From positions 186,001 through 250,000 of the forward strand of contig JAAVTG010000620.1 of the NCBI GenBank assembly GCA_011947345.1: a stretch of DNA of 64,000 nt, given 5' to 3'. The translations under genes and the position numbers were made by a program. This document shows positions 1 through 64,000 of this stretch, in pieces; position 1 is the first letter of the stretch; each line of letters begins with the position of its first letter. The notes beneath the pieces are model-generated. The model was not told the DNA's origin, made no database searches, and worked only from the letters and a program-made list of their open reading frames with translations. The DNA comes from Phytophthora quininea. Its lineage: Eukaryota; Oomycota; Peronosporomycetes; Peronosporales; Peronosporaceae.

Positions 1-3000
1 ATCGTCGGCGATGCAATGCTTCGAGGAATTTCCGGTGGTGAGCGCAAACGCGTGACGACTGGCGAAATGGAGTTCGGCATCAAGTACGTGAGTTTGATGG
101 ACGAGATCAGCACGGGGCTCGACAGTGCAGCCACGTTCGACATCATCAATACGCAACGCAGTGTGGCCCACCGACTCAACAAGACGGTGGTCATCGCTCT
201 GCTACAACCGTCGCCCGAGGTGTTCGCTCTGTTCGACGACGTGATGATCCTGAACGGCGGCGAGCTCATGTACCATGGCCCGTGCAACAAGGCCGAGGAA
301 TACTTCAACTCGATAGGCTTCAAGTGTCCGCCCGAGCGTGACCTGGCCGACTTCATGTTGGACTTGGGCACACGCGAGCAGCACCGCTACGAGGCCACGC
401 ACCCGGTCAGGCAGCCTCGCAGCTCCAGCGAGTTCGCCGAGAGCTTCCGGATGTCCCAAATCTACCAGGAGACCTTGCAAGCACTGGAAGGTCCGTACGA
501 CCCGATTCTGCTGGAGACTGCCAAGGACATCATCCAGCCGATGCCGGCGTTCCAGCAGCCACTCGTGGAGAGTGTGCGAGCGCTGCTGTGGCGATCTCTG
601 TTGATCATGTACCGCAACAAACCCTTCGTCTTCGGCAAGCTCATGATGATCACCATCATGGGTCTGCTCTACTGCTCCATCTTCAACAACTTTGACCCGA
701 CGCAAATCTCGGTCGTCATGGGCGTCATCTTCGCCGCCGTCATGTTCCTCTCGATGGGTCAAGGTGCCATGATGCCCGTCTACATCTCTGGTCGCGACAT
801 CTTCTACAAGCAACGTCGAGCCAACTTCTACCGGACCGGGTCCTATGTGGTCGCCACGACGCTCAGTCAGATCCCGATGGCCATCATGGAAACTCTCGTC
901 TTTGGGTCGCTGTTGTACTGGGTCTGTGGCTTCGCAGCCGAGGCGAAGCTCTTCATCATCTTCGAGATCGTGCTCTTCCTGTCCAATCTTGCTATGGGCA
1001 TGTGGTTCTTCTTCCTGGCTGGGGTCTGCTCCGACGAGAACGTCGTGATGCCAGTGGGTATGGTGTCAATCCTCGTCTTCATCATCTTTGCGGGTTTCAT
1101 CGTGACCAAGAGCCAAATCCCAGACTACCTCATCTGGGCGCATTGGATCAGTCCCATCATGTGGGCTCTTAAAGCTCTCGCCATCAACCAGTACCGATCG
1201 AGCGAGTTGGATGTGTGCGTCTACGCCGGCGTCGACTACTGCACGGACTATGGCATGACCATGGGCAAGTACTACCTCAACACGTTCGATATCGCCTCGG
1301 AGAAGGTGTGGATCGTGTACGCCATCATCTACCTGGTTGCCATCTACGTGGTCTTCATGTTCCTGTCGTACCTCGCCCTCGAGTACGTTCGCTACGAAAC
1401 ACCGGAGAACGTCGACGTCTCTGTGAAGAAGCTTGAAGAGGATGCTTACGCTCTCATGAGGACGCCCAAGGGAGCAGACAGCAAGGGAAATGCTGTGGTT
1501 GAGCTTCCAGTTACCGACCGTGAGAAGAATTTCGTGCCGGTGACGGTGGCTTTCCAGGACTTGCACTACTGGGTGCCGGACCCGCACAACCCCAAAGCCT
1601 CTCTGGAGCTACTGAAGGGCATTAACGGATACGCTGTGCCTGGTTCGATCACTGCTCTGATGGGATCGACGGGAGCAGGCAAGACGACGCTCATGGATGT
1701 GATCGCTGGCCGCAAGACTGGGGGCAAGATCGAAGGCAAGATTCTGCTCAACGGCTACGAGGCCAACGACCTCGCCATTCGCCGCTGCACGGGCTACTGC
1801 GAGCAGATGGACATCCACTGCGAGGCCGCTACGATTCGCGAGGCGCTGACCTTCAGCTCGTTCCTGCGTCAAGACGCCTCGATTTCGGATGCCAAGAAGT
1901 TCGACTCCGTGGACGAGTGTATTGAGCTGCTGGGCATGGAGGACATCGCCGACCAAATCATCCGTGGCAGCTCGGTGGAGCAGATGAAGCGTCTGACGAT
2001 CGGCGTGGAGCTTGCTGCTCAACCGAGTGTGATTTTCCTTGACGAGCCGACAAGTGGCCTGGACGCACGTTCGGCTAAGATCATCATGGACGGTGTCCGC
2101 AAGGTGGCCGACTCGGGCCGAACCATCATCTGCACGATCCACCAGCCGTCTGCCGATGTCTTCTACCTGTTCGACAGCTTGCTGCTACTGCAGCGTGGTG
2201 GCCAGACGGCCTTCTACGGCGATCTGGGCAAGAACTGCCGTAACCTGATCGACTACTTCGAGAACATCCCTGGTGTGGCTCCGTTGCCGTCGGGTTACAA
2301 CCCGGCCACGTGGATGTTGGAGTGCATTGGCGCTGGTGTGGGCCACGGAAGCACCGACACGATGGACTTTGTCAGCTACTTCAAGGAGAGCCCGTACAAC
2401 CAGCACTTGGAGTCGAGTATGGCCAAGGAAGGCATCACCACGCCGTCCCCCGACCTCCCCGAGATGGTCTTCCAGAAGAAGCGTGCGGCAAACTCCATGA
2501 CGCAGATGAAGTTCGTCGTGTGGCGCTACTTCCAGATGTACTGGCGCACGCCGAGCTACAACCTCACTCGGATGTACCTGGCGCTGTTCCTTGCCATCCT
2601 GTTCGGCCTCATCTTCGTCAGCAACAACGACTACGCGTCGTACACGGGCTTGAACTCTGGCGTGGGTATGGTCTTCATGTCGGCGCTCTTCAACTCGATG
2701 GCAGTGTTCCAGAGTGTCATGCCGCTGACCTGTGCCGAGCGAGCTTCTTTCTACCGCGAGCGAGCTGCACAGACGTACAACGCCTTGTGGTACTTCCTGG
2801 GCTCGACGTTGGCGGAGATCCCGTACTGCTTCATGAGCACGCTACTGTTCTCCGTCGTCTTCTACTTCATGGTGGGCTTCACTGGTTTCACGACGTTCCT
2901 CATCTTCTGGATCACGTCGGCATTGCTAGTGATGATGGAGGTCTATCTCGGCCAGTTCTTCGTGTACGCGACTCCAACGGAGGAGGTGGCGCAAGTGGTC

Positions 3001-3396
3001 GGCATCCTGTTCAACGGTGTCGTCATGATGTTCGTGGGCTTCAGTCCGCCGGCGTACGCGATCCCGTCGGGCTACACGTGGCTGTACGACATCTGCCCCA
3101 TCAAGTTCCCCATGTCGATCTTGGTGTCGTCCATCTTCGCCGACTGCGACGAGCTTCCGACCTGGGACAACTCGACGCAGACGTACTTGAACGTCGGCTC
3201 GAGTCTCGGTTGCCAGCCCATGGCCAATTCTCCTGAGAGCGTCGGCCACATCACGCTCAAGGAGTACACGGAAGAGTACTTTGGCTTCAAGCACGCCAAC
3301 ATTGCTCGAGACTTTGGCATCACCATCGGCATCATCGTACTCTTCCGCCTGTGGGGATTGCTGGCTCTGCGCTTCATTAACCACCAGAAGAAGTAA
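1..3396 (+). CDS. PDR-type (ABCG) full-size ABC transporter, 5' part missing
   Basis: Membrane ATP-driven exporter of the pleiotropic drug resistance family, probably in the plasma membrane. The reading frame is already open at base 1, so the start and the first Walker A lie outside the window. Visible in order are the NBD1 signature ISGGERKR and Walker B LMDEISTGLD, a first block of about six membrane segments, and NBD2. NBD2 has Walker A GSTGAGKTT near base 1670, the family-typical altered signature VEQMKRLTIG and Walker B FLDEPTSGLD near 2035. A second membrane block follows, ending in a lysine-rich tail before TAA. At 1131 residues this is most of a roughly 1,300-1,400 residue protein. 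Such pumps in plant-pathogenic oomycetes are linked to export of toxins and plant defence compounds. The frame is intact and there are no introns in the visible part. Confidence 0.95.
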   Translation: MVGDAMLRGISGGERKRVTTGEMEFGIKYVSLMDEISTGLDSAATFDIINTQRSVAHRLNKTVVIALLQPSPEVFALFDDVMILNGGELMYHGPCNKAEEYFNSIGFKCPPERDLADFMLDLGTREQHRYEATHPVRQPRSSSEFAESFRMSQIYQETLQALEGPYDPILLETAKDIIQPMPAFQQPLVESVRALLWRSLLIMYRNKPFVFGKLMMITIMGLLYCSIFNNFDPTQISVVMGVIFAAVMFLSMGQGAMMPVYISGRDIFYKQRRANFYRTGSYVVATTLSQIPMAIMETLVFGSLLYWVCGFAAEAKLFIIFEIVLFLSNLAMGMWFFFLAGVCSDENVVMPVGMVSILVFIIFAGFIVTKSQIPDYLIWAHWISPIMWALKALAINQYRSSELDVCVYAGVDYCTDYGMTMGKYYLNTFDIASEKVWIVYAIIYLVAIYVVFMFLSYLALEYVRYETPENVDVSVKKLEEDAYALMRTPKGADSKGNAVVELPVTDREKNFVPVTVAFQDLHYWVPDPHNPKASLELLKGINGYAVPGSITALMGSTGAGKTTLMDVIAGRKTGGKIEGKILLNGYEANDLAIRRCTGYCEQMDIHCEAATIREALTFSSFLRQDASISDAKKFDSVDECIELLGMEDIADQIIRGSSVEQMKRLTIGVELAAQPSVIFLDEPTSGLDARSAKIIMDGVRKVADSGRTIICTIHQPSADVFYLFDSLLLLQRGGQTAFYGDLGKNCRNLIDYFENIPGVAPLPSGYNPATWMLECIGAGVGHGSTDTMDFVSYFKESPYNQHLESSMAKEGITTPSPDLPEMVFQKKRAANSMTQMKFVVWRYFQMYWRTPSYNLTRMYLALFLAILFGLIFVSNNDYASYTGLNSGVGMVFMSALFNSMAVFQSVMPLTCAERASFYRERAAQTYNALWYFLGSTLAEIPYCFMSTLLFSVVFYFMVGFTGFTTFLIFWITSALLVMMEVYLGQFFVYATPTEEVAQVVGILFNGVVMMFVGFSPPAYAIPSGYTWLYDICPIKFPMSILVSSIFADCDELPTWDNSTQTYLNVGSSLGCQPMANSPESVGHITLKEYTEEYFGFKHANIARDFGITIGIIVLFRLWGLLALRFINHQKK

Positions 3397-3479
3397 GTAC
3401 TTGTAGAAAGAAGGAGAAAAAGATACATTTTGCAACGAAAAAAACATTTGAGTTTAGCGGAGACCGTCGGTCAGCCACT

Positions 3480-5673
3480 TTGGGCTTCGCTCTGCCCGGC
3501 AACGAAGTGGTATGGAGGAGGCTACGACGAGAGGACAGGGAGAGTGAAGTTCCCGACGAGACAAAAGTGTTTGCTGACGGCAAGTGGCCGTTTGGGCTCG
3601 AAGGGGACCCCGAGACCATCCCAAGTCAATCAGCGACGCTTTATCTCGCGCTCTGGATGATGCTGGGGAGTTCTCCTTCGGGGAGTCGCAGACACTTTAC
3701 CTGCCGATTCAGGCTTAGTCGTCAATGGAGTCGGCTCCATTTCTCTTCCCCTGCAACAAGAGGCAGCAGACAAACTCATTGCAGCGTGCCAAAAATCTCC
3801 ATTCGGACGCAAGATGGACACATTGATGGACGAAAGCGTCCGCAAGAGCTGGCAGCTGCAGCCTGACCACGTGACTCTGCAGAACCCCATGTGGAAGCAA
3901 GGCATTGAGAAGCTCAGTGAGACCATCGCCAAGAGATTCGGACACAAGGACGTTCCTCTGCAGTGTGTGCTGTACAAGCTGCTGATATTTGGCGAAGGAG
4001 CACACTTTGCCAGGCACCAGGACACGGAGAAGGAGAACGGTATGATTGCGACGTTGGTCATCCAACCGCCGACATCTCACGAAGGAGGAGATCTACTCTC
4101 TATCAAGGGAACGAGGTCAAGATTCGTCACGACTTTGGCAAGACCGATGGCACAGCGAGACATCTCACTCACTACGCAAACATGCGGCACGTGAGCCGAC
4201 AGCAAGTCAAGTCGCTGAGTGAAGAGTTTGCTATCGGTCGCTTGGACGAGGAGGAATCCTTTGCGTTGATGTTGTCTCATGAATACACGACCAAAAGTTT
4301 TCAAGACTTAGGGACTGGGTCTCTGAAAGGCGTCGACAGAGCCAGATTTCAGACTCTTTAAGAGGCGAACATCCTGGTAAGCAGCTTCGCTTCATTCTGG
4401 CGCAGCTTTCGTTCGATGTGGGCCACAACGAAGTCGGCTACGAGAAATGGGCAGAAGACAATCGCAGCGAGTCCATCGACTGGTATTCCACGAGTGGTGA
4501 GTGCTATGGACTGACGAGTGAGACCATCGTACTCGACTTTCTCAATCCTGGCCAGGAAAACTTGTCAGACCTATGGAGAACTCACGGCAGCAGCACCTTC
4601 GAAGGTTTCCTCGGAAATGAAGGCGCAACGAAAGACACGACGTGCTCTTTGTTCGTTGTCATTGCTTGGCCCAAACCGCGAGAAGTGATGAATGCGTTGA
4701 GGCATGTCAACGAAGACGCAGCTATCGATGTATTCCAGTGTCAGCAACCCGTTACTGCTGCAGCTCTCAAAGAGTTTATGGATGCTGTGGTCGCCAAGAT
4801 GCGAGCAAGATCCTCGTGGGGACATCCCACCACATCGGTCAAGTTTTGCCGCGGACTGAGCGCGTTGCTGGTGATCGCCGACGATCCAGCGCTAGTAAAG
4901 TTTTTCTTCGTCAACTTCTTTAGCTGCCTGGACGAAAAAGACGCTATCATCCCGTCGATCGTAGCGATCACCCGCAAGTTCGCTTCGAGTGACATTGGTC
5001 CAGCTCTTTGAGCTACGATCTCAATTTCGAAACCTTGTTAAGATTGGTTGGTGGGCTAGAATCGGGCGTCGCCCAACATGCTCTCGTGGCCGCAGCAGTT
5101 GACAAGGCCACAGTGCTACACGAGGACGATTTGTGATCATCCACAGCGCTTGACTTGCTTTGGAAGTGGGCCATTTGTTGCGGTGACAAGGCCATTCTCG
5201 AGCCGGTGACGAACAAATTTCAGCAAATGAATCCGCGACTGCTGCGTCCAGTGATCGAAGCGTACCCGAGTGATCTAGCTGCATCAGACGAACAGTTTGC
5301 GGTGCTAGCGACACTTGCTGACAGGCGAGTTGAATGGTCGAGACTTCAGCTCGAGGAACTGGGCCAACCTTTCTCATGGGAGATGCCTGACGCAGAGTTC
5401 ACTGACGATGCTGCCGTGGAAGGATTTCTTCGGGGCCCCAACGCCTCGATGGACACTCGAGGCGTTCGCTCCTTCAACGCCATTCGGCGAGCTCGAGACT
5501 TTGCCAACAAGTTGAAAGACAAAACTCGAGCCAGTGCCTCGCTCAAGGCCAAGTCGGAGGGTCGTGGTAAAGCTGCGTTCGTGACGATCACCAAGTCCAA
5601 GACTTGGTATAACAATTGGCAGAAAGGGCTCCGGCAGTTCAAAAGGAGCTGCAACGTCTTGAAAAGCTTCTAG
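3480..5673 (+). pseudogene. Broken tandem copy of the 2OG-Fe(II) oxygenase-like gene
   Basis: This stretch matches the downstream gene at 5893-8203 over nearly its whole length, in pieces lying in different frames. Matching pieces are WPFGLEGDPETIP near 3590, the MDESVRKSWQL segment at 3820, HFARHQDTEKE with EGGDLL around 4010-4090, the VGYEKWAEDN to DWYSTSGE part at 4430-4500, and LLWKW to WEMPDAEFTDDAA from 5155. Breaks include several frame changes, loss of about 50 residues between the double-stranded beta-helix core and the LSHEYT motif near 4220, stops near 4359 and 5010, and a TGA at about 5133 where the intact copy has a sense codon. Some breaks resemble the sequencing-type base losses elsewhere in the window. 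The internal deletion and the nonsense change do not, so I call it a true pseudogene from tandem duplication. Confidence 0.8.
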
Positions 5674-5892
5674 GTGGAAATGGTGGCAAGTCTCGGAAGA
5701 GAGCTCGTGTGGCCTGATCAAACGCTGCTCTTTGCTCGGGATAATGTGTTTAATCTCTTGCTGTTTGTACATGTTTGATGGCATGTGCGCTGCAGGCAAT
5801 ACTGGCGTCGACAATTGTCGTCACTTCAAGTTGGTATCGACAAGCGCAAGATTCCGGCTGTCTAGTGACTCACTTTCGAATTTGACAAGAAG

Positions 5893-8203
5893 ATGCCACG
5901 GCATGAAGACGAAGAAGCACCAGACGCCAAGCAAGTTTCCAATCGGGACCTTTGGCCGTTCGGATATGAAGGTGATCCAGACACTGTCCCGACTCCATTG
6001 GGGGTCGCTTGCAACGTCATTAGCTCTGCATTATCTCGAGCCAAAGAAGCTGCTGGAGAGTTCTCCTTTGGCGGAGTGGCGACAATTCTACCAGAATCGC
6101 CAGGACTGTTCGTCAATGGACTGGGTTTGATCCAGCTCCCGTTGACTGAAGACGCAGCTTCCAAGCTCATTGCTGTGTGTCAGAAATCCCCAATCGGAAG
6201 AGGTTTAGACACTTTGATGAGCGAAAGCGTTCGTAAGAGCTGGCAGCTTGCTGTGGACCGATTCAGACTGCTCAATCCTATCTGGCACAGCGGGATGCAG
6301 ATCCTCGTGGCTTCCGTTGCAGAGAAGTTGGGGTACGAGGACGTATCGATGCAGTTTCAACTGTACGAGCTGGTGGTGTACGGACCAGGGGGACATTTCG
6401 CCAAGCATCAAGACACTGAGAAAGAGGACAGAATGGTAGCGACGTTAGAAATTCAACTGCCCAGTGTGCATGAAGGAGGAGATCTGGTAGTGTATCAAGG
6501 AAATGGCGGGCAGCATCGCCACAACTTCGGCAAAAACGCAGGCACCGCTGCGTATTATTCGCATTATGCGGTGCATTATGCTGACGCAGAGCATGCGGTG
6601 GAGGCAGTGGCGAGTGCATATCGACTGGTGTTGGTGTACTCGCTTTGCTTGCCACCGACGATGAGCGACTCGAGTTTAGGAGGTGAGATCCGACCAGTGG
6701 ATGATGTCGTGGTAGATGCAATCAATCGGATGAAATCGAGCGAGGGCTTTGCGCTGCTGTTGGCGCACGAATACACAGAGAAGAGTATCAAGAACCTGGG
6801 AACTGGAGCTCTGAAAGGTATCGACCGAGCCAGGCTCCAAGTACTCGCGCGATCAAATGGAAGCGCTGCTCCAAACAAGAAGCTCTACCTCTTTCTGGCA
6901 GATCTCTCTCTTGGTGGGGTACGTCGAAGACTGTCGGAGCTGGGAGGAATCAGGACGCCACCAGTCCATTTCCTGGTACTCTGTGGCCGGCGAGAAGTAC
7001 GGCTTGTCAACGATGATGCCGGTACTTAACTTTCTAAACCCTGGAGCAGAGACTCTGGCCGATCTTTGGAGAATTCGAGGTGGTGACACGGGGTATCTGG
7101 GGAACGAAGGAGCGACCAGCGTCACGACCTACTCACGGTACGCGATCGTGGCATGGCCCGTCATGCAGGCTACGAAAAAGGCTCTCAAGTTCATTAACGA
7201 AGACGCGGCTGTGAAGATCCTTCAATCGGTGGCGCCGATCTCATCTTCAGCTCTTCTTGTGTTTATGAATGAAGTGCTGGGAAGGTTCGCACTAAAACAA
7301 GCGGCAACCTTTTCAATCAGCTTTTGCCGTGGCATGTGTGATCTGTTGGTGACCACAGGAGATCTAATCTTGGTCATCCTGTTCTTCAACAAGTTCTTCT
7401 TCCTCTTGAACGACAAGGAGGCTCTTGTCCCGTCCATCATCGCGATTGTTCGCACGTTCGCCTGGAAAGACATTGGCCAAGCTTTGTTAAACACTGGCGC
7501 TGGCATTGACTTTCTACTAGGAGTGCTTGACGGCCTGGACCACGGAGTCGCCCAAATTCCGCTGTTGTACGCGGTGGTGAACATGGCCATCAAGCTCCGC
7601 GACGATCTTCTGTGCTCGTCCAAGACGTTGAGTTTGCTTTGGAAGTGGACGATTCACTGCGGGGTCCGGTACATCTTTGATGTGGTGGCCGATAAATTCC
7701 AGCGAATGGACCCGAGCCAGCTCCGTCCAGTAGTCGAAGGGTTTTCGCAGCATTTAGTCGGTGTAGAGGATGATAAACTCGCTGTGCTCACGTCTATCGC
7801 ATGGACGCGTATCAGGTGGCTGAAGCGACAACTTTTGTGTCTGGATCGACCTATGTCGTGGGAGATGCCTGATGCCGTATTCACTGACAATGCCCATGTG
7901 CAAGCTTTCTTGCGTGGTCCGGAGACGTCGATGAGTACGATGGGGATTATCCCGTTCCTGGGGATCAATCAAGCGCGGAGCTACGCGTGCAAGTGTACGC
8001 GACAGAAGCAAATCAACGCTTCATTTGAGCTCAAGCCCTTCGGTCGGGGAAGAGGAGCACATGTGGTCATTACGAAAACGCCAACATGGCTTGCAGACCG
8101 TCAGAAAGCTCTGCAACTATACCAACCGGAACTGCAGCGTTTGCTGTCATTCTATAGCGATGCAGCTGGAGAAAATGCTCCAAAGAGAGCTCGCGTGGCG
8201 TGA
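5893..8203 (+). CDS. 2OG-Fe(II) dioxygenase domain protein with long C-terminal region (one frame break)
   Basis: The N-terminal half (5893 to about 6910) resembles prolyl-4-hydroxylase-like 2OG-Fe(II) oxygenases of fungi and oomycetes. It has the metal-binding HFAKHQD (H-x-D type) near residue 170 followed by EGGDLVVYQG, typical of the beta-helix core. The C-terminal half (6911-8203, about 430 residues) is not a domain I recognise; it ends with the basic PKRARV, a possible nuclear signal. The frame shifts at about 6911-6920, inside GGTGGGGTAC. The broken upstream copy is collinear across this point (LSF to VGYEKW), so both halves belong to one gene. Loss of one 5-bp GGTGG unit would explain the shift. 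The substrate is unknown; such enzymes hydroxylate protein side chains or small molecules. A start further upstream cannot be excluded. Confidence 0.7.
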
Positions 8204-8614
8204 CGACCACCAGATCGAGGATTTCTTCTCATTCTTCCGTTCTTACTTTTAACACGCACAGCGTTGGCCTTGCGCAGATATTGACGTGCATTCCACGCAC
8301 AACTTTAAGAACCAGAACATGAAGATCATGCATCAACCTGCGTCCTCTATTCTTGTTTCGCCGTGCCGCCGAAATAGTTGGTGATGCGATGAAGGAGCTG
8401 CATGTTGTCCGAATTTGGCGCCATTTGCTCTTCATTTCTTTGAGATCACCGTCGACCGAGAAAAACTGCACGCCGTTCACGCGGGATATCTGCACCAGCC
8501 AAGCACCAAGCAGGAGAGATCGTAGCTATCCCTCCCGCCGCACTCGACAGGTAAGCGATAATTTCGCTCCCGCTTCTGCAGCCCCGGAACTCCGTCAGCC
8601 GGTCACGCTCTGAA
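8204..8614. other. Intergenic, 5' region of the bactofilin gene
   Basis: No coding potential I can support. It contains the 3' flank of the oxygenase gene and the leader of the bactofilin gene. A possible donor (CAGGTAAGCG near 8550) may mark a 5' UTR intron, which I cannot confirm. Confidence 0.5.
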
Positions 8615-9223
8615 ATGGACGAGGTGGCCGCGCCGCGCAACCCACCGCCCAAACCCAAGCGCTCCAACGTGCCGTCGGCTCCGCCAGATTATCCCGACGA
8701 CACGTACTCGGACCAGGACTACAACATGTCGCCAATGCGACGAGGTCGCCACAACCGACCGACGAATTCGCCACCGTTGACTCCAACCTACAGCGCTTCT
8801 CGCCAGTCCAAAGTGCCAATCATCGACGCTGAACCGGAGACGACGATCGGCGCTGCGGTCAAGATGAAAGGCGAGCTGAGTTTCGAGAGACTGCTGCGTA
8901 TTGAAGGCGAATTCGAAGGCAAACTCAATTCCAAGGGGTCTCTCGTGGTCGGCACTCGAGGCGTACTGCTCGGAAATATCGACAACATGAAGGAGGTGTA
9001 TGTCACTGGCGGACGTATCGTAGGCAACATCAGCGTCGAGAAGCTCGTCCTACGTGACAAGGCCCAAGTCTTCGGCAACATCACCGCCAAGACGGTCAAG
9101 ATTGAGCCCGAGTGCATCGTCGTCGGAAGACTCAACGTCAACCCGCAAGCGCCCGAGCGAATCAACGAGAAAGGGGAGATCGTCAAGGACGAGATCCCCC
9201 AGCCGCCACTGCAAGCGAGTTGA
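8615..9223 (+). CDS. Bactofilin-family (polymer-forming cytoskeletal) protein
   Basis: Single-exon protein of 202 residues. A proline-rich, basic N-terminal tail (about 65 residues) precedes a regular series of short beta-strand repeats from residue 68 to 180. Typical pieces are IEGEFEGKLNSKGSLVVG, GVLLGNIDN, GGRIVGNISVEKL and AQVFGNITAKTV, spaced as in the right-handed beta-helix of bactofilins (DUF583), with the usual hydrophobic and glycine rhythm. Bacterial bactofilins polymerise without nucleotides into membrane-bound filaments. By analogy this protein could form a cytoskeletal scaffold, but its role in oomycetes is not known to me. The frame is clean and base composition matches the neighbours, so it is a resident nuclear gene and not contamination. 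Confidence 0.85.
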   Translation: MDEVAAPRNPPPKPKRSNVPSAPPDYPDDTYSDQDYNMSPMRRGRHNRPTNSPPLTPTYSASRQSKVPIIDAEPETTIGAAVKMKGELSFERLLRIEGEFEGKLNSKGSLVVGTRGVLLGNIDNMKEVYVTGGRIVGNISVEKLVLRDKAQVFGNITAKTVKIEPECIVVGRLNVNPQAPERINEKGEIVKDEIPQPPLQAS

Positions 9224-9360
9224 TCGAGAAGCCTTTGATAATAGCATCCTTTCCATCCAACGCCCAGCTCTTGTTCATCTCAAAACCCTAGATTCGACTG
9301 TCAATGTAATATATACCCAGCTCCTTGAAGACACCGCGCGTTTGCTTGTATTGCAAACCC

Positions 9361-10630
9361 TTAAAACTTCCCAGGACGCCTGCGACCCGTGAATTTGCTG
9401 TCCGCCTTGACCTTCTTGCCCTGCTTGCGATAACGTTCCTTCTTGGCCAGCACCCAGTCCCTGCGATAACCACCCACAGTCAATACATGTTTCAACAGTG
9501 CACTCGCCAAGACAAATACGTACTTGGCCTTGACAGACTCACGGCCCTTGCCACGACGTTGCTGTACCAAAAGAAAGGAAAATACTACACGTAAGTGACA
9601 GCCTAGGCAAAGTCGAAGACTGGCGATATACGTACGCGCTGGTTACGAGCACGACGCTCGTACGAAATCTGATCGGCTGTGGCGCCGACTCCAAGACCCT
9701 GTGGCACTTGCTGCTGCTCCGACGCAGAACCAGCAAACAAGCACAGATAAAACTTCTTGGCCTTGGTACTGTTAGGGAAGTCAACGACCAGACCGCCCGA
9801 GAAGCCGCAGCGCATCGCAGTGCCTGAGATCTCCTCCATCTGCTCGGGAGTCTCGGGGTACAACTGCAATACGGCACGACTGCCAGCCTTCAAACACGTG
9901 TAGAGCGACGTGAAGAAGCGCGTGAGACGCTTCCGCGCTGTGTGCTCCTTCTTGTCCGAGTAGCAGAGCCACTGGATGGCCGAGATGCTGATGCAGCCGT
10001 CGAACACGCCCGGTCGGAAGGGCAGACCTCCGCCCATGTCCTGCAGGAAAACGTCTCCGCTGCTGTCGCGCTCCGACGCAATGTTCAGCATGTCCTTACT
10101 GCAAGAAACAGCAAGACAGTCAGTAAGAGTCCAACATTTCATTAAGTACTTTAGCATTCCAACACCAACCTGATGTCGACGCCCACCCAAGCGTGGCCAT
10201 GCTCTTCTAATGCAACTGTAGAAATAAAACACAGCGGAATGCACAACAAACAGTCAATAATCTCGACTGGAAGCTCATTGCAAGTGACCACGGACCTCCG
10301 CTGAGTCCACTGCCGCATCCGACATCCAGAATGAACGCCTCCTTGTCCTCAGGCAGGTTCAGCAGCTCAATCGCTCGGTTCGACAATTCTTGCTGCAATA
10401 TTTGCAGTGCAAAGGCATCATTTAATGCTGAGAAAACTCTATACAAAAGCTTCCACCACCACTTGACCCACCTGCACTTTGACGATGCGCGAGCTCGAGT
10501 TGTACTTGGCCGCCTCCTTCTCATCGTAGAAAAGCTGCAACACACTCAGTTAATTGGCGATACCATCATTAGTCGCAGTACTCCATGAGAAGACGCACCT
10601 CCGGGGCGAGATGTGCTCCGGACGGCTCAT
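9361..10630 (-). CDS. BUD23: 18S rRNA (guanine-N7) methyltransferase BUD23
   Basis: SAM-dependent methyltransferase that modifies a guanine of 18S rRNA during small-subunit maturation and works with TRM112. Seven exons can be placed: 10599-10630, 10472-10534, 10296-10392, 10170-10215, 9636-10098, 9524-9561 and 9361-9460, all with GT-AG introns. They give about 279 residues, the family length. Seen are the N-terminus MSRPEHISP, LFYDEKEAAKY, the SAM motif DVGCGSGLSG, FDGCISISAIQWLC, PNSTKAKKFYLCLF and a basic C-terminus KKERYRKQGKK with FTGRRRPGKF. One base is missing in the first exon: CGCCCCGGAG should have one more C to read PPE, as in relatives. It is divergent from the symporter, with about 195 bp between start codons. 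Confidence 0.93.
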
Positions 10631-10825
10631 AGTTGGCGCTGGAATGCCTCTTTCACGGCCACCAAACAGCGATGTACCGAAATCACGGTACGGGCTCAAA
10701 ACCCTATTGATAGTCAGCAACGTCAACTGCCAACTGCTCTCTTGGTGTCTGTCTCCTACCAGAGCTGCTTCTTGTCAGTCTCACAGTCTCCGCTAACATC
10801 TCCATTAGCCAATTGCTCGTTGGCA
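10631..10825. promoter_or_regulatory. Shared divergent promoter region of BUD23 and the symporter
   Basis: The two start codons (10630 minus, 10826 plus) are separated by 195 bp, so both 5' UTRs and core promoters must fit here. I see no TATA box. The pyrimidine-rich stretch CTGTCTCCTACC near 10750 could hold an initiator, but this is inference. Confidence 0.4.
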
Positions 10826-12615
10826 ATGGCCGACTTTACAGTTTTCAACGAGAGCATCGTCAACGACGGCGGCGAGAGCGAGCAGCCGTCGGTGCTCAGC
10901 CCCATGTCAGGCTTCTCCAGCGACGCGTCCTCGTTCCTCTACGGTGGCGGGTATGCTCACGCCCCCAACACCAGACCAGCACCGCCGTATTCCGCCACAC
11001 TACGCACCAACTTCACGTCGGCAGCCAACGACACCACCACCAACAACAATGGTGCAATGGGGACTCGCCAGTATTCGACGATTCCACGACAGGACGAGTC
11101 GCCCGATGCAGCGTTCAGGGACTTCCGTACACCGGTCATGGCGGCTAACCCCGTGGGAGCAACGACACCACCGCTGCAAACGCGGGTGTCCAAGAGAAAT
11201 ATGGTGTTCACTATACTGGCTATCGTGGTGGGGACTGTCGTTGGCGTGGTGTTGAAGCACTACGAAATCAACACCACCGTGGCGAAGTGGGTCATGACTC
11301 CGGGCAATCTCTACATCCGAGCGGTGCAATGTGTGGTGGTGCCGATGGTGTTCGTGAACTTGGTGGTGGCGACAGCCGACATCATGTACAAGGGACTCGG
11401 CCGACGATTGGGTCTGCGGGTGACGGGTCTAATGCTGCTGTCGATCCTCCTTGCCATTTTGCAAGGCTGGCTGACAGGTGTCATCATGCGCCCTGTATTC
11501 TCCAAGTACAGTGCTGAAGTGACGGTGGCGAACACGGACGTCATCTTCGGCATCCAGTGTGGCAATGGCAAGTTTCTCCAAGCAGCTGACGACGGTGCAG
11601 TGACCTGCTCGGCGACGGATATCACCAGCGACGCCAAGTTTGCGCTGGACGACGTAAACCACGCGCTCGTCCGAAACGAAGCTCTGACGGGCACCAACTC
11701 GTCGCTGTCCGACAATGTGCTGGAGATCGTCAGCACGCTCGTTCCGTCCAACATCATGTCGGCTTTCATCGACAATACGCTGCTGAGCATTGCAGCGTTC
11801 GCACTCCCGCTTGGAGTGACGCTCGCGTTCAGCTTCCATGGGCCGGCGCAGCTCAACCCGCTGCTGGAATTCTTCCGCGAAGTGAACGAGACGCTTGCCC
11901 ACATGGCTCATTGGATCTTGGGCTTCACACCATTCGCAGTGCTGAGTCTGTTGGCTGGCTCAATGGCCAACTCGCTTCAAGACACGGTTGCGGATCATCC
12001 AATTACTCTCGTGCTGCAACTGGTAGCGACGCTCTTTGTGACTGTGCTTGTGCACATGCTGGTGGTGATGCCGGTGTTTTTCGTGCTGTACACGCGCCGC
12101 AACCCGTTCCGCTTCATGGGTCAGATGCTGCCGGCCTACGTCTACAGTCTCGGCAGCTCGTCGTCAATGGCCACCATGCCGATGAGCTTGCAGTGCATCG
12201 AAACGTCTCGCGAGGTCCCGAGCTCCGTCATGCACTTTGTGCTGTCCGTGAGCACTTCGCTGCACATGCCTGGTGCTGGGATTTACTTGGTGGTGGTGCT
12301 GTACTTCATGGCAGCCGTGGCTGGTTTCGAGGCCAGTTCGGCTACTACCACGCTGGTGATTTTCCTGGGCGTGCTGTTGACGACTCTTTCGGCGCCTCCG
12401 ATTCCTTCAGGTGTGCTGACGGTGCTGCTGCCGGCCTGGAATATTGCCTTCCCCACTATACTGTCCCCGACACGCTGTACGCGCTGGTCGTAGCTGCCGA
12501 TGTGTTTCTGGATCGCATCGTCACCGTCTGCAACGTCAACGCGCAAGCCATGCTGTGTCGAATTCTAGCCGACCAGGTCAACGAAGACCAGTTCGCTGCT
12601 ACGACAGTGCGGTAG
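10826..12615 (+). CDS. Dicarboxylate/amino acid:cation symporter (DAACS, EAAT-like)
   Basis: Sodium- or proton-coupled importer of glutamate, aspartate or dicarboxylates in the plasma membrane. After a polar N-terminus of about 125 residues come the membrane segments. Hallmarks are the re-entrant loop serine motif SLGSSSSMATMPMS near 12150 and HMPGAGIYLVVVLYFMA near 12265. The start at 10826 was chosen because the frame upstream lies in the intergenic promoter. The frame breaks at about 12470, where one base (probably a C in ATACTGTCCCCG) is missing. The family-typical end DTLYALVVAADVFLDR continues in the next frame to the TAG at 12613. Restored length is about 596 residues. No introns. Confidence 0.92.
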
Positions 12616-12739
12616 ACTACTGTCGATCTATTCCCGCTTGCTGTTTCCCAAGGTCTGGACACTCAATACATTCGTATTCTTTGATTAATATTATGCCACT
12701 GGCTAGCCACGGAAGATCCTGTGTCCTAGCTATTATGCA

Positions 12740-12899
12740 TCGTTTGGCGTCGTACGAGTCTCCGCTTGCAGTGCCCTGGCAGTTTGGCTGTCAGGGGAGT
12801 TCGGCTCCCTAGCATCTTGTACAGGCGAAGCTCTTCCAGCCAGGAGGAGTCGACTCACCGCGCGAACGCAGCAGGCCGACCCCCATTTGAGTTGAGTTT
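12740..12899 (-). ncRNA. Possible guide-RNA (omega/fRNA) scaffold downstream of the Fanzor ORF
   Basis: TnpB and Fanzor nucleases use a structured RNA that overlaps or follows the 3' end of the ORF. Just past the Fanzor stop there are two adjacent hairpins: GGGAG/CTCCC (12794-12808, 5-nt loop) and CCTGGCAG/CTGTCAGG (12774-12794, 5-nt loop, one imperfect pair). Only the position and the foldable sequence support the call; no family motif is visible. Confidence 0.2.
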
Positions 12900-14931
12900 T
12901 TAGGATAGCATGTTTTGGGCAGCGTTCACGTCTCGGTTCACAAAGTTTGTTCGGCATTTCTTGGATGGACAGCGAAGCACGGCTCGGTTAGGTAAGGGCG
13001 CTTTGTGGGGCTTTGGGCGCAGTCGAGCATACTTCACCTCTCCGAAGCACTGACAGCATAGCTTGCTGGTGCGAAATTCATCGACGTAAATGATCATCGC
13101 TCTGGCTTCGAGTGCTTTCATTATGCCTTTGACAGGAGTAGGGGGCTTAATGCGAGCTCGGCGAGACCAGTCGCCATAACCAATACAAACTTGCGTGCTA
13201 ACCTTCGGCACAAACCGCTTGGCAAAGCCAGCGAGCGCACGCTTCTTCCCGACCTTGTTGGAAAACCGCCGGTTGGGGAACGCATGCTGTGAGGAGAAGT
13301 CGACCAAGCAGTCGAGCTCTCTCCAGAGTACAGTGAGGTTGTCAGCGTACGTAGCGTATTCATGGGTCTTAAAGCTCGGCATAGCGTCAAGCGCTGCGAC
13401 GTATCTTGGGTTGTCCTGTTTGAGCCGTTTGAACCAACGCTGCTGGTCATAGTAGCCTGCTTTGTGCCAGTACTCACGAGAGGATATCTCCAAGATCTGC
13501 TTGCCATCTTTGTAGAGGCAATTCTTCTTCTTTCTTTTGCACCTCCCCGACTTTGAAGCCAGCGATTTCGGCGGCGCCGCTTGCCTCGCAGTCGACCTTT
13601 GCTAACGGCAGTGATCATAGAGCGCATTCCCGGACCCACTCCGATGAAGACGTCTGGGTGATACCCGGCGGGAAGTCGGTAAAACTCGGGATTATGGGGC
13701 TGCTTCTTGTACTTGTACTTGTACTTCAGACGATTTTGGTTTTGACCAGCCAGCGAATGCTCGTAGTCGCAGGGTTTCCACAATAGGATTAAAGCATCCA
13801 CTCCGTCCGTCTTGATCTCGTTGGCAAAGAGATGACTAGCATGGCGTTTCTTTACGGTGGGGTCGAGGTCTCGAAAAGCATCTCCACGATACGGCGAGCT
13901 CCGTTGGGCAGTCTCGTATCTCGATACATCAAATGCCATGCGCATGACCATCTCTTTGTTGTTCTGAAAGTGCGCTTCCCGCGTAGGACCATGTTGCATC
14001 GGTTCTTGGCCACCGCACAGACGCACGCTATGCATCTGGAAAACGTGGGCGCACAGGTTGTGCAGAGAGCTGGTGTTGATGGTAATGCAATGTGATACAC
14101 ACGTCTTGGTGTGTGGCAGCAAGGAAAACGAGCACACGCCCTTCTCTCGAGGAGCGTCAAGCTGTCGCTCCACCACCACTCTCAGAATCTCTCGCAAGCA
14201 ACCCACAAAGTATCCTGTGTTCTCAAATAATCTTCGTTTTGTCGGGATCATGCCCACATCAGTCTCACCTCCGTCGCTGGTTCTCCCACAGGACCACAAC
14301 CATCTTGATAAAATATCCCCTTGATAATGCAACTGGTCTGCCTTGAATTGGTGCCGTACTTGATGGTAATGTACATGCGCAGACGCTTGATAAACTGCAA
14401 GACTACGTGGTTTTTGCGTTAATCTCCCTCTGCGTCGACAAGTCGTGCAGCAGCGAGCTGTAAAACTTTATCATCACAGGACTGTACTGTTGGGAGCGGT
14501 GCCGGTTAACCTTGTACTCGTAGATCATTTGAAGCAGCCGATACTTGACTTCGATCTCCATGCCTTGGCCGGCGTGAATACGATTATACACAGGAGGGGG
14601 ACCAACAGAGCCATTCGCTCGCTTTTGCAGCACTTCAGTACAGCACGTGTAAAAACTCGTCGGTCAGATCTGGGCAGCGCCAACCAGAGGCACAGCACTT
14701 CAACATGTGGAGATTAGCTACGTGCCAAGCCTCCACCGCGACTTTGTGGAGAGCCTTGACAGACGCCTCGATCTCTTCTCGCAGCAGATCGTCCGAGCAG
14801 ACCTGGTTGAGCTTGCAGGTCACGGAGGTGTACATGTGTGACTTGCTCCACAGCATCTCTTCGAGGGTAAGAGCTCGCCGACGCATGGGTCTACGAGCTC
14901 CCCACAAAGCTACTAGTAGTTGTGGGCGCAA
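12900..14931 (-). mobile_element. Fanzor-type (eukaryotic TnpB-like) RuvC nuclease element, disrupted
   Basis: Runs from 14931 down to TAA at 12900 in five frame segments, about 680 residues. N-terminal helices (LREEIEASVKAL, AWHVANLHMLKCC) lead to the GVCSFSLLPHTKT strand, IKTDGVDALILLW and the RuvC-I region FIGVGPGMRSMITAVSKG. Then come ISSREYWHKAGYY, TPVKGIMKALEARA, VDEFRTSKLCCQC, a four-cysteine zinc ribbon (CCQC, CPSKKC) and RuvC-III NRDVNAAQN. In active relatives the RuvC-I motif reads GVDPG; here the Asp is Gly (GGT, 13634-13636). Frame joins near 14640, 14400, between 14230 and 14335, and near 13540 fit base losses, some in homopolymers (A run at 14402, T run near 14650), so they may be sequencing errors. 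No terminal repeats or transposase partner were found. Confidence 0.8.
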
Positions 14932-15658
14932 GACGGCAAGACCGAAAGTGAACAGTGCTCACCCCACTATGACCCCATGCAGCAAATGGTGGCTTTGGAG
15001 TCCTTCTCAACCCAGATGCTCGTCGTTTTCTGATGGACCACAAATGTTCTCTTCCTTTCTACAATGTATGGAACTGTTAGACTTTAATGTGTGTGTTGCA
15101 CCGTCAGTTTGGAAGTGAGGGGAACTTCCTGCAGGTCAAGGCCATGCGTTCCCCTCCAGTCCTTACATCCCTCGGTAAGTGCGAATGAGAGTGGCGTGGT
15201 TTAGAACTTTCTGATTGACATCTAAATTTAGGCATATCTAGATCCGTTCAGAATCAACTTTAACAGGAACGCATGAACCGAGTGCGACTACATGACGGCA
15301 CTAGCAAGTACGCACTCGGGACGTAGTCCTTACGCGAGCACAGCGGCTCGCCGGCTCACCGCTTCTATGGGTCAGCAAGGAAGACCATCTCCTTTTTGCT
15401 GTTGGTGTTGTCACGCCGGCCGCCTCTGACAAGCGGCATATACACTATGTCGGACGCCATCACTCCAAACCACAAGCGCCGCCTTGGACTATTCCTGCGA
15501 TGGCAGTGCGGCCGCCAAGGAAGAGCTGCCGGGGCTTTGACGGGGCTCGCTCGCTCTGCGGCGCGAAATACCGATCGTCGACGACCAAGAATTCCGCTTC
15601 ATTTGATTACCGCAGCCTCCTTAGACGCCTCATAAATGCTGCTTCACTTCCTCTACGT
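14932..15658. other. Intergenic between the Fanzor element and glutamate-cysteine ligase
   Basis: I see no supported gene. A 7-bp inverted repeat GGGGAAC/GTTCCCC (15119-15125 and 15148-15154) could form a hairpin but matches nothing I know. A short open stretch at 15396-15635 has no recognisable domain. Confidence 0.4.
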
Positions 15659-17989
15659 TTACTCGTGGCATGTGCTGCAAACGTTATCGGCGGTGTTGCG
15701 CCCAAAGTACCGCTGGAGCAGTGCCTGGCGCTTCTCCGCGGCGACGCCACTGCTCTTCAGTGGCACGCGGTAGGCTGCTTGGCCACGCACCGGGGCAATC
15801 TTGAACTCGCCCAGCAGCTCGGGGCACTGCTTCAAGCCCTCGCCGATCTGCTGGCACTCGGTCAGCAGGTCGAACGCGGTCGAGTGCGGCACCACCGAGT
15901 CGTGACGGTAGTCTGGGTGTGCGAACACAAAGCGACGCATCCAAGTGGCCGCCGTGGGCAGCTCACCCGTTGCGCGCTTGGCGATCAAGCACATGTACTT
16001 CTGCACTAACGTCCTCGTGGCTTCGTCGCACTCGATGTAGTCTAGGTAGGCGTAGACCAAGGGGATCAGACCAGGGAAGTACGTGCCCTTGCCCAGCATA
16101 ATCTCGGCAATGGTCATGAGTTGACTGGCGTCGGGATCTTCGTGCAGTTGGCACGATCCCTTGGAGCAGCAGTCGTCCACCTCAGGGGAGCCAAGTGACA
16201 CCGGAAGTGGAACTTCTCGTCCAGCACTGCGTTGACACGGTGGGCAGCCTCCATGTTGTCGTTCACCTTCGACAGCGGTATGTACAAGTTCAGGTCGAAC
16301 GTGAGGATGACGCGGGAGACGAGAGCGATGAACACCGTGAAGGCTGCATTCTCAAAGTCCGTCAGTTGGATCTCCATGGAGCGGAACTCGGTACGCCAGC
16401 CAATGTGAGGGCCGTCGTGGTCTGCCGAGACTGGCGGAGGCGGTTTCCAGCGGACAGTCTGCCAGTTCGTCGACTGGATGTTCTCGAAGTGGTCAGTCTC
16501 ATGCTCATTATCCAAGTGCAGTCGCTGCTTGTAGATCACGAGCGGGTCGCGGATGAACAAGTGCGAGATGTGGAGCGCCAGCAGTCGGTCAACACCAGCC
16601 TTGATGAGCGTGTCGTACGACTTCTCGTCGTAGGGCACTTCCACGTCGTTGTACTTGTCTGTCAACGTATGCGGGTCCTCGCCCTGCTTGTGGTTGCAGA
16701 TAAACGTCGAGATGCCTTCATAGCGAGATTTGGGGAGGCGTTTAATGCCGTTACCAGCCATGTGGGCGTACTTCGCCTTGGTCTCCTCGTCAGTTGGGGG
16801 TGGAGCTTCGCCAAGCTCCTGAGGGGTTCGGTCGTCCACCGCAGCGGAGATGGTGGCCCAGCGCACATCCGTGTCCGCGAGCTTGCCCTTCAAGATCGGC
16901 GTCGCGGCCGTCAGCGCCAGCAGAATTGGCGAAAGAACTCCCAGGTGGTCATACAAGTGTCTCGACTCGCCCACGTTCTTGGCCTGAAACGTCACTTGCA
17001 GACAGCACATGCCCATGCCAAAGGCCATGGCGTCCATGTGGATAAAGCCCGGGTACGGCTCAGGCTTCCTCTCCGACGCCTCGGCCGCCTTCGAGATCTT
17101 GTTCAGCACCTCCTTCGTGTCACAAAGTCCCTGCAGTTTCTTCCCCGTCGCAGTAGGCGATTTGGACATGGCCTCTGCATTATCCTCCGAGTTGGACGTG
17201 GAGCTCGGAGACGTCGGCGCCGATCCGTAAGGCGACACATCTCTTTGCTCTCATAGTGGGGACGGGACTTCTCCGCCGTCCAGAGCTTCTGCGCCTGCTC
17301 CGCCTCCAGTCTCGCCTCCGTGTACACGTCTCTGAAAATGGGCACTCGGATGTCCACTTTCCTCGTCCTCCGCTGGCGAATGTTCCTCGTCAGCGTGGCG
17401 AATCTCGGGTGCGGGTTGATGACGGCATCACTAATGTAGTCCGACTTGGCCACTTCTCCGTGGTTCTTGGTGGGCGGCGTGGTGTAGTCCCCCACCCCCA
17501 TCATGGGGAACGCAGTGACGCTGGGGGCGATCTCGTCCTCCTTGAGCAGCGCCAGCAGTCTCGCTCTTCGGAGCCGCATGTTGCCTTCCACCTTGCGGAG
17601 GTCGCTCGTGAACCCACCGTAGGGCATACTGGGCGTGCCCTCAATCATCCAGGCGCCGTACTCGGGCACCCAGTTGCAGCCGTCCACGCAGCCGCCGCTG
17701 GTAGGACTGGAGACGGCCTCCTGCTGCGCGTCGTGCGACTTCTTCTCCTTGGCCTGCAGCTGCTGCAGGATCTCGGCGCCGCGCAGTGCCAGGCGCGCTT
17801 TCTTGGCCTGCTTGTCCATGTGGAAGACGCCATACTCGAGCTCGTCGCCCCACTTGAGCTCGTCACCTTCGATGTCCTTGACGCGCTTGTACGTGTGCAG
17901 GAACTGGTCGATGCCCTGCGTGCGCACGTGCTGCAGCCACTGAGCGCGTCCGGCCAGTCCAGCGGACTGCCCTCCACCAACAGACCCAT
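15659..17989 (-). CDS. GCLC: Glutamate-cysteine ligase catalytic subunit (three single-base frame breaks)
   Basis: ATP-dependent ligation of glutamate and cysteine, the first step of glutathione synthesis, in the cytosol. It matches the eukaryotic GCLC family from end to end. Seen in order are MGLLVEGSPLDW, LKWGDELEYGVF, VPEYGAWMIEGTP, HPRFATLTRNIRQRR, MDAMAFGMGMCCLQVTFQ, the SKSRYEG-like KSRYEGI, LFIRDPLVIY, DHFENIQSTNWQTVRW, LTDFENAAFTVF, GLIPLVYAYL and ATWMRRFVFAHPDY. The start at 17989 gives the conserved N-terminus. Frame changes near 17945, 17243 and 16197 each behave as one lost base; with them restored the length is 777 residues, slightly above the animal enzyme because of an insert near 17200. 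No introns. Confidence 0.93.
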
Positions 17990-18159
17990 GATGCACACGG
18001 AGCGCGCCTGGGATCACTTGACAGAAATATCGGAAGTGAGTGGATGTCGCCAAGGCGGAACAGATGCACTGGCCAAATTTCTAAAAGGTGCTCAACATCG
18101 ATGACGCGATCGAGATTTGACATGCGATACGTCAAACCTCAGGATGGGCCGCTGACGTA

Positions 18160-18240
18160 TACAGTACCACAGTCAAAAGTCTTGGACCAACTTTATTTAA
18201 ATCTTTCTATATTTTAGAAGATTCATTCGAGAAAAAGAAC
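18160..18240. mobile_element. Possible Tc1/mariner-type terminus
   Basis: The sequence TATACAGTACC followed by AGTCAAAAGTCTTGGACC and a T/A-rich stretch resembles Tc1-like inverted repeat ends (TA-CAGT with a CAAAAGTCTTGG core). I found no matching inverted end within the next 2.4 kb, so this would be a solo end or a decayed copy. Confidence 0.2.
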
Positions 18241-19374
18241 GAGGTGAATAAGGCCTATCCAGCTACGCGGAGAAGCGTATATTTATATGGAGGTGAGTAC
18301 TGTTTAGAAATGCATGCATATCGTGCTGCCGGAGGGGGACTTAAATAATTAATCGACACTTCATAATATCTCACCTACTGTTGCCTTCAAATATGGTGCG
18401 AAACATCCTGCCGTGTTCTTGGCTCTTCGAATTTACTGTGCGACACTATCAGTGTGCATCTGATGTCACTAATGTTGCGTTGTTCTAGTAGTAGAAGCCC
18501 CCGACCCAAGCGTGCAGCCTCGACTCGACTCGACTGCACTGCTAGCTGTTGTCGTACTTTCTTTCATGAAGACTAGTTCTTCGTCTTGTTCGTCGCCTTT
18601 GCTGTCAGGATCCTCCTTGTCTAGCGTGAGGTCAATAATCGCTTGTCTATCAGCTGCTACTTGTGTCGGCGCTGAAGTCGTGATGGTGCCAGTCGCAAAG
18701 TTGATGCCCTGCAGAAACAACAACGTTAGACCATAACGATAAACTTCGTCTTTTTGATTTTTACTATGTAAATTGAAGAGGCCTAACTCATCGCGACATC
18801 TTGGTCATTGGTATAAGTCTCATTTTCTAAAGCAGGAAATTCCATGTCGTTTTTTTCTGCTAAGAAATAGTCGTCGCCGTCGCCGCTGTCATCTCTTTGG
18901 GCGTCACATGCAATCGTCATCGACTCGATTGCCTTATGAGCAAATAGCATCGATCCTGGTGGAAGCGCGTCGTGGCGTGACGGCGGAATCTGCTTAAAAA
19001 GTTATCAGCGAAGCAAATCTGCTTTGGTCTGCCCAAACGTTCGTCTATTCTGCTGACAATGAGAATTCCGAGTCCGTGCCGTTCTCTTCAAACTGTAGCA
19101 GATGATGTAAAAATGGCGTTAACATTTTCACTTGACAGAACGAGTTCCAATTCCGTGCCGTCCTCTTCGATCACCAGATGTACCAGCCCGTGATTTTAAG
19201 TCTGAGTATGCTGATCTTGTAGTCGCGCTCCCTGATCATCAGCTCGATGTTTTGGCTCAAACTGACGCGATGCTTACAGGGCATGTCGCTTGTCCATCAT
19301 CTCAATATATCTCGAGCGACTCAGCGCGGGTTTGTCGCAAACAAAATCCAGCGACATCTCACCTTCACTGAGCT

Positions 19375-19917
19375 TGACAATGATCCTTTATATTTGCCCC
19401 ATCAAGTCAAGGCCGTAGACCTCAACCATCGCCACCTCCTCGCAGTTGGCGACGCGGGAGGTGGCGACTTTGACCGTGTCCATTAAACGGTCTAGGTTGC
19501 TGAAAAACTTCATCATTTGAGCAAGAGTCCTCATGTCTTGAGAGCCGACCAACTTGAAGATCTTGGCGGTGGAAACTCGAGCTTAAGCAACCTTACGTAG
19601 TCTTTGGTGTCAACGCTGTCATTAGCTGCTTGATTTTGGCTTGAACCTAAGCTCAGTCGCGCAAATATACTCACTTGGTAGCCGCGGACCGAAACGATGT
19701 CTCCTCGTAGCTTCATAGCCTTACGGGACGCTTCCATTCCGTCTTGGTGGTGGCGCGCGTGGTCCTTGCTAAGTGTGTGGCATTCATCCTCCTCGTTCTT
19801 TAACACCTCCTTCGCCATCTTGACCGACCACATCTTCATGATAACTTCATGGTTGAGCCAAATTACGAGATAAACGAGTTTTGCCACCCAGTAGCTGCGG
19901 TCGGCACGCGTGATCAC
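19375..19917 (-). pseudogene. Unidentified coding remnant
   Basis: Two open stretches in neighbouring frames read as one protein-like sequence on the minus strand. The first (from 19917) contains SYWVAKLVYLVIWLNHEVIMK, then an acidic-basic helical part and KDYVRLLKLEF. After a one-base shift near 19560 it continues with AKIFKLVGSQDMRTLAQMM, FFSNLDRLMDTVKVATSR and VYGLDLMGQI before a TAA. The composition looks coding (amphipathic helices), but I do not recognise the family, and no start, promoter or upstream exon can be defended. It may be a relic of an oomycete-specific gene. Confidence 0.25.
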
Positions 19918-20545
19918 AAAAATATCGCGTGGTTTATCAGGACCGCGAGGCCACTTTTCTCCACTTCAATTGTCGCCAATAGTTTGGAGAGAGCACCCAA
20001 AACGTTTTGCTCGACGTTCTATATTTCACCATCCGGTATTCCGGGAAATCCAAAGACGCGTATTCCCCCTCCGTAGTCGAGTCCGACGATCTTCACCATC
20101 TGCACATCCACGCTATGAGGACTATACACCTGCCTACGTTTGATTGATCTATCAGGCCTCTGACGTATTTGTATTGAATGCGCGGCGTGGCAAGCTCTCG
20201 TTCTTATTACACATTGAAACAAGTGCTTAGGAAATAATGCCGGTAGATTCGCACGAATGCGGGCCTTTCATACTATCCCGGCATCTACAGTTAAAGAAAT
20301 ACATTCTCACCCTGCAACAGCGGAAAAATGGTGTCCATCCGCGAGATTCCCGAGATTCTAAATTTCGACCATCATTCAGCTGTGATATTAACTTTTGTGG
20401 TCACTGTACCTCCATTTCGATGGGATATGGCTACATCAAGGTCAAGTGACAGCACAGTGCGTGGCGGGAACTGCTCGCATGTTAATGCGCCAGGACGGCG
20501 ATGGGAACGTAATCTCTATGGTGGCGGCAATGACTGGTTGCTAGC

Positions 20546-23157
20546 TCACTGCGGCCCGCACGTGGGCTGCAGCAGACAGCTGTGGTCCCATCGGTGTTTA
20601 AAGTATGCGTTGAGGACGCGTCCGTCCTCGCAGACCTGCAGCAGCTCGCGCACCCGCTCCGACGACAGCTCGCCCATGAGATCGTGCTTCTGGTGCGGGT
20701 CTCGCTGCGTGTGATAAGCTCGCACGGCGTCAGACCCGTCGGCAAAGAAGTGGAGACGCAGATGTCCAAGCTGCGCCGCGAGGTTCGTGGCCGGGTTGGT
20801 GGTGAACGCTGCGCGCTTGCCCGTCCTTTGGCGGCACTCGCTTCAGAGTGCGGCCGATACCAGTCTGCAGCAATCCGCCAACAGGCAGCCCCACGATGTC
20901 TGCCAGCGTATTGAGGATATCGGACTGCGAAGCTGCGTCGTCGATCACTACGGGCTGTCGTATCCTCCTCGGCAATGATCGCACCGGCGATTCGAGATGT
21001 CGCGATCTGATCCTGCTCGGGGCTGGCGCTGCCGAGTTCCGGGGCCTGACCGTGGTCACCGACCACCACCACGATGGTGTCTTTCAAGACGCCGTCCTTC
21101 TCCAGCTGCTCCATGAAGTTACCGAAGACGATGTCCGAGAAGAAGCGCATCTCAACATAGTCACGGAGTAGCTCTTCGTGTTCGTGGCCCGCATACAGCG
21201 GTGCAAACTTTGCAATCTTAGCACGGTGCTCGTTCACGTAGCGGAAGAACCAGTCTGGTCGCTCGTTGAAAGGCACGTGGCTCGAGATCGTGTAGTGCAC
21301 AGCGAACCACGGATTCGTCGACACGTTCTTCGTGATCGGAAGAGGCGGCTCCGTCGCCTTGGCTGGAAATCTCTTGGCCTTGGCCTCGGCTTTCAGCTTG
21401 GCCACATTCTGGGCAAATTGCCGATTCCGAAGAATATACGACAACGCTGTGAACGACATGTCGTCGTGAATGCCCCAGTACGTCAGCATGTGGTTGCCTT
21501 GCTCCCAGTCGAGATGCAGCTCTTTCTCAATGATGTCCACCACGCCCCAACGATCCAGCACGGTGTCGAAGCCGTGCGCTGGCAAGAATTCGTCCCAGCT
21601 ATCATAATCCGTGCGAGTGCCAGTCGTGAAGATGGTGTCGTAGCCCTTGGCCTTGAACATTTGAGGCAATCCTGAAAGCTTGGTATCCGTACGCCCAGAC
21701 GTTGTCCCAGTCTCCGTTACGCTATCGTACGGCAACTGGCCAAATAGCAGTGTCTCCAGCGATCGACTTGTGCGCCAAGTGGACCACAAGTTTCTCAGCG
21801 CCACACCTCGGGACGCCCATCGATCGAAGTTCGGGGTTAGAGTCACATTTTCCGGCAGCAAAGAAGTTGTAGCCGACTCCAATTCTTCTTCCAGAGCGCT
21901 ATTCAGCAGAAAACTTGAGTCCTGCATTCGGAAAGACTCCATCACCACCAACAGCACGTTGGGACGTTCGTCCGGGTCGACTTTGATGTCGAACGCGAGA
22001 GGGCCATCAAACGCCAGCGTTCGACGGTACAGCGAGTCGTTGCTAAAAATTTGGGACAACTCGGTCTCTTGCTCGATGAACGAACTCATGGGTTTGGCGA
22101 CGCCGCTTGGTCTTCGCTCCGCAAGAAATTGCACACCAGTACCCAGCCGCATAGGCTCACCGAGAACTGGGTTAAGAGCGATCAATCCTACCACAGTCGG
22201 CAGGAGCTTCGCTAGAGAGAACGTGACGAAGAATAGCGCCACCACCAGAACGAATAGCAGCAACTCTGGTGTCAGTCGGAAATGTCGCTTTCGAATCCGC
22301 GGGCAGATCTCGGACCACTCGGTGTATTCGTCGTCACTGTCTTCTGATTCCGCTGACGAATCTCTATCTTCATCTTCGTCTTCGTCATCATCATCATCGT
22401 CCTTGGCAGCGTGCAAGCGGCTGTAATCGCTTTTTGCTAGCCCCGCAGAGACACAACGCTGATACAGCTTGCTTCTATGCAGGAAACGCAGCAAATTCCA
22501 CTCCGTCAGATTAATCCAGCAAGCACCCAACAGTCCGACCAAAATCGCCAACGCCACTGTAAGCGCTGTCGTCCCGAACAAAACCCTCCACTCTGCGGGA
22601 TCGATCTCCAGCTCTCCTGCAGCATCGTATTCACGAATGTACATGGCAATGAAATCTGCCGAGAAGCGCATCCTCCGTCCACGCAGGAACACTGAGTCCA
22701 GGCATAACCCTCCGACTGCGATTAGAAACACCAGCGTGAACACCATGAAGCGTCCGAGCTGCTCCGTAAGCTCTACAGCTCCCAGCCACGCAAAAGATGT
22801 TTCATGTTCAGATTGCAGTCCTTGCTCCATCTCCACATCTCTGCGTTGTTTCCGCTTCCTCTCTTCCTCGTGGCGCTCGCCTGGGGTTTTGAGTGTGATG
22901 AAATCGAAGCACCAGAGCGTCGTGCACATGACGACACACACGCACAAGTCTTCGAGCATTCCGAGCAACAAGCCGAGCGTGACGACCCACCAGCTCTGCT
23001 GCCAGGCGTTGGCCCACTTGTCCAGAACCACCGACAGCGTCATGAGTCTTGTGATGAGGCCGTAGCCCAGCAGCGCAGCGGCCAGCAGCGCCCAGTCCGT
23101 CCAACGGTGCACGCGCAGGAACACGGTGGTCTGCAGCCAGCGGTCGCCAGGACGCAT
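20546..23157 (-). CDS. Multi-pass membrane sulfatase / LTA-synthase-like phosphatase-superfamily protein
   Basis: About five hydrophobic segments in the first 400 residues (LLAAALLGYGLITRL, VVTLGLLLGMLEDLCVCVV and others) precede an extracytoplasmic alkaline-phosphatase-superfamily domain. The domain shows NVLLVVMESF (metal ligand Glu), STWRTSRSLETLLFGQ (expected nucleophile Thr/Ser), FAVHYTISSHVPF and VVVVGDHGQ (metal ligands). This is the layout of bacterial LTA synthases and of membrane sulfatases; the substrate here is unknown. An acidic cytoplasmic loop lies near 22370. The start at 23157 is preferred, although the frame is open to 23232. Frame breaks near 20985 and 20830 each fit loss of two bases in G runs. 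The true end runs through SDILNTLADIVG and HLRLHFFADGSDAVRAY to TGA at 20546, about 871 residues. Confidence 0.82.
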
Positions 23158-23232
23158 CCTCTCGTGAGGATCCTGCCTGGGTCTACAGCAGTGTGAGACT
23201 CTGGTGCGTGCGGGGTTGGAGCCCTTCAGCAC

Positions 23233-23587
23233 TCAAAGGCGGCTGTGCGCGGCGGAGCACAGGAAGCGATGAGACGGTGTGCCCTTGGGATCGACAAATT
23301 TCAGATCACGGAATTTGTGTACCACATAAAATGTAAACTCTAAGCTCGGCTCGGTGCAGCAGATGAGCAACACCACGTTCAAGCAGAGAGCTGCAGGAGA
23401 AACGATGCTGGTCCCCATCGCCGCTGCGACTCGCGCGACATGCTCGTCGTTACTGGTATCGAGCAAGTCGACCGGCGCCTCTGACGCGCTGCAGGCATCT
23501 CCTGCATCGACTAAAGCAACCAGGACCGTTTCGGGGCCACGTAGCAGCTCGACTCCTTCTCGACGAAGAAGGCAACGGCGATGGGCA
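23233..23587 (-). CDS. Small hypothetical protein (uncertain)
   Basis: A short minus-strand frame begins MPIAVAFFVEKESSCY at 23587. After a one-base shift in GCCCCGAAACGG near 23535 it continues with TVLVALVDAGDACSA, a hydrophobic segment IVSPAALCLNVVLLICC and FTFYVVHKFRDLKFVDPKG, to a stop at 23233, about 118 residues. It would have one membrane segment. I do not recognise it. The shift matches the base-loss pattern of the window, which mildly supports a real gene. Confidence 0.3.
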
Positions 23588-23639
23588 TCACGGCGCGATC
23601 CGAGACCGCACGCGGGCAAGCGCCGCTCGCTGCCGCGAA

Positions 23640-25353
23640 TTTCACCGTAACGGCCCGCAATTTTCGACCTGAGCTAACCGAAAATTGTGCAATTCTCTGT
23701 GGGCGATGGACGTCGCGAACGAGACCGGCCTGGTGTTCATGTCGCTCGGGCAGCGTCCGCGCTATGGGGACCGCGGATTCAAGCTGGAGCGCAGCCATCT
23801 CGTCGGCAGGTTCAACATCGCGTCGATGCCATTGCAACGAGCTGCTTGCTCACGGCACTGGAGCGCAAGCGCCGGTTGAAACAGTTTGCTCTCTGCTGGG
23901 CTTGGACATGGAGGAGCGACAGCCCGCGATGCAGGTGCCCGCTCGACTGCAACACGTTCCAGTGAGCCATTTCACAGTCTATGCCACTCGGCTGAAGCAG
24001 TAACGGATCGGCGCCGCTCAGCCAACCGTTTGAAATCCGCACGAAACGGCACGGACGACGAGCTCGTGAGCAAGTTCTCGAGTCGTCGCGGGCGTTGCCT
24101 GCTGTGCTGCCATGTCGAGCGCCCCCGGAGCTCCAGGACTCCCCCGCCCAAGCGCGCAGCCTCTGCGCGGGAGCGATGGATACCCTCAGCGGCTTCGTTC
24201 GCGCAGCCGCATGACGAGGACGCAGCAGGGGCCCGGGCGCCGCTCTTGCACTGCGTCTGCGCGATGTGTTCGAGAATGTTCCGACACTCGGGCCACCAGC
24301 GTGTTGAGCTGAGAGGCCGCCCCAGCAAAGCCTTCCCACGCGCTCGCTCATGCAGCTGTGAGCGCCTCGGCGGCAGCGGCACCGTGTCCAGCGCAACATG
24401 GCTTCAAGCTGTCCGTAGGACGGACGCGCTCATCAGGCCCGCCGCGGTCACCGTCACGGCAGCGCTGCAGCCGCTGCAGCCCAGCCCGGCAGCCGCTGAC
24501 TCAAGTGCTCGGCGAGGTGTGACAATGGTCCCCGGGAATTGAATTTTTACCTTGCATCTCCTTGCCGCCACCGAGACCAACACCGCCTTGCTTCGTTGGC
24601 AGCGGCAGCAGCAAGTTGCTGTGTCTGACTGACGAACAGCACCGCCGCCGTCTTCGATGCGCGGTAGCACTCCAGCGCAGCAGCTGGCCCACGCCCTGAG
24701 TCTCGTCCTGATTTCACGCGGCTAGGCCTGTACGCGAGCGGCTGGTACTTCAAGAGCTGCTGTTGCCTTCGGCGGCGGCCGCCGCCGGTCGACCCATGCT
24801 CAGGCCTTCCCCGAGGCTATACTGCGCCGTGTCCAGCATCGCTTGCCGTCGTCCGTTTCGCGGGAATCATCGCGACGCATCGCCCTGACGTTCTCGCCAG
24901 CTCAAGTGGCTACATGTCAGTATACAAATCGCAAGTGAATTGATTTTGTTTTTTGGTAGCGGAAACCTGCGAGATATAATATGGCTGTGCTTGAAGAAGA
25001 TCCGCCCATCTCTCCATACAAACCGTAAGCTTAATCGGGTGGGTTACAGAAATGTGTGGCGGGTGGTGGGCAGACGGGGCGCGATCAGAGCCACAAATGC
25101 GTTCTCGCAGGACCTCTTTAAGTCGAACGAGGCCACGCAGAAGTTCTTGGCAGGGAGAGGAGCCGTCCAAGCGGAGCTCCCCTGCCAGTTTGCAATCCGC
25201 GGCGAGGCACAGCACTTTTTGCGGGCAGGGGCGCGAGGAAGACCAAGAACCAACGAGAGTCGAGTCCAGTCGAGCACTAAAGCACTACTGGCACGAGAGC
25301 GTCCATCGATCCGAAGCCCTTCTAATCGCGACTGCCGCTACGTCAGAACTGCC
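23640..25353. other. GC-rich interval without a resolvable gene
   Basis: Open frames exist on both strands (for example 23886-24542 plus and 23972-24382 minus), but they are long because the DNA is GC-rich, and none shows a domain. A plus-strand path starting MDVANETGLVFMSLGQRPR at 23706 and passing through LERKRR and VCSLLGLDMEERQP near 23900 looks somewhat protein-like across frames. I cannot name it. The last 450 bp hold the leader of the myosin gene. Confidence 0.35.
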
Positions 25354-28300
25354 ATGGAAGACCAACAGACCAAAGTATGTTTCGCTACTGCTTCTCTTAC
25401 TACTACTACTACGTCGGCTAACCATCGCTTGCTGTGTGCCAGGTCTACGTGCCCGATGCGGACGTGAGCTGGGTGGAGGCCACCATCACGAAGGGCCACG
25501 TCGTCAGCGACACCACTGTCGAGGTGGTGATCGCCGGAGACGACGTCGAGGAGTGCGCCGACAAGCAGCCCGAGGCCGGCTCCATCCGCAAGATCGATGT
25601 ACGTCTTGTAGAGTACTAGACCTCTCTACTGCCTGCGTAGTAACTAACCAACGCATGGGTGCACCCCTCCCTCGCGAGCGTAGAAGTCCACGATGATGCT
25701 GCAGAACGCGCTGACGTCCGAGGACGGCTGCCCGGACATGGTGAGCCTCAACTACCTGCACGAGCCGGCCATCCTGTTCAACCTGAAGCACCGCTTCCTC
25801 AGGCAGATCCCCTACACATACACTGGCGCCATTTGCATCGCCGTCAACCCCGTACGTATCTCATCGCGTCGTGACAATCACTCTGGAAATGCCTCATCTT
25901 ACCCTGATTTTTCCCTTCTATTGCGATATTTCAGTACTCATGGCTCGACATCTACACCAAGGAGCTGCAGGAGCAGTACCTGGAGCGCGACCGCAGCGAG
26001 CTGCCGCCCCACGTGTACGCCACCAGCGCCGGCGCCTTCCAACACATGCGCGTCTTCGGAGAGGACCAAAGTATCCTCGTGAGTGGCGAGTCCGGCGCTG
26101 GCAAGACCGAGACCACCAAGATCCTCATGTCTCACTTGGCCTCGGCCGGCAGCCAGTCGGACGTGGATGCTCAGGCCAAGGAGGCCTCGATCATCGAGCG
26201 AGTGCTCGACGCCAACCCGCTGATGGAGTCGTTCGGTAACGCCAAGACCTCTCGCAACGACAACTCGAGTCGATTCGGCAAGTTCTCCGAGTTGCAGTTC
26301 GACGCCATCGGGCAGTTGATTGGCGCCAAATCGCGCACCTATCTGCTGGAGAAGTCGCGCGTGTCGCTTCAAGGTCTGGGCGAGCGCAACTACCACATAT
26401 TCTACCAGTTGCTGGCCGCGCCCGAAGATGTTACCACGAGCGTCAAGGTCACCGGTCAGCAAGCTAAAGACTTTCCGTTTATCAAACCGCATGAGGAAGA
26501 TCTGGCCAAGGGAATTGACGTGAGTGCCGGTCTGAAGGACGCCGAGCGCTTCCAACAGACTGTGTCGTGTCTGGAGACCATGAGCGTGTCCAAGGAGGAC
26601 CAAATGAGTATCTTCAAGGTGGTGGCCGCCATCCTCCACCTGTCAAGCTCGAATTTGAGCCGATTCCGGGCAACGACGATGCCTCTCAAGTCAAAAAGAC
26701 CCCGGAGAACCTCCAAGTCAGCGAGGTCGTGTCGGAACTGCTCGAGTTCCCGGACGAACAGCTGCACTCGGCGTTGTGCACGCGCGAGATGTCTCTGTCT
26801 GCAGTTACGGAGACCTACGAGGTGCCGCTCAATGTTTCGCAAGCTGAGGGGCGCGAACCGCTCTGGGCGTCGCCCTGTACTCGCACATGTTCCAGTGGCT
26901 GATCCACCGAGTCAACATGTCGACGAGCGCTCCGCACGCGAACGTGGCCCACAAGATTTGCATTTTGGATATCTTCGGCTTTGAAATCTTCGAGAAGAAC
27001 TCGTTCGAGCAGCTGTGCATCAACTACGCCAACGAAAAGCTGCAGCAGAAGTTCACGCAAGATGTGTTTAAGTCGATCCAGCAAGAGTACGAAGAGGAAG
27101 GCATCCCTTGGACGCGCATCGAGTTCGCCGATAACGTCAACGTCCTGTCTCTGCTCGAAGGTCGTTTTGGCGTGTTGTCTCTGCTGAACGAGGAGTGCAT
27201 GCGTCCTAAGGGCAGCGACGCTGCGTTTGCTAACAAGCTGAAGGCGCACTACAACGACAACGACCGTTTCGAGTGCCCTCGTTTGCTCGTGATGCTTTCG
27301 TCATCAAGCACTACGCCGGTCCGGTGCAGTACGACACGACCGGCTTCTTGATTAAGAACACGGATGCGCTTCAGAACGATCTCATTGTGCTGATCAAGAA
27401 GTCCACGGCCCCATTCCTGAAGAAATTGTTCCCGGACGAACACGTGGGCGATGCTATGACTGGTATTCCCGGCACGAACGCGGCGGCCGAGGCCAACGCC
27501 AAACGCGGCGGACGTCCTGGACTGCGACGTAAGAGCTCGATCGTTGCCGACACCGTCGGCACGCAGTTCAAGAGCCAACTGAACGGTCTGATGGAGGATA
27601 TTCGTCGCACCAACGTGCACTACATTCGTTGCATTAAGCCCAACGGCAAGAAGAGCGCGGCGATCTTTAACAAACTGCGTGTGACGGAGCAGCTGCAGTG
27701 CGCTGGTGTGGTGGAGGCCGTGCGTATCAGCCGTATGGCCTACCCCAACCGAGTGGTGCAGACGATGTTCCTTGAGCGCTTCCGTGGTGTGGCATCCACT
27801 GCGACTGTGGATGGCAAACCGTCCGAACTTGCTGTTCTGACGGCCAGCGCTGATGAAAACCCGACGGACGAGACCAAGACGGCGGCTGCTGTGCGTGAGT
27901 TGTTGGTGAACCACCTGATGCCTGGCCAAGAGAGCGAGTACCAGATCGGTAAGACCGTGTGTTCTTCCGCCAGGGCGCCCTCGAAGCGCTCGAGGAGCTG
28001 CGCACGCGCAAGTTCAACGCGGCGGCTGTGGTGCTGCAGCGTTACGCCAAGAAGTGGATGGCGATGGCCATGTTCCACAGGGTGAAGAGCGCTGCTGTGG
28101 TCGTACAGAAGGCCTACCGTGGACACTGCGCTGTTGTGCAGTACAAGAAGCAACGCCAGGCTTCTATCTGCGTGCAGAAGTACGTCCGTCGCCACCGTGC
28201 GCAGCAGTTGCTGCTGCGCATGCGTGAGAACTACCGGGCGACGCAGATCCAGAACGTCTGCAAGATGTTCGTGACGCGTCGCAAGTATCTGGTCAAGTGG

Positions 28301-30021
28301 AAGGCCATCCGTACCATGCAAAGCGTGGTGCGCATGCACCTGCCATCAAGGCGTTCTCTGTGCTGCAAACGCAAGCGAAGGAGGACGCGAAGATGGAGAA
28401 TCAGATCCAGTTGCTGAAGAAGCGTCTCCAGCAGGAGCGTGAGGCTCGTATTGAGCTGGAGCAGCAGGCTCAGCACGGAACACGCGCCTCAGTGCACATG
28501 CGCAGTGAGGAGGCTCTCGAGGATGCGGACCTAGTTATTGACCAGCTGCGTCGCGAGAATGCTTCTCTGAAGGAGGCCAACACGAACCTGAAGGCGTTTG
28601 GTGCTCAGCTCCGTAAGGAGAAGGAAGTGATGGAGCGTGGCGCGTATGTGAACGGCGCATCGTTCGCCGCAGCGAACCAGCGTGCCATGAAGCTGCAGGA
28701 CGAGAACGAGGCGTTGAAGAGCGAGCTGGCTCGTTACAAGACTGGCCATCGCAACCTGAAGGCGCAACATGCCGGCGTGATGGAGAAGATCACTCTGATG
28801 CAGAGCTCGCTCAGCGAAGCTTTGAACGAGCGTCAACAGCTGCGCCATACGGTGGAGCACCTGAAGCAGCACACGGAGCACTTGCAGGGCGAGAACATGG
28901 CTCTGGCCAAGGCGAACGCCCGTCTTCGGTTGATCCTGCGCCAGGACCCGGAGCTGAGCCGCAAACATCGCGAGGAGGTTCCTCGTCTTACAAAGCTGGC
29001 GCTGTCATCTAAGCAGCCGCAGCCCAAGGCGACGAGCAACAAGTCGATCGCCGCGCCGTCTAAGGCCATTGAGCTGTCCGAGCCTGCCGTTGGTATGCGT
29101 GTGTCGCTGTCGACGTTGCAGCCTCCTGTCCCTGCTACGGAGATCAATGTGTCTCCCAACCAGTCGCAGCCTCTTGTCACGCCGATCAAGCGCGCGAACT
29201 CGCTGTCGACTAAGAAATTGTCCCACGAAAGCTCCAAGTCGTCTCGTGTGGTGAACATCCGCGAGATCGGCAACAGCGCTGGCCCTGAAGAGGAGCCGGC
29301 CATTGTCGCGTCGCCGACCGCGGAGGTGACGGGCGAGCGCTTGTCGTTCGCAGAGGTGATCAAGGGCCGCGACCGTCGTTCGTCCTCCGTGTCGAGCACC
29401 ACCTCTTCGACCGGAACTCCTGCTGTGCATGTCCCTGCCCCTTCAAAGAGCACGGCTATTCGTCAGCCCACGGGCGAGGACGGACCGATTGAGGCGCCTG
29501 GTAAGGTCATGGGAATTGTCCTTGAAGGCGAGCAGGAGGACAGCAACGACCGAGTTAGCTTCAGTGTGACGCTGGGCGTTGACATGCTCGAAGACGCTAA
29601 GCAACAGCAGCAGCAACAACAACAGCGCCAGTCGCTGACTGGTGCGCCGAATGGAAACAAGCAGACCAACGGCAAATCTAAGGGACGCTCCCGCCGTAGC
29701 TCCTACGACCGCAGCGAATCGTACGACAACTCGCGCAACTCGTCGCTCCGACAGTCGTTCACGGGCAGCGTTGGCAATGGCCGGACTCGTCGTGGCTCGT
29801 ACGACCGCAGCGAGTCTTATGGCGGCGGTGACGCCGTGCGGAATTCCTCGCTTCGCCAGTCGCTGACCGGCGGCAACCATCAACACAACGGCGGCAACCG
29901 CGGCCGAGCTCGTCGCGGCTCGTACGACCGCGTTGGCAGCTACAAGAGCCGCCAGACAAGCGACACCATGAGCAATGCCAGCAACAGCAGTGGGGGCGGC
30001 GGCAAGCGCATCGAGCTGTAA
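25354..30021 (+). CDS. Myosin heavy chain (oomycete type) with IQ motifs, coiled coil and repeat tail
   Basis: Actin-based motor. Exons are 25354-25374, 25443-25598, 25684-25851 and 25935-30021. A short N-terminal SH3-like part (WVEATITKG) leads to the motor: P-loop GESGAGKTETTK, switch I NAKTSRNDNSSRFGK, switch II LDIFGFEIFEKNSFEQL, the actin-binding NVHYIRCIKPN, and the converter. IQ-type repeats follow (AAVVLQRYAKKW, AAVVVQKAYRGH), then a coiled coil from about 28400, and a Ser/Arg-rich tail with a Q run and three SYDR repeats. Frame breaks near 26640, 26845, 27288, 27957 and 28345 are each one lost base, at least two in homopolymers (GGGG at 26846, CCC at 27286). Restored length is about 1,478 residues. 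The class cannot be set without a tree. Confidence 0.92.
29690..29945 (+). repeat. Three imperfect tandem repeats in the myosin tail
   Basis: The tail carries three copies of a roughly 30-residue unit: R-R-S/G-S-Y-D-R-x-x-S-Y, a Gly/Asn-rich linker, then N-S-S-L-R-Q-S-x-T-G (clear in the first two). The units are basic and serine-rich, with RRxSYDR fitting a basophilic-kinase site. They look like phosphorylatable cargo or membrane contact sites. Confidence 0.7.
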
Positions 30022-30267
30022 AGCCCCAACGGACAGCCCGGACCCTCCGGGCTGACGTAGACATGGAGAGAGCAAGGTGCCTTCTGAATTATTGCGTGGA
30101 TATGTATGTCGATGACAGGGAAGAGCAAGCCCGGCGGCTCACTTTATAGGAAACAAAAATTAGTTAGCAATCAACATCATGAACATAGGCAACAACACAA
30201 GCTTTGAATACAGCAAATGGCTTTGGTGGTCGTGGCAGTCTTCCTGTATGGCTGGCTGGAAGTTTTT

Positions 30268-31881
30268 CTACCGTCGGTAGCGATGGCGCTTGAAATTGAA
30301 GTAGAGATGCAAGATGCCGCGCTCGAAGACGCTCTTGAAGCCGCGCTTGTGCGAGTACTCCCACTCCCGATTGACGATCTTGAAGGCAATGTCCTGGTAG
30401 GGCGGGCCAGCAGAGAAGCGAATGATGCAGAACTCGGGTGAGGTGGTTTTCTCCAGGAAGAACCGTGGGGAAGTCTGCTTGTCGATCAAGTCTGGATAGA
30501 AAAGGTTGAACTTGTAGCCCTGCACCACCTTGGGCGGCGGATTGTCGCGATCGTAGTGGGTCTGGTTGTACTTGTTCCAGTCGTAGCCAGTCTTGACGCG
30601 GTTAAAGTAGCGAGGCTTACGAGGCTGGTACTTTTCGCTCCAGCTCGGGGTCTCCTTGGACACAGCAAGCGCCACTTCTTCAGACGTTCCAAGCTGCTCT
30701 TCCTCTTCGTCCATTTCCTTACGAGCGAACGACCGCTCCATCTCCAAAGCCTCGCGGCCAGTGTCTTGTCCGTATTTGTCCACTACTCCCATCGTCGAAT
30801 CTTCAGCGGCGCGAGCTGCCGCTTCTTCAACTGTACGGCGTTCGTGCTCCTGCATGAGGTCAGCCAGCTTAGTCAGCATATCCTCGTGCAGCTCTGTGAG
30901 TCTGGATCGCGCTTGGTACACTTCAATCTGCTGCTTCACCTCTTCCCAAAAGTCCACATCTACACCAGTAGCGCCAGTCGAGGCGCTTTCGATCGTGTCT
31001 TTCACTTCCCCATCTAGTTTTGTCAAAGCGTCGGCATCTTTTCCTTCCAACATCTCCTCAATCTGTTGAGTCACCGAGTCATGAATGGCTCCTCTACCTG
31101 CTTGTCCTTCGCTTTGCGACCTCTTCAGCCGCCTCATGCGATCCTCACACACCAGTCTCATCAACTTCCAGAACTCTGCATTGTGGGCGCCATTGCCGCT
31201 CTCTTCCAGCTCCTGATACGTCCTCACATCCTGCTTCAGCTCTTGCAGTTCGTCCATAGATAACACTTCCACAATGGCGTGCGGTCTCCTATGCTCTACT
31301 CGGATCCGTTTGATCTCTTTCTTGAAGAAATCTCCTTCTTCTTCGCCACTGTTTTTGGCCGATACTAGTAATAAGTTCTTAGCCAGTAAGTCCACGGGCT
31401 TCTCTCTGTTGGCTCGAATCCTCAATTGGGACCTGACTTTGGCCTGTTTTAAGTGGAATTCTTCCTCTTTCTGCTGCCAGTCCTCGAACTGCTCAGCGTC
31501 TTTGAGTCGCATCTCCTCGCTTTTAAGACGCTCCATCTCCTCCTTCTCCTGCTCGCGCTCTTCACGTCGCTTGCGGGCCTTGCGGATCTCGTCGATGCGG
31601 TCCGCCTGCTGTCTCTTGAGCTCTCTGGCCGTGGGTTTGTCCTTGCCCTTGTCGGCGTATTTCTTGCCCCACACAAAGGGCTGGCTTAGACTAGAGTCCC
31701 CGAACGGGTTCGTGTCGTCCGAGTAGCCCAAACTGGCCAGCATCTTGGCCGATTTCTTGCGGGCTTTGCGCTCAGCGCGAGCGTCCGACTCGCTGGAGGG
31801 GGACCGAGAGTGGCGGCGACGCTTCTTGTGCCGCTTCTTGTCGCGGGAGCGCTCCCGAGAGCGACTACGGGAGCGAGCCAT
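30268..31881 (-). CDS. CACTIN: Cactin, spliceosome-associated protein
   Basis: Intact single-exon gene of 537 residues. The Arg/Ser and Lys-rich N-terminus (SRSRSRERSRDKK) is followed by a long charged coiled region with FVWGKKYADKGK, EIRKARKRREER and DLLAKNLLL. The conserved C-terminal cactin domain shows WSEKYQPRKPRYFNRVKTGY, WNKYNQTHYD, PPPKVVQGYKFNLFYPDL, FCIIRFSAGPPYQDIAF and the terminal GILHLYFNFKRHRYRR. Cactin binds the spliceosome in the nucleus and supports splicing fidelity in animals and yeast; the same role is inferred. It converges with the myosin gene, leaving 246 bp between stops, and starts 87 bp from the end of the next gene. Confidence 0.96.
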   Translation of the reverse strand: MARSRSRSRERSRDKKRHKKRRRHSRSPSSESDARAERKARKKSAKMLASLGYSDDTNPFGDSSLSQPFVWGKKYADKGKDKPTARELKRQQADRIDEIRKARKRREEREQEKEEMERLKSEEMRLKDAEQFEDWQQKEEEFHLKQAKVRSQLRIRANREKPVDLLAKNLLLVSAKNSGEEEGDFFKKEIKRIRVEHRRPHAIVEVLSMDELQELKQDVRTYQELEESGNGAHNAEFWKLMRLVCEDRMRRLKRSQSEGQAGRGAIHDSVTQQIEEMLEGKDADALTKLDGEVKDTIESASTGATGVDVDFWEEVKQQIEVYQARSRLTELHEDMLTKLADLMQEHERRTVEEAAARAAEDSTMGVVDKYGQDTGREALEMERSFARKEMDEEEEQLGTSEEVALAVSKETPSWSEKYQPRKPRYFNRVKTGYDWNKYNQTHYDRDNPPPKVVQGYKFNLFYPDLIDKQTSPRFFLEKTTSPEFCIIRFSAGPPYQDIAFKIVNREWEYSHKRGFKSVFERGILHLYFNFKRHRYRR

Positions 31882-31968
31882 GACCTCGTTTTGAAAAGTT
31901 TATGGAATAAATGTTCTTACAAAGGATACGTAAATTGTATACGTTCTTATAAAGGAAGATCCGAGCTG

Positions 31969-33186
31969 TTAGTTAAAAATGTCCACAGCTTCGAGTTCAT
32001 CAGCGTGCCATCGAAGATACGCACTCCAGAATAATTCAGACTCCATTTTTGTGAGGAGAGCGTGTCGGAATCGCCACCGTCCAATGTAAGCCCTGAAGAA
32101 AGCGTTTAGTACAAATTTGGTGGATGCGAAATACTGGACCACCAACTTGGATCGCCGAGCTTGCCACTGATCACTCAATTCTTTCACAATAGCCTTGCGA
32201 CATCGATGTCGCCAAAGCAAAACAGTCAGGAACGGCTTGAGCGAAATCGTCAACATGCGCAGTCTCATCTCGTGCAGTTTGGCTTCCATCTCGGCTTCGA
32301 TATTGGTAAAATGCCATCGGAATAGCTGCCACTTGTTGAACACTTCAACGTCAAACATATCCACGGGCAAAAGCTTCTTCTTGTACTGCTGTCGGTGCTG
32401 GACTTCCGTCGGCCAGTTCATGCTGAACCCGCACACGCAGTTGACTGCGTCGCAGCCCTCCACCTTCAGCACCAAGATGCGGCAGCTACGACACCGCACC
32501 AGACTCGTGTCCTCGTCGAAGTCCTCGTCGCAGGACTCGTGGTGGCCGCTGCGCTTGCAGTTGAAGCAGAAGTCGACTCCGCAGCAGATCGTCTTGGTGC
32601 TCGGTCGCATGTACATGAGCGACAGCAGCAGCGTCGCTCGCCGCTCGACGTCGACGATGCGAGGCAGCGTCATCTTGGTCAGCAAGGTCGTTGCCTTCTC
32701 CTCTCCGAACGTGCTGAAGGCGTAGTCGAGCACAACACGAGGCGGCACTTTGTGTCTGCAGAACTGTCTGCACAGAGTTTTGAATTCTTCCAGCTGCGAC
32801 GGCAGCATTTTCATGATAATGACCGACGGAAACAGCAGATTCAAGGTCGGGAGGTGCGAGTAATCGGACTTGTGGCAGCATGGAGGCGTGAGCGTGCAGG
32901 CTTGATGGCACAGCGCGGCGTACTTGGCTCGGAGCGCGGGCAACAAGTCGGCGGAGACGCGGTCTTGCCAACGACTCGAGTGCATCCCGACGAGGCAGAT
33001 CGGACAACGCAGGCGAGGCAGCACACCAGGGTAGAACTGCTGGAGCGAGACGTCAATGTGTCGGCCGAGGCATTGCTGGCAGACGTGCGCACTGCAGTTC
33101 CTGCCGCAGATGTTGGTGAGCAGAACGTTGTCTGTGACGTCCTTGACGATCGTTTCCAGGCAGATCTGGCACGTCGATAAAGTCAT
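31969..33186 (-). CDS. RING/IBR-type (RBR-like) E3 ligase, copy A
   Basis: Intact frame of 405 residues. The N-terminal RING has CQICLETIV, CSAHVCQQCLGRH and LRCPICLVG. A middle alpha-helical part is followed by CCGVDFCFNCKRSGHHESCDED and a RING2-like CRSCRILVLKVEGCDAVNCVCG with a terminal NW, as in RBR ubiquitin ligases that form a thioester on RING2. The C-terminal 120 residues are rich in W, R and helices (LLWRHRCRKAI, RAYIGRWRFRHAL). The start at 33186 was chosen because copy B shares it (MT then CQIC), though the frame is open to 33285. Bases 32329-33171 are an inverted, nearly identical copy of 35810-36652. Confidence 0.85.
   Translation of the reverse strand: MTLSTCQICLETIVKDVTDNVLLTNICGRNCSAHVCQQCLGRHIDVSLQQFYPGVLPRLRCPICLVGMHSSRWQDRVSADLLPALRAKYAALCHQACTLTPPCCHKSDYSHLPTLNLLFPSVIIMKMLPSQLEEFKTLCRQFCRHKVPPRVVLDYAFSTFGEEKATTLLTKMTLPRIVDVERRATLLLSLMYMRPSTKTICCGVDFCFNCKRSGHHESCDEDFDEDTSLVRCRSCRILVLKVEGCDAVNCVCGFSMNWPTEVQHRQQYKKKLLPVDMFDVEVFNKWQLFRWHFTNIEAEMEAKLHEMRLRMLTISLKPFLTVLLWRHRCRKAIVKELSDQWQARRSKLVVQYFASTKFVLNAFFRAYIGRWRFRHALLTKMESELFWSAYLRWHADELEAVDIFN
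32329..33171 (-). repeat. Inverted repeat arm A (RBR core)
   Basis: This 843-bp block pairs, in reverse orientation, with 35810-36652. By eye I count about seven mismatches, so identity is over 99 percent. It starts 15 bases after the start codon and ends at the codons for DKW/NKW, entirely inside the two RBR genes. Confidence 0.9.
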
Positions 33187-33383
33187 TGGAAATGATGTCG
33201 GAGCTTCAACGGAAGTTAAGGAATGAAAAGTATGATAACCTGGTCGCAGACCTTCACTCAGTCCGTGTCCGATGGGTTTATGCATATACTTGTTTTGCCA
33301 GATGTTATCAATAAATCGTTATCAATTATATCAATGAAGACCAAGACGTCCAAAGAGAAAAAGAGCGTGGTTTATACAGCTGT

Positions 33384-35022
33384 TTAGCATCCTGATCCAC
33401 CGGCGATACGAAGGCAGGAGGTGCTATCGAACATGGTCATGAGGTTGACCATAATGGACCAGACGAGCGCGTAGGCGATCACGATGCACGTGCAGATGCC
33501 GATCCACTTGTTCTTGCCGCCCGTGCGCTTGAGCTCCTGCGTCTCGGCCTTTGCTTGGGCAGCAGCACCAGGAACATGAGCGAACCCAGGTTGAACGCGT
33601 ATTGGATGAGGTACGTGTACGTGACTTGCCAATGCACGTACGAGTTGTCCAGCTGAATGTCGGCCGTGTCGACGTCGAAGCCGCCGTCGATGCTCTTGGT
33701 GATGACACTGGCAAACGGCGAGGCAAGCGTAGACACGGTGGTGATGAGGCCGTAGACTGAGGCCTCGTTGCCCTCTTCGATGATCTCCAACACGGCGAAC
33801 GTGGACACGATGTACCCGATCGAGGACGGTACGTTCTCCACGAGCGGGACGCCGAGCCAAAACCACTGACTGCGGTACACCTCCCAAATGGTGAAGAAGG
33901 TCGGGAAGGCATCGATCACAATGACAGTGATCTGCGCGATCGCGATCATCCAGCGCCAGTTCCAGTTGAGGCCGAACGACTTGGTGGCGTACAGCGCTCC
34001 AGCCGACACGAGCGTTCCGATGATGCTGGCCACGCTGCTGTTCACGGGTGTCACGCCGACCCAGTAGCTCTGTACCAAACTCGAGGCCGTCACGCTCACG
34101 TAGGAGAAGACGTTGCGGCAGAAGCGGAAGATGACGATCTGGTATACGACGCGGTGCTGGATGAGGTCGTACAGCGCCCAGAAGTACTCTCGCGCTGACC
34201 GACGGTGGGTCTTCTCCTCGGTGATGCAGAACCACGAGAACGGCAGCACGACCAGCGAGAATGCCGCACACACGCCCATGACGGCGTTGAACCCCATGGA
34301 GCTGGAGAAGGTGCCACCGTAGTCGGCTCCGTTTAGTCCAAACCCCACCATGGCATACGCGACGATCTTGAAGGTGTCCTGCACCACCACCACCATCGAC
34401 TGCAACGTACCGCGGATCTTCAACGGTTCGCGTTGAGCCAACTCGACCAGGATGCCGTCCGACGCCGTGAAGGCGACCACACTGCCGAGGTTGGCGATCA
34501 CCATGAGGAAAATGTACTTGACGCCAGAGTTTTGCGCGCCAGTGTTGATCTGCGCGGCTTGTTCCGGTGTCAAGGTCGTGAGCGACGACCAGCTCGGATC
34601 TGGGTAGTACGGGTCGCCGATCGGCATGACGGCCATCACGATCAAGGAGACGAAGCAAACGCCCCAACCGATCAACATGTAGGGGCGACGACGATAGCCG
34701 AAGATCGGGTAGCAGTCGGTGATGATGCCGATGAAGACCTTGAGCGTGTAGGGCAACGTGATCAGCACACTGGCCGACGTGGTTTCGTTGCCGGACATGC
34801 GCAGGTAGTTGGTCAGGAAGGGGTAAACCACAGAGTACATTGTCCCGTAGATAACCCCAATGGCGGCGTACTGGGCAAGCAGACCGATGTTGCGCCAACT
34901 GTACAGGTTGGGGGCGCCACCAGCACGAAGCGCGCCGTCTTCGAGCTCGCTGGCGTCGGGGTCTTAACTTCCCGGTAGTTGTCATTCTTGGGCGACAGCC
35001 GTTGCAGATCGACCGCGGTCAT
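33384..35022 (-). CDS. BT1-family (folate-biopterin) transporter
   Basis: Multi-pass carrier of the folate-biopterin transporter family of the major facilitator superfamily, strongly expanded in oomycetes. It begins MTAVDLQRLSPKND at 35022. Membrane segments follow from LLAQYAAIGVIYG on, with the family motif DCYPIFGYRRRPYM at 34700 and further segments such as YIFLMVIANLGSVVAF, YVSVTASSLVQSYWVGV and YLIQYAFNLGSLMFLVLLP. The last segment is IGICTCIVIAYALVWSI, before TAG at 33384. Two breaks, near 34965 (AAGACC, one G lost) and near 33555 (CAAAGG, one A lost), are homopolymer base losses; restored length is 546 residues. It sits between the two inverted RBR genes. Confidence 0.9.
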
Positions 35023-35794
35023 GGTGGTAATTCTCTTCCTGGCAGGAAATTGCAAAGTGAATGCTGCATCTCGACAGGAAGTGCCGATACTTGTGGTGTG
35101 GCGGTGGTCGGCAAAGCTCCGCAAATGGTCGTCGCTGACGTTGCACGGCGGTGAATCGCGTAAAGGCAGGTGGCGGTGCGTGCATCGCGCCAATCAAGGC
35201 GGTGCTGCATCGCTGATGGTGTGCTCAAGGAGGGGTCACTTCGTATGCAATGCTGTCAACAAGAGGTGCTCCAACTGCAGGTCCATGCTCACTGAAAGAA
35301 ATCGTCCGCACGCGTCCAAGGCCAAAGCACGTTTGAAAGGGTGAGTGGCAAATATCAAGAGCTGTCTGAGCAGGGCATAATTGCAGTCAGTCTGTCAACA
35401 CACCAGCAGCGAGGTCGCAGTACGTGAAGAGATACGTTCCTTCCGTTGCTAGCGCGCTTGGAGATGCTATCGGCGCGGGCTCATGTAGGTTTGGCATTCC
35501 TGTTTGGCACGCAGTCTCCGTCCAATCAGATACACACTTCACCGAAAACAGGTCGGCTAGAGACGCAAAACAAGAAGTCACTGACTGGGAAATCCAGATA
35601 GCACCGGGACGCGTGCATCACGACGCCGATGCAAGGTGCTCTATGGAGATACTCCAGCGGGTGGTCCAGAGGCCAAGGTGAAGTATCACCACCCGCTGAG
35701 CAACATCCGCATCAACCATTTGCTCAGTCGAATTGATGTGCACCAAAATCAACCTACAGCTGAAAAAGTGAGTGATGGTCGTCGCGCACCTGCG
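35023..35794. other. Divergent promoter region of the BT1 transporter and RBR copy B
   Basis: No separate gene can be supported. The frame of RBR copy B is open upstream to 35636 and would add 53 residues (including PLSNIRINHLLSRIDVHQ). Copy A has nothing similar, so I treat this as leader, though a longer protein is possible. Short open frames at 35100-35340 and 35424-35681 show no domain. Confidence 0.4.
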
Positions 35795-36925
35795 ATGACT
35801 TCGCCAGCATGCCAGATCTGCCTGGAAACGATCGTCAAGGACGTCACAGACAACGTTCTGCTCACCAACATCTGTAGCAGGAACTGCAGTGCGCACGTCT
35901 GCCAGCAATGCCTCGGCCGACACATTGACGTCTCGCTCCAGCAGTTCTACCCTGGTGTGCTGCCTCGCCTGCGTTGTCCGATCTGCCTCGTCGGGATGCA
36001 CTCGAGTCGTTGGCAAGACCGCGTCTCCGCCGACTTGTTGCCCGCGCTCCGAGCCAAGTACGCCGCGCTGTGCCACCAAGCCTGCACGCTCACGCCTCCA
36101 TGCTGCCACAAGTCCGACTACTCGCACCTCCCGACCTTGAATCTGCTGTTTCCGTCGGTCATTATCATGAAAATGCTGCCGTCGCAGCTGGAAGAATTCA
36201 AAACTCTGTGCAGACAGTTCTGCAGACACAAAGTGCCGCCTCGTGTTGTGCTCGACTACGCCTTCAGCACGTTCGGAGAGGAGAAGGCAACGACCTTGCT
36301 GACCAAGATGACGCTGCCTCGCATCGTCGACGTCGAGCGGCGAGCGACGCTGCTGCTGTCGCTCATGTACATGCGACCGAGCACCAAGACGATCTGCTGC
36401 GGAGTCGACTTCTGCTTCAACTGCAAGCGCAGCGGCCACCACGAGTCCTGCGACGAGGACTTCGACGAGGACACGAGTCTGGTGCGGTGTCGTAGCTGCC
36501 GCATCTTGGTGCTGAAGGTGGAGGGCTGCGACGCAGTCAACTGCGTGTGCGGGTTCAGCATGAACTGGCCGACGGAAGTCCAGCACCGACAGCAGTACAA
36601 GAAGAAGCTTTTGCCCGTGGATATGTTTGACGTTGAAGTATTCGACAAGTGGGCGTCGCTCCGACACAATTTCCCTGCGGTGGAGAGGGAAATGCGGAAG
36701 AAGATACAAGACAAGAAGCTCATGCGAGTCATTAGGCCGGTGCTGCGACCGTTGTTTGCAGAATTCCTTTGGCGCAGGAGGTTTTCAAAGGCTCTGAGGT
36801 CAAGTATCCACAGTACACTCTACTGGAAGGCCTACTACCGTCAGCATCCTGAGGAGTTCGAAGTCATTAGTGACGAGTTTGACTCGTTCATGTGCTGTGG
36901 TCTAGTTGATGACAACGACAATTAA
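35795..36925 (+). CDS. RING/IBR-type (RBR-like) E3 ligase, copy B
   Basis: Intact frame of 376 residues. Its first 285 residues are nearly identical to copy A (RING CQICLETIV to CPICL; IBR/RING2-like CCGVDFCFNCKRSGHHESC and CRSCRILVLKVEGCDAVNC). From residue 286 it diverges sharply in DNA and protein, but the C-terminal parts are still alignable: FLWRRRFSKAL against LLWRHRCRKAI, and TLYWKAYYRQHPEEFE against LFWSAYLRWHADELE. The pair are therefore old paralogues whose core was homogenised later. Ligase function is inferred from the cysteine pattern. Confidence 0.85.
   Translation: MTSPACQICLETIVKDVTDNVLLTNICSRNCSAHVCQQCLGRHIDVSLQQFYPGVLPRLRCPICLVGMHSSRWQDRVSADLLPALRAKYAALCHQACTLTPPCCHKSDYSHLPTLNLLFPSVIIMKMLPSQLEEFKTLCRQFCRHKVPPRVVLDYAFSTFGEEKATTLLTKMTLPRIVDVERRATLLLSLMYMRPSTKTICCGVDFCFNCKRSGHHESCDEDFDEDTSLVRCRSCRILVLKVEGCDAVNCVCGFSMNWPTEVQHRQQYKKKLLPVDMFDVEVFDKWASLRHNFPAVEREMRKKIQDKKLMRVIRPVLRPLFAEFLWRRRFSKALRSSIHSTLYWKAYYRQHPEEFEVISDEFDSFMCCGLVDDNDN
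35810..36652 (+). repeat. Inverted repeat arm B (RBR core)
   Basis: Partner of 32329-33171. The two arms are separated by 2,638 bp that hold the BT1 transporter. The mismatches I see include TGCGGC/TGTAGC after ACCAACATC, a GAT/GAC Asp codon, CATCAA/CACCAA, and two near the far end. Confidence 0.9.
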
Positions 36926-36994
36926 ATTCTTATAACAGCACGCACAAACATTGCTTTAGTTTTATGCCTATTTCCGAGCTGCCATTTATCTTCT

Positions 36995-39746
36995 TTACGT
37001 CCTCTTCGGATTCGCGACCGTCACAACGTGGAAGCGGGTCCCGTAAGACAGTCGATACGGGTTAAAATCCTATCACCACACACACGTCAGCCTTCAAACA
37101 ACAAGTAATCATGGTGCACTGCGTACCTCAGTCGCTTGGAATGTGTCGATGAAGATAATTTCTCCACAAATGTAGGCGGGCGGAGTCCGATCGCTTCCGA
37201 CACCCAAAATCGCCGCCTGAATGGACTCGTTCGCCAAGTAATAGTTGGGGGCGCCTTCGTTGAAGGCCACGTACGGCAGCTTGCCTCCTTCAGGAAGAAC
37301 AGAGCCAGTGAGCTGATCTGGAAGCTGCGGAAGGATATCCGTTGGTGGTCAACTGGCGAGTGTGAAGTCGGAGGAGAAGGCTGCACGCTCGACACCTCAT
37401 GCAGTCCGTGCTCTTCGACGTCATCAACAGCCGTACGACCCGTAAGCACTTGAGAGAGGGGCAGCTCGTCCGAAGCCGACGAACTGTCGGTAGTTCCCAC
37501 GCTCCCGTTCGCGTCATGGGAAGAAGTCACCAATGGCGTCACTGAGACGACGTGATACTTGGTGCCTTCCCGTAGACAATACGGATTCAGCTTCTGCAAA
37601 TGCGCCATGTAACAAATAAGAATTAGATCGAACCGCTCAAGTACATGAAGTATATCTGTCGCTTTTACGTCAGTTGTTTCATGGTCTTCAATGTAGACGA
37701 TATGCCCAAGAACGTACGGCGGGTTCCTGACAAGCAGCAAATAATCGTTAGCAATGATGAAACAGTCGACGGAATAAACGCATGCTAACCGATCGTCTCG
37801 CTTCGAGGCGGCTATCGATTCCTCGGACAAATAGTAGTGGGGACAGCCTTCGTGGAAGGCAATATAGTCGCCAAACGGAGTGGGCACGAAAAGTGCAACA
37901 CTACCGCTGGAAAAGCTCTTGTAGCAAATACCGAGCATCTCCTCGATACGGTTATCGTCCGTCACCCATTGGCGACGCTCACCAACAAGCCAATTCTCAT
38001 TCTTGGCTGCGGGGATCACTTCTCGAGCTGGCATTTTTGTATCTCCCTCGAACTCGATTGCTGCAGGCGTATCCTCAGTGCTGTCAAGCGTCTTGCTGCT
38101 TCGCGGAGAAGACGTGTCGACCACTACGTCGCGGATTTCCACACTTCCGTCAACAATCGCCGTGGTTGCATCACTAGCGGAAACATTTTCAACCGCCGGC
38201 GCATGATGCTTTGTCTGGATATCCAATAAGTCGTCAGCGTCCTCCTGTAAACTGTTCTCGAGTGAATAAAGTACACCTACCTTTTCATCTAGATCCACGT
38301 TTAAGTCCTGACCATCCAGAACTTTGCGTCCCACATCTTCATACTCATTTTCGACCATTACATACTCGTCACTGAAAGTTCCCCAGTCCTCTACACAGTT
38401 AACAGCCATAAAGTATAAGTAAACCCACTCGACCACTACAGATTTGTTTCCAGCTTACCGTATTCAGGCTGCTTTTCAGCAACAAGAGGCTGTTTCGTCT
38501 CGGAGCTTTGTAAATCGGTACTAGTAGCATCTTCGTCAGACGGCACAGGAGGCAGCAAAAACGGAGCTCGGAAGAAGTCCTCGAACGAAATTCGTTTGGC
38601 TGGGTCGACTCGCAATAACGCTTCTACTAGTTGTTCACATTCGGGCGACACTTGGACCTTTTGGGAAGACGGACGCGGCCGTAGCGCTCGAAGTACCGGT
38701 AGATGTTTCGTCGTAGCGCTAAGTGGTTCGTCGCGTGACACTTATCCACAATCAGGAACGGATGTTCATTCACAAGCATCTCGTATAAAATAATCCCCAC
38801 GGACCACAAGTCAGCCTTGGCGTCGTAGCTCTTGTACTCCAGCAATTCTGGTGCCATGTAGAGTGGCGACCCCACCACACTCTCAGCCATCATCTCGGAC
38901 TCTAACTCTCGTGCAAAGCCGAAATCCGCTGCATTATTTTCACAGACAAATGATCAGTATTTTATCTAACAATTTGCACAACTTGCTACGCACCAATTTT
39001 CAGTTTTGCAGTGGCCAAATTCCGAGACGACAACAGCAGATTCGCAGGCTTCAAGTCACGGTGCACAACATTCTGCGAGCGAAGGAACTGCAGTCCCGAA
39101 GCTGCACAAAAGGTACAAATCATTAACACTACAGTCGACACGAAAGAAGCAGCTAAAACGCACCCAACTGCGACAAATACAGCCGAGCTTGCTCCTCCGT
39201 CAGTCCGTTCTTCGCCTTCATCAGCTGCGCAATGTCTCCCCTGCACAATACTCCTGCAAATAATAATATAAGTTAAATCAATTATTCCATCTCCTGACAT
39301 GACGGAACTGCCGACCTGCACGATGAAAATGTGGTGCTGCGACTCTTTGGTGCACAGCAGCCGCACGATGTGCGGGTGGCCGTTCTCGAACTGCTCCACG
39401 GCCACGCGCATGGTCTCGATCTCCTTCTCGATGCTCTGGCGCTCGTGCGGCCGCCGCAGCTTGTCCTTGCCGATCATCTTGACGGCCACGGCGGCGCCCG
39501 ACGACAGGTTGATGGCCTTGTGCACCTGAACAGTACAAAATAAATATATGTAAGAGAGGGTGTTCATTACTGTGGAGTTTGGCGACGTACTGTGCCATAG
39601 GAACCGCGTCCGATCGTCTCCACCAAACTGCACAGCGAACAAGAGGCGGTGAGGCTGCGCTGCAGTCTGTAAGTAGACACGAGTGGAAGCAGGACGCACC
39701 GGAAGATGTTGCCGCACACGGTGATGGTCTGGCCGTTGGCGCTCAT
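36995..39746 (-). CDS. ATG1: ATG1/ULK autophagy kinase fused to two FIP200/ATG11-type Claw domains
   Basis: Ten exons can be placed: 39700-39746, 39591-39627, 39316-39525, 39164-39253, 38994-39101, 38459-38928, 37790-38390, 37669-37726, 37127-37593 and 36995-37069. Kinase parts are [56 protein letters not shown] and [11 protein letters not shown] with DLWSVG. Directly after the kinase comes [14 protein letters not shown], matching the ATG8-binding AIM/LIR of ATG1/ULK (yeast EYVVVE). An acidic linker leads to Claw 1 ([64 protein letters not shown]). Claw 2 follows ([60 protein letters not shown]). Three one-base losses in homopolymers (G run at 39243, A run near 38663, G run near 37288) restore a 721-residue frame. 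Confidence 0.85.
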
Positions 39747-39912
39747 GCCGCTCGAAGCAGCCGATCTCCAGGTGTGTCCTGGGATTTTTCTTCTGAGAAT
39801 TGTAGGAATTCTTCTCAAATTGTAGATATGTTGTATACTGTATATTTTACGGATGTATCCGGTCCGATATAGTTACAGTGTATACGAACTTCAACTGCAA
39901 CGGCAACGGTTG

Positions 39913-40944
39913 CTATCCCGCGCTTTCCAGCGGCACCACTTCCTCACCTTCTCCGTCGTCTTCCTCCTCGGGCCTCTCTTCGTCGGCACCGTACTCCTGC
40001 TCGCCGTCCGCCTCCTCCTGCTCTTGATTCTCGTCGTCGTCGTCGCTGCCGTCGAAGAGTTTTTCCCGCTCGGCCGCGAGCTTCTGACGCTGCTCGTCCT
40101 CCAGCCTGCGCGCCTCTTCCTGGGCGTCCTGCAGCACTCGGTCGCGACTCTCCTGCTGTGCCTGCTCGCGCGCGCGCTTGGCCTCGTCCTTCTTCTTGGC
40201 CCACTGATCCATCTGGGCCTGCCGCATGCGCCGCGTCGTCTCGCTCACGACGAAGCAGACGGCCGCGACGAACACGACCCAGAAGGAGGCCACCTCGTAC
40301 TGCGAGATGATGTAGAGCGCCGGCGACATGGCCAGACAGGACTCGAAGCCCGAGCTGGTGGCCGTGGCCGCCTGCAGCGTGCCGTAGAGCCCCCACCAGA
40401 CCACGCAGAGCAGGCCGTAGACGAGGTAGAAGACCCGCACAGTGCGCAAACTCTTGATCGGCCACGGCCCCATCCAGCAGTACGTGTAGAAGAGCACCAG
40501 CACGTGGCTCAGCACCACAGCGCCCTGCATGAATCCTGCAGAAAGGGAAACAAGAAACGGCCCGTAGCGTCAGCCTCGCCGCCTCGTGACGAAAGATGGC
40601 GGACGCACGCATCAGATCCGCGTTGCAGTTGTTGGTGGCCACGTTGATGACCACGCCGCCAAAGACGATGGTCGTGAGCGCCAGACACACGGGCACGAGC
40701 GGGAACAGCAGCAGGATCCGCGCCCAGTACTTGGTCTTCTCTCGCTCGCGCGCGATGCGGGTGGCCAGGTCTTGCTCCTACAGCAGCAAGCAGTCCAGTG
40801 TCAGCCTTGTGTCGCGCTGGTCTCCGCTCTGCCACGACGTCTCACCGGCGGCTTCTTCTTGATGGCGGCGGCGAACGACGTCGTGCGCTTCGGGTGCAGC
40901 TCCGCCGAGTTGGGGGTCTCGTTGTCCTGCTCGCCGTCGCTCAT
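39913..40944 (-). CDS. Four-TM protein with cytoplasmic coiled coil and acidic tail, unknown function
   Basis: Three exons (40846-40944, 40609-40777, 39913-40535) give an intact frame of 296 residues from MSDGEQDNETPN. A basic juxtamembrane stretch (REREKTKYW) precedes four hydrophobic segments: ILLLFPLVPVCLALTTIVFG, QGAVVLSHVLVLFYTYC, VFYLVYGLLCVVWWGLYG and VASFWVVFVAAVCFVVS. A charged helix follows (WAKKKDEAKRAREQAQQES) and then a very acidic C-terminus with DGSDDDDENQEQEE. N-terminal Cys and Asn (NNCNADL) in the first loop could be lumenal. I do not recognise a family. It could be an ER or trafficking protein, but that is a guess from the layout. Confidence 0.75.
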
Positions 40945-41565
40945 TTCGCTTCTTCAGCTGCTGCTCGCCGTCCCCATCGCCTGGATCTTGAAAGGTCGGG
41001 CCTTCGTCATCACGAAACCACGACTGTCCACATCTGCGATTGTTGACAAGCCGTTTTGTGGGCTCGAAGCACGCGTCTTCGAAGCAGCGCGTGTCATGCT
41101 GGGGCGTCCAGCTTATTGGCCGTTGGCGCCAGGCCCTGGTGCCCTCGCGCTCGGCAGCGATCCGCCCCGAACCGTCTATGACAGGCGGCAACACGTGCAC
41201 CGCCACGAGCAAGGGCGTGCTGTTTGCTAGTGGCGAAGACCATGACATCATGCCCTTGCTGGACGTGTTGCCACCTCTGACACAACCCTGTTCTCCAGCA
41301 GACGCATGGGCTTCCACGAGAACTTGCCCGCATTGAGTGCACACCAAGCAGAAACCCGCTTTTTAACAACGAGCTCCCCGCGCAGGATCTCGCAGCTGGG
41401 CAACTGTATGGGCAACCGCCAGATGGCTACCCTTTTCCACGTCGCGACGACGTGTTCATTCATCTGGCAAGACAAGCAGCGAGAGAAGAGAAGAAAAAGT
41501 CGAGGCGCCCATTTCAGCTTTTTCTCGCTCAGCAAGACGTCTGAAGCGCGCCCCATAACTGCACT
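40945..41565. other. Divergent promoter region, no clear gene
   Basis: Lies between the starts of the four-TM gene and the RNF141-like gene. A minus-strand frame from 41347 begins MVCTQCGQVLVEAH, recalling a zinc ribbon, but the second Cys pair is not placed and no family follows. I treat it as chance or a relic. Confidence 0.4.
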
Positions 41566-42660
41566 ATGGGGCAGACCACGTCAATGCAGGAGGACAAGAT
41601 GAAGAAGCGCGTGCGCCAGGCCATGGGCACGTTCATGGACTTTGGCTCGCACCTCAAGAACGCAAACGAGTGGTACGGAAGAGAACTGAAGCAAATAAGA
41701 CCGACGTTCTCCATACTAATTGACCTACCAACTTGCAGGGCTCAGCTGTGCACCACGCCCAAGAACTGCTACCTGTCCTTCCGCATCGTCATCGACCGCG
41801 ACGTGTCGGCCGAGCTGCTGCCGTATCTGTGGCGGATCCGCGGCAACGTAGCCGTGGAGGTGCGCAAGATGCGACGCCCCGTGGAGATGCAACTAGAGCT
41901 CGGAGATTTCCGCCTGGAGATCCCACGAGACCCCACGTACGAGCCTGAGAGCTCGGAGACCATCGGCCAGGCCAAGACGCTCAGCGTGGCCCAGTTCTAC
42001 TACATCTACTGCTTCCTGTCGGACGTCAAGTCCTGCGCGGCCCACACCGTGCGCTTCCCCGAGAAGACGGCGAGCTCTGCCGGCGAGCTGGACTTTGACG
42101 AGACCGAGTGCCAGATCTGCATGGACAAGAAGAAGCAGGTGGCGCTGCCCTGCTCGCACAGCTTCTGCCTCAACTGCTTCCAGCACTGGAGCACGCAGAG
42201 CCAGACGTGTCCGATCTGCCGCGCCAAATTCGACTGCTCGGAGGGCGACGAGCTCTGGCAGCTCACGTCCGACGAGGTGGAGGACCTCGACTCGTACGCG
42301 ACCGACTTGGTAGCTAGGATCTACGAGTATCTGGACAAGCGCGACCGGTCGCCACACACGGAGGACGACGTCAAGCGGTCCGCAGAGCTCTACTCGGCCG
42401 CCATCGCCGTCAAGCAGACCCCGCTGCGCAAGTTTGTGCACACGGATCTGTTCCCGACGGCTCTGCCGCTCGGCTTCCCGTCGATCCTGCGCGGCGGGTT
42501 GCGGCTCGCGACCGAGTTCGACCAGGACTTGATGCTGGCGCTGGAGCTCGCGTCTGGCGAGGACCAGTACGCGGCGATGCAGCACTTTGAGCAGTTGCAG
42601 CAGGATCAGGTGCTGGCCATGTCGATGGCCATGCAGGCGGACCCAGAGAGTCCGAACTGA
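41566..42660 (+). CDS. RING finger E3 ligase, RNF141/ZNF230-like, with UIM-like tail
   Basis: Two exons (41566-41672, 41739-42660) give 342 residues. The N-terminus MGQ is a likely myristoylation site, as in RNF141. The middle domain (LCTTPKNCYLSFRIVI, AQFYYIYCFLSD) resembles the region before the RING in that family. The RING is CQICMDKKKQVALPC, HSFCLNCFQHW and CPICRAKF, followed by the family-like DELWQLTSDEVEDLDSY. Two C-terminal pieces, DLMLALELASGED and DQVLAMSMAMQAD, look like ubiquitin-interacting motifs. A membrane-linked ubiquitin ligase is inferred; the targets are unknown. Confidence 0.85.
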   Translation: MGQTTSMQEDKMKKRVRQAMGTFMDFGSHLKNANEWYGRELKQIRPTFSILIDLPTCRAQLCTTPKNCYLSFRIVIDRDVSAELLPYLWRIRGNVAVEVRKMRRPVEMQLELGDFRLEIPRDPTYEPESSETIGQAKTLSVAQFYYIYCFLSDVKSCAAHTVRFPEKTASSAGELDFDETECQICMDKKKQVALPCSHSFCLNCFQHWSTQSQTCPICRAKFDCSEGDELWQLTSDEVEDLDSYATDLVARIYEYLDKRDRSPHTEDDVKRSAELYSAAIAVKQTPLRKFVHTDLFPTALPLGFPSILRGGLRLATEFDQDLMLALELASGEDQYAAMQHFEQLQQDQVLAMSMAMQADPESPN

Positions 42661-44361
42661 GCGATACGAAAGTAGGATAAGAGCGATATTTATCAAGAAA
42701 GTATTGGGGGCGATGCGGAAGGAAGGAGATGGCTGTGGGAGGCTGTAGTTATAGCGAAGGTAGGAATAGTTTGTGGTTGAGTCCGAATGCAGTGATCGTG
42801 AAGACGTGAAGCAGCAGTGTGCCACGTACTACTGCAAAGATCTCGTGGTGAGGAGCAGGAAGATGCATTTGTTAAAAAGTCTGGGGGACCACACGTCTTC
42901 AGAGTGGCCATGGTGAGGCTACCAGCGGCAGGAGGAGGCCATGAAGGTGGTGGAGCAGCTTCAGGCGAGACCACAACGCCTCTTGAAGTTGAAGATCTAC
43001 CGGTTGAAGTCTCCGTTCCAGCCACCTGTTCATGTGTTCATCTGGCCCAAACACGTCTCAAGTCGAGCAGCAGCAGCAGGGATTAGTCTGTCAGCGGTAA
43101 GATTTCAGCACGTTCCTCTAGGAGAAATCGAAGCACCACTTGCCCCTGCATGTTATTTCTTGTTTATCTCGTCGCTGAAAGTTGGGAGAAAAAAAACCTA
43201 CGACAAACGCTAAGCAGATATCTCTTCAAAGCATTCCATGCAAGCCAACGTTTCCTCCAGCACCCGTACTTCTTGCTGCGTTGAAGTTTTCATGGATGAC
43301 TTTAGTCCCAATTCTCTGATTCCATCGGCTTGTTTCTCCGAAATACAGGCACAATGATGCTAGCGCAACTCCAATGGTACATGACGTGGCTGACATACGG
43401 CCCTCTCGGAGCCCATGAATGGCCGGGTATTTCTCGCCCGGGTTTGACAGAGCTTCAATCAGCCAGCGCGTTGCCATTTGTCAATCTCAGACGTTCTGGA
43501 AAAAGCCGTCGTAAAGAATGCGATCCGCGGTCGTAGGAATTCCATCGGCGAACGCGTCCCTGCCAAAGTTCGCGAAGTGAACGGCAAGATTTTTGCCCTC
43601 GTCTTGAATGGCGATGCCAAACTCGTCGGACGCACACACCTCCGACTGGCACATCTCGAGAGTTGGAGAAACCGTGATCCCGATCGCAGGGTTTTCGTCT
43701 TTCTGGGTGCACGCCTACGCCTCGTACAGTTCCAGGCAGCCGACTCCACACTATCCATGCTTAGTACGTACAGATTTTCTCCCGGGCATCTTTTGCAGCG
43801 AGCACCAGCTTACACAATAGACTGACGCAGCTTTCTTGGTAAACATATCGGGGGATCATTTTGTCGGAGGCGCGCACCTACTTTGATTGGACTTGACTCA
43901 TGTCGATGCCTGTCATTAAATCGAGATGACGGTTCACCACTCAAAAGACTTTTGCTACAGCAGATAAAGTTGTTCAACTCCAGTTTGTTCCATCTTGAAA
44001 AACCGCATTCTGAAGCATTGCTTTAACCAACACCATTTTTCTTCTGAGAAGACTTCGCTTCCCTCACGAGTAGCTTGCGCTGTATTATCATCCGCATCGT
44101 CTTCAAACAGTTCACCTGCTTCACCCGCATCATCAACTCATCAATGTTCGTTTTCCACTTCGGTCAATGCGTCACCTCCACTATGTTCAGCTTCTGCCTG
44201 CAGAGCCCCTTCCTTCGATAGGATGACGTTTTCTTGGCATCTACAAGTTCCTGTCCCTGTGTGCCTCAAAGCACTTTTGCCTCCCATGCTATTGGTCAAA
44301 ATCCGCGTTGAATAAACGTCAGCGGTCGCAACTTCAACCTCATTGCGATCGCTGCTCCCTG
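42661..44361. other. Intergenic, with a possible coding remnant on the minus strand
   Basis: Most of it shows nothing I can support. Between about 43830 and 43210 on the minus strand, two open stretches joined by a frame change read protein-like: ITVSPTLEMCQSEVCASDEFG, AIQDEGKNLAVHFANFGRDAF and RILYDGFFQNV, then WLIEALSNPGEKYPAIHGL and CTIGVALASLCLYFGE. It has stops in between and no start, so it is at best a decayed gene of unknown family. Confidence 0.35.
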
Positions 44362-46064
44362 ATGCTGCGTCTTGCGCTGCTGTCTCGCGCGCTGGGCGGC
44401 TCTCGTCCCCAGCTCTCTCGCTGCTTCGCCTCCCGTGCTGGCGCTCTCCCCGCCTCCGCCAACGTTCTGGATGGCGCGCTCAACGTCAAGTCCGCGCAGT
44501 TCCAGGAGTCGAAGTCTCACATGGAGCAATTGACCAACGAACTGCGTCAACGCGTGGCCAAAGCGCGTCAAGGCGGCGGACAAGAAGCGCAGAAGCGCCA
44601 CGAAGCCAGAGGCAAACTGCCCGTTCGGAACCGCGTGGACTCGCTGCTGGACGCGGGCTCTCCGTTCCTGGAGCTGTCGCCGCTGGCGGCCGACGGCATG
44701 TACGGCACCGACGTCCCTAGCGCGGGGATCGTGACGGGCATCGGCCGCATCAGCGGCATCGAGTGCATGATCCTGGCCAACGACGCGACCGTCAAGGGCG
44801 GCACGTACTTCCCCATGACGGTCAAGAAGCACCTGCGAGCGCAGGAGATTGCGCAGGAGAACCGACTGCCCTGCGTCTACCTTGTGGACTCTGGAGGAGC
44901 CTTCTTGCCTCTGCAAGCTGACATCTTTCCTGATAGAGACCACTTCGGCCGGGAGTTTTATAACCAAGCGACCATGTCGGCGTTGGGCATCCCGCAGATC
45001 GCCGTGGTCATGGGCAGCTGTACCGCCGGAGGAGCCTACGTGCCGGCCATGTCGGACGAAAGCGTGATCGTCAAGGGCAACGGCACGGTGTTTCTCGGGG
45101 ACCGCCGTTGGTAAAGGCGGCGACGGGAGAAGTGGTGACACCTGAGGAATTGGGCGGGGCCGATGTCCATTGCCGCATTTCCGGCGTCACGGACCACTAC
45201 GCTAACAACGACGCCCATGCGCTCGACATCACGCGGAGAATCGTCTCAAACTTGAACTACCGTAAGCAGCCCGCGGTGACGCAGACCCCGGTCGAGGAGC
45301 CACTCTTCTCGCCTGACGAGCTGGGCGGCGTGATTCCCGTGGACTCGCGCAAACCGTTCGATGTGCGCAAGGTGATCGCGCGCATCGTGGACGGCAGTCG
45401 CTTCGACGAGTTCAAACAGCAGTACGGCCCCACGATCGTCACGGGCTTCGCGCGGCTGTACGGCAACCCCGTGGGCATTGTGGCCAACAACGGCATCCTC
45501 TTCTCCGAGTCGGCTGTCAAGGCGGCGCATTTCATCGAGCTGTGCAGCCAACGAGGCATCCCGTTGATCTTCCTGCAAAACATCACGGGCTTCATGGTCG
45601 GCAAGAAGGCCGAGAACGGAGGCATCGCCAAAGACGGAGCCAAGATGGTCATGGCCGTCTCCAACGCCAAGGTGCCCAAGATCACGTGCATCATCGGCGG
45701 CTCCTACGGTGCCGGCAACTACGGCATGTGCGGACGCGCGTTCTCGCCGCGGTTCCTGTACATGTGGCCGAACGCTCGCATCTCTGTCATGGGCGGCGAG
45801 CAGGCTGCAGGAGTGCTGGCACAGGTGCAGCGCGACAACTACGAGCGTCGCAAGGAGAACTGGTCGGCCGAAGAGGAAGCGGCCTTCAAACAGCCCATCC
45901 TGGACAAGTACGAGCACGAAAGCTCGGCGTACTACTCGACGGCGCGGCTCTGGGACGACGGCATCATCGACCCCAAGGACACCCGCAAGGTGCTGGGCTT
46001 GAGCTTGAGCGCCGCTCTGAACGAAGAGCCGAAAGAGACCAAGTTTGGCGTCTTCCGCATGTAG
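44362..46064 (+). CDS. MCCC2: 3-methylcrotonyl-CoA carboxylase beta subunit, mitochondrial
   Basis: Carboxyltransferase subunit of the biotin enzyme of leucine breakdown, in the mitochondrial matrix. The start at 44362 gives an Arg/Ser-rich presequence ([19 protein letters not shown]). Then come [19 protein letters not shown], the acyl-CoA and oxyanion parts [19 protein letters not shown] and [14 protein letters not shown], and the C-terminal [45 protein letters not shown] and the MCC-typical end ETKFGVFRM. One G is lost in CTCGGGGACC at 45098, shifting the frame; restored length is about 567 residues. No introns. It is the partner of a biotin-bearing alpha subunit not in this window. Confidence 0.95.
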
Positions 46065-46243
46065 CTAGCTAGCTGACACAGTACGTTAGTTGACATCTCG
46101 TTCTCTATTACCAGGACGACCCGTGCCAGTCTACCGAAAGCTTGTCGTTTTGACGCACAAAACATGAAAGAAGAGAGAGAGATTTAACTCCCCAATAGTC
46201 CCGTACTGGATGAGAAAGAGAAGCGTCGAGTGAGATCAATCAC

Positions 46244-46637
46244 TTACTCGGCTTTCTTCTTCTCCTCGGCCTTCTTGCTGGCCTGGAAGCGCAGGCCACG
46301 CTGCAGCTGGTACAACTGGGCCGCCTCGTTGGAGGCGTGGCACAGCAGCAGCAGGTGGTTGCGGGGCTTGACCATCCACGCGAACCGCATGAAGATGAGA
46401 CTGTAGATGGACAGAGCCGACGTCATGTTGATGGAGATGACGTCCGCAGGCTTCCGCATGTCGGCCATGGCCTGAAGGAGGAAAAAGAGTTAGATACGAG
46501 GCAGCTAGTACGTAGTAGGGTGGCATTCGACGTACGGCGAGCACGAAGCCCCAGTTGGCCACGGGGCCCCAGAAGTGCGTCGTCTTGGGGCCCGTGGGGC
46601 TGTTGATGAAGTAGCGGAGACGGGAGGCCATCGACAT
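46244..46637 (-). CDS. MPC1: Mitochondrial pyruvate carrier subunit MPC1
   Basis: Inner-membrane pyruvate importer that works as a heterodimer with MPC2. Two exons (46536-46637 and 46244-46471) give 109 residues, the family size. Hallmarks are THFWGPVANWGFVLAAMADM, INMTSALSIYSLIFMRFAW, VKPRNHLLLLCHASNEAAQ and a lysine/glutamate-rich C-terminus. FWGPVANW followed by MRFAWMVKPRN is typical of MPC1 and not MPC2. Confidence 0.95.
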
Positions 46638-47648
46638 GGTCTACAGCGAGAAGACGACAGAGGACGTTTAGATACGTAAGATCGCAACTCGAATAACAAC
46701 TACAGCTAGGAGAGGAGGCATACTAAGAGAGCTACGTACGGATATATCTACGTGTGCTGCTGCTTGGGGGCCTGCGCTCAGTCCGCTTGTCGATTATGGA
46801 ATGAGCTCTTCAGAGCCAGGCAAGGCAACTCCGGCCGCGCGATGAGTGCGAAAATGCGAAAGAAACGCATATGTATGCTGTGTGACAGGCTGACCCAGTA
46901 AAATAACGTACTAAACCGGATTAATGCCGTTGCGGTGATCTTGATGTTGATATTTGTATGTCGTGAAGGATGTGCTGAGTTGTTACAGATATTTTATGTT
47001 AAGCAGGATACACTTAGCTTCAACGGTAGCTCAGACGGCAAACCCACTCGAACCAAGTACTTCTTCATATTGCACCTCGTGCAAACTCGTCCACCATGGC
47101 CCATGGTGGAGCCATGGTCCATGACTACAGTCGGCTGGCACTCACGACATTTCTGCTGCTCGACTAGACACAAAAGTATTTCGTGGCGAGACACAAGTGC
47201 AGCGGCAACTGGAAGACATTCTAGGAGGCTGCAACTCCGATGGCCGAGAGCACTTTCATCCAAATTGGTTTGAACAACTGACAGCTACTCACTCCAAGAC
47301 GAATACATGCGGCATGTGCCCAAATGTCTGGTTCAACGCCTTCAACTGATACGAGGTGCATATCTATCAGACAGACCTCGAGGCTCGAGTCGAGCACCAA
47401 GCAGCGTTTACGCTCACTCGACTTGAGCTTGCATGCGTCGTCCTATCGCCGGTACGTAACTAGTGGACGCGTGCATTGCAATTATTGCTCTCACCTCGAT
47501 AGCCCACAGGTTTTAGTGCAGGTGACAGCATGTGAAACGAGCGATCCAAGACCACGAAGCTCTCTACCAATCGAGCCGAGCCTGCAGCGAAAGAAGTGTG
47601 AAACGAGCGGCTACCATCAGCATTGGATCTCGCGAGTGAGGCGTCGTC
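46638..47648. other. Intergenic with a 19-bp palindrome and a small zinc-like ORF
   Basis: No supported gene. A minus-strand frame (46994-47263, 89 residues) has two Cys pairs (KCREC and VCTRC, 31 residues apart), suggesting the zinc-binding end of a transposase, but nothing else confirms it. The near-perfect palindrome at 47091-47109 lies inside it. Confidence 0.4.
47091..47109. repeat. Perfect 9-bp inverted repeat with 1-nt centre
   Basis: CCACCATGG, C, CCATGGTGG. It is followed within 5 bp by another CCATGG and then a CCATG. It could be a protein-binding palindrome or chance within a remnant ORF. Confidence 0.6.
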
Positions 47649-48827
47649 TTGAACCGTTGCAAGTCCTTCCAGTCGACCAAGACGATCGCAATCGCGATGA
47701 CATTCTTAACACTTGTGTTCGTGGTTGTAGCTGGTTTCATTGCGGTGGCTGTCTGCACAGCCCAAATGGCGGAATTCGACTTGGTCGTCGCAGTAATTTA
47801 CTCCGATGAAGAAGACTGCTTGGGCACCACGACTGGATTGCCCGTGCTAATCACCGCAATGCCGACGGTCAGCGGATGCCAACCCGACGAAGTATGCACG
47901 GAGAGCCCACCTACCAGCTCGTTGTATTCGACTATCAGTTGCTCTTCCGCCAACGGCACGACGCAAGGCAAATTCTTGGGCTCACTGGTGCCTCGTTACT
48001 TGGAGTCGAGTCCTTACGTCGCTGTGGAGAGCTACCACGCTGGACAAGGCTGTGCCGTGACGGAACTGTCGGTCATTACGGTGTATATCGCAGACGGAGA
48101 ATGCCACCGGACTGACGCAACAAACAGCTACATGGCCTCTCGCAATCTAAACGGAGCAGCAGTGATCCAGCTCTACATGGACAACGCGTGCGATATCGTT
48201 GGAGACAGTCTCATTGTGACTGCAGCCCAAGCCACAGAGAACTCGTGCGCTGGTGACGACTCGGGTGTCCTGGACAAGAAGATTTACGGCAGTGAACAAT
48301 CGCCGCCCAATTTGATCTGGTATTTGTCCACGACGATGGTCTACGAAACAAACATCGGCGATTGCCAATTGCCAGCGGTGCCAAGTACCGTCGTGGCGAC
48401 CATATTCGATGATGAACAGTGTACGGCGACGACGGCTTGTACGACGACGAAGGCATCAAGTCGGTTCCTTCGTGCGGCGTGTGGGACTTCGTTGACATAC
48501 AACACGGAGATGGCTGCTGCTTTCGGGTCACACCCGTACGTGACGATGGCTATCTACCAACTCGGCAAAAACTGTGCGGCGACAGCTCTGTCGGGGATCG
48601 TGACGTACTTGGCCAACGGTAGGTGCCACAAAGGAGTTTCGGACAGCTTCAAGGCGCTCATTTTCTCGGATGGCTCCGTGTACTTGAGACTGTTCAAAAC
48701 CAGCGACTGCACTGGCACTGACAACATCCTGGACATGACTGCAGCTCAGGTGGCGGGAAATTCGTGCGCAAACGATGCCAACGGAGCTCTTGACGTCAAG
48801 GTCTACCTGTCGGAGCAGAGGAAGTAA
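47649..48827 (+). CDS. Cysteine-rich repeat protein, secreted or membrane-anchored, family member 1
   Basis: Intact 392-residue frame. A hydrophobic stretch at residues 17-38 (TFLTLVFVVVAGFIAVAVC) is a signal peptide, if translation starts at the second Met (47697), or a type II anchor. Behind it lie two repeats of about 180 residues. Each has the order DCxxP, a four-Cys part, YVAVESYHAGQGC or YVTMAIYQLGKNC, xLSxITVYxADGxCH or ALSGIVTYLANGRCH, then SYMASRN or SFKALIF, and ends with TAAQxxxNSC and DKK/DVK. I know no named family. A surface or apoplastic role is inferred from the signal and even cysteine numbers. The next gene (49197) is a longer relative in the same direction. Confidence 0.75.
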   Translation: MNRCKSFQSTKTIAIAMTFLTLVFVVVAGFIAVAVCTAQMAEFDLVVAVIYSDEEDCLGTTTGLPVLITAMPTVSGCQPDEVCTESPPTSSLYSTISCSSANGTTQGKFLGSLVPRYLESSPYVAVESYHAGQGCAVTELSVITVYIADGECHRTDATNSYMASRNLNGAAVIQLYMDNACDIVGDSLIVTAAQATENSCAGDDSGVLDKKIYGSEQSPPNLIWYLSTTMVYETNIGDCQLPAVPSTVVATIFDDEQCTATTACTTTKASSRFLRAACGTSLTYNTEMAAAFGSHPYVTMAIYQLGKNCAATALSGIVTYLANGRCHKGVSDSFKALIFSDGSVYLRLFKTSDCTGTDNILDMTAAQVAGNSCANDANGALDVKVYLSEQRK

Positions 48828-49196
48828 AATCGCGATGAAGACGGTGGATTGCTACAGTGCTGATTGATCTATCGTGCATGTTGAAAGGTTCAAAATGCAC
48901 GAAGTATCTTGGCGACGAGATATTGCCTTTATTCTGGCAGGGTCTGGGCGATTTACACATACCTTTGGAGATGATCGTAAAACGGACGGCAGGAGATGAA
49001 GCTCCAAGTCCAGGAGGAACCCTCCGAGGACTGGAGGTCGGCATCTTCTGAAAGTGTCAAGGACGAACGGACCTCACTTGTGAATCGTCCAAGGTCCTAA
49101 CTAGTTCCTCCGCGCGAGTAAATCAGAGTCGACGGCGAGGGTCCTCGTTTTCACACTGTGACTCGACCGAAGCCAAAGACACTGTAGCTCTCCAGA
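48828..49196. other. Intergenic between the two secreted repeat genes
   Basis: No gene seen. It holds the leader of the second family member. Confidence 0.5.
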
Positions 49197-51737
49197 ATGA
49201 GAAGCTACTGGGGCGTTGCAGCCCTCCTTCTCTTACAGAAGGCAAGTGTCGTTCAAGCAGAAGCGTACATATCAACTGCCACGTTCGACACGAATTCCTG
49301 TGGCACTGATCGAGTTCCGTCTCTATGGAAGTCGACGAATGTAGCTGCTGTTGATTGCACTTCAGTTGCACCGCGCACAAGTTCGACCACGTGCACACAG
49401 AGTTCCGCTCCGTTCACGACTCCAGTCTGTAGCGTCGATAGTACTTACGAGACGGATGCTGGATCTGCTTTCGGGGATGCGTATGAGGTCATCTACTCGT
49501 ACAGTTCAACCGACGAGACTTGCCAGGTGGCAGATCTCGCTGATGTTTCAACGTATCGGGCGGATGGCATGTGCCACCACACTAGCAGCGGAAGTTTTAA
49601 GGCAGTGACGACGGTCTCAAGAACCACCGTCAAGACGTACACGGATAGTGTTTGCACTGCTGGCGAGGTGGTGGTGGTTGATGCATTTGCAGCTAGACTG
49701 GCTGTTAACGACTGTACTGCGGCGAATGGTGTTGCGAACAAGAAGGTGGCAGCAACAGGAAAGACTGCTGCATATATTACGTCGACGGCCACGTACGATA
49801 CCAGCACCAGCTCTTGTGGAAGCAGTGTGGTTCCGTCGCAGTGGGCTTCGACGCGATTACTTCGACAACGTGTTTGTCGGTTACGACGGCAACGTGCACG
49901 GCCACTTCTGCTCCGTTCACTCGTGTTGTGTGCAGTGCATCCTTATCGGCCTATTACTCGTCTGCGACTACGTTGTTCGGCTCGATTGCTGGATCACAGG
50001 CGTACGTGACGGTGGAGTCGTATACGGCTGAAGCGTGTGCGCCGATGGACTTTGGTGAGCATCGTAACGTATGCGGCGGATGGCATTGCCACGTAACTGG
50101 AAGTGGAAGTTTCAAGGCGGTGACGACACGGACACGGCGTGTAGTGCTGGTGAGGTTGTCGTTGTGGATGCGACAGCAGCGCAGTTAACGACAAATGATT
50201 GCACTGCGAACGGCGTGTTGGATAAGAAGGTGACGGCAACAGGAACGAGCAACGTAAACTACTTGACGACCACTGCGACCTACAGCTCGCAGAATGACTG
50301 CGCTACTGGCGTTCCTCAGTTTGTGTCGGCCGTCATACAGAATGTGGCGAATTGCATGCCAGACACAAGCTGCTCTGGTAATTATAATGTGTATTGCATT
50401 CCTGATGCTTCATCGTACGGAACAATCGTCACTACTCCCGGTTCCGGCCTCTTTCAAGCCTCGCCGTGGGTGACCGTGAAGACGTATGATGGCACCAATT
50501 ATGCTGCTATGGACTTAATCAGAATTGAGACGTATCTCGCAGATGGGGTTTGCCATACCGCTGGTGTTGGCTCGGGCGCGCAAAGCTACGTAGCCTCAGT
50601 TTCTGGCGCTGATATGGCCATGCTGACAACGTATACGGATATGGCCTGTACTGTTGGTGCTCTGATGATGATCCCGAGCAGTACAATAGTCGATGGCTCC
50701 ACGTGCAACGATGGGCGCGTGTTTTCAAGGAACACCGGTAGTAGCTCGACGACTCCAATCTTTATGACGGGCTCAAAGACTTACGCCCCGGGTCTTGGTG
50801 ACTGTCAATTGCCCGCGATTCCCCTGACGCTTACCACGCGCGCCCTCAACGTGAATTGTGCATCGGCTACTAGTTGTCTCCGCTCAGTGAAAACGTTCGA
50901 AAGCACGGTGTGTACTAGCCCTCAAGATAACCGAAATCACGCCGCGACAGCATTTAGTTCTTCTCCGTACGTGGTCGTGGAGAAATACTTGTGGGGACAG
51001 AATTGCGAGCCAGCAACATTCGTGGACTTCACGGCGTATTTAGCCGACGCCAAGTGCCATAGGTCAAGCCCAACAACCAGCTTTCGAGCGTCTCGCCGAG
51101 AAAATGGCGCAGCAATAGTTATGGTGTATGAAATCTCAACAAGTTGCACGCGTACACGACGATTTTCACGACGACCGCTGATGGGGTCTTGAGTGACTCG
51201 TGCAACAGCAATGGTGACTATGGCGTGAAAATGGACGGCAGTGGAGCGACGCCCTTGTACTTGACCTCGACGATGAGTTACGACGGGAATTTCATGACGC
51301 CCTCAATGCCGTCAAAAATACTGACCACCGTACTGAGCGTGGACATATGCAAGGAATCGACAATGCAAAGCGGTCCAATACTGCTCCCAACGTGGTTTGC
51401 AGTTCTACATCGACTTTCCAGGCCGATGTGGCAGCCACGTTCAGGATCAAACCCGTACCTTATCTTGGAGAAATACATTAGTGGGCAAAACTGCGCGCTA
51501 GCGCAAATGTCGGGCATCGTCACGTATCTGGCTGACGGCCAGTGCCATCGAACGAGTATGCTGTCAAGCTACAAAGCGAGTAGAATGCCGGGTGGTCCAG
51601 CGTCGATTGCAGCATACACGGACGACTTTTGCGGCACGGAACCGTGGAGTGTGTCGGATCCGATTTCAACACTAACGGCGCCGATGTGCGGTATTGCAGC
51701 GGGTGGAATGTTCGACATGAGGATCTTCAGCAATTGA
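49197..51737 (+). CDS. Cysteine-rich repeat protein, secreted, family member 2 (several frame breaks)
   Basis: A clear signal peptide (MRSYWGVAALLLLQKASVVQA) is followed by about five copies of the unit seen in the preceding gene. Markers in each copy are the Y-x-A-D-G-x-C-H motif (TYRADGMCHH, a broken copy near 50070, TYLADGVCHT, AYLADAKCHR, TYLADGQCHR), then S-F/Y-K/R-A, and N-D/S-C with DKKV at the repeat ends. Frame changes occur near 49850, 50050-50090 and 51150, with further ones near 51360-51420. They behave like base losses elsewhere in the window, so the gene is probably whole, about 850 residues ending at the TGA at 51735. Serine- and threonine-rich spacers suggest glycosylation. 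The function is unknown; it is possibly a cell-surface or host-contact protein. Confidence 0.65.
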
Positions 51738-51981
51738 ACACCGGCACGAAGGAAAACCCGGAAGGGTGTTCCAACAACATTTACGTGTGAGAAAGTCAAC
51801 GATTGATCCATCACAAGATCTATCAGCAGAGCTAATACAACATTGCGTTAACAGTACGAGAGCTTGATCGCCCTGAAGGCGAGCTCTGGTCGGATACTTT
51901 TTTTTTTTTGATAACCTTGTCGAGCCTCACATAGACCCGACGCAGCCGGTTCTCAGACGACCATCATCCATCTCGCTCTGC

Positions 51982-53430
51982 ATGGCACGGATGAAGGCCC
52001 CGCGGCACCACTCGCTGACGGAGCACTCCAAGCTGCTGTCCACGCCGCCGTCCAGTCGATGGCGCCGCTACCATGCGCACCATGGCAAGTCGAGTCTGCG
52101 GCAGGACGTCTGGACCGTGCTGCGGTTCCGCTCGTCTGTGCAACATCGCTCTGGATTGGGCTTCGCGTCCTACGTGCTGGAGCTGAGTGTGCTGGTGCTC
52201 ATCCTGCTGAACGTGGTGGTGGCCATCTCGGACTCGTCGGTGCTGCAATCCACTTCGAGTTCGCCGGTGGTGAATAGCTGGTCCCAAACGTTTCTGTTGG
52301 TGTCGACCGTCATCTTCACCATCGAGTATCTGCTTCGCCTGTGGTCGTGCGTGGAGGACGATCGATACCGCACCGGCGCTATCAAAGGACGGTAGGCTTT
52401 CCTGGCTTCGTATCAGTTGATGTTTGACGGCGTTGGCTGCAGGATCAAGTGGATGACTCGACCGCTGTCGCTGATCGACTTGATGGCGCTGGTGCCGTTC
52501 TACCTGGAGCTCAGCATCGAGTTCGAGTTCGTCCAGCTCGAAGGATTTGAGTCTTATTACCTGTTCTGAAGTTGATGATGCTTTCTTGACTGTAGTGCCC
52601 ATGCGCCGTACCACGGCGGTCTAACGCTGCGGAGTCTTCGTCTGCTACGGGTCGTGTCCTTCCTGCGGCTGGAGCGCATGTACAATGCCATGAAAAACCT
52701 GCGCGTCATCTTCGCCCGTAAGAAGGAGGAATTCCTGGTGGTGTCGTATCTCACAGCGGTGGTGGTGCTCACGGCCTCATTGATGGTGTTCTTCCTGGAG
52801 CACACGGCTCAGCCCAACGTGTTTTCAAACTTTGGCGTGTGTGCGTGGTGGGCCGTCGAGACGATCACGTCGCTGGGCTACGGCGACGCCGTGCCCGTCA
52901 CCGCCTACGGTCGGCTGCTGGGCGCGAGCCTTGCGCTCTGGGGGATTGTGCTGTTCACCATCCCAGGCGCCGTGTTGGGCAGCGGCTTCATCGAGGTCAT
53001 GCTGGAGAAGCAGCGCGAGGAAGAGGCCGAGGCCTACAGCTTGGCCATGGGCCACGGCAGCTCCGTCAACAGCAACAACCCACTCTACGTCGGCAACTTC
53101 AGTGACGACGAGCTGCATCGGGAAGTTCTGGGCCCGCAGTACGAGGCCGTGGACGTACGCAGCCCCAAGTCGACGACGTCCAACTGCTCGACGCCGAGGC
53201 TGGCGGCGGCGATGCGGATAGAAGCGCTGCATCAGAAGGTGGACGCCGTGGCGGCAGGACAGGTAGGAGGAAACGGTTGTCACTATTGCTTCAAGGTGGC
53301 ACTGACATTTGCGATTTGATGCAAGCGACATCTTGAAGCGCAATTCCGTCTGCAGCAGCAGCAACTAGAGCGCTTGACGAGGCTGCTGGAGGCGACGTTG
53401 GCGGTGCAGGCCACGTCGGCGACGTCGTAG
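51982..53430 (+). CDS. Voltage-gated potassium channel subunit (six-TM, Kv/KCNQ-like)
   Basis: Four exons (51982-52391, 52443-52550, 52596-53262, 53326-53430) give an intact 429-residue frame. S1 is ELSVLVLILLNVVVAI, S2-S3 include VSTVIFTIEYLLRLWS and LIDLMALVPFYLEL, and S4 carries spaced arginines (LRSLRLLRVVSFLRLERM). S5 is VVSYLTAVVVLTASLMVFF, then the pore helix and filter ETITSLGYGDAVPVT, and S6 GIVLFTIPGAVLGSGF. The C-terminus ends in a Gln/Leu-rich coiled segment, probably for tetramer assembly. The filter reads LGYGD where VGYGD or IGYGD is usual. The intron 52551-52595 uses a weak donor GTCTTA; it is required to avoid a stop. Confidence 0.9.
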
Positions 53431-53681
53431 TTCTGGGAGCGGTTCTGGGCGGTCGTCATTGGCTCTCGAAAGGACGCGGCTCTCGACTAAGTACATGTTG
53501 TCTTGAAAATATTATGAGGTACTTTATCGAGTCGAGACGGTGCACTGATTTAGTGCGTCTCTCCTGCACCACCACAGAATCTGTTCTCGTCAAACCGACG
53601 AAGTTATCAGAACACTTTTGGATCTCCCCGTCAGGTGTGGCAACCTCCGGTCTTGCACTCTCTCCGCCCTACTCCAGACTA

Positions 53682-54624
53682 ATGCTGCTCGCACGCCTGC
53701 GGACCCCGGCGGTGGCTCGCTTCCAGACCCGAACCCTCACCAGCATGCTCGGCGGACTCAGCCCCAAGACGGAGAAGGCGGCGGTCGCCGTGGAGGAGCC
53801 TTCGCACGTCCCAGAGCGCGGCGACATTGTGCTGGGTTCGTCATGGCTATAGTGAACTCCAGTGAAAATGTATAGATTCTAAAATATGTCTCTGTCTGCA
53901 GATGGCTTTGCCAAGCGCCAATTCGACGACAAGACGTACTCGGGCACGCAGCTGACCTTCGACAAGAAGGAGTTCGTCAAGAAGATCAACGAGATCTACG
54001 AGGCCAACGACAAGCAGCTGCAGGATGGGTGAGATATGTTTACTAATGATATTCTTTTTCTTATTTAGAATGCTAATTTGTTTATTGGATTTCGACAGAT
54101 ATGCTCCGTTCTGTAAGCACCTTTTCGTCAAGAACTTTGCCGGTGCTCGACTCAATATGGTGCCGATCACGCAGGCCAATGAGCACCTGCTCATGTCGGA
54201 CTACGAGGCCCGTACGGAGTATGAGCTGCCAGTGTGCGTTATTTTATTTTAACGTATTTTATTGCAAGGTGGTGGTAAATTTCTAATCTGCTTCTTTTGC
54301 AGATTGGGTCGTTGGTTCCCGAGCCACAGTGTGACGCCCAAGGTCGCCGAGTACCTTGACATCATTCTCTACAGTCGGGAACAGATCATCAAGGAGAACG
54401 AGGCGGTGGACGTGCCTGCTGACCCGGAGCACGGCGACGCTCCGTGGGGAATTGTGTCCATCAAGGCGCAGGACGTGGACCACGAGCTGCCCATGAAGCC
54501 CATCACCATGATGCGGAATGCCGTCGGCAAGGAGCAGGGTGGCTCCGGTGTGCCCATCGACAAGGATGAGTACATGAAGGCAGTCGAGTACTGGCGGAAA
54601 CACGCTGTGATCAAGAAGATGTAG
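53682..54624 (+). CDS. DUF3228-family protein with mitochondrial presequence
   Basis: Four exons (53682-53835, 53902-54028, 54099-54233, 54303-54624), all with clean GT-AG borders, give 245 residues. The N-terminus MLLARLRTPAVARFQTR is an arginine-rich presequence. The body matches the DUF3228 pattern as I recall it: YAPFCKHLFVKNF, the tract with EYELPVLGRWFP, DIILYSREQIIKENEA, PWGIVSIKAQDVDHELPM, PITMMRNAVGKEQGGSG and a final VEYWRKHAVIK. No biochemical role is known to me. The upstream open frame to 53514 is taken as leader. Confidence 0.85.
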
Positions 54625-54898
54625 ATGCCGAAGCTTTTGAGGCGTCACAGCAAAGCCCAACACCGCTGCAGCAATAACCGTCGAGTGCTCGGCATTCGTG
54701 CTGTGCCCATTTTCCATCTCTTTTAGGTGCAATCAAGGGCTGAAATGCTGCGTCCAAGTGAGAACAAGCACAGCAGGCTTCGTGTGCCTGTATTTTCTGA
54801 AAAGTGCATTTGTATTCATTGGATTCTCTCGTGTACTCGTATCCAGCTTCAAGCGAGTCGCCTGTCGAGCTCGTTTATCTGGCCAGCCTAGCTGTCTT

Positions 54899-56292
54899 CT
54901 AGCACGAGTTCGTCTTTTGGAAGTCGTCCCACGCAGTGTTGAGCGCCGCGAAGACGCGCTCTGCAATCAGCAGCTGCTCAGCGTTGCGTCCGCCAGCCTT
55001 GTCCGGGTGCACGACGATCATGGCCTTACGATAGTGCTTCTTGACGTCGTTGGGCTGGATAAGCTTGCCCATGTTTACCTCAGTCCACTTGCAGTCAGCC
55101 CACATGACCTGGTGCATTGTTGATAGAAGCGTGCGGATGTTCTTCACCCGTCCGTTGTCTTCCGCCCAGGCCTTGAGCTTGGGCCCCAGCACCGAGTTTG
55201 CACTCTCCTTCATGGCCGTCATGTTGCGAGTCGCTTCTTCGCGCTGACGCAGTTCACCGCGGGCCTTCTCGACGTCTCGCTGCACTTGCCGCTCGCGCTC
55301 TTCCATGGCTCGCCGTACATCGTCGCTCTTCGTCGACTTGTCCACCAGGTTCGGGTTGTACACGTTGGATCCGTCCGACGTCGACTTGGAGTGCGCCTGC
55401 ATCTCTGCCATCGTCACCGGCCCGACCGTCTGTCCATTATCATCGTCAAACTTGGGCGGTTCTCTTTGCACGGCCTTGGACGGCGAGATCTGCGCTGCTG
55501 GTGCAGCTCGAGCCGCCAGCGGGTCCATCGAGTTCAAGAAGTCCGAGGTGGGGTTTGTCGACTGCGGCGGCGTCGCTGGTGCATCGTTCCAGCCACTGTC
55601 GCTTATAAGATTCACGTCCGTCTTCTTGGGCGGCGCAGGTGTCGAGCCGCCAGGCGACTTCTGTCCTCCCGACAAGAAGTCTTCGACCTCCTCCGCCTGC
55701 TTCCCGATCCAGTCCTGGACCCAGGTTTCTCTCCTCCTGAAGACGACAAGTTGCTATGCCGTGTCTCCGGTCCACTACTGGGCGCTCTGTCCGAGTACTT
55801 GGCCGGTCGTCCCTGCTCGAACGACGGCGTGGACGACGACTTGTGCAGGTGGTTCTCTCCAGCCAGCGGCTGCACGGCCTTTGCAGACTGCACACTGCTG
55901 GCACTGTCCCCCAGTGCACTGCCACTGCCCTGCCGCTTGTGCGGCTGACTGCCATTCTTCCACTTGAGCACAGGACGTCGACGGAACACCAGACCTGGTT
56001 TCTGAGGTCTCTCGAGCCGCAGTAGCTTGATGATCACGCGACCGCCGGCCACCGGCACCTTCTGCGTGGGCTGCATCACGTCCAGCCAGAAGAAGGTGCC
56101 GCCCTTGCTACTGTTGAGCCGGAAACGGAAGTGGAAGGCCGCCGCATTGCGCAGCGGGAAGCTCTTGAGCACGTCGCCCAGCGTCACGTCGGCGCCTGGC
56201 GCCACCCCATTGAGACGGAAGGCGTTCGGGTGCGAGCGGTCCTCTCCATCCTCGCCCTGCAGGTAGTAGAAGGCCCAGACTCCGCCGTCCAT
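54899..56292 (-). CDS. DIX-like domain plus auxilin-type J-domain protein
   Basis: The N-terminal 95 residues resemble a DIX domain: VWAFYYLQGEDGED, VTLGDVLKSFPLRNAAAFHFRF, GGTFFWLDVMQPTQKVPV and GRVIIKLLRLE. This is a head-to-tail polymerising fold known from Dishevelled, Axin and plant SOSEKI. A low-complexity Ser/Pro-rich middle with acidic EEVEDFLSGG follows. A charged helix and a C-terminal auxilin-like J domain end the protein, with KLIQPNDVKKHYRKAMIVVHPDK and ERVFAALNTAWDDFQ; auxilin J domains recruit Hsp70 to uncoat clathrin. One base is lost in GAGAAACC near 55728; restored length is about 464 residues. The J domain is certain; the DIX call rests on pattern only. Confidence 0.75.
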
Positions 56293-57296
56293 GGCTGCTG
56301 CAAGCGTCGAGGCAGGGAATGGCGAGCCCCGGAATAGCTCCTGGATCAGTTAGGCCGGAAATAGCCTCGATAGCCTGGTGTGCTATTACATGAAAGTGGC
56401 GCCGACTTTGCGGGACGACATGGGCACACTTGATGTAGCCCTGGTGTGGTGCATCAAAACTGGCCGTGATAACACCAAGTGACCGCGGTTGTTTGCCTTC
56501 TCGCACGCAAAAGTGCTGGCTGAGAAATGGGCAAAGGTTTCTGGAGGTGTTGGGGAAGTTTTGGAGCGCTTGCACACAAAGTTGGTTGTGAATACGGTTG
56601 TCTGCTAGTCGCGCTTCAACTGGAACGAAGAGATACGTTTCGCAAAAGCCCGCAAAGAGCTTGGTCTGGTCCTTGCCGCCTTTGCCGTGGCGCGTGCTCG
56701 ACAACGCCGAGTAGACCAAGTTGTTGAAGATCAGAGCGCACAGCATCAGCAATCGAGGCGCCATTCTCGTCGTGGAGGACTTTCGCTCGTCGCAGCAGCA
56801 TCAGTCTTGGCATGTTCGGCTTGCTGGGCACTCTGGCACGACTGACAAACAGATCGCAACGACCTCGTCACGACCGTCTCACGAAGGATGGCGATCGTGC
56901 TTCGGATCCTGACCGACACATACGTTGAAGAAATCTATCTCACCCTCGGCTTTGACTGAGTGAGCCCCGACCAACAGTCGACTCACTCACACAACAGCTC
57001 TTGGTGATGATGGCAGTGCCCATCGACAAGAAAGCGCTGCTTCGTGACACTCGGCGCCAGGTGGGATCTCGCTGCGATCGGCCCCAGCAGTACAGAGCTC
57101 CAGCTGCCGGTCGACTGCACTATATACCGTCAGCAGGTCTGACCTGCTTACTGAAAGCCAGTGAAAGCTCCCTAGCCCGAGGATCGACGGAGTGGATTCT
57201 CGCTCGCTCGTCATTTCCGATTCGGTCGCGGCGGTGGCAGGCAAGCTCGCGTCAATCCCAGGCTCGAGCAGGAGGACACAGCGCCACAGCAGCAGG
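56293..57296. other. Divergent promoter region with a possible small secreted ORF
   Basis: On the minus strand a frame starting at 56764 has a signal-like MAPRLLMLCALIFNNLVYSA, and continues about 150 residues before running out of frame into the DIX gene. It has no known domain or stop of its own upstream of that gene, so I do not call a gene. On the plus strand I see only the leader of the kinase gene. Confidence 0.35.
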
Positions 57297-58918
57297 ATGA
57301 AGGTCTTCGCCCCATACAGGCTCTCGTGCCCGTCCTATTATGCGGCCTCGCGCAGGCCCAGAACAGCGCGACACAGGACGCCTCCACGTCCAACCCCAGC
57401 TCGGGCTCCGTCATCATTTACATCGTCATCGCCGTCATCGTCGTGCTCTTCTTCATCGTGGGCTTCTTCGTGTGGAAGCGCAAGCAGAACCGCAAGCGGG
57501 AGGGGGATGTGCGGTACGGACTGCCATCTACCACAGCGGGCACCAGCCACGCCACGGGCAACGGCAACCTCTACGACCGACGCGTAGACTCGACGGGCTA
57601 CCGCTACAGCAGTAACAAGAAACCTTCGCAAGCCTCGCACAACTATCAGCAGTCGCAGCAGCCGAGAATGTCGCGGCAGTCACGGAAGTCCCCGGGCAGA
57701 GCAGAGCGTCCTCCGCAATGGCCTGCTAATGGAGCGCCCACGTACACTCGACAGCAACAGCAGTACGAGCAGCACTACCCGCAGCAATCCCAGTACCAGT
57801 CGCAGTACCAGTCCCAGTACCAATCTCAGTACCAGTCGCAATACCAGTCGCGCTACGAGCAGTCCATGTACCCGCCCCCGCCCGAGGTCCCCATGCTCGA
57901 GCCGAATGCCAACGACTTGGCCATGTCCATGAGAGATCTGCAGCAGTCGCAGGTGTCGGTGCCTGCGTCCTCGGTGGAGGGAGTGCACAAGCAACAGATT
58001 GACCCAGAGGTGATTGCACGCACCAAGGAAGCGGCCGATAAGGTCATGGCCGACTTTGAGACCGACCCGGACTTTGACGAGCGCTGGGTGCCATATGACT
58101 CGCTCTACTTTACGCGGGTGATTTCTAAGGGCGCGTTTGGAGAGGTGTGGCTGGCCCAGCTGGAGAACACGCAGGTCGCAGTCAAGAAGATCCTCGAGGA
58201 CAAGAAGCACGACGTCAAGGAGATCGAGTGCTTCGGCGCCGAGATTAAACTTATGGCACTGTTCAAACACCCCAAGATTGTGGGTTTCGTCGGCGTGTCG
58301 TGGAGCGCCGAGCAGGATCTGTGCGCCATCACCGAGTTCATGGCCAAGGGAGACCTTTACGGCTACCTGGAGCGCCGCAAGGGCCACCTGAACTGGCCGG
58401 ACCACAAGCTGTATTTGTCGGAGGACATTGCAGAGGCGCTCGTGTACTTGCACTCGCTGTCGCCCAAGGTCATTCACCGCGACCTCAAGTCCAAGAACAT
58501 TCTGCTGGACAATCAGTACCGCGCCAAGCTGAGCGACTTTGGAATCAGTCGCAAGCGGTCGGTGGAGGAGACAATGACGGCGGGAGTGGGCACCATCTAC
58601 TGGACGGCGCCCGAGGTGCTCATGGGCAAGAAGTACACGGAGAAGGCCGACATTTACTCGTTCGGCATCGTCATGTCGGAGATGGACACGCACGCTGTGC
58701 CGTTCTCGGACAAACGCGACGACCAGGGCAAGAAGCTGCAGGGCATGAAGATCATCCAGATGGTCATCCGAATGTCGCTCCGTCCGACGTTCCTGGACGA
58801 CTGCCCCGAGCCCGTCAAGGAGCTGGCGGCGCGCTGCCTCAAGGCCGAGCCGGACGAGCGACCGGATGCGCCCGAGCTGCTCCGCATCATCCGAGAGATC
58901 CAGGACGATTTGCAGTAG
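57297..58918 (+). CDS. Receptor-like TKL protein kinase with signal peptide and one TM segment
   Basis: A signal peptide (MKVFAP then QALVPVLLCGLAQA) is readable once one C lost in GCCCCATAC near 57313 is allowed. A short Ser/Thr-rich ectodomain is followed by one membrane segment (SVIIYIVIAVIVVLFFIVGFFVW) and a Gln/Tyr/Ser-rich juxtamembrane with QYQS repeats. The kinase domain from about 58100 has GAFGEVWLAQL, VAVKKILEDKK, VIHRDLKSKNILL, SDFGISRKRS and GTIYWTAPEVLMG. Catalytic Lys, Asp and DFG are present, so it should be active. The substrate and ligand are unknown. It is followed by a paralogue at 59705. Confidence 0.9.
57788..57852 (+). repeat. Short tandem repeat coding for QYQS
   Basis: About five copies of a 12-bp unit (CAGTACCAGTCG and near variants) in the juxtamembrane linker of the kinase. 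Such a unit can change length easily between strains. Confidence 0.85.
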
Positions 58919-59704
58919 AGGCGGTGAGCGGAAGCGTAACAAGGCAGTGAAGGACGCAGGCGAGCACGACCTGCGCTAGAATCCGACGCGTTTGCTCTCG
59001 CAGAGCACTATTTAACAAGTCTGTTGGCGAAAGTGTATCTTTGCTTTGCTGTCGACTACCGGTATCATAACGCCGTTGCTACGTTGGCACAGTTCGCGGT
59101 ACGCCCAGGCCTTTCATGTAGTACCGGCGAGCTTGTCCGCAGCAGTACGCACGCGTTTTAGCGCGGCGCCTCAATTCAGGATGGCGTCCTCCCAGCAGAT
59201 GCTTCAACACCTGCAGGGATCCACTTGCTGCGCCTTTCAAACTCCTCCGAGACACTCGTTAGTGCTGATGTGTAATTGCCATCCACTCGAACCATCTAAA
59301 GCGGAAAAGCACCCGAATGCGAGACGCTCGGCGCTCGACGCTGAGCATCAAAATCGAGTCAAGGTGCTGTCTGACGACGAGGGCGACGTCCTCCGCCGCC
59401 CGTGGTGGATTTTCGCGTATCAAGCCAATATTGAGCGTCTCCATCATGTCCACTGGAATCCAATCCAACAAGGTACTTGCAGGCTGCAGCAGCTCCTGCA
59501 CGAGCTCACCGACGCTATACTGGCTGCACCAACGTTGCCAACTTTTCACGAAATGTTACCCACACAGATATTACCGCGTCGACTCAGATCTGAGCACCCC
59601 TAGCCCATCTAGTCAGTTTTTGACACTGTCCGTAAGTTCGAAATCCCATTCCGCACATACAAAGCGCCAGTCATTTCGCATTCGGGGCGCTGAGCGGAAC
59701 CGAC
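58919..59704. other. Intergenic between the two kinases
   Basis: Overlapping open frames at 59046-59603 (plus) and 59259-59549 (minus) compete. The minus one (SVGELVQELLQPASTLLDWI) looks slightly more protein-like. Neither has a domain, so I call no gene. Confidence 0.4.
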
Positions 59705-61083
59705 ATGGGCTTGGTGGCCTTCCTCACGTGCGGCGCGTGCTCGAGCCGCCGCAAGCGCGGCCACGAGAGCTTCCCGGATACCATCACCATCCCCACGCCC
59801 ACGCAGCACGAGCTGCCGGCCCACCAGTACCAGCACCAGCAGCACTACGAGATCCACGGCAGCAATCCGGCGCCCGTCGTGGCCCAGGGCCGCCGCGTTT
59901 CGCACGAGCATGGACGCCCCAGCGGCAGCGGCGACGGCCGACGGGCTCCGGGCGAGCGACGCACCTCCAACCCGCCGCAGCGCGCCAGGAACGGCTCGAC
60001 CGCACCAGCAGCAGTATCAGCAGCAGCAATACCAGGAGCAGCCACGGAACAGACCTCCGCAGCACAACCACGCAAGAGTCGACCGTCCCCCAGTCCGCAG
60101 TATCGAACCAGTGGCCCCCGAGAAGATCCGGCAAAGCGCCGGATCCGGCGGATCGTCCGGCAACAATCGGGACTCGGATATCACTGACAGGTCCAGGGAA
60201 GTGGCGTCCAAAGTGCTGGAGCAGTTCCAGTCGGACCCGACGCTAGGGCGGCGTCGTATCCCGTACTCGTCGCTGTATTTCACGCGGGTGCTGAGCAAGG
60301 GCGCGTTCGAGAAGTGTGGCTGGCGCAGTTGGAGAACAGACAGGTGGCCGTCAAGCGGATCTTGAACGAGAAGAAGAACGACGAGAAGGAGATCGAGTGC
60401 TTCGGCGCCGAGATCAAACTCATGGCGTCCTTCTCCCACCCCAAGATCGTCGAGTTCGTGGGCGTGTCCTGGAGCTCCCACCAGGATGTGTGCGCGGTGA
60501 CCGAGTACATGGCCAAGGGAGACTTGTACGGCTTCCTCAAGCGTCGACAGGGACAGCTCAACTGGAGAGACCACAAGATTTTCTGGCAGAAGACGTCGCG
60601 GACGCGCTGGGATACTTGCACGGCCTGTCACCCAAGGTGATTCACCGCGACCTCAAGTCCAAGAACATTCTGCTGGACGATGCGTTCCGAGCGAAATTGA
60701 GCGACTTTGGCATTAGTCGCGAACGTTCAGTGGAAGACACGATGACGGCAGGTGTAGGCACAATATACTGGACAGCGCCGGAAGTTCTCATGGGCAAGAA
60801 GTACACGGAGAAGGCCGATATCTTCTCGTTCGGCATCGTCATGTCGGAGCTCGACACGCACGCGGTGCCCTACTCGGACAAGCGCGACAACTCGGGCAAG
60901 AAGCTGCAGGGCATGAAGATCGTGCAGATGGTGATCCGGCGGAATCTGCGGCCGACATTTTCGTCCGAGTGCCCGCCTCTGGTCAAGGAGCTGGCCGACC
61001 GCTGTCTGGACGCCAACCCGGACGTCCGTCCGAGCGCCATGGAGCTGCTTCGAATCATCCAGCGCATGCAGAACCTTTTGTAA
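59705..61083 (+). CDS. TKL protein kinase with acylated N-terminus, paralogue of the preceding kinase
   Basis: Its kinase domain is close to that of 57297-58918 (VWLAQLENRQVAVKRIL, VIHRDLKSKNILLDD, SDFGISRERS, GTIYWTAPEVLMGKKY), but the N-terminus differs. In place of a signal peptide and membrane segment it starts MGLVAFLTCGACSS, a likely myristoylation plus palmitoylation site. A His/Gln- and Arg/Pro-rich linker follows. Frame breaks near 60000 (net two bases), 60311 (GAGAAGTG, where GEV of the glycine loop is interrupted) and 60590 are base losses. Restored length is about 460 residues. Membrane attachment by lipid rather than by TM is inferred. Confidence 0.85.
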
Positions 61084-61473
61084 GTTGTGAATGCCGCCGC
61101 AAAGGCCGCGGAAAGAAAAGTAGACGACAAAGCAAACAGAGCGAGAGGAAGAAGAGCTCGTGTATCCCCGTCGGAAGGATCAAGCGAGTGGAGTGGTGTG
61201 TCCAAGTTAGTAGTCGAGGGAGGCGTCGCGGTCATCAAGAACCCCACGCACTCCCCGTCGTGAGTGCTGCTCCCAGCCAAGGCCGAATGCTTGACATGCC
61301 TCGGGACGCATTTTTGTTGGCATGCCCTTAATTTCCAATAAACAAGAACAATTATGTTTCCACTACAACGAAGCGGATCATCTTCGTCTTCTTCTATCGC
61401 TAAAGGACTTCTTCTACATGCTGAATGGCTTAGATTGCCCATTTTCTAAAAAGTGCCCGTTTTATTAACCGCC
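61084..61473. other. Intergenic between kinase and CCDC77
   Basis: No gene seen. It contains the 3' flank of the kinase, with a possible AATAAAC polyadenylation-type signal at about 61336, and the promoter of CCDC77. Confidence 0.45.
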
Positions 61474-63152
61474 ATGGAAGCGGACGAGTTGCTGGCGTTT
61501 GGGTCGCCTCGACGTGGGTTTTCGACCTCTCTGCACAGTTCCGAGGGCGAAGAGAGGGAAGGAGAAGGCGGCAAGAACGCGGCAGAGCTGCTGGCCTTCT
61601 ACCGCCATCGGTGCGAGCAGTTCCACACCGAGCGAGAGGAGACACTCGAGCACTTGGCGCAGATTGAGGTTAGTTTTTCAAATGACAGCTTACACTTTAA
61701 TTATCCGTTATATTCTTGGCTGTCTAGGTGTCTAAAGAAGAAGCTCATCGTCTCAAATGGGAGATCAAGACCAAGGACGACGAGGTGGCACGAAACATTT
61801 TATCTAACAAACTCGACGATGAAAACTAATTTTTTTTTGCAGATTGCAGACCTGGAGGAGGCTCTGAAGAAGGCGAACGCAGCCTTGTTCCAGGTGAAAG
61901 CCCAGCTGATCGACCTGGAAGCTGAGAACAAGACGCTGCGCCTTCAGGAGCAGGAGGATCGCCAGAAAATCCAGAGCTTGTTGGCGCTGACGCAGCCAAT
62001 TACCGAGCAAGTGACTTTCTTCCGCGACTGCAGACCAGGCACGCGGACGACGTATCCTTCACAGAAAGCTCCGACACCTACGGCGTATCCGTATCCGTCG
62101 ACGATGCACATTGCATCGGAGGAAATGAAAGAGAGGAGGAAGGAAAAGAAACAGCAGCAGTCGCACTACGTGGTGCGAGGCAACGCGCCGAGTGTAGCGA
62201 ACTTGACGCGAGCCGTCCCGCCGAGTAAAGTTTTAAGGACGATTTACATGCCAAACGAGCAGACTGCAGGGATGATGCGGACCGTTGAAGCTCTTCAGAA
62301 GCAGCTTGAAGCCCACCAGCAGCTAACTGAAACGCGCATCCAGGTGTGACGTGAGATTGAGACTTCGCACTGTACTCTGCGAAACTGACTGTGCGTCTGT
62401 CGTGGTAGTCGCTGCTGGACGGCTTTGCCCAAGAGAAATCCAAGCTGATCCTCAACCAGCAGCACCTTGAAGAGAAGAGCAGTCAACTCGAGAAGCAGGT
62501 CGAAAAGACCAAGCGGATTCTGACCCAAACCACGAAGGACTACTTGGTCCTACGACACAAGTCCCAAGAGACTGAGCGTCTTGCACACGAAGAGATCTTC
62601 AAGACCAAGCAGACATGTGAGACGCTTGTGACCGAGAAAATTAAATTGACGGAGAAAGTTCGGGAAGAGACCGAAGCGCTCCGGGAAATTGTGCGCGAGG
62701 AGGGGAATCAGACTGTGCTCGAGTTCCGGACGCAAACGCTATCGAAAGAGCGGGATTTACAAATGCTGAGGGAGCAGTACGCGGCCATGCAGGAAGCCTG
62801 CACGAAGCGGATCCAAGACTTGCAACTTCGCCTGACGAAACTGCGCAGTCGATATAGAAGCCTCGATAATCGACGTGCCATGGAGATGGAGGGATTCACA
62901 CGGGACCTGGCAGGGCTGAAGCGGCATCTACAAAAGCTGGAAGTCATTTTGTATGGCCGCGAGGTCGCAGCTCAAGAACAGCAAGTCCTTCGCTACGGTA
63001 AGTGTCCTCGCCTCTGTTCAAATAATTTTGTCCTAATAGCCTTCGTTTCCATAGACGAAAACAATGCGCTGGATGCCAACGAACTGAGCGATGAAATTGC
63101 AGCGTTGCAACGGCGTCTTATGGATCTCTCAGCTGACCTCGCAGACGCTTAA
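61474..63152 (+). CDS. CCDC77: CCDC77-like coiled-coil protein
   Basis: Five exons (61474-61668, 61728-61784, 61843-62343, 62409-62997, 63055-63152) give an intact 479-residue frame. The N-terminal LLAFYRHRCEQFHTER, the short exon with HRLKWEIKTKDDE, IADLEEALKKAN, the acidic run LIDLEAENKTLRLQEQEDRQKIQSLL and VTFFRDCRP follow the CCDC77 pattern. The second half is a nearly unbroken coiled coil (KSKLILNQQHLEE to LKRHLQKLEVIL). CCDC77 is a centrosome/cilium protein in animals, which would fit flagellated zoospores here. The frame is open to 61453, but I chose 61474. Confidence 0.8.
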
Positions 63153-63202
63153 TGGTTTCTAATCGAAGCTCCATTCCACCTCTCTACGTATTTGAAAAGA
63201 AC

Positions 63203-63900
63203 TTACTTGTTTTTGGCGTGCTTCTTGATGGTGCTCAAGTTGACGCCCCAGAGCGCAATCAACGCGACGGGGAACGCCAGCCACGCCACCGACGCCGACT
63301 GGGACGGCAGTTTGGATTTGGCGGCTCGGAACTGCTTCCTCTCTGCGAAGTTGGTGCCTCTCCGTCCGATGGAGGCCGGCGCGATGTGGGAGCGTTGCAT
63401 GTGGTACTGCGCTGTGGTGAAGCGCTCATACTCGTTCAGACCGCCGAACATTTGGTGCACGTCATCAGACGTCATAGGTTTGTAGTTGCCAGTGCCAGAG
63501 CCCACCACCACGCGGTCGTTGTGGTCCGGACTAGCTGAGACCCCAAACATGTCCAGGTCGTACTTGATGCGAGTCTCGCTGTCGCTCAGAGTATCGTAGG
63601 CGGCGTTGATGCGAAGAATCTCAGCGTCCTGCAGACGAATATCAGTGTCAATTAATATATTGCAGTGTGGCTGCTTTACTTACTCCATTTTTCCGTCGGG
63701 CGCCTTTGGTCTTGGCATGCGCTCGGTCGGGATGGTGTTCCAGCACTAGAACAAGGTGTGTGTCAATGGAGATTCACAGTAGGTAGTTGAGGAGCAGACG
63801 CACCGAGCTTGCGGTACGCGGCCTTGATCTCGTCCGTAGACGCCGAGCGCTCCACGCCCAACGACTCGTAGTGGTTCGCCTGCAGATGCTTCTTCGTCAT
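63203..63900 (-). CDS. DnaJ (type III J-domain) protein with C-terminal membrane anchor
   Basis: Three exons (63804-63900, 63684-63745, 63203-63628) give an intact 194-residue frame. The J domain covers residues 9-70: HYESLGVERSAST, IKAAYRKLVLEHHPDR (HPD present), then LRINAAYDTLSDSETR. After a linker with MFGGLNEYERFTTAQYHMQRS, a hydrophobic segment SVAWLAFPVALIALWGVNL and a Lys-rich end form a probable tail anchor, with the J domain facing the cytosol. It stimulates an Hsp70 at an organelle membrane, likely mitochondrial or ER; which one cannot be seen. It converges with CCDC77, 50 bp between stops. Confidence 0.88.
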
Positions 63901-64000
63901 GGTCTCGGCGGAAGTGCTGCGATTGATTTGTGGGCGTCATATTGATGTCGCGTACCACCGCACGTTTTAAGGAAAAACGACGTGTTTAATAACGTTTTAG

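What the first reader, a model, noticed from the sequence alone, without database searches (positions are those of the whole stretch)
36995..39746. ATG1/ULK kinase fused to two tandem FIP200/ATG11 Claw domains
Spliced in frame, the minus-strand gene joins a complete ULK-type kinase, an ATG1-type AIM/LIR (SDEYVMVE, as in yeast EYVVVE) and two copies of the C-terminal Claw fold. Each copy has the LALF/VALF start, the YxAFxEGxPxYYLxxES strand-loop, the xxGxIxxID/ED strand and the closing NPYxLxxGTxxHVVxV. In animals, plants and fungi the Claw sits on FIP200/ATG11, a separate scaffold that reads FIR motifs of cargo receptors and then recruits ATG1. A single protein would couple cargo reading directly to kinase activation and could replace a scaffold. 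Two Claws could read two receptors or act like the Claw dimer. I know of no description of this layout. The exon chain adds up to an exact codon number after three homopolymer repairs.
Basis: partly seen in the sequence, partly recalled or inferred. Interest (0 to 1): 0.92.

Follow-up and report, generated by a model that had tools for sequence, protein, structure and literature searches.

The report
Oomycete ATG1 kinase with two Claws
In oomycetes (water moulds such as Phytophthora) one of the two kinases that start autophagy carries, fused to its own tail, two copies of the domain that normally sits on a separate scaffold and reads cargo receptors, so one protein could in principle both find the cargo and switch autophagy on.

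Summary
A 10-exon minus-strand gene (39746-36995) encodes an ULK/ATG1-type kinase, an ATG8-interacting-motif-like EYVMV and two tandem ATG11/FIP200 Claws. Three single-base frame breaks in the assembled DNA fit this assembly's own error rate; orthologues are intact.

The fusion is no one-off: 38 of 41 proteins found with the Claw region carry kinase and Claw, from Phytophthora and downy mildews to Albugo, Pythium, Aphanomyces and Saprolegnia. One unplaced metagenomic protein, P0044, has the same layout and a kinase of the same origin. A shared intron position ties Claw 1 to the ATG11 gene.

It does not replace the scaffold: the genome has a separate ATG11, a conventional ATG1, ATG13 and ATG101. 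And the layout is partly in print: a 2017 Phytophthora sojae survey says DUF3543 'is replaced by an Atg11 domain in Atg1a' (PMC5431975). I found no mention of two Claws, nor any function.

Best reading: a second ATG1 with built-in Claws for dimerisation and recruitment. The mechanism is inferred; the vertebrate basic FIR clamp is absent.

The parts
36995..39746 (-). whole gene, 10 exons, 2163 nt of exon, about 722 codons with three single-base frame breaks (exons 4, 6, 9)
   Evidence: splice sites and frames; orthologues
38559..39627 (-). ULK/ATG1-type protein kinase domain over exons 2-6 (limits approximate): [30 protein letters not shown] motifs
   Evidence: Pfam Pkinase on pieces; orthologue's best solved matches ULK3, ULK1, ULK2; kinase trees
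38326..38373 (-). AIM/LIR-like motif SDEYVMVE followed by the conserved EYEDVGR, first part of exon 7
   Evidence: window translation; matching motif in 40 of 40 rows P0001-P0040
37540..37935 (-). Claw 1 (ATG11/FIP200 C-terminal domain, PF10377), exons 7-9, with introns at 37789-37727 (phase 2) and 37668-37594 (phase 0)
   Evidence: Pfam E 7.7e-18; introns
37016..37341 (-). Claw 2 (PF10377), exons 9-10, with an intron at 37126-37070 (phase 0) at the place matching Claw 1's second intron
   Evidence: Pfam 22.8 bits on one frame piece; orthologous Claw 2 matches FIP200 Claw structures at E 5e-6

Best explanation
This is the window's copy of oomycete 'Atg1a', an old second ATG1/ULK-type kinase in which two tandem Claw domains, related to those of ATG11/FIP200, stand where other ATG1s have their MIT region. 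It works alongside, not instead of, the conventional ATG1-ATG13-ATG101-ATG11 set. Most likely mechanism: the Claws, Claw 2 above all, dimerise the kinase and dock it on LIR/FIR-type acidic-hydrophobic motifs of cargo receptors or core factors. The kinase is thereby concentrated and activated by autophosphorylation at the cargo without first being bound by the ATG11 scaffold, and its own LIR-like EYVMV hands it to ATG8 on the growing membrane. Shown here: domain make-up, conservation, common origin of the fusion kinases, kinship of Claw 1 with the ATG11 Claw by intron place, and co-existence with the conventional set. Inferred: dimerisation, ligand binding, activation, hand-over to ATG8.
For: Domains. 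Conservation: 38 of 41 proteins found with the Claw region carry both Pkinase and ATG11 by the precomputed Pfam column. Pfam finds two ATG11 stretches in 5 of 5 fusion proteins scanned. Common origin: nine fusion kinases, P0044 included, form one group (100/99) inside the ULK/ATG1 group (100/100) and apart from oomycete ATG1b; the group holds at 100/98 with two long rows left out. Origin of the Claw: the first Claw-1 intron has the same place and phase (codon split CG|G, AG|A) as the intron in this genome's ATG11 Claw. Constraint: Claw 2 has 53 of 94 and Claw 1 39 of 96 columns invariant over 20 oomycete proteins, against 165 of 274 for the kinase and 1 of 94 and 1 of 60 for the two linkers. 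Precedent: in fission yeast, artificially dimerised Atg1 bypasses Atg11 (PMC7511232, abstract and passages). FIP200 Claw is a dimer, and its binding to the LIR-containing part of p62 excludes LC3B (PMC6477179, passages).
Against: Both Claws lack the basic pair K1569/R1573 that holds acidic FIRs in vertebrates; this genome's ATG11 Claw and the one other ATG11 aligned lack it too. Turco et al. [quoted passage not shown] In S. pombe the activating 62-residue part of Atg11 is not the Claw. No binding, dimer or expression data exist here. The AlphaFold2 models were weak (mean pLDDT 45.3 and 61.8) and were of single chains, so they say nothing on dimers.
Confidence: 0.55

Rival explanations
1. The Claws plug Atg1a into the conventional complex: they pair with the Claw of the separate ATG11, so that Atg1a is a scaffold-bound second kinase and not a scaffold-free one.
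For: The same genome has ATG11 with a Claw. The start of the Claw that in FIP200 forms the dimer strand beta0 is alike in Claw 2 (RISFRSF) and in this genome's ATG11 (KISFRSF).
Against: Nothing tests pairing here. Claw 1 (LGICYKSF) differs at this strand.
Confidence: 0.2
2. Self-lock: the kinase's own LIR-like SDEYVMVE sits in a Claw groove in cis (or in the neighbour's Claw) and ATG8 or phosphorylation releases it; the Claws are regulatory, not receptor readers.
For: FIR and LIR motifs overlap, and Claw and LC3B binding exclude each other in p62. The motif is conserved in 40 of 40 rows P0001-P0040 and lies between kinase and Claws.
Against: The full-length model shows no strand at the motif and pLDDT of 25-32 there (weak model). 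Conventional ATG1b, without Claws, keeps the same kind of motif (EYVLVDE), which ATG8 binding alone explains.
Confidence: 0.12
3. A pseudogene in this strain: the three frame breaks are real and the gene is dead here.
For: Three frame breaks in the assembled sequence, no second copy found.
Against: The assembly makes such single-base errors at about this rate in the one pair of identical stretches compared. Splice sites, catalytic motifs and both Claws are otherwise intact, and orthologues are intact in many species.
Confidence: 0.05
4. Two neighbouring genes (kinase; Claw protein) wrongly joined.
For: Some database models stop near the kinase end (P0043 of P. infestans, 370 aa). Intron 6 has a stop in all three frames.
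Against: Full-length models with the same order in many oomycete genera and in P0044; the conserved LIR-EYEDVGR block lies just behind the junction.
Confidence: 0.03

Closest known systems
Oomycete Atg1a (PMC5431975, P. sojae survey, 2017)
   Same: Kinase with an Atg11 domain in place of DUF3543; very probably this orthologue (section 5 read in full).
   Different: The text names one Atg11 domain, not two; no LIR, origin, age or mechanism is discussed in the parts I saw (that section plus passages; the figure is not held, so which species it shows I cannot say).
ATG1/ULK1/ULK2/ULK3 kinases
   Same: Kinase domain in the ULK/ATG1 group and an AIM/LIR-like motif after the kinase.
   Different: No MIT/DUF3543 C-terminus detected; two Claws instead; a stretch with [12 protein letters not shown] in the late kinase lobe shared in part by P0044.
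ATG11/FIP200 (RB1CC1) scaffold
   Same: C-terminal Claw, PF10377; intron place shared with this genome's ATG11 Claw.
   Different: No ATG17-like domain; two Claws in place of one; fused to the kinase that ATG11 normally recruits.
Artificial Atg1-leucine-zipper fusion in S. pombe (PMC7511232)
   Same: A dimerising module at the C-terminus of Atg1, made by experimenters, bypasses Atg11.
   Different: Here the module is natural, is the Claw, and comes twice; bypass is untested.

Membership tests
ATG1/ULK kinase | kinase domain inside the ULK/ATG1 group | tested here: met
   9 of 9 fusion kinases fall in the 100/100 ULK/ATG1 group against four other kinases of this genome (again with three); best solved matches ULK3, ULK1, ULK2
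ATG1/ULK kinase | catalytic motifs (VAVK, HRD, DFG, APE) | tested here: met
   window frames; alignment A1
Conventional ATG1 | C-terminal MIT region (DUF3543/PF12063, PF21127) | tested here: not met
   no MIT match at E 0.01 in P0004, P0024, P0025, P0033, P0044; so filed as an ATG1-type paralogue, not the conventional ATG1
ATG1/ULK kinase | binding to ATG8 through an AIM/LIR | not testable with these tools
   only the motif is seen
ATG11/FIP200 | Claw domain PF10377 | tested here: met
   both copies; profile match to FIP200 Claw structures
ATG11/FIP200 | ATG17-like domain PF04108 | tested here: not met
   not found at E 0.01 in the five fusion proteins scanned; found in the separate ATG11 of this genome
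FIP200-type FIR reader | basic clamp K1569 and R1573 | tested here: not met
   R1573 is Pro in 34 of 34 oomycete Claws; K1569 kept in 1 of 17 Claw 1 and 0 of 17 Claw 2 (Glu in 17 of 17); 17 of the 38 fusion proteins were used
FIP200-type FIR reader | large hydrophobic pocket (1565, 1567, 1574, 1576, 1582) | tested here: inconclusive
   Claw 2: F, A, Y, L, F in 17 of 17; Claw 1 variable and partly polar
Claw fold | fold by structure prediction | tested here: inconclusive

The most novel reading that the evidence does not exclude
A natural scaffold-free selective-autophagy initiator, possibly older than oomycetes: the kinase carries its own twin cargo readers, Claw 1 and Claw 2 with different frozen surfaces for two kinds of ligand, and can start autophagosomes at cargo without ATG11. 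The conventional ATG1b-ATG11 set would handle another branch.
Probability: 0.25. Interest if true: 0.85.

Novelty: new variant of a known kind. Interest (0 to 1): 0.62.

Why it matters
How cargo receptors switch on ATG1/ULK is usually explained through a separate scaffold. A natural kinase-Claw fusion kept across many oomycete genera, beside a full conventional set, gives a one-protein system in which cargo binding, dimerisation and kinase activation can be tested directly. It also points to a lineage-specific branch of autophagy in a group that includes major crop and fish pathogens.

Tried and rejected

Search for more non-oomycete fusions: the P0044 Claw region returned only itself among 6621 candidates, perhaps because its alanine-rich stretch floods the word filter. 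The first search did not find P0044 either, so the method cannot show absence elsewhere. P0044's organism is unknown to me, and its Claw 1 is very divergent (branch 4.02, place unresolved).

Claw trees: in the 39-row tree P0044 Claw 2 joins oomycete Claw 2 (96/92). The control without human FIP200 and P0044 Claw 1 keeps that join (100/99) but puts P0044 Claw 2 inside the oomycete rows (98/96), flags its letter make-up as odd, and puts the two ATG11 Claws on the Claw-1 side. So the Claw trees do not by themselves show that the doubling is older than oomycetes, nor do they exclude two separate captures from ATG11; the kinase trees put P0044 outside the oomycete fusions. A first try at that control stopped with an error in my group list.

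I did not compute dN/dS because I had no orthologue DNA. Two fusion proteins of source 'lgn' on short contigs (P0001, P0017) might be cDNA, but the output does not say, so I do not use them as proof of transcription.

The conventional ATG1b's MIT match is weak (18.4 bits under a cut-off of 22.5); ATG1b rests on 71% and 64% identity of its two kinase exons to P0054. PF10033 for ATG13 is 45 bits over joined pieces, cut-off 25. The best ATG101 match has one stop inside.

Not in print: the claim that two Claws are not described rests on search listings only and on PMC5431975 (section 5 in full plus passages). Its figure and supplements were not seen. Papers seen: PMC5431975 (section 5 and passages), PMC7946963 (passages), PMC6477179 (passages), PMC7511232 (abstract and passages), PMC10913709 (one passage); others as listings only (too).

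Full report
What is there. On the minus strand, 39746 to 36995, ten exons with GT..AG introns of 57-75 nt join into 2163 nt. The translation gives, in order: a complete kinase ([30 protein letters not shown]), the motif SDEYVMVE with EYEDVGR behind it, and two copies of the ATG11/FIP200 Claw. Pfam ATG11 matches the frame with Claw 1 at 7.7e-18 and the Claw-2 frame piece at 22.8 bits (cut-off 22); Pkinase matches one kinase piece above and one below its cut-off. A profile of both Claw types finds only FIP200 Claw in the PDB (8 distinct sequences at E up to 0.1), at about 1e-8. Human ULK3, ULK1 and ULK2 are the nearest solved kinases to the orthologous kinase.

The frame breaks. Three single-base breaks, in exons 4, 6 and 9, move the reading frame 0, 2, 1, 0. 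Orthologues are intact. Two otherwise identical stretches of the same assembly, on C651 and C652, differ over 3793 aligned bases by no mismatch and 7 single-base gaps, 5 of them in runs of three or more. At that rate about two such errors are expected in 2163 nt, so three are unremarkable. Two other contig pairs, which look like haplotypes (74 and 148 mismatches), show 5 and 6 single-base gaps, 3 and 1 of them in such runs. I therefore take the gene as intact in the organism, though I cannot show it. One search listed no second copy.

How widespread. A search with the Claw region gave 41 proteins; 38 carry both Pkinase and ATG11 by the precomputed Pfam column. The three others are P0034 (partial), P0040 (short) and P0041, an ATG11 with an ATG17-like domain. 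Named species span Phytophthora, Nothophytophthora, Hyaloperonospora, Peronospora, Plasmopara, Bremia, Albugo, Globisporangium, Pythium, Lagenidium, Aphanomyces, Achlya, Thraustotheca and Saprolegnia. Pfam finds two ATG11 stretches in all five fusion proteins I scanned (P0004, P0024, P0025, P0033, P0044). A kinase-region search (120 best of 3604 shown) brought one more fusion, P0044, from an ENA metagenome contig. The other rows with ATG11 in the Pfam column were named oomycetes or the unnamed P0001 and P0017; no plant or algal ATG1 among the rows shown has it. A [DE]YV[MIL]V[DE] motif is present in 40 of 40 rows P0001-P0040 and in P0042, not in the truncated P0043; P0044 has GFVLVD instead.

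Where it comes from. In a 33-row kinase tree all nine fusions, P0044 included, form one group (100/99), with P0044 outside the eight oomycete rows (100/97). The group lies inside the ULK/ATG1 group (100/100 against four other kinases of this genome) and apart from oomycete ATG1b. With two long rows (human ULK3 and one outgroup kinase) left out the group holds (100/98). In a 39-row Claw tree the Claw-1 and Claw-2 rows fall on two sides of one branch in all 200 bootstrap trees, and P0044 Claw 2 joins oomycete Claw 2 (96/92), while P0044 Claw 1 is unresolved. A control without human FIP200 and P0044 Claw 1 keeps the join (100/99) but nests P0044 Claw 2, a long and oddly composed row, inside the oomycetes (98/96), and puts the two ATG11 Claws on the Claw-1 side. 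Introns add independent evidence. Claw 1's first intron (phase 2, codon CG|G before NPPYVLG) has the same place and phase as the intron in this genome's ATG11 Claw (AG|A before YPDYVVG). Claw 1's second intron (phase 0, before KLNPY) matches that of Claw 2 (before DFNPY). My preferred history is one Claw copied from an ATG11 gene onto an ATG1 paralogue and then doubled, before oomycetes parted from the P0044 lineage. Two captures, or a later date, are not excluded.

What else the genome has. ATG17-like plus Claw, that is a separate ATG11, lies on C546 and, as a second copy, on C754. A conventional ATG1 lies on C456: kinase exons 71% and 64% identical to the ATG1b-type P0054 of Aphanomyces invadans, with its own EYVLV motif and a weak, sub-threshold MIT match. 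ATG13 and ATG101 are present. So the fusion is an addition, not a replacement.

How it most likely works. The Claws are under strong constraint: 53 of 94 (Claw 2) and 39 of 96 (Claw 1) columns are invariant over 20 oomycete proteins, against 1 of 94 and 1 of 60 in the linkers. The frozen parts differ. In Claw 1 it is the first three strands (22 of 29 invariant) rather than the last two (8 of 35); in Claw 2 both parts are (17 of 28 and 26 of 37). In FIP200 the peptide lies along beta4, with a hydrophobic pocket at 1565, 1567, 1574, 1576 and 1582 and a basic clamp K1569/R1573 (PMC7946963, passages). Claw 2 keeps a uniformly hydrophobic pocket (F, A, Y, L, F in 17 of 17), while in Claw 1 it is mixed. 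The basic clamp is gone in both, and also in the two ATG11 Claws aligned. Yeast ATG11 lacks the clamp as well, yet yeast Atg11 CTR binds Atg19 through its LIRs (PMC6477179), so loss of the clamp does not exclude LIR-type binding. FIP200 Claw is a dimer through its first strand; Claw 2 keeps HQRISF invariant there. In fission yeast a C-terminal dimerising tag on Atg1 bypasses Atg11 for autophagy and kinase activity (PMC7511232). From this I infer a kinase that dimerises and docks through its own Claws at LIR-bearing partners and activates there. Against it: Turco et al. doubt that induced dimerisation of FIP200 signals to ULK1, and the S. pombe activating segment is not the Claw. Rivals are pairing with ATG11's Claw and a cis lock with the protein's own LIR. 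The weak full-length model gives no support to the lock.

Prior art. PMC5431975 (2017; section 5 read) states that in oomycete Atg1a the DUF3543 domain is replaced by an Atg11 domain, and that Atg1b is the conserved form. The layout is therefore partly known. Two Claws, the age of the fusion, its ATG11 intron signature, the loss of the FIR clamp and any mechanism were not found in the listings.

Verdict. Real, conserved, old, partly in print, functionally unexplored as far as I could search. New variant of a known kind.

Noticed in passing
G000 contigs C651/C652, C546/C754, C593/C257: The assembly holds near-identical duplicate contigs; between two identical stretches (C651/C652) it shows single-base, mostly homopolymer, gaps at about 1.8 per kb. 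Frame-based gene calls on this genome need care.
   Followed up: yes
39913-40841 (minus): Upstream same-strand gene for a membrane protein with a charged tail. Annotators fused its product with the kinase in P. cactorum (P0006, 920 aa) and Pythium insidiosum (P0036, 719 aa), so the gene order is conserved and the joined models look like annotation artefacts.
   Followed up: partly
P0043 (P. infestans, 370 aa): This database model runs off after the kinase and loses both Claws, which hides the fusion in that species.
   Followed up: no
P0044 (ENA metagenome, 809 aa, contig of 7823 bases): Kinase plus two Claws outside named oomycetes, alanine-rich and of unknown organism; its Claw 1 has diverged strongly.
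   Followed up: partly
35585-36925 (plus): Convergent downstream open frame of 446 aa with Cys-rich RING/IBR-like blocks, perhaps an RBR-type ubiquitin ligase; label from reading the translation only.
   Followed up: no
window 58115-58882 (plus): Another protein kinase domain in the same window (C613:244115-244882).
   Followed up: no
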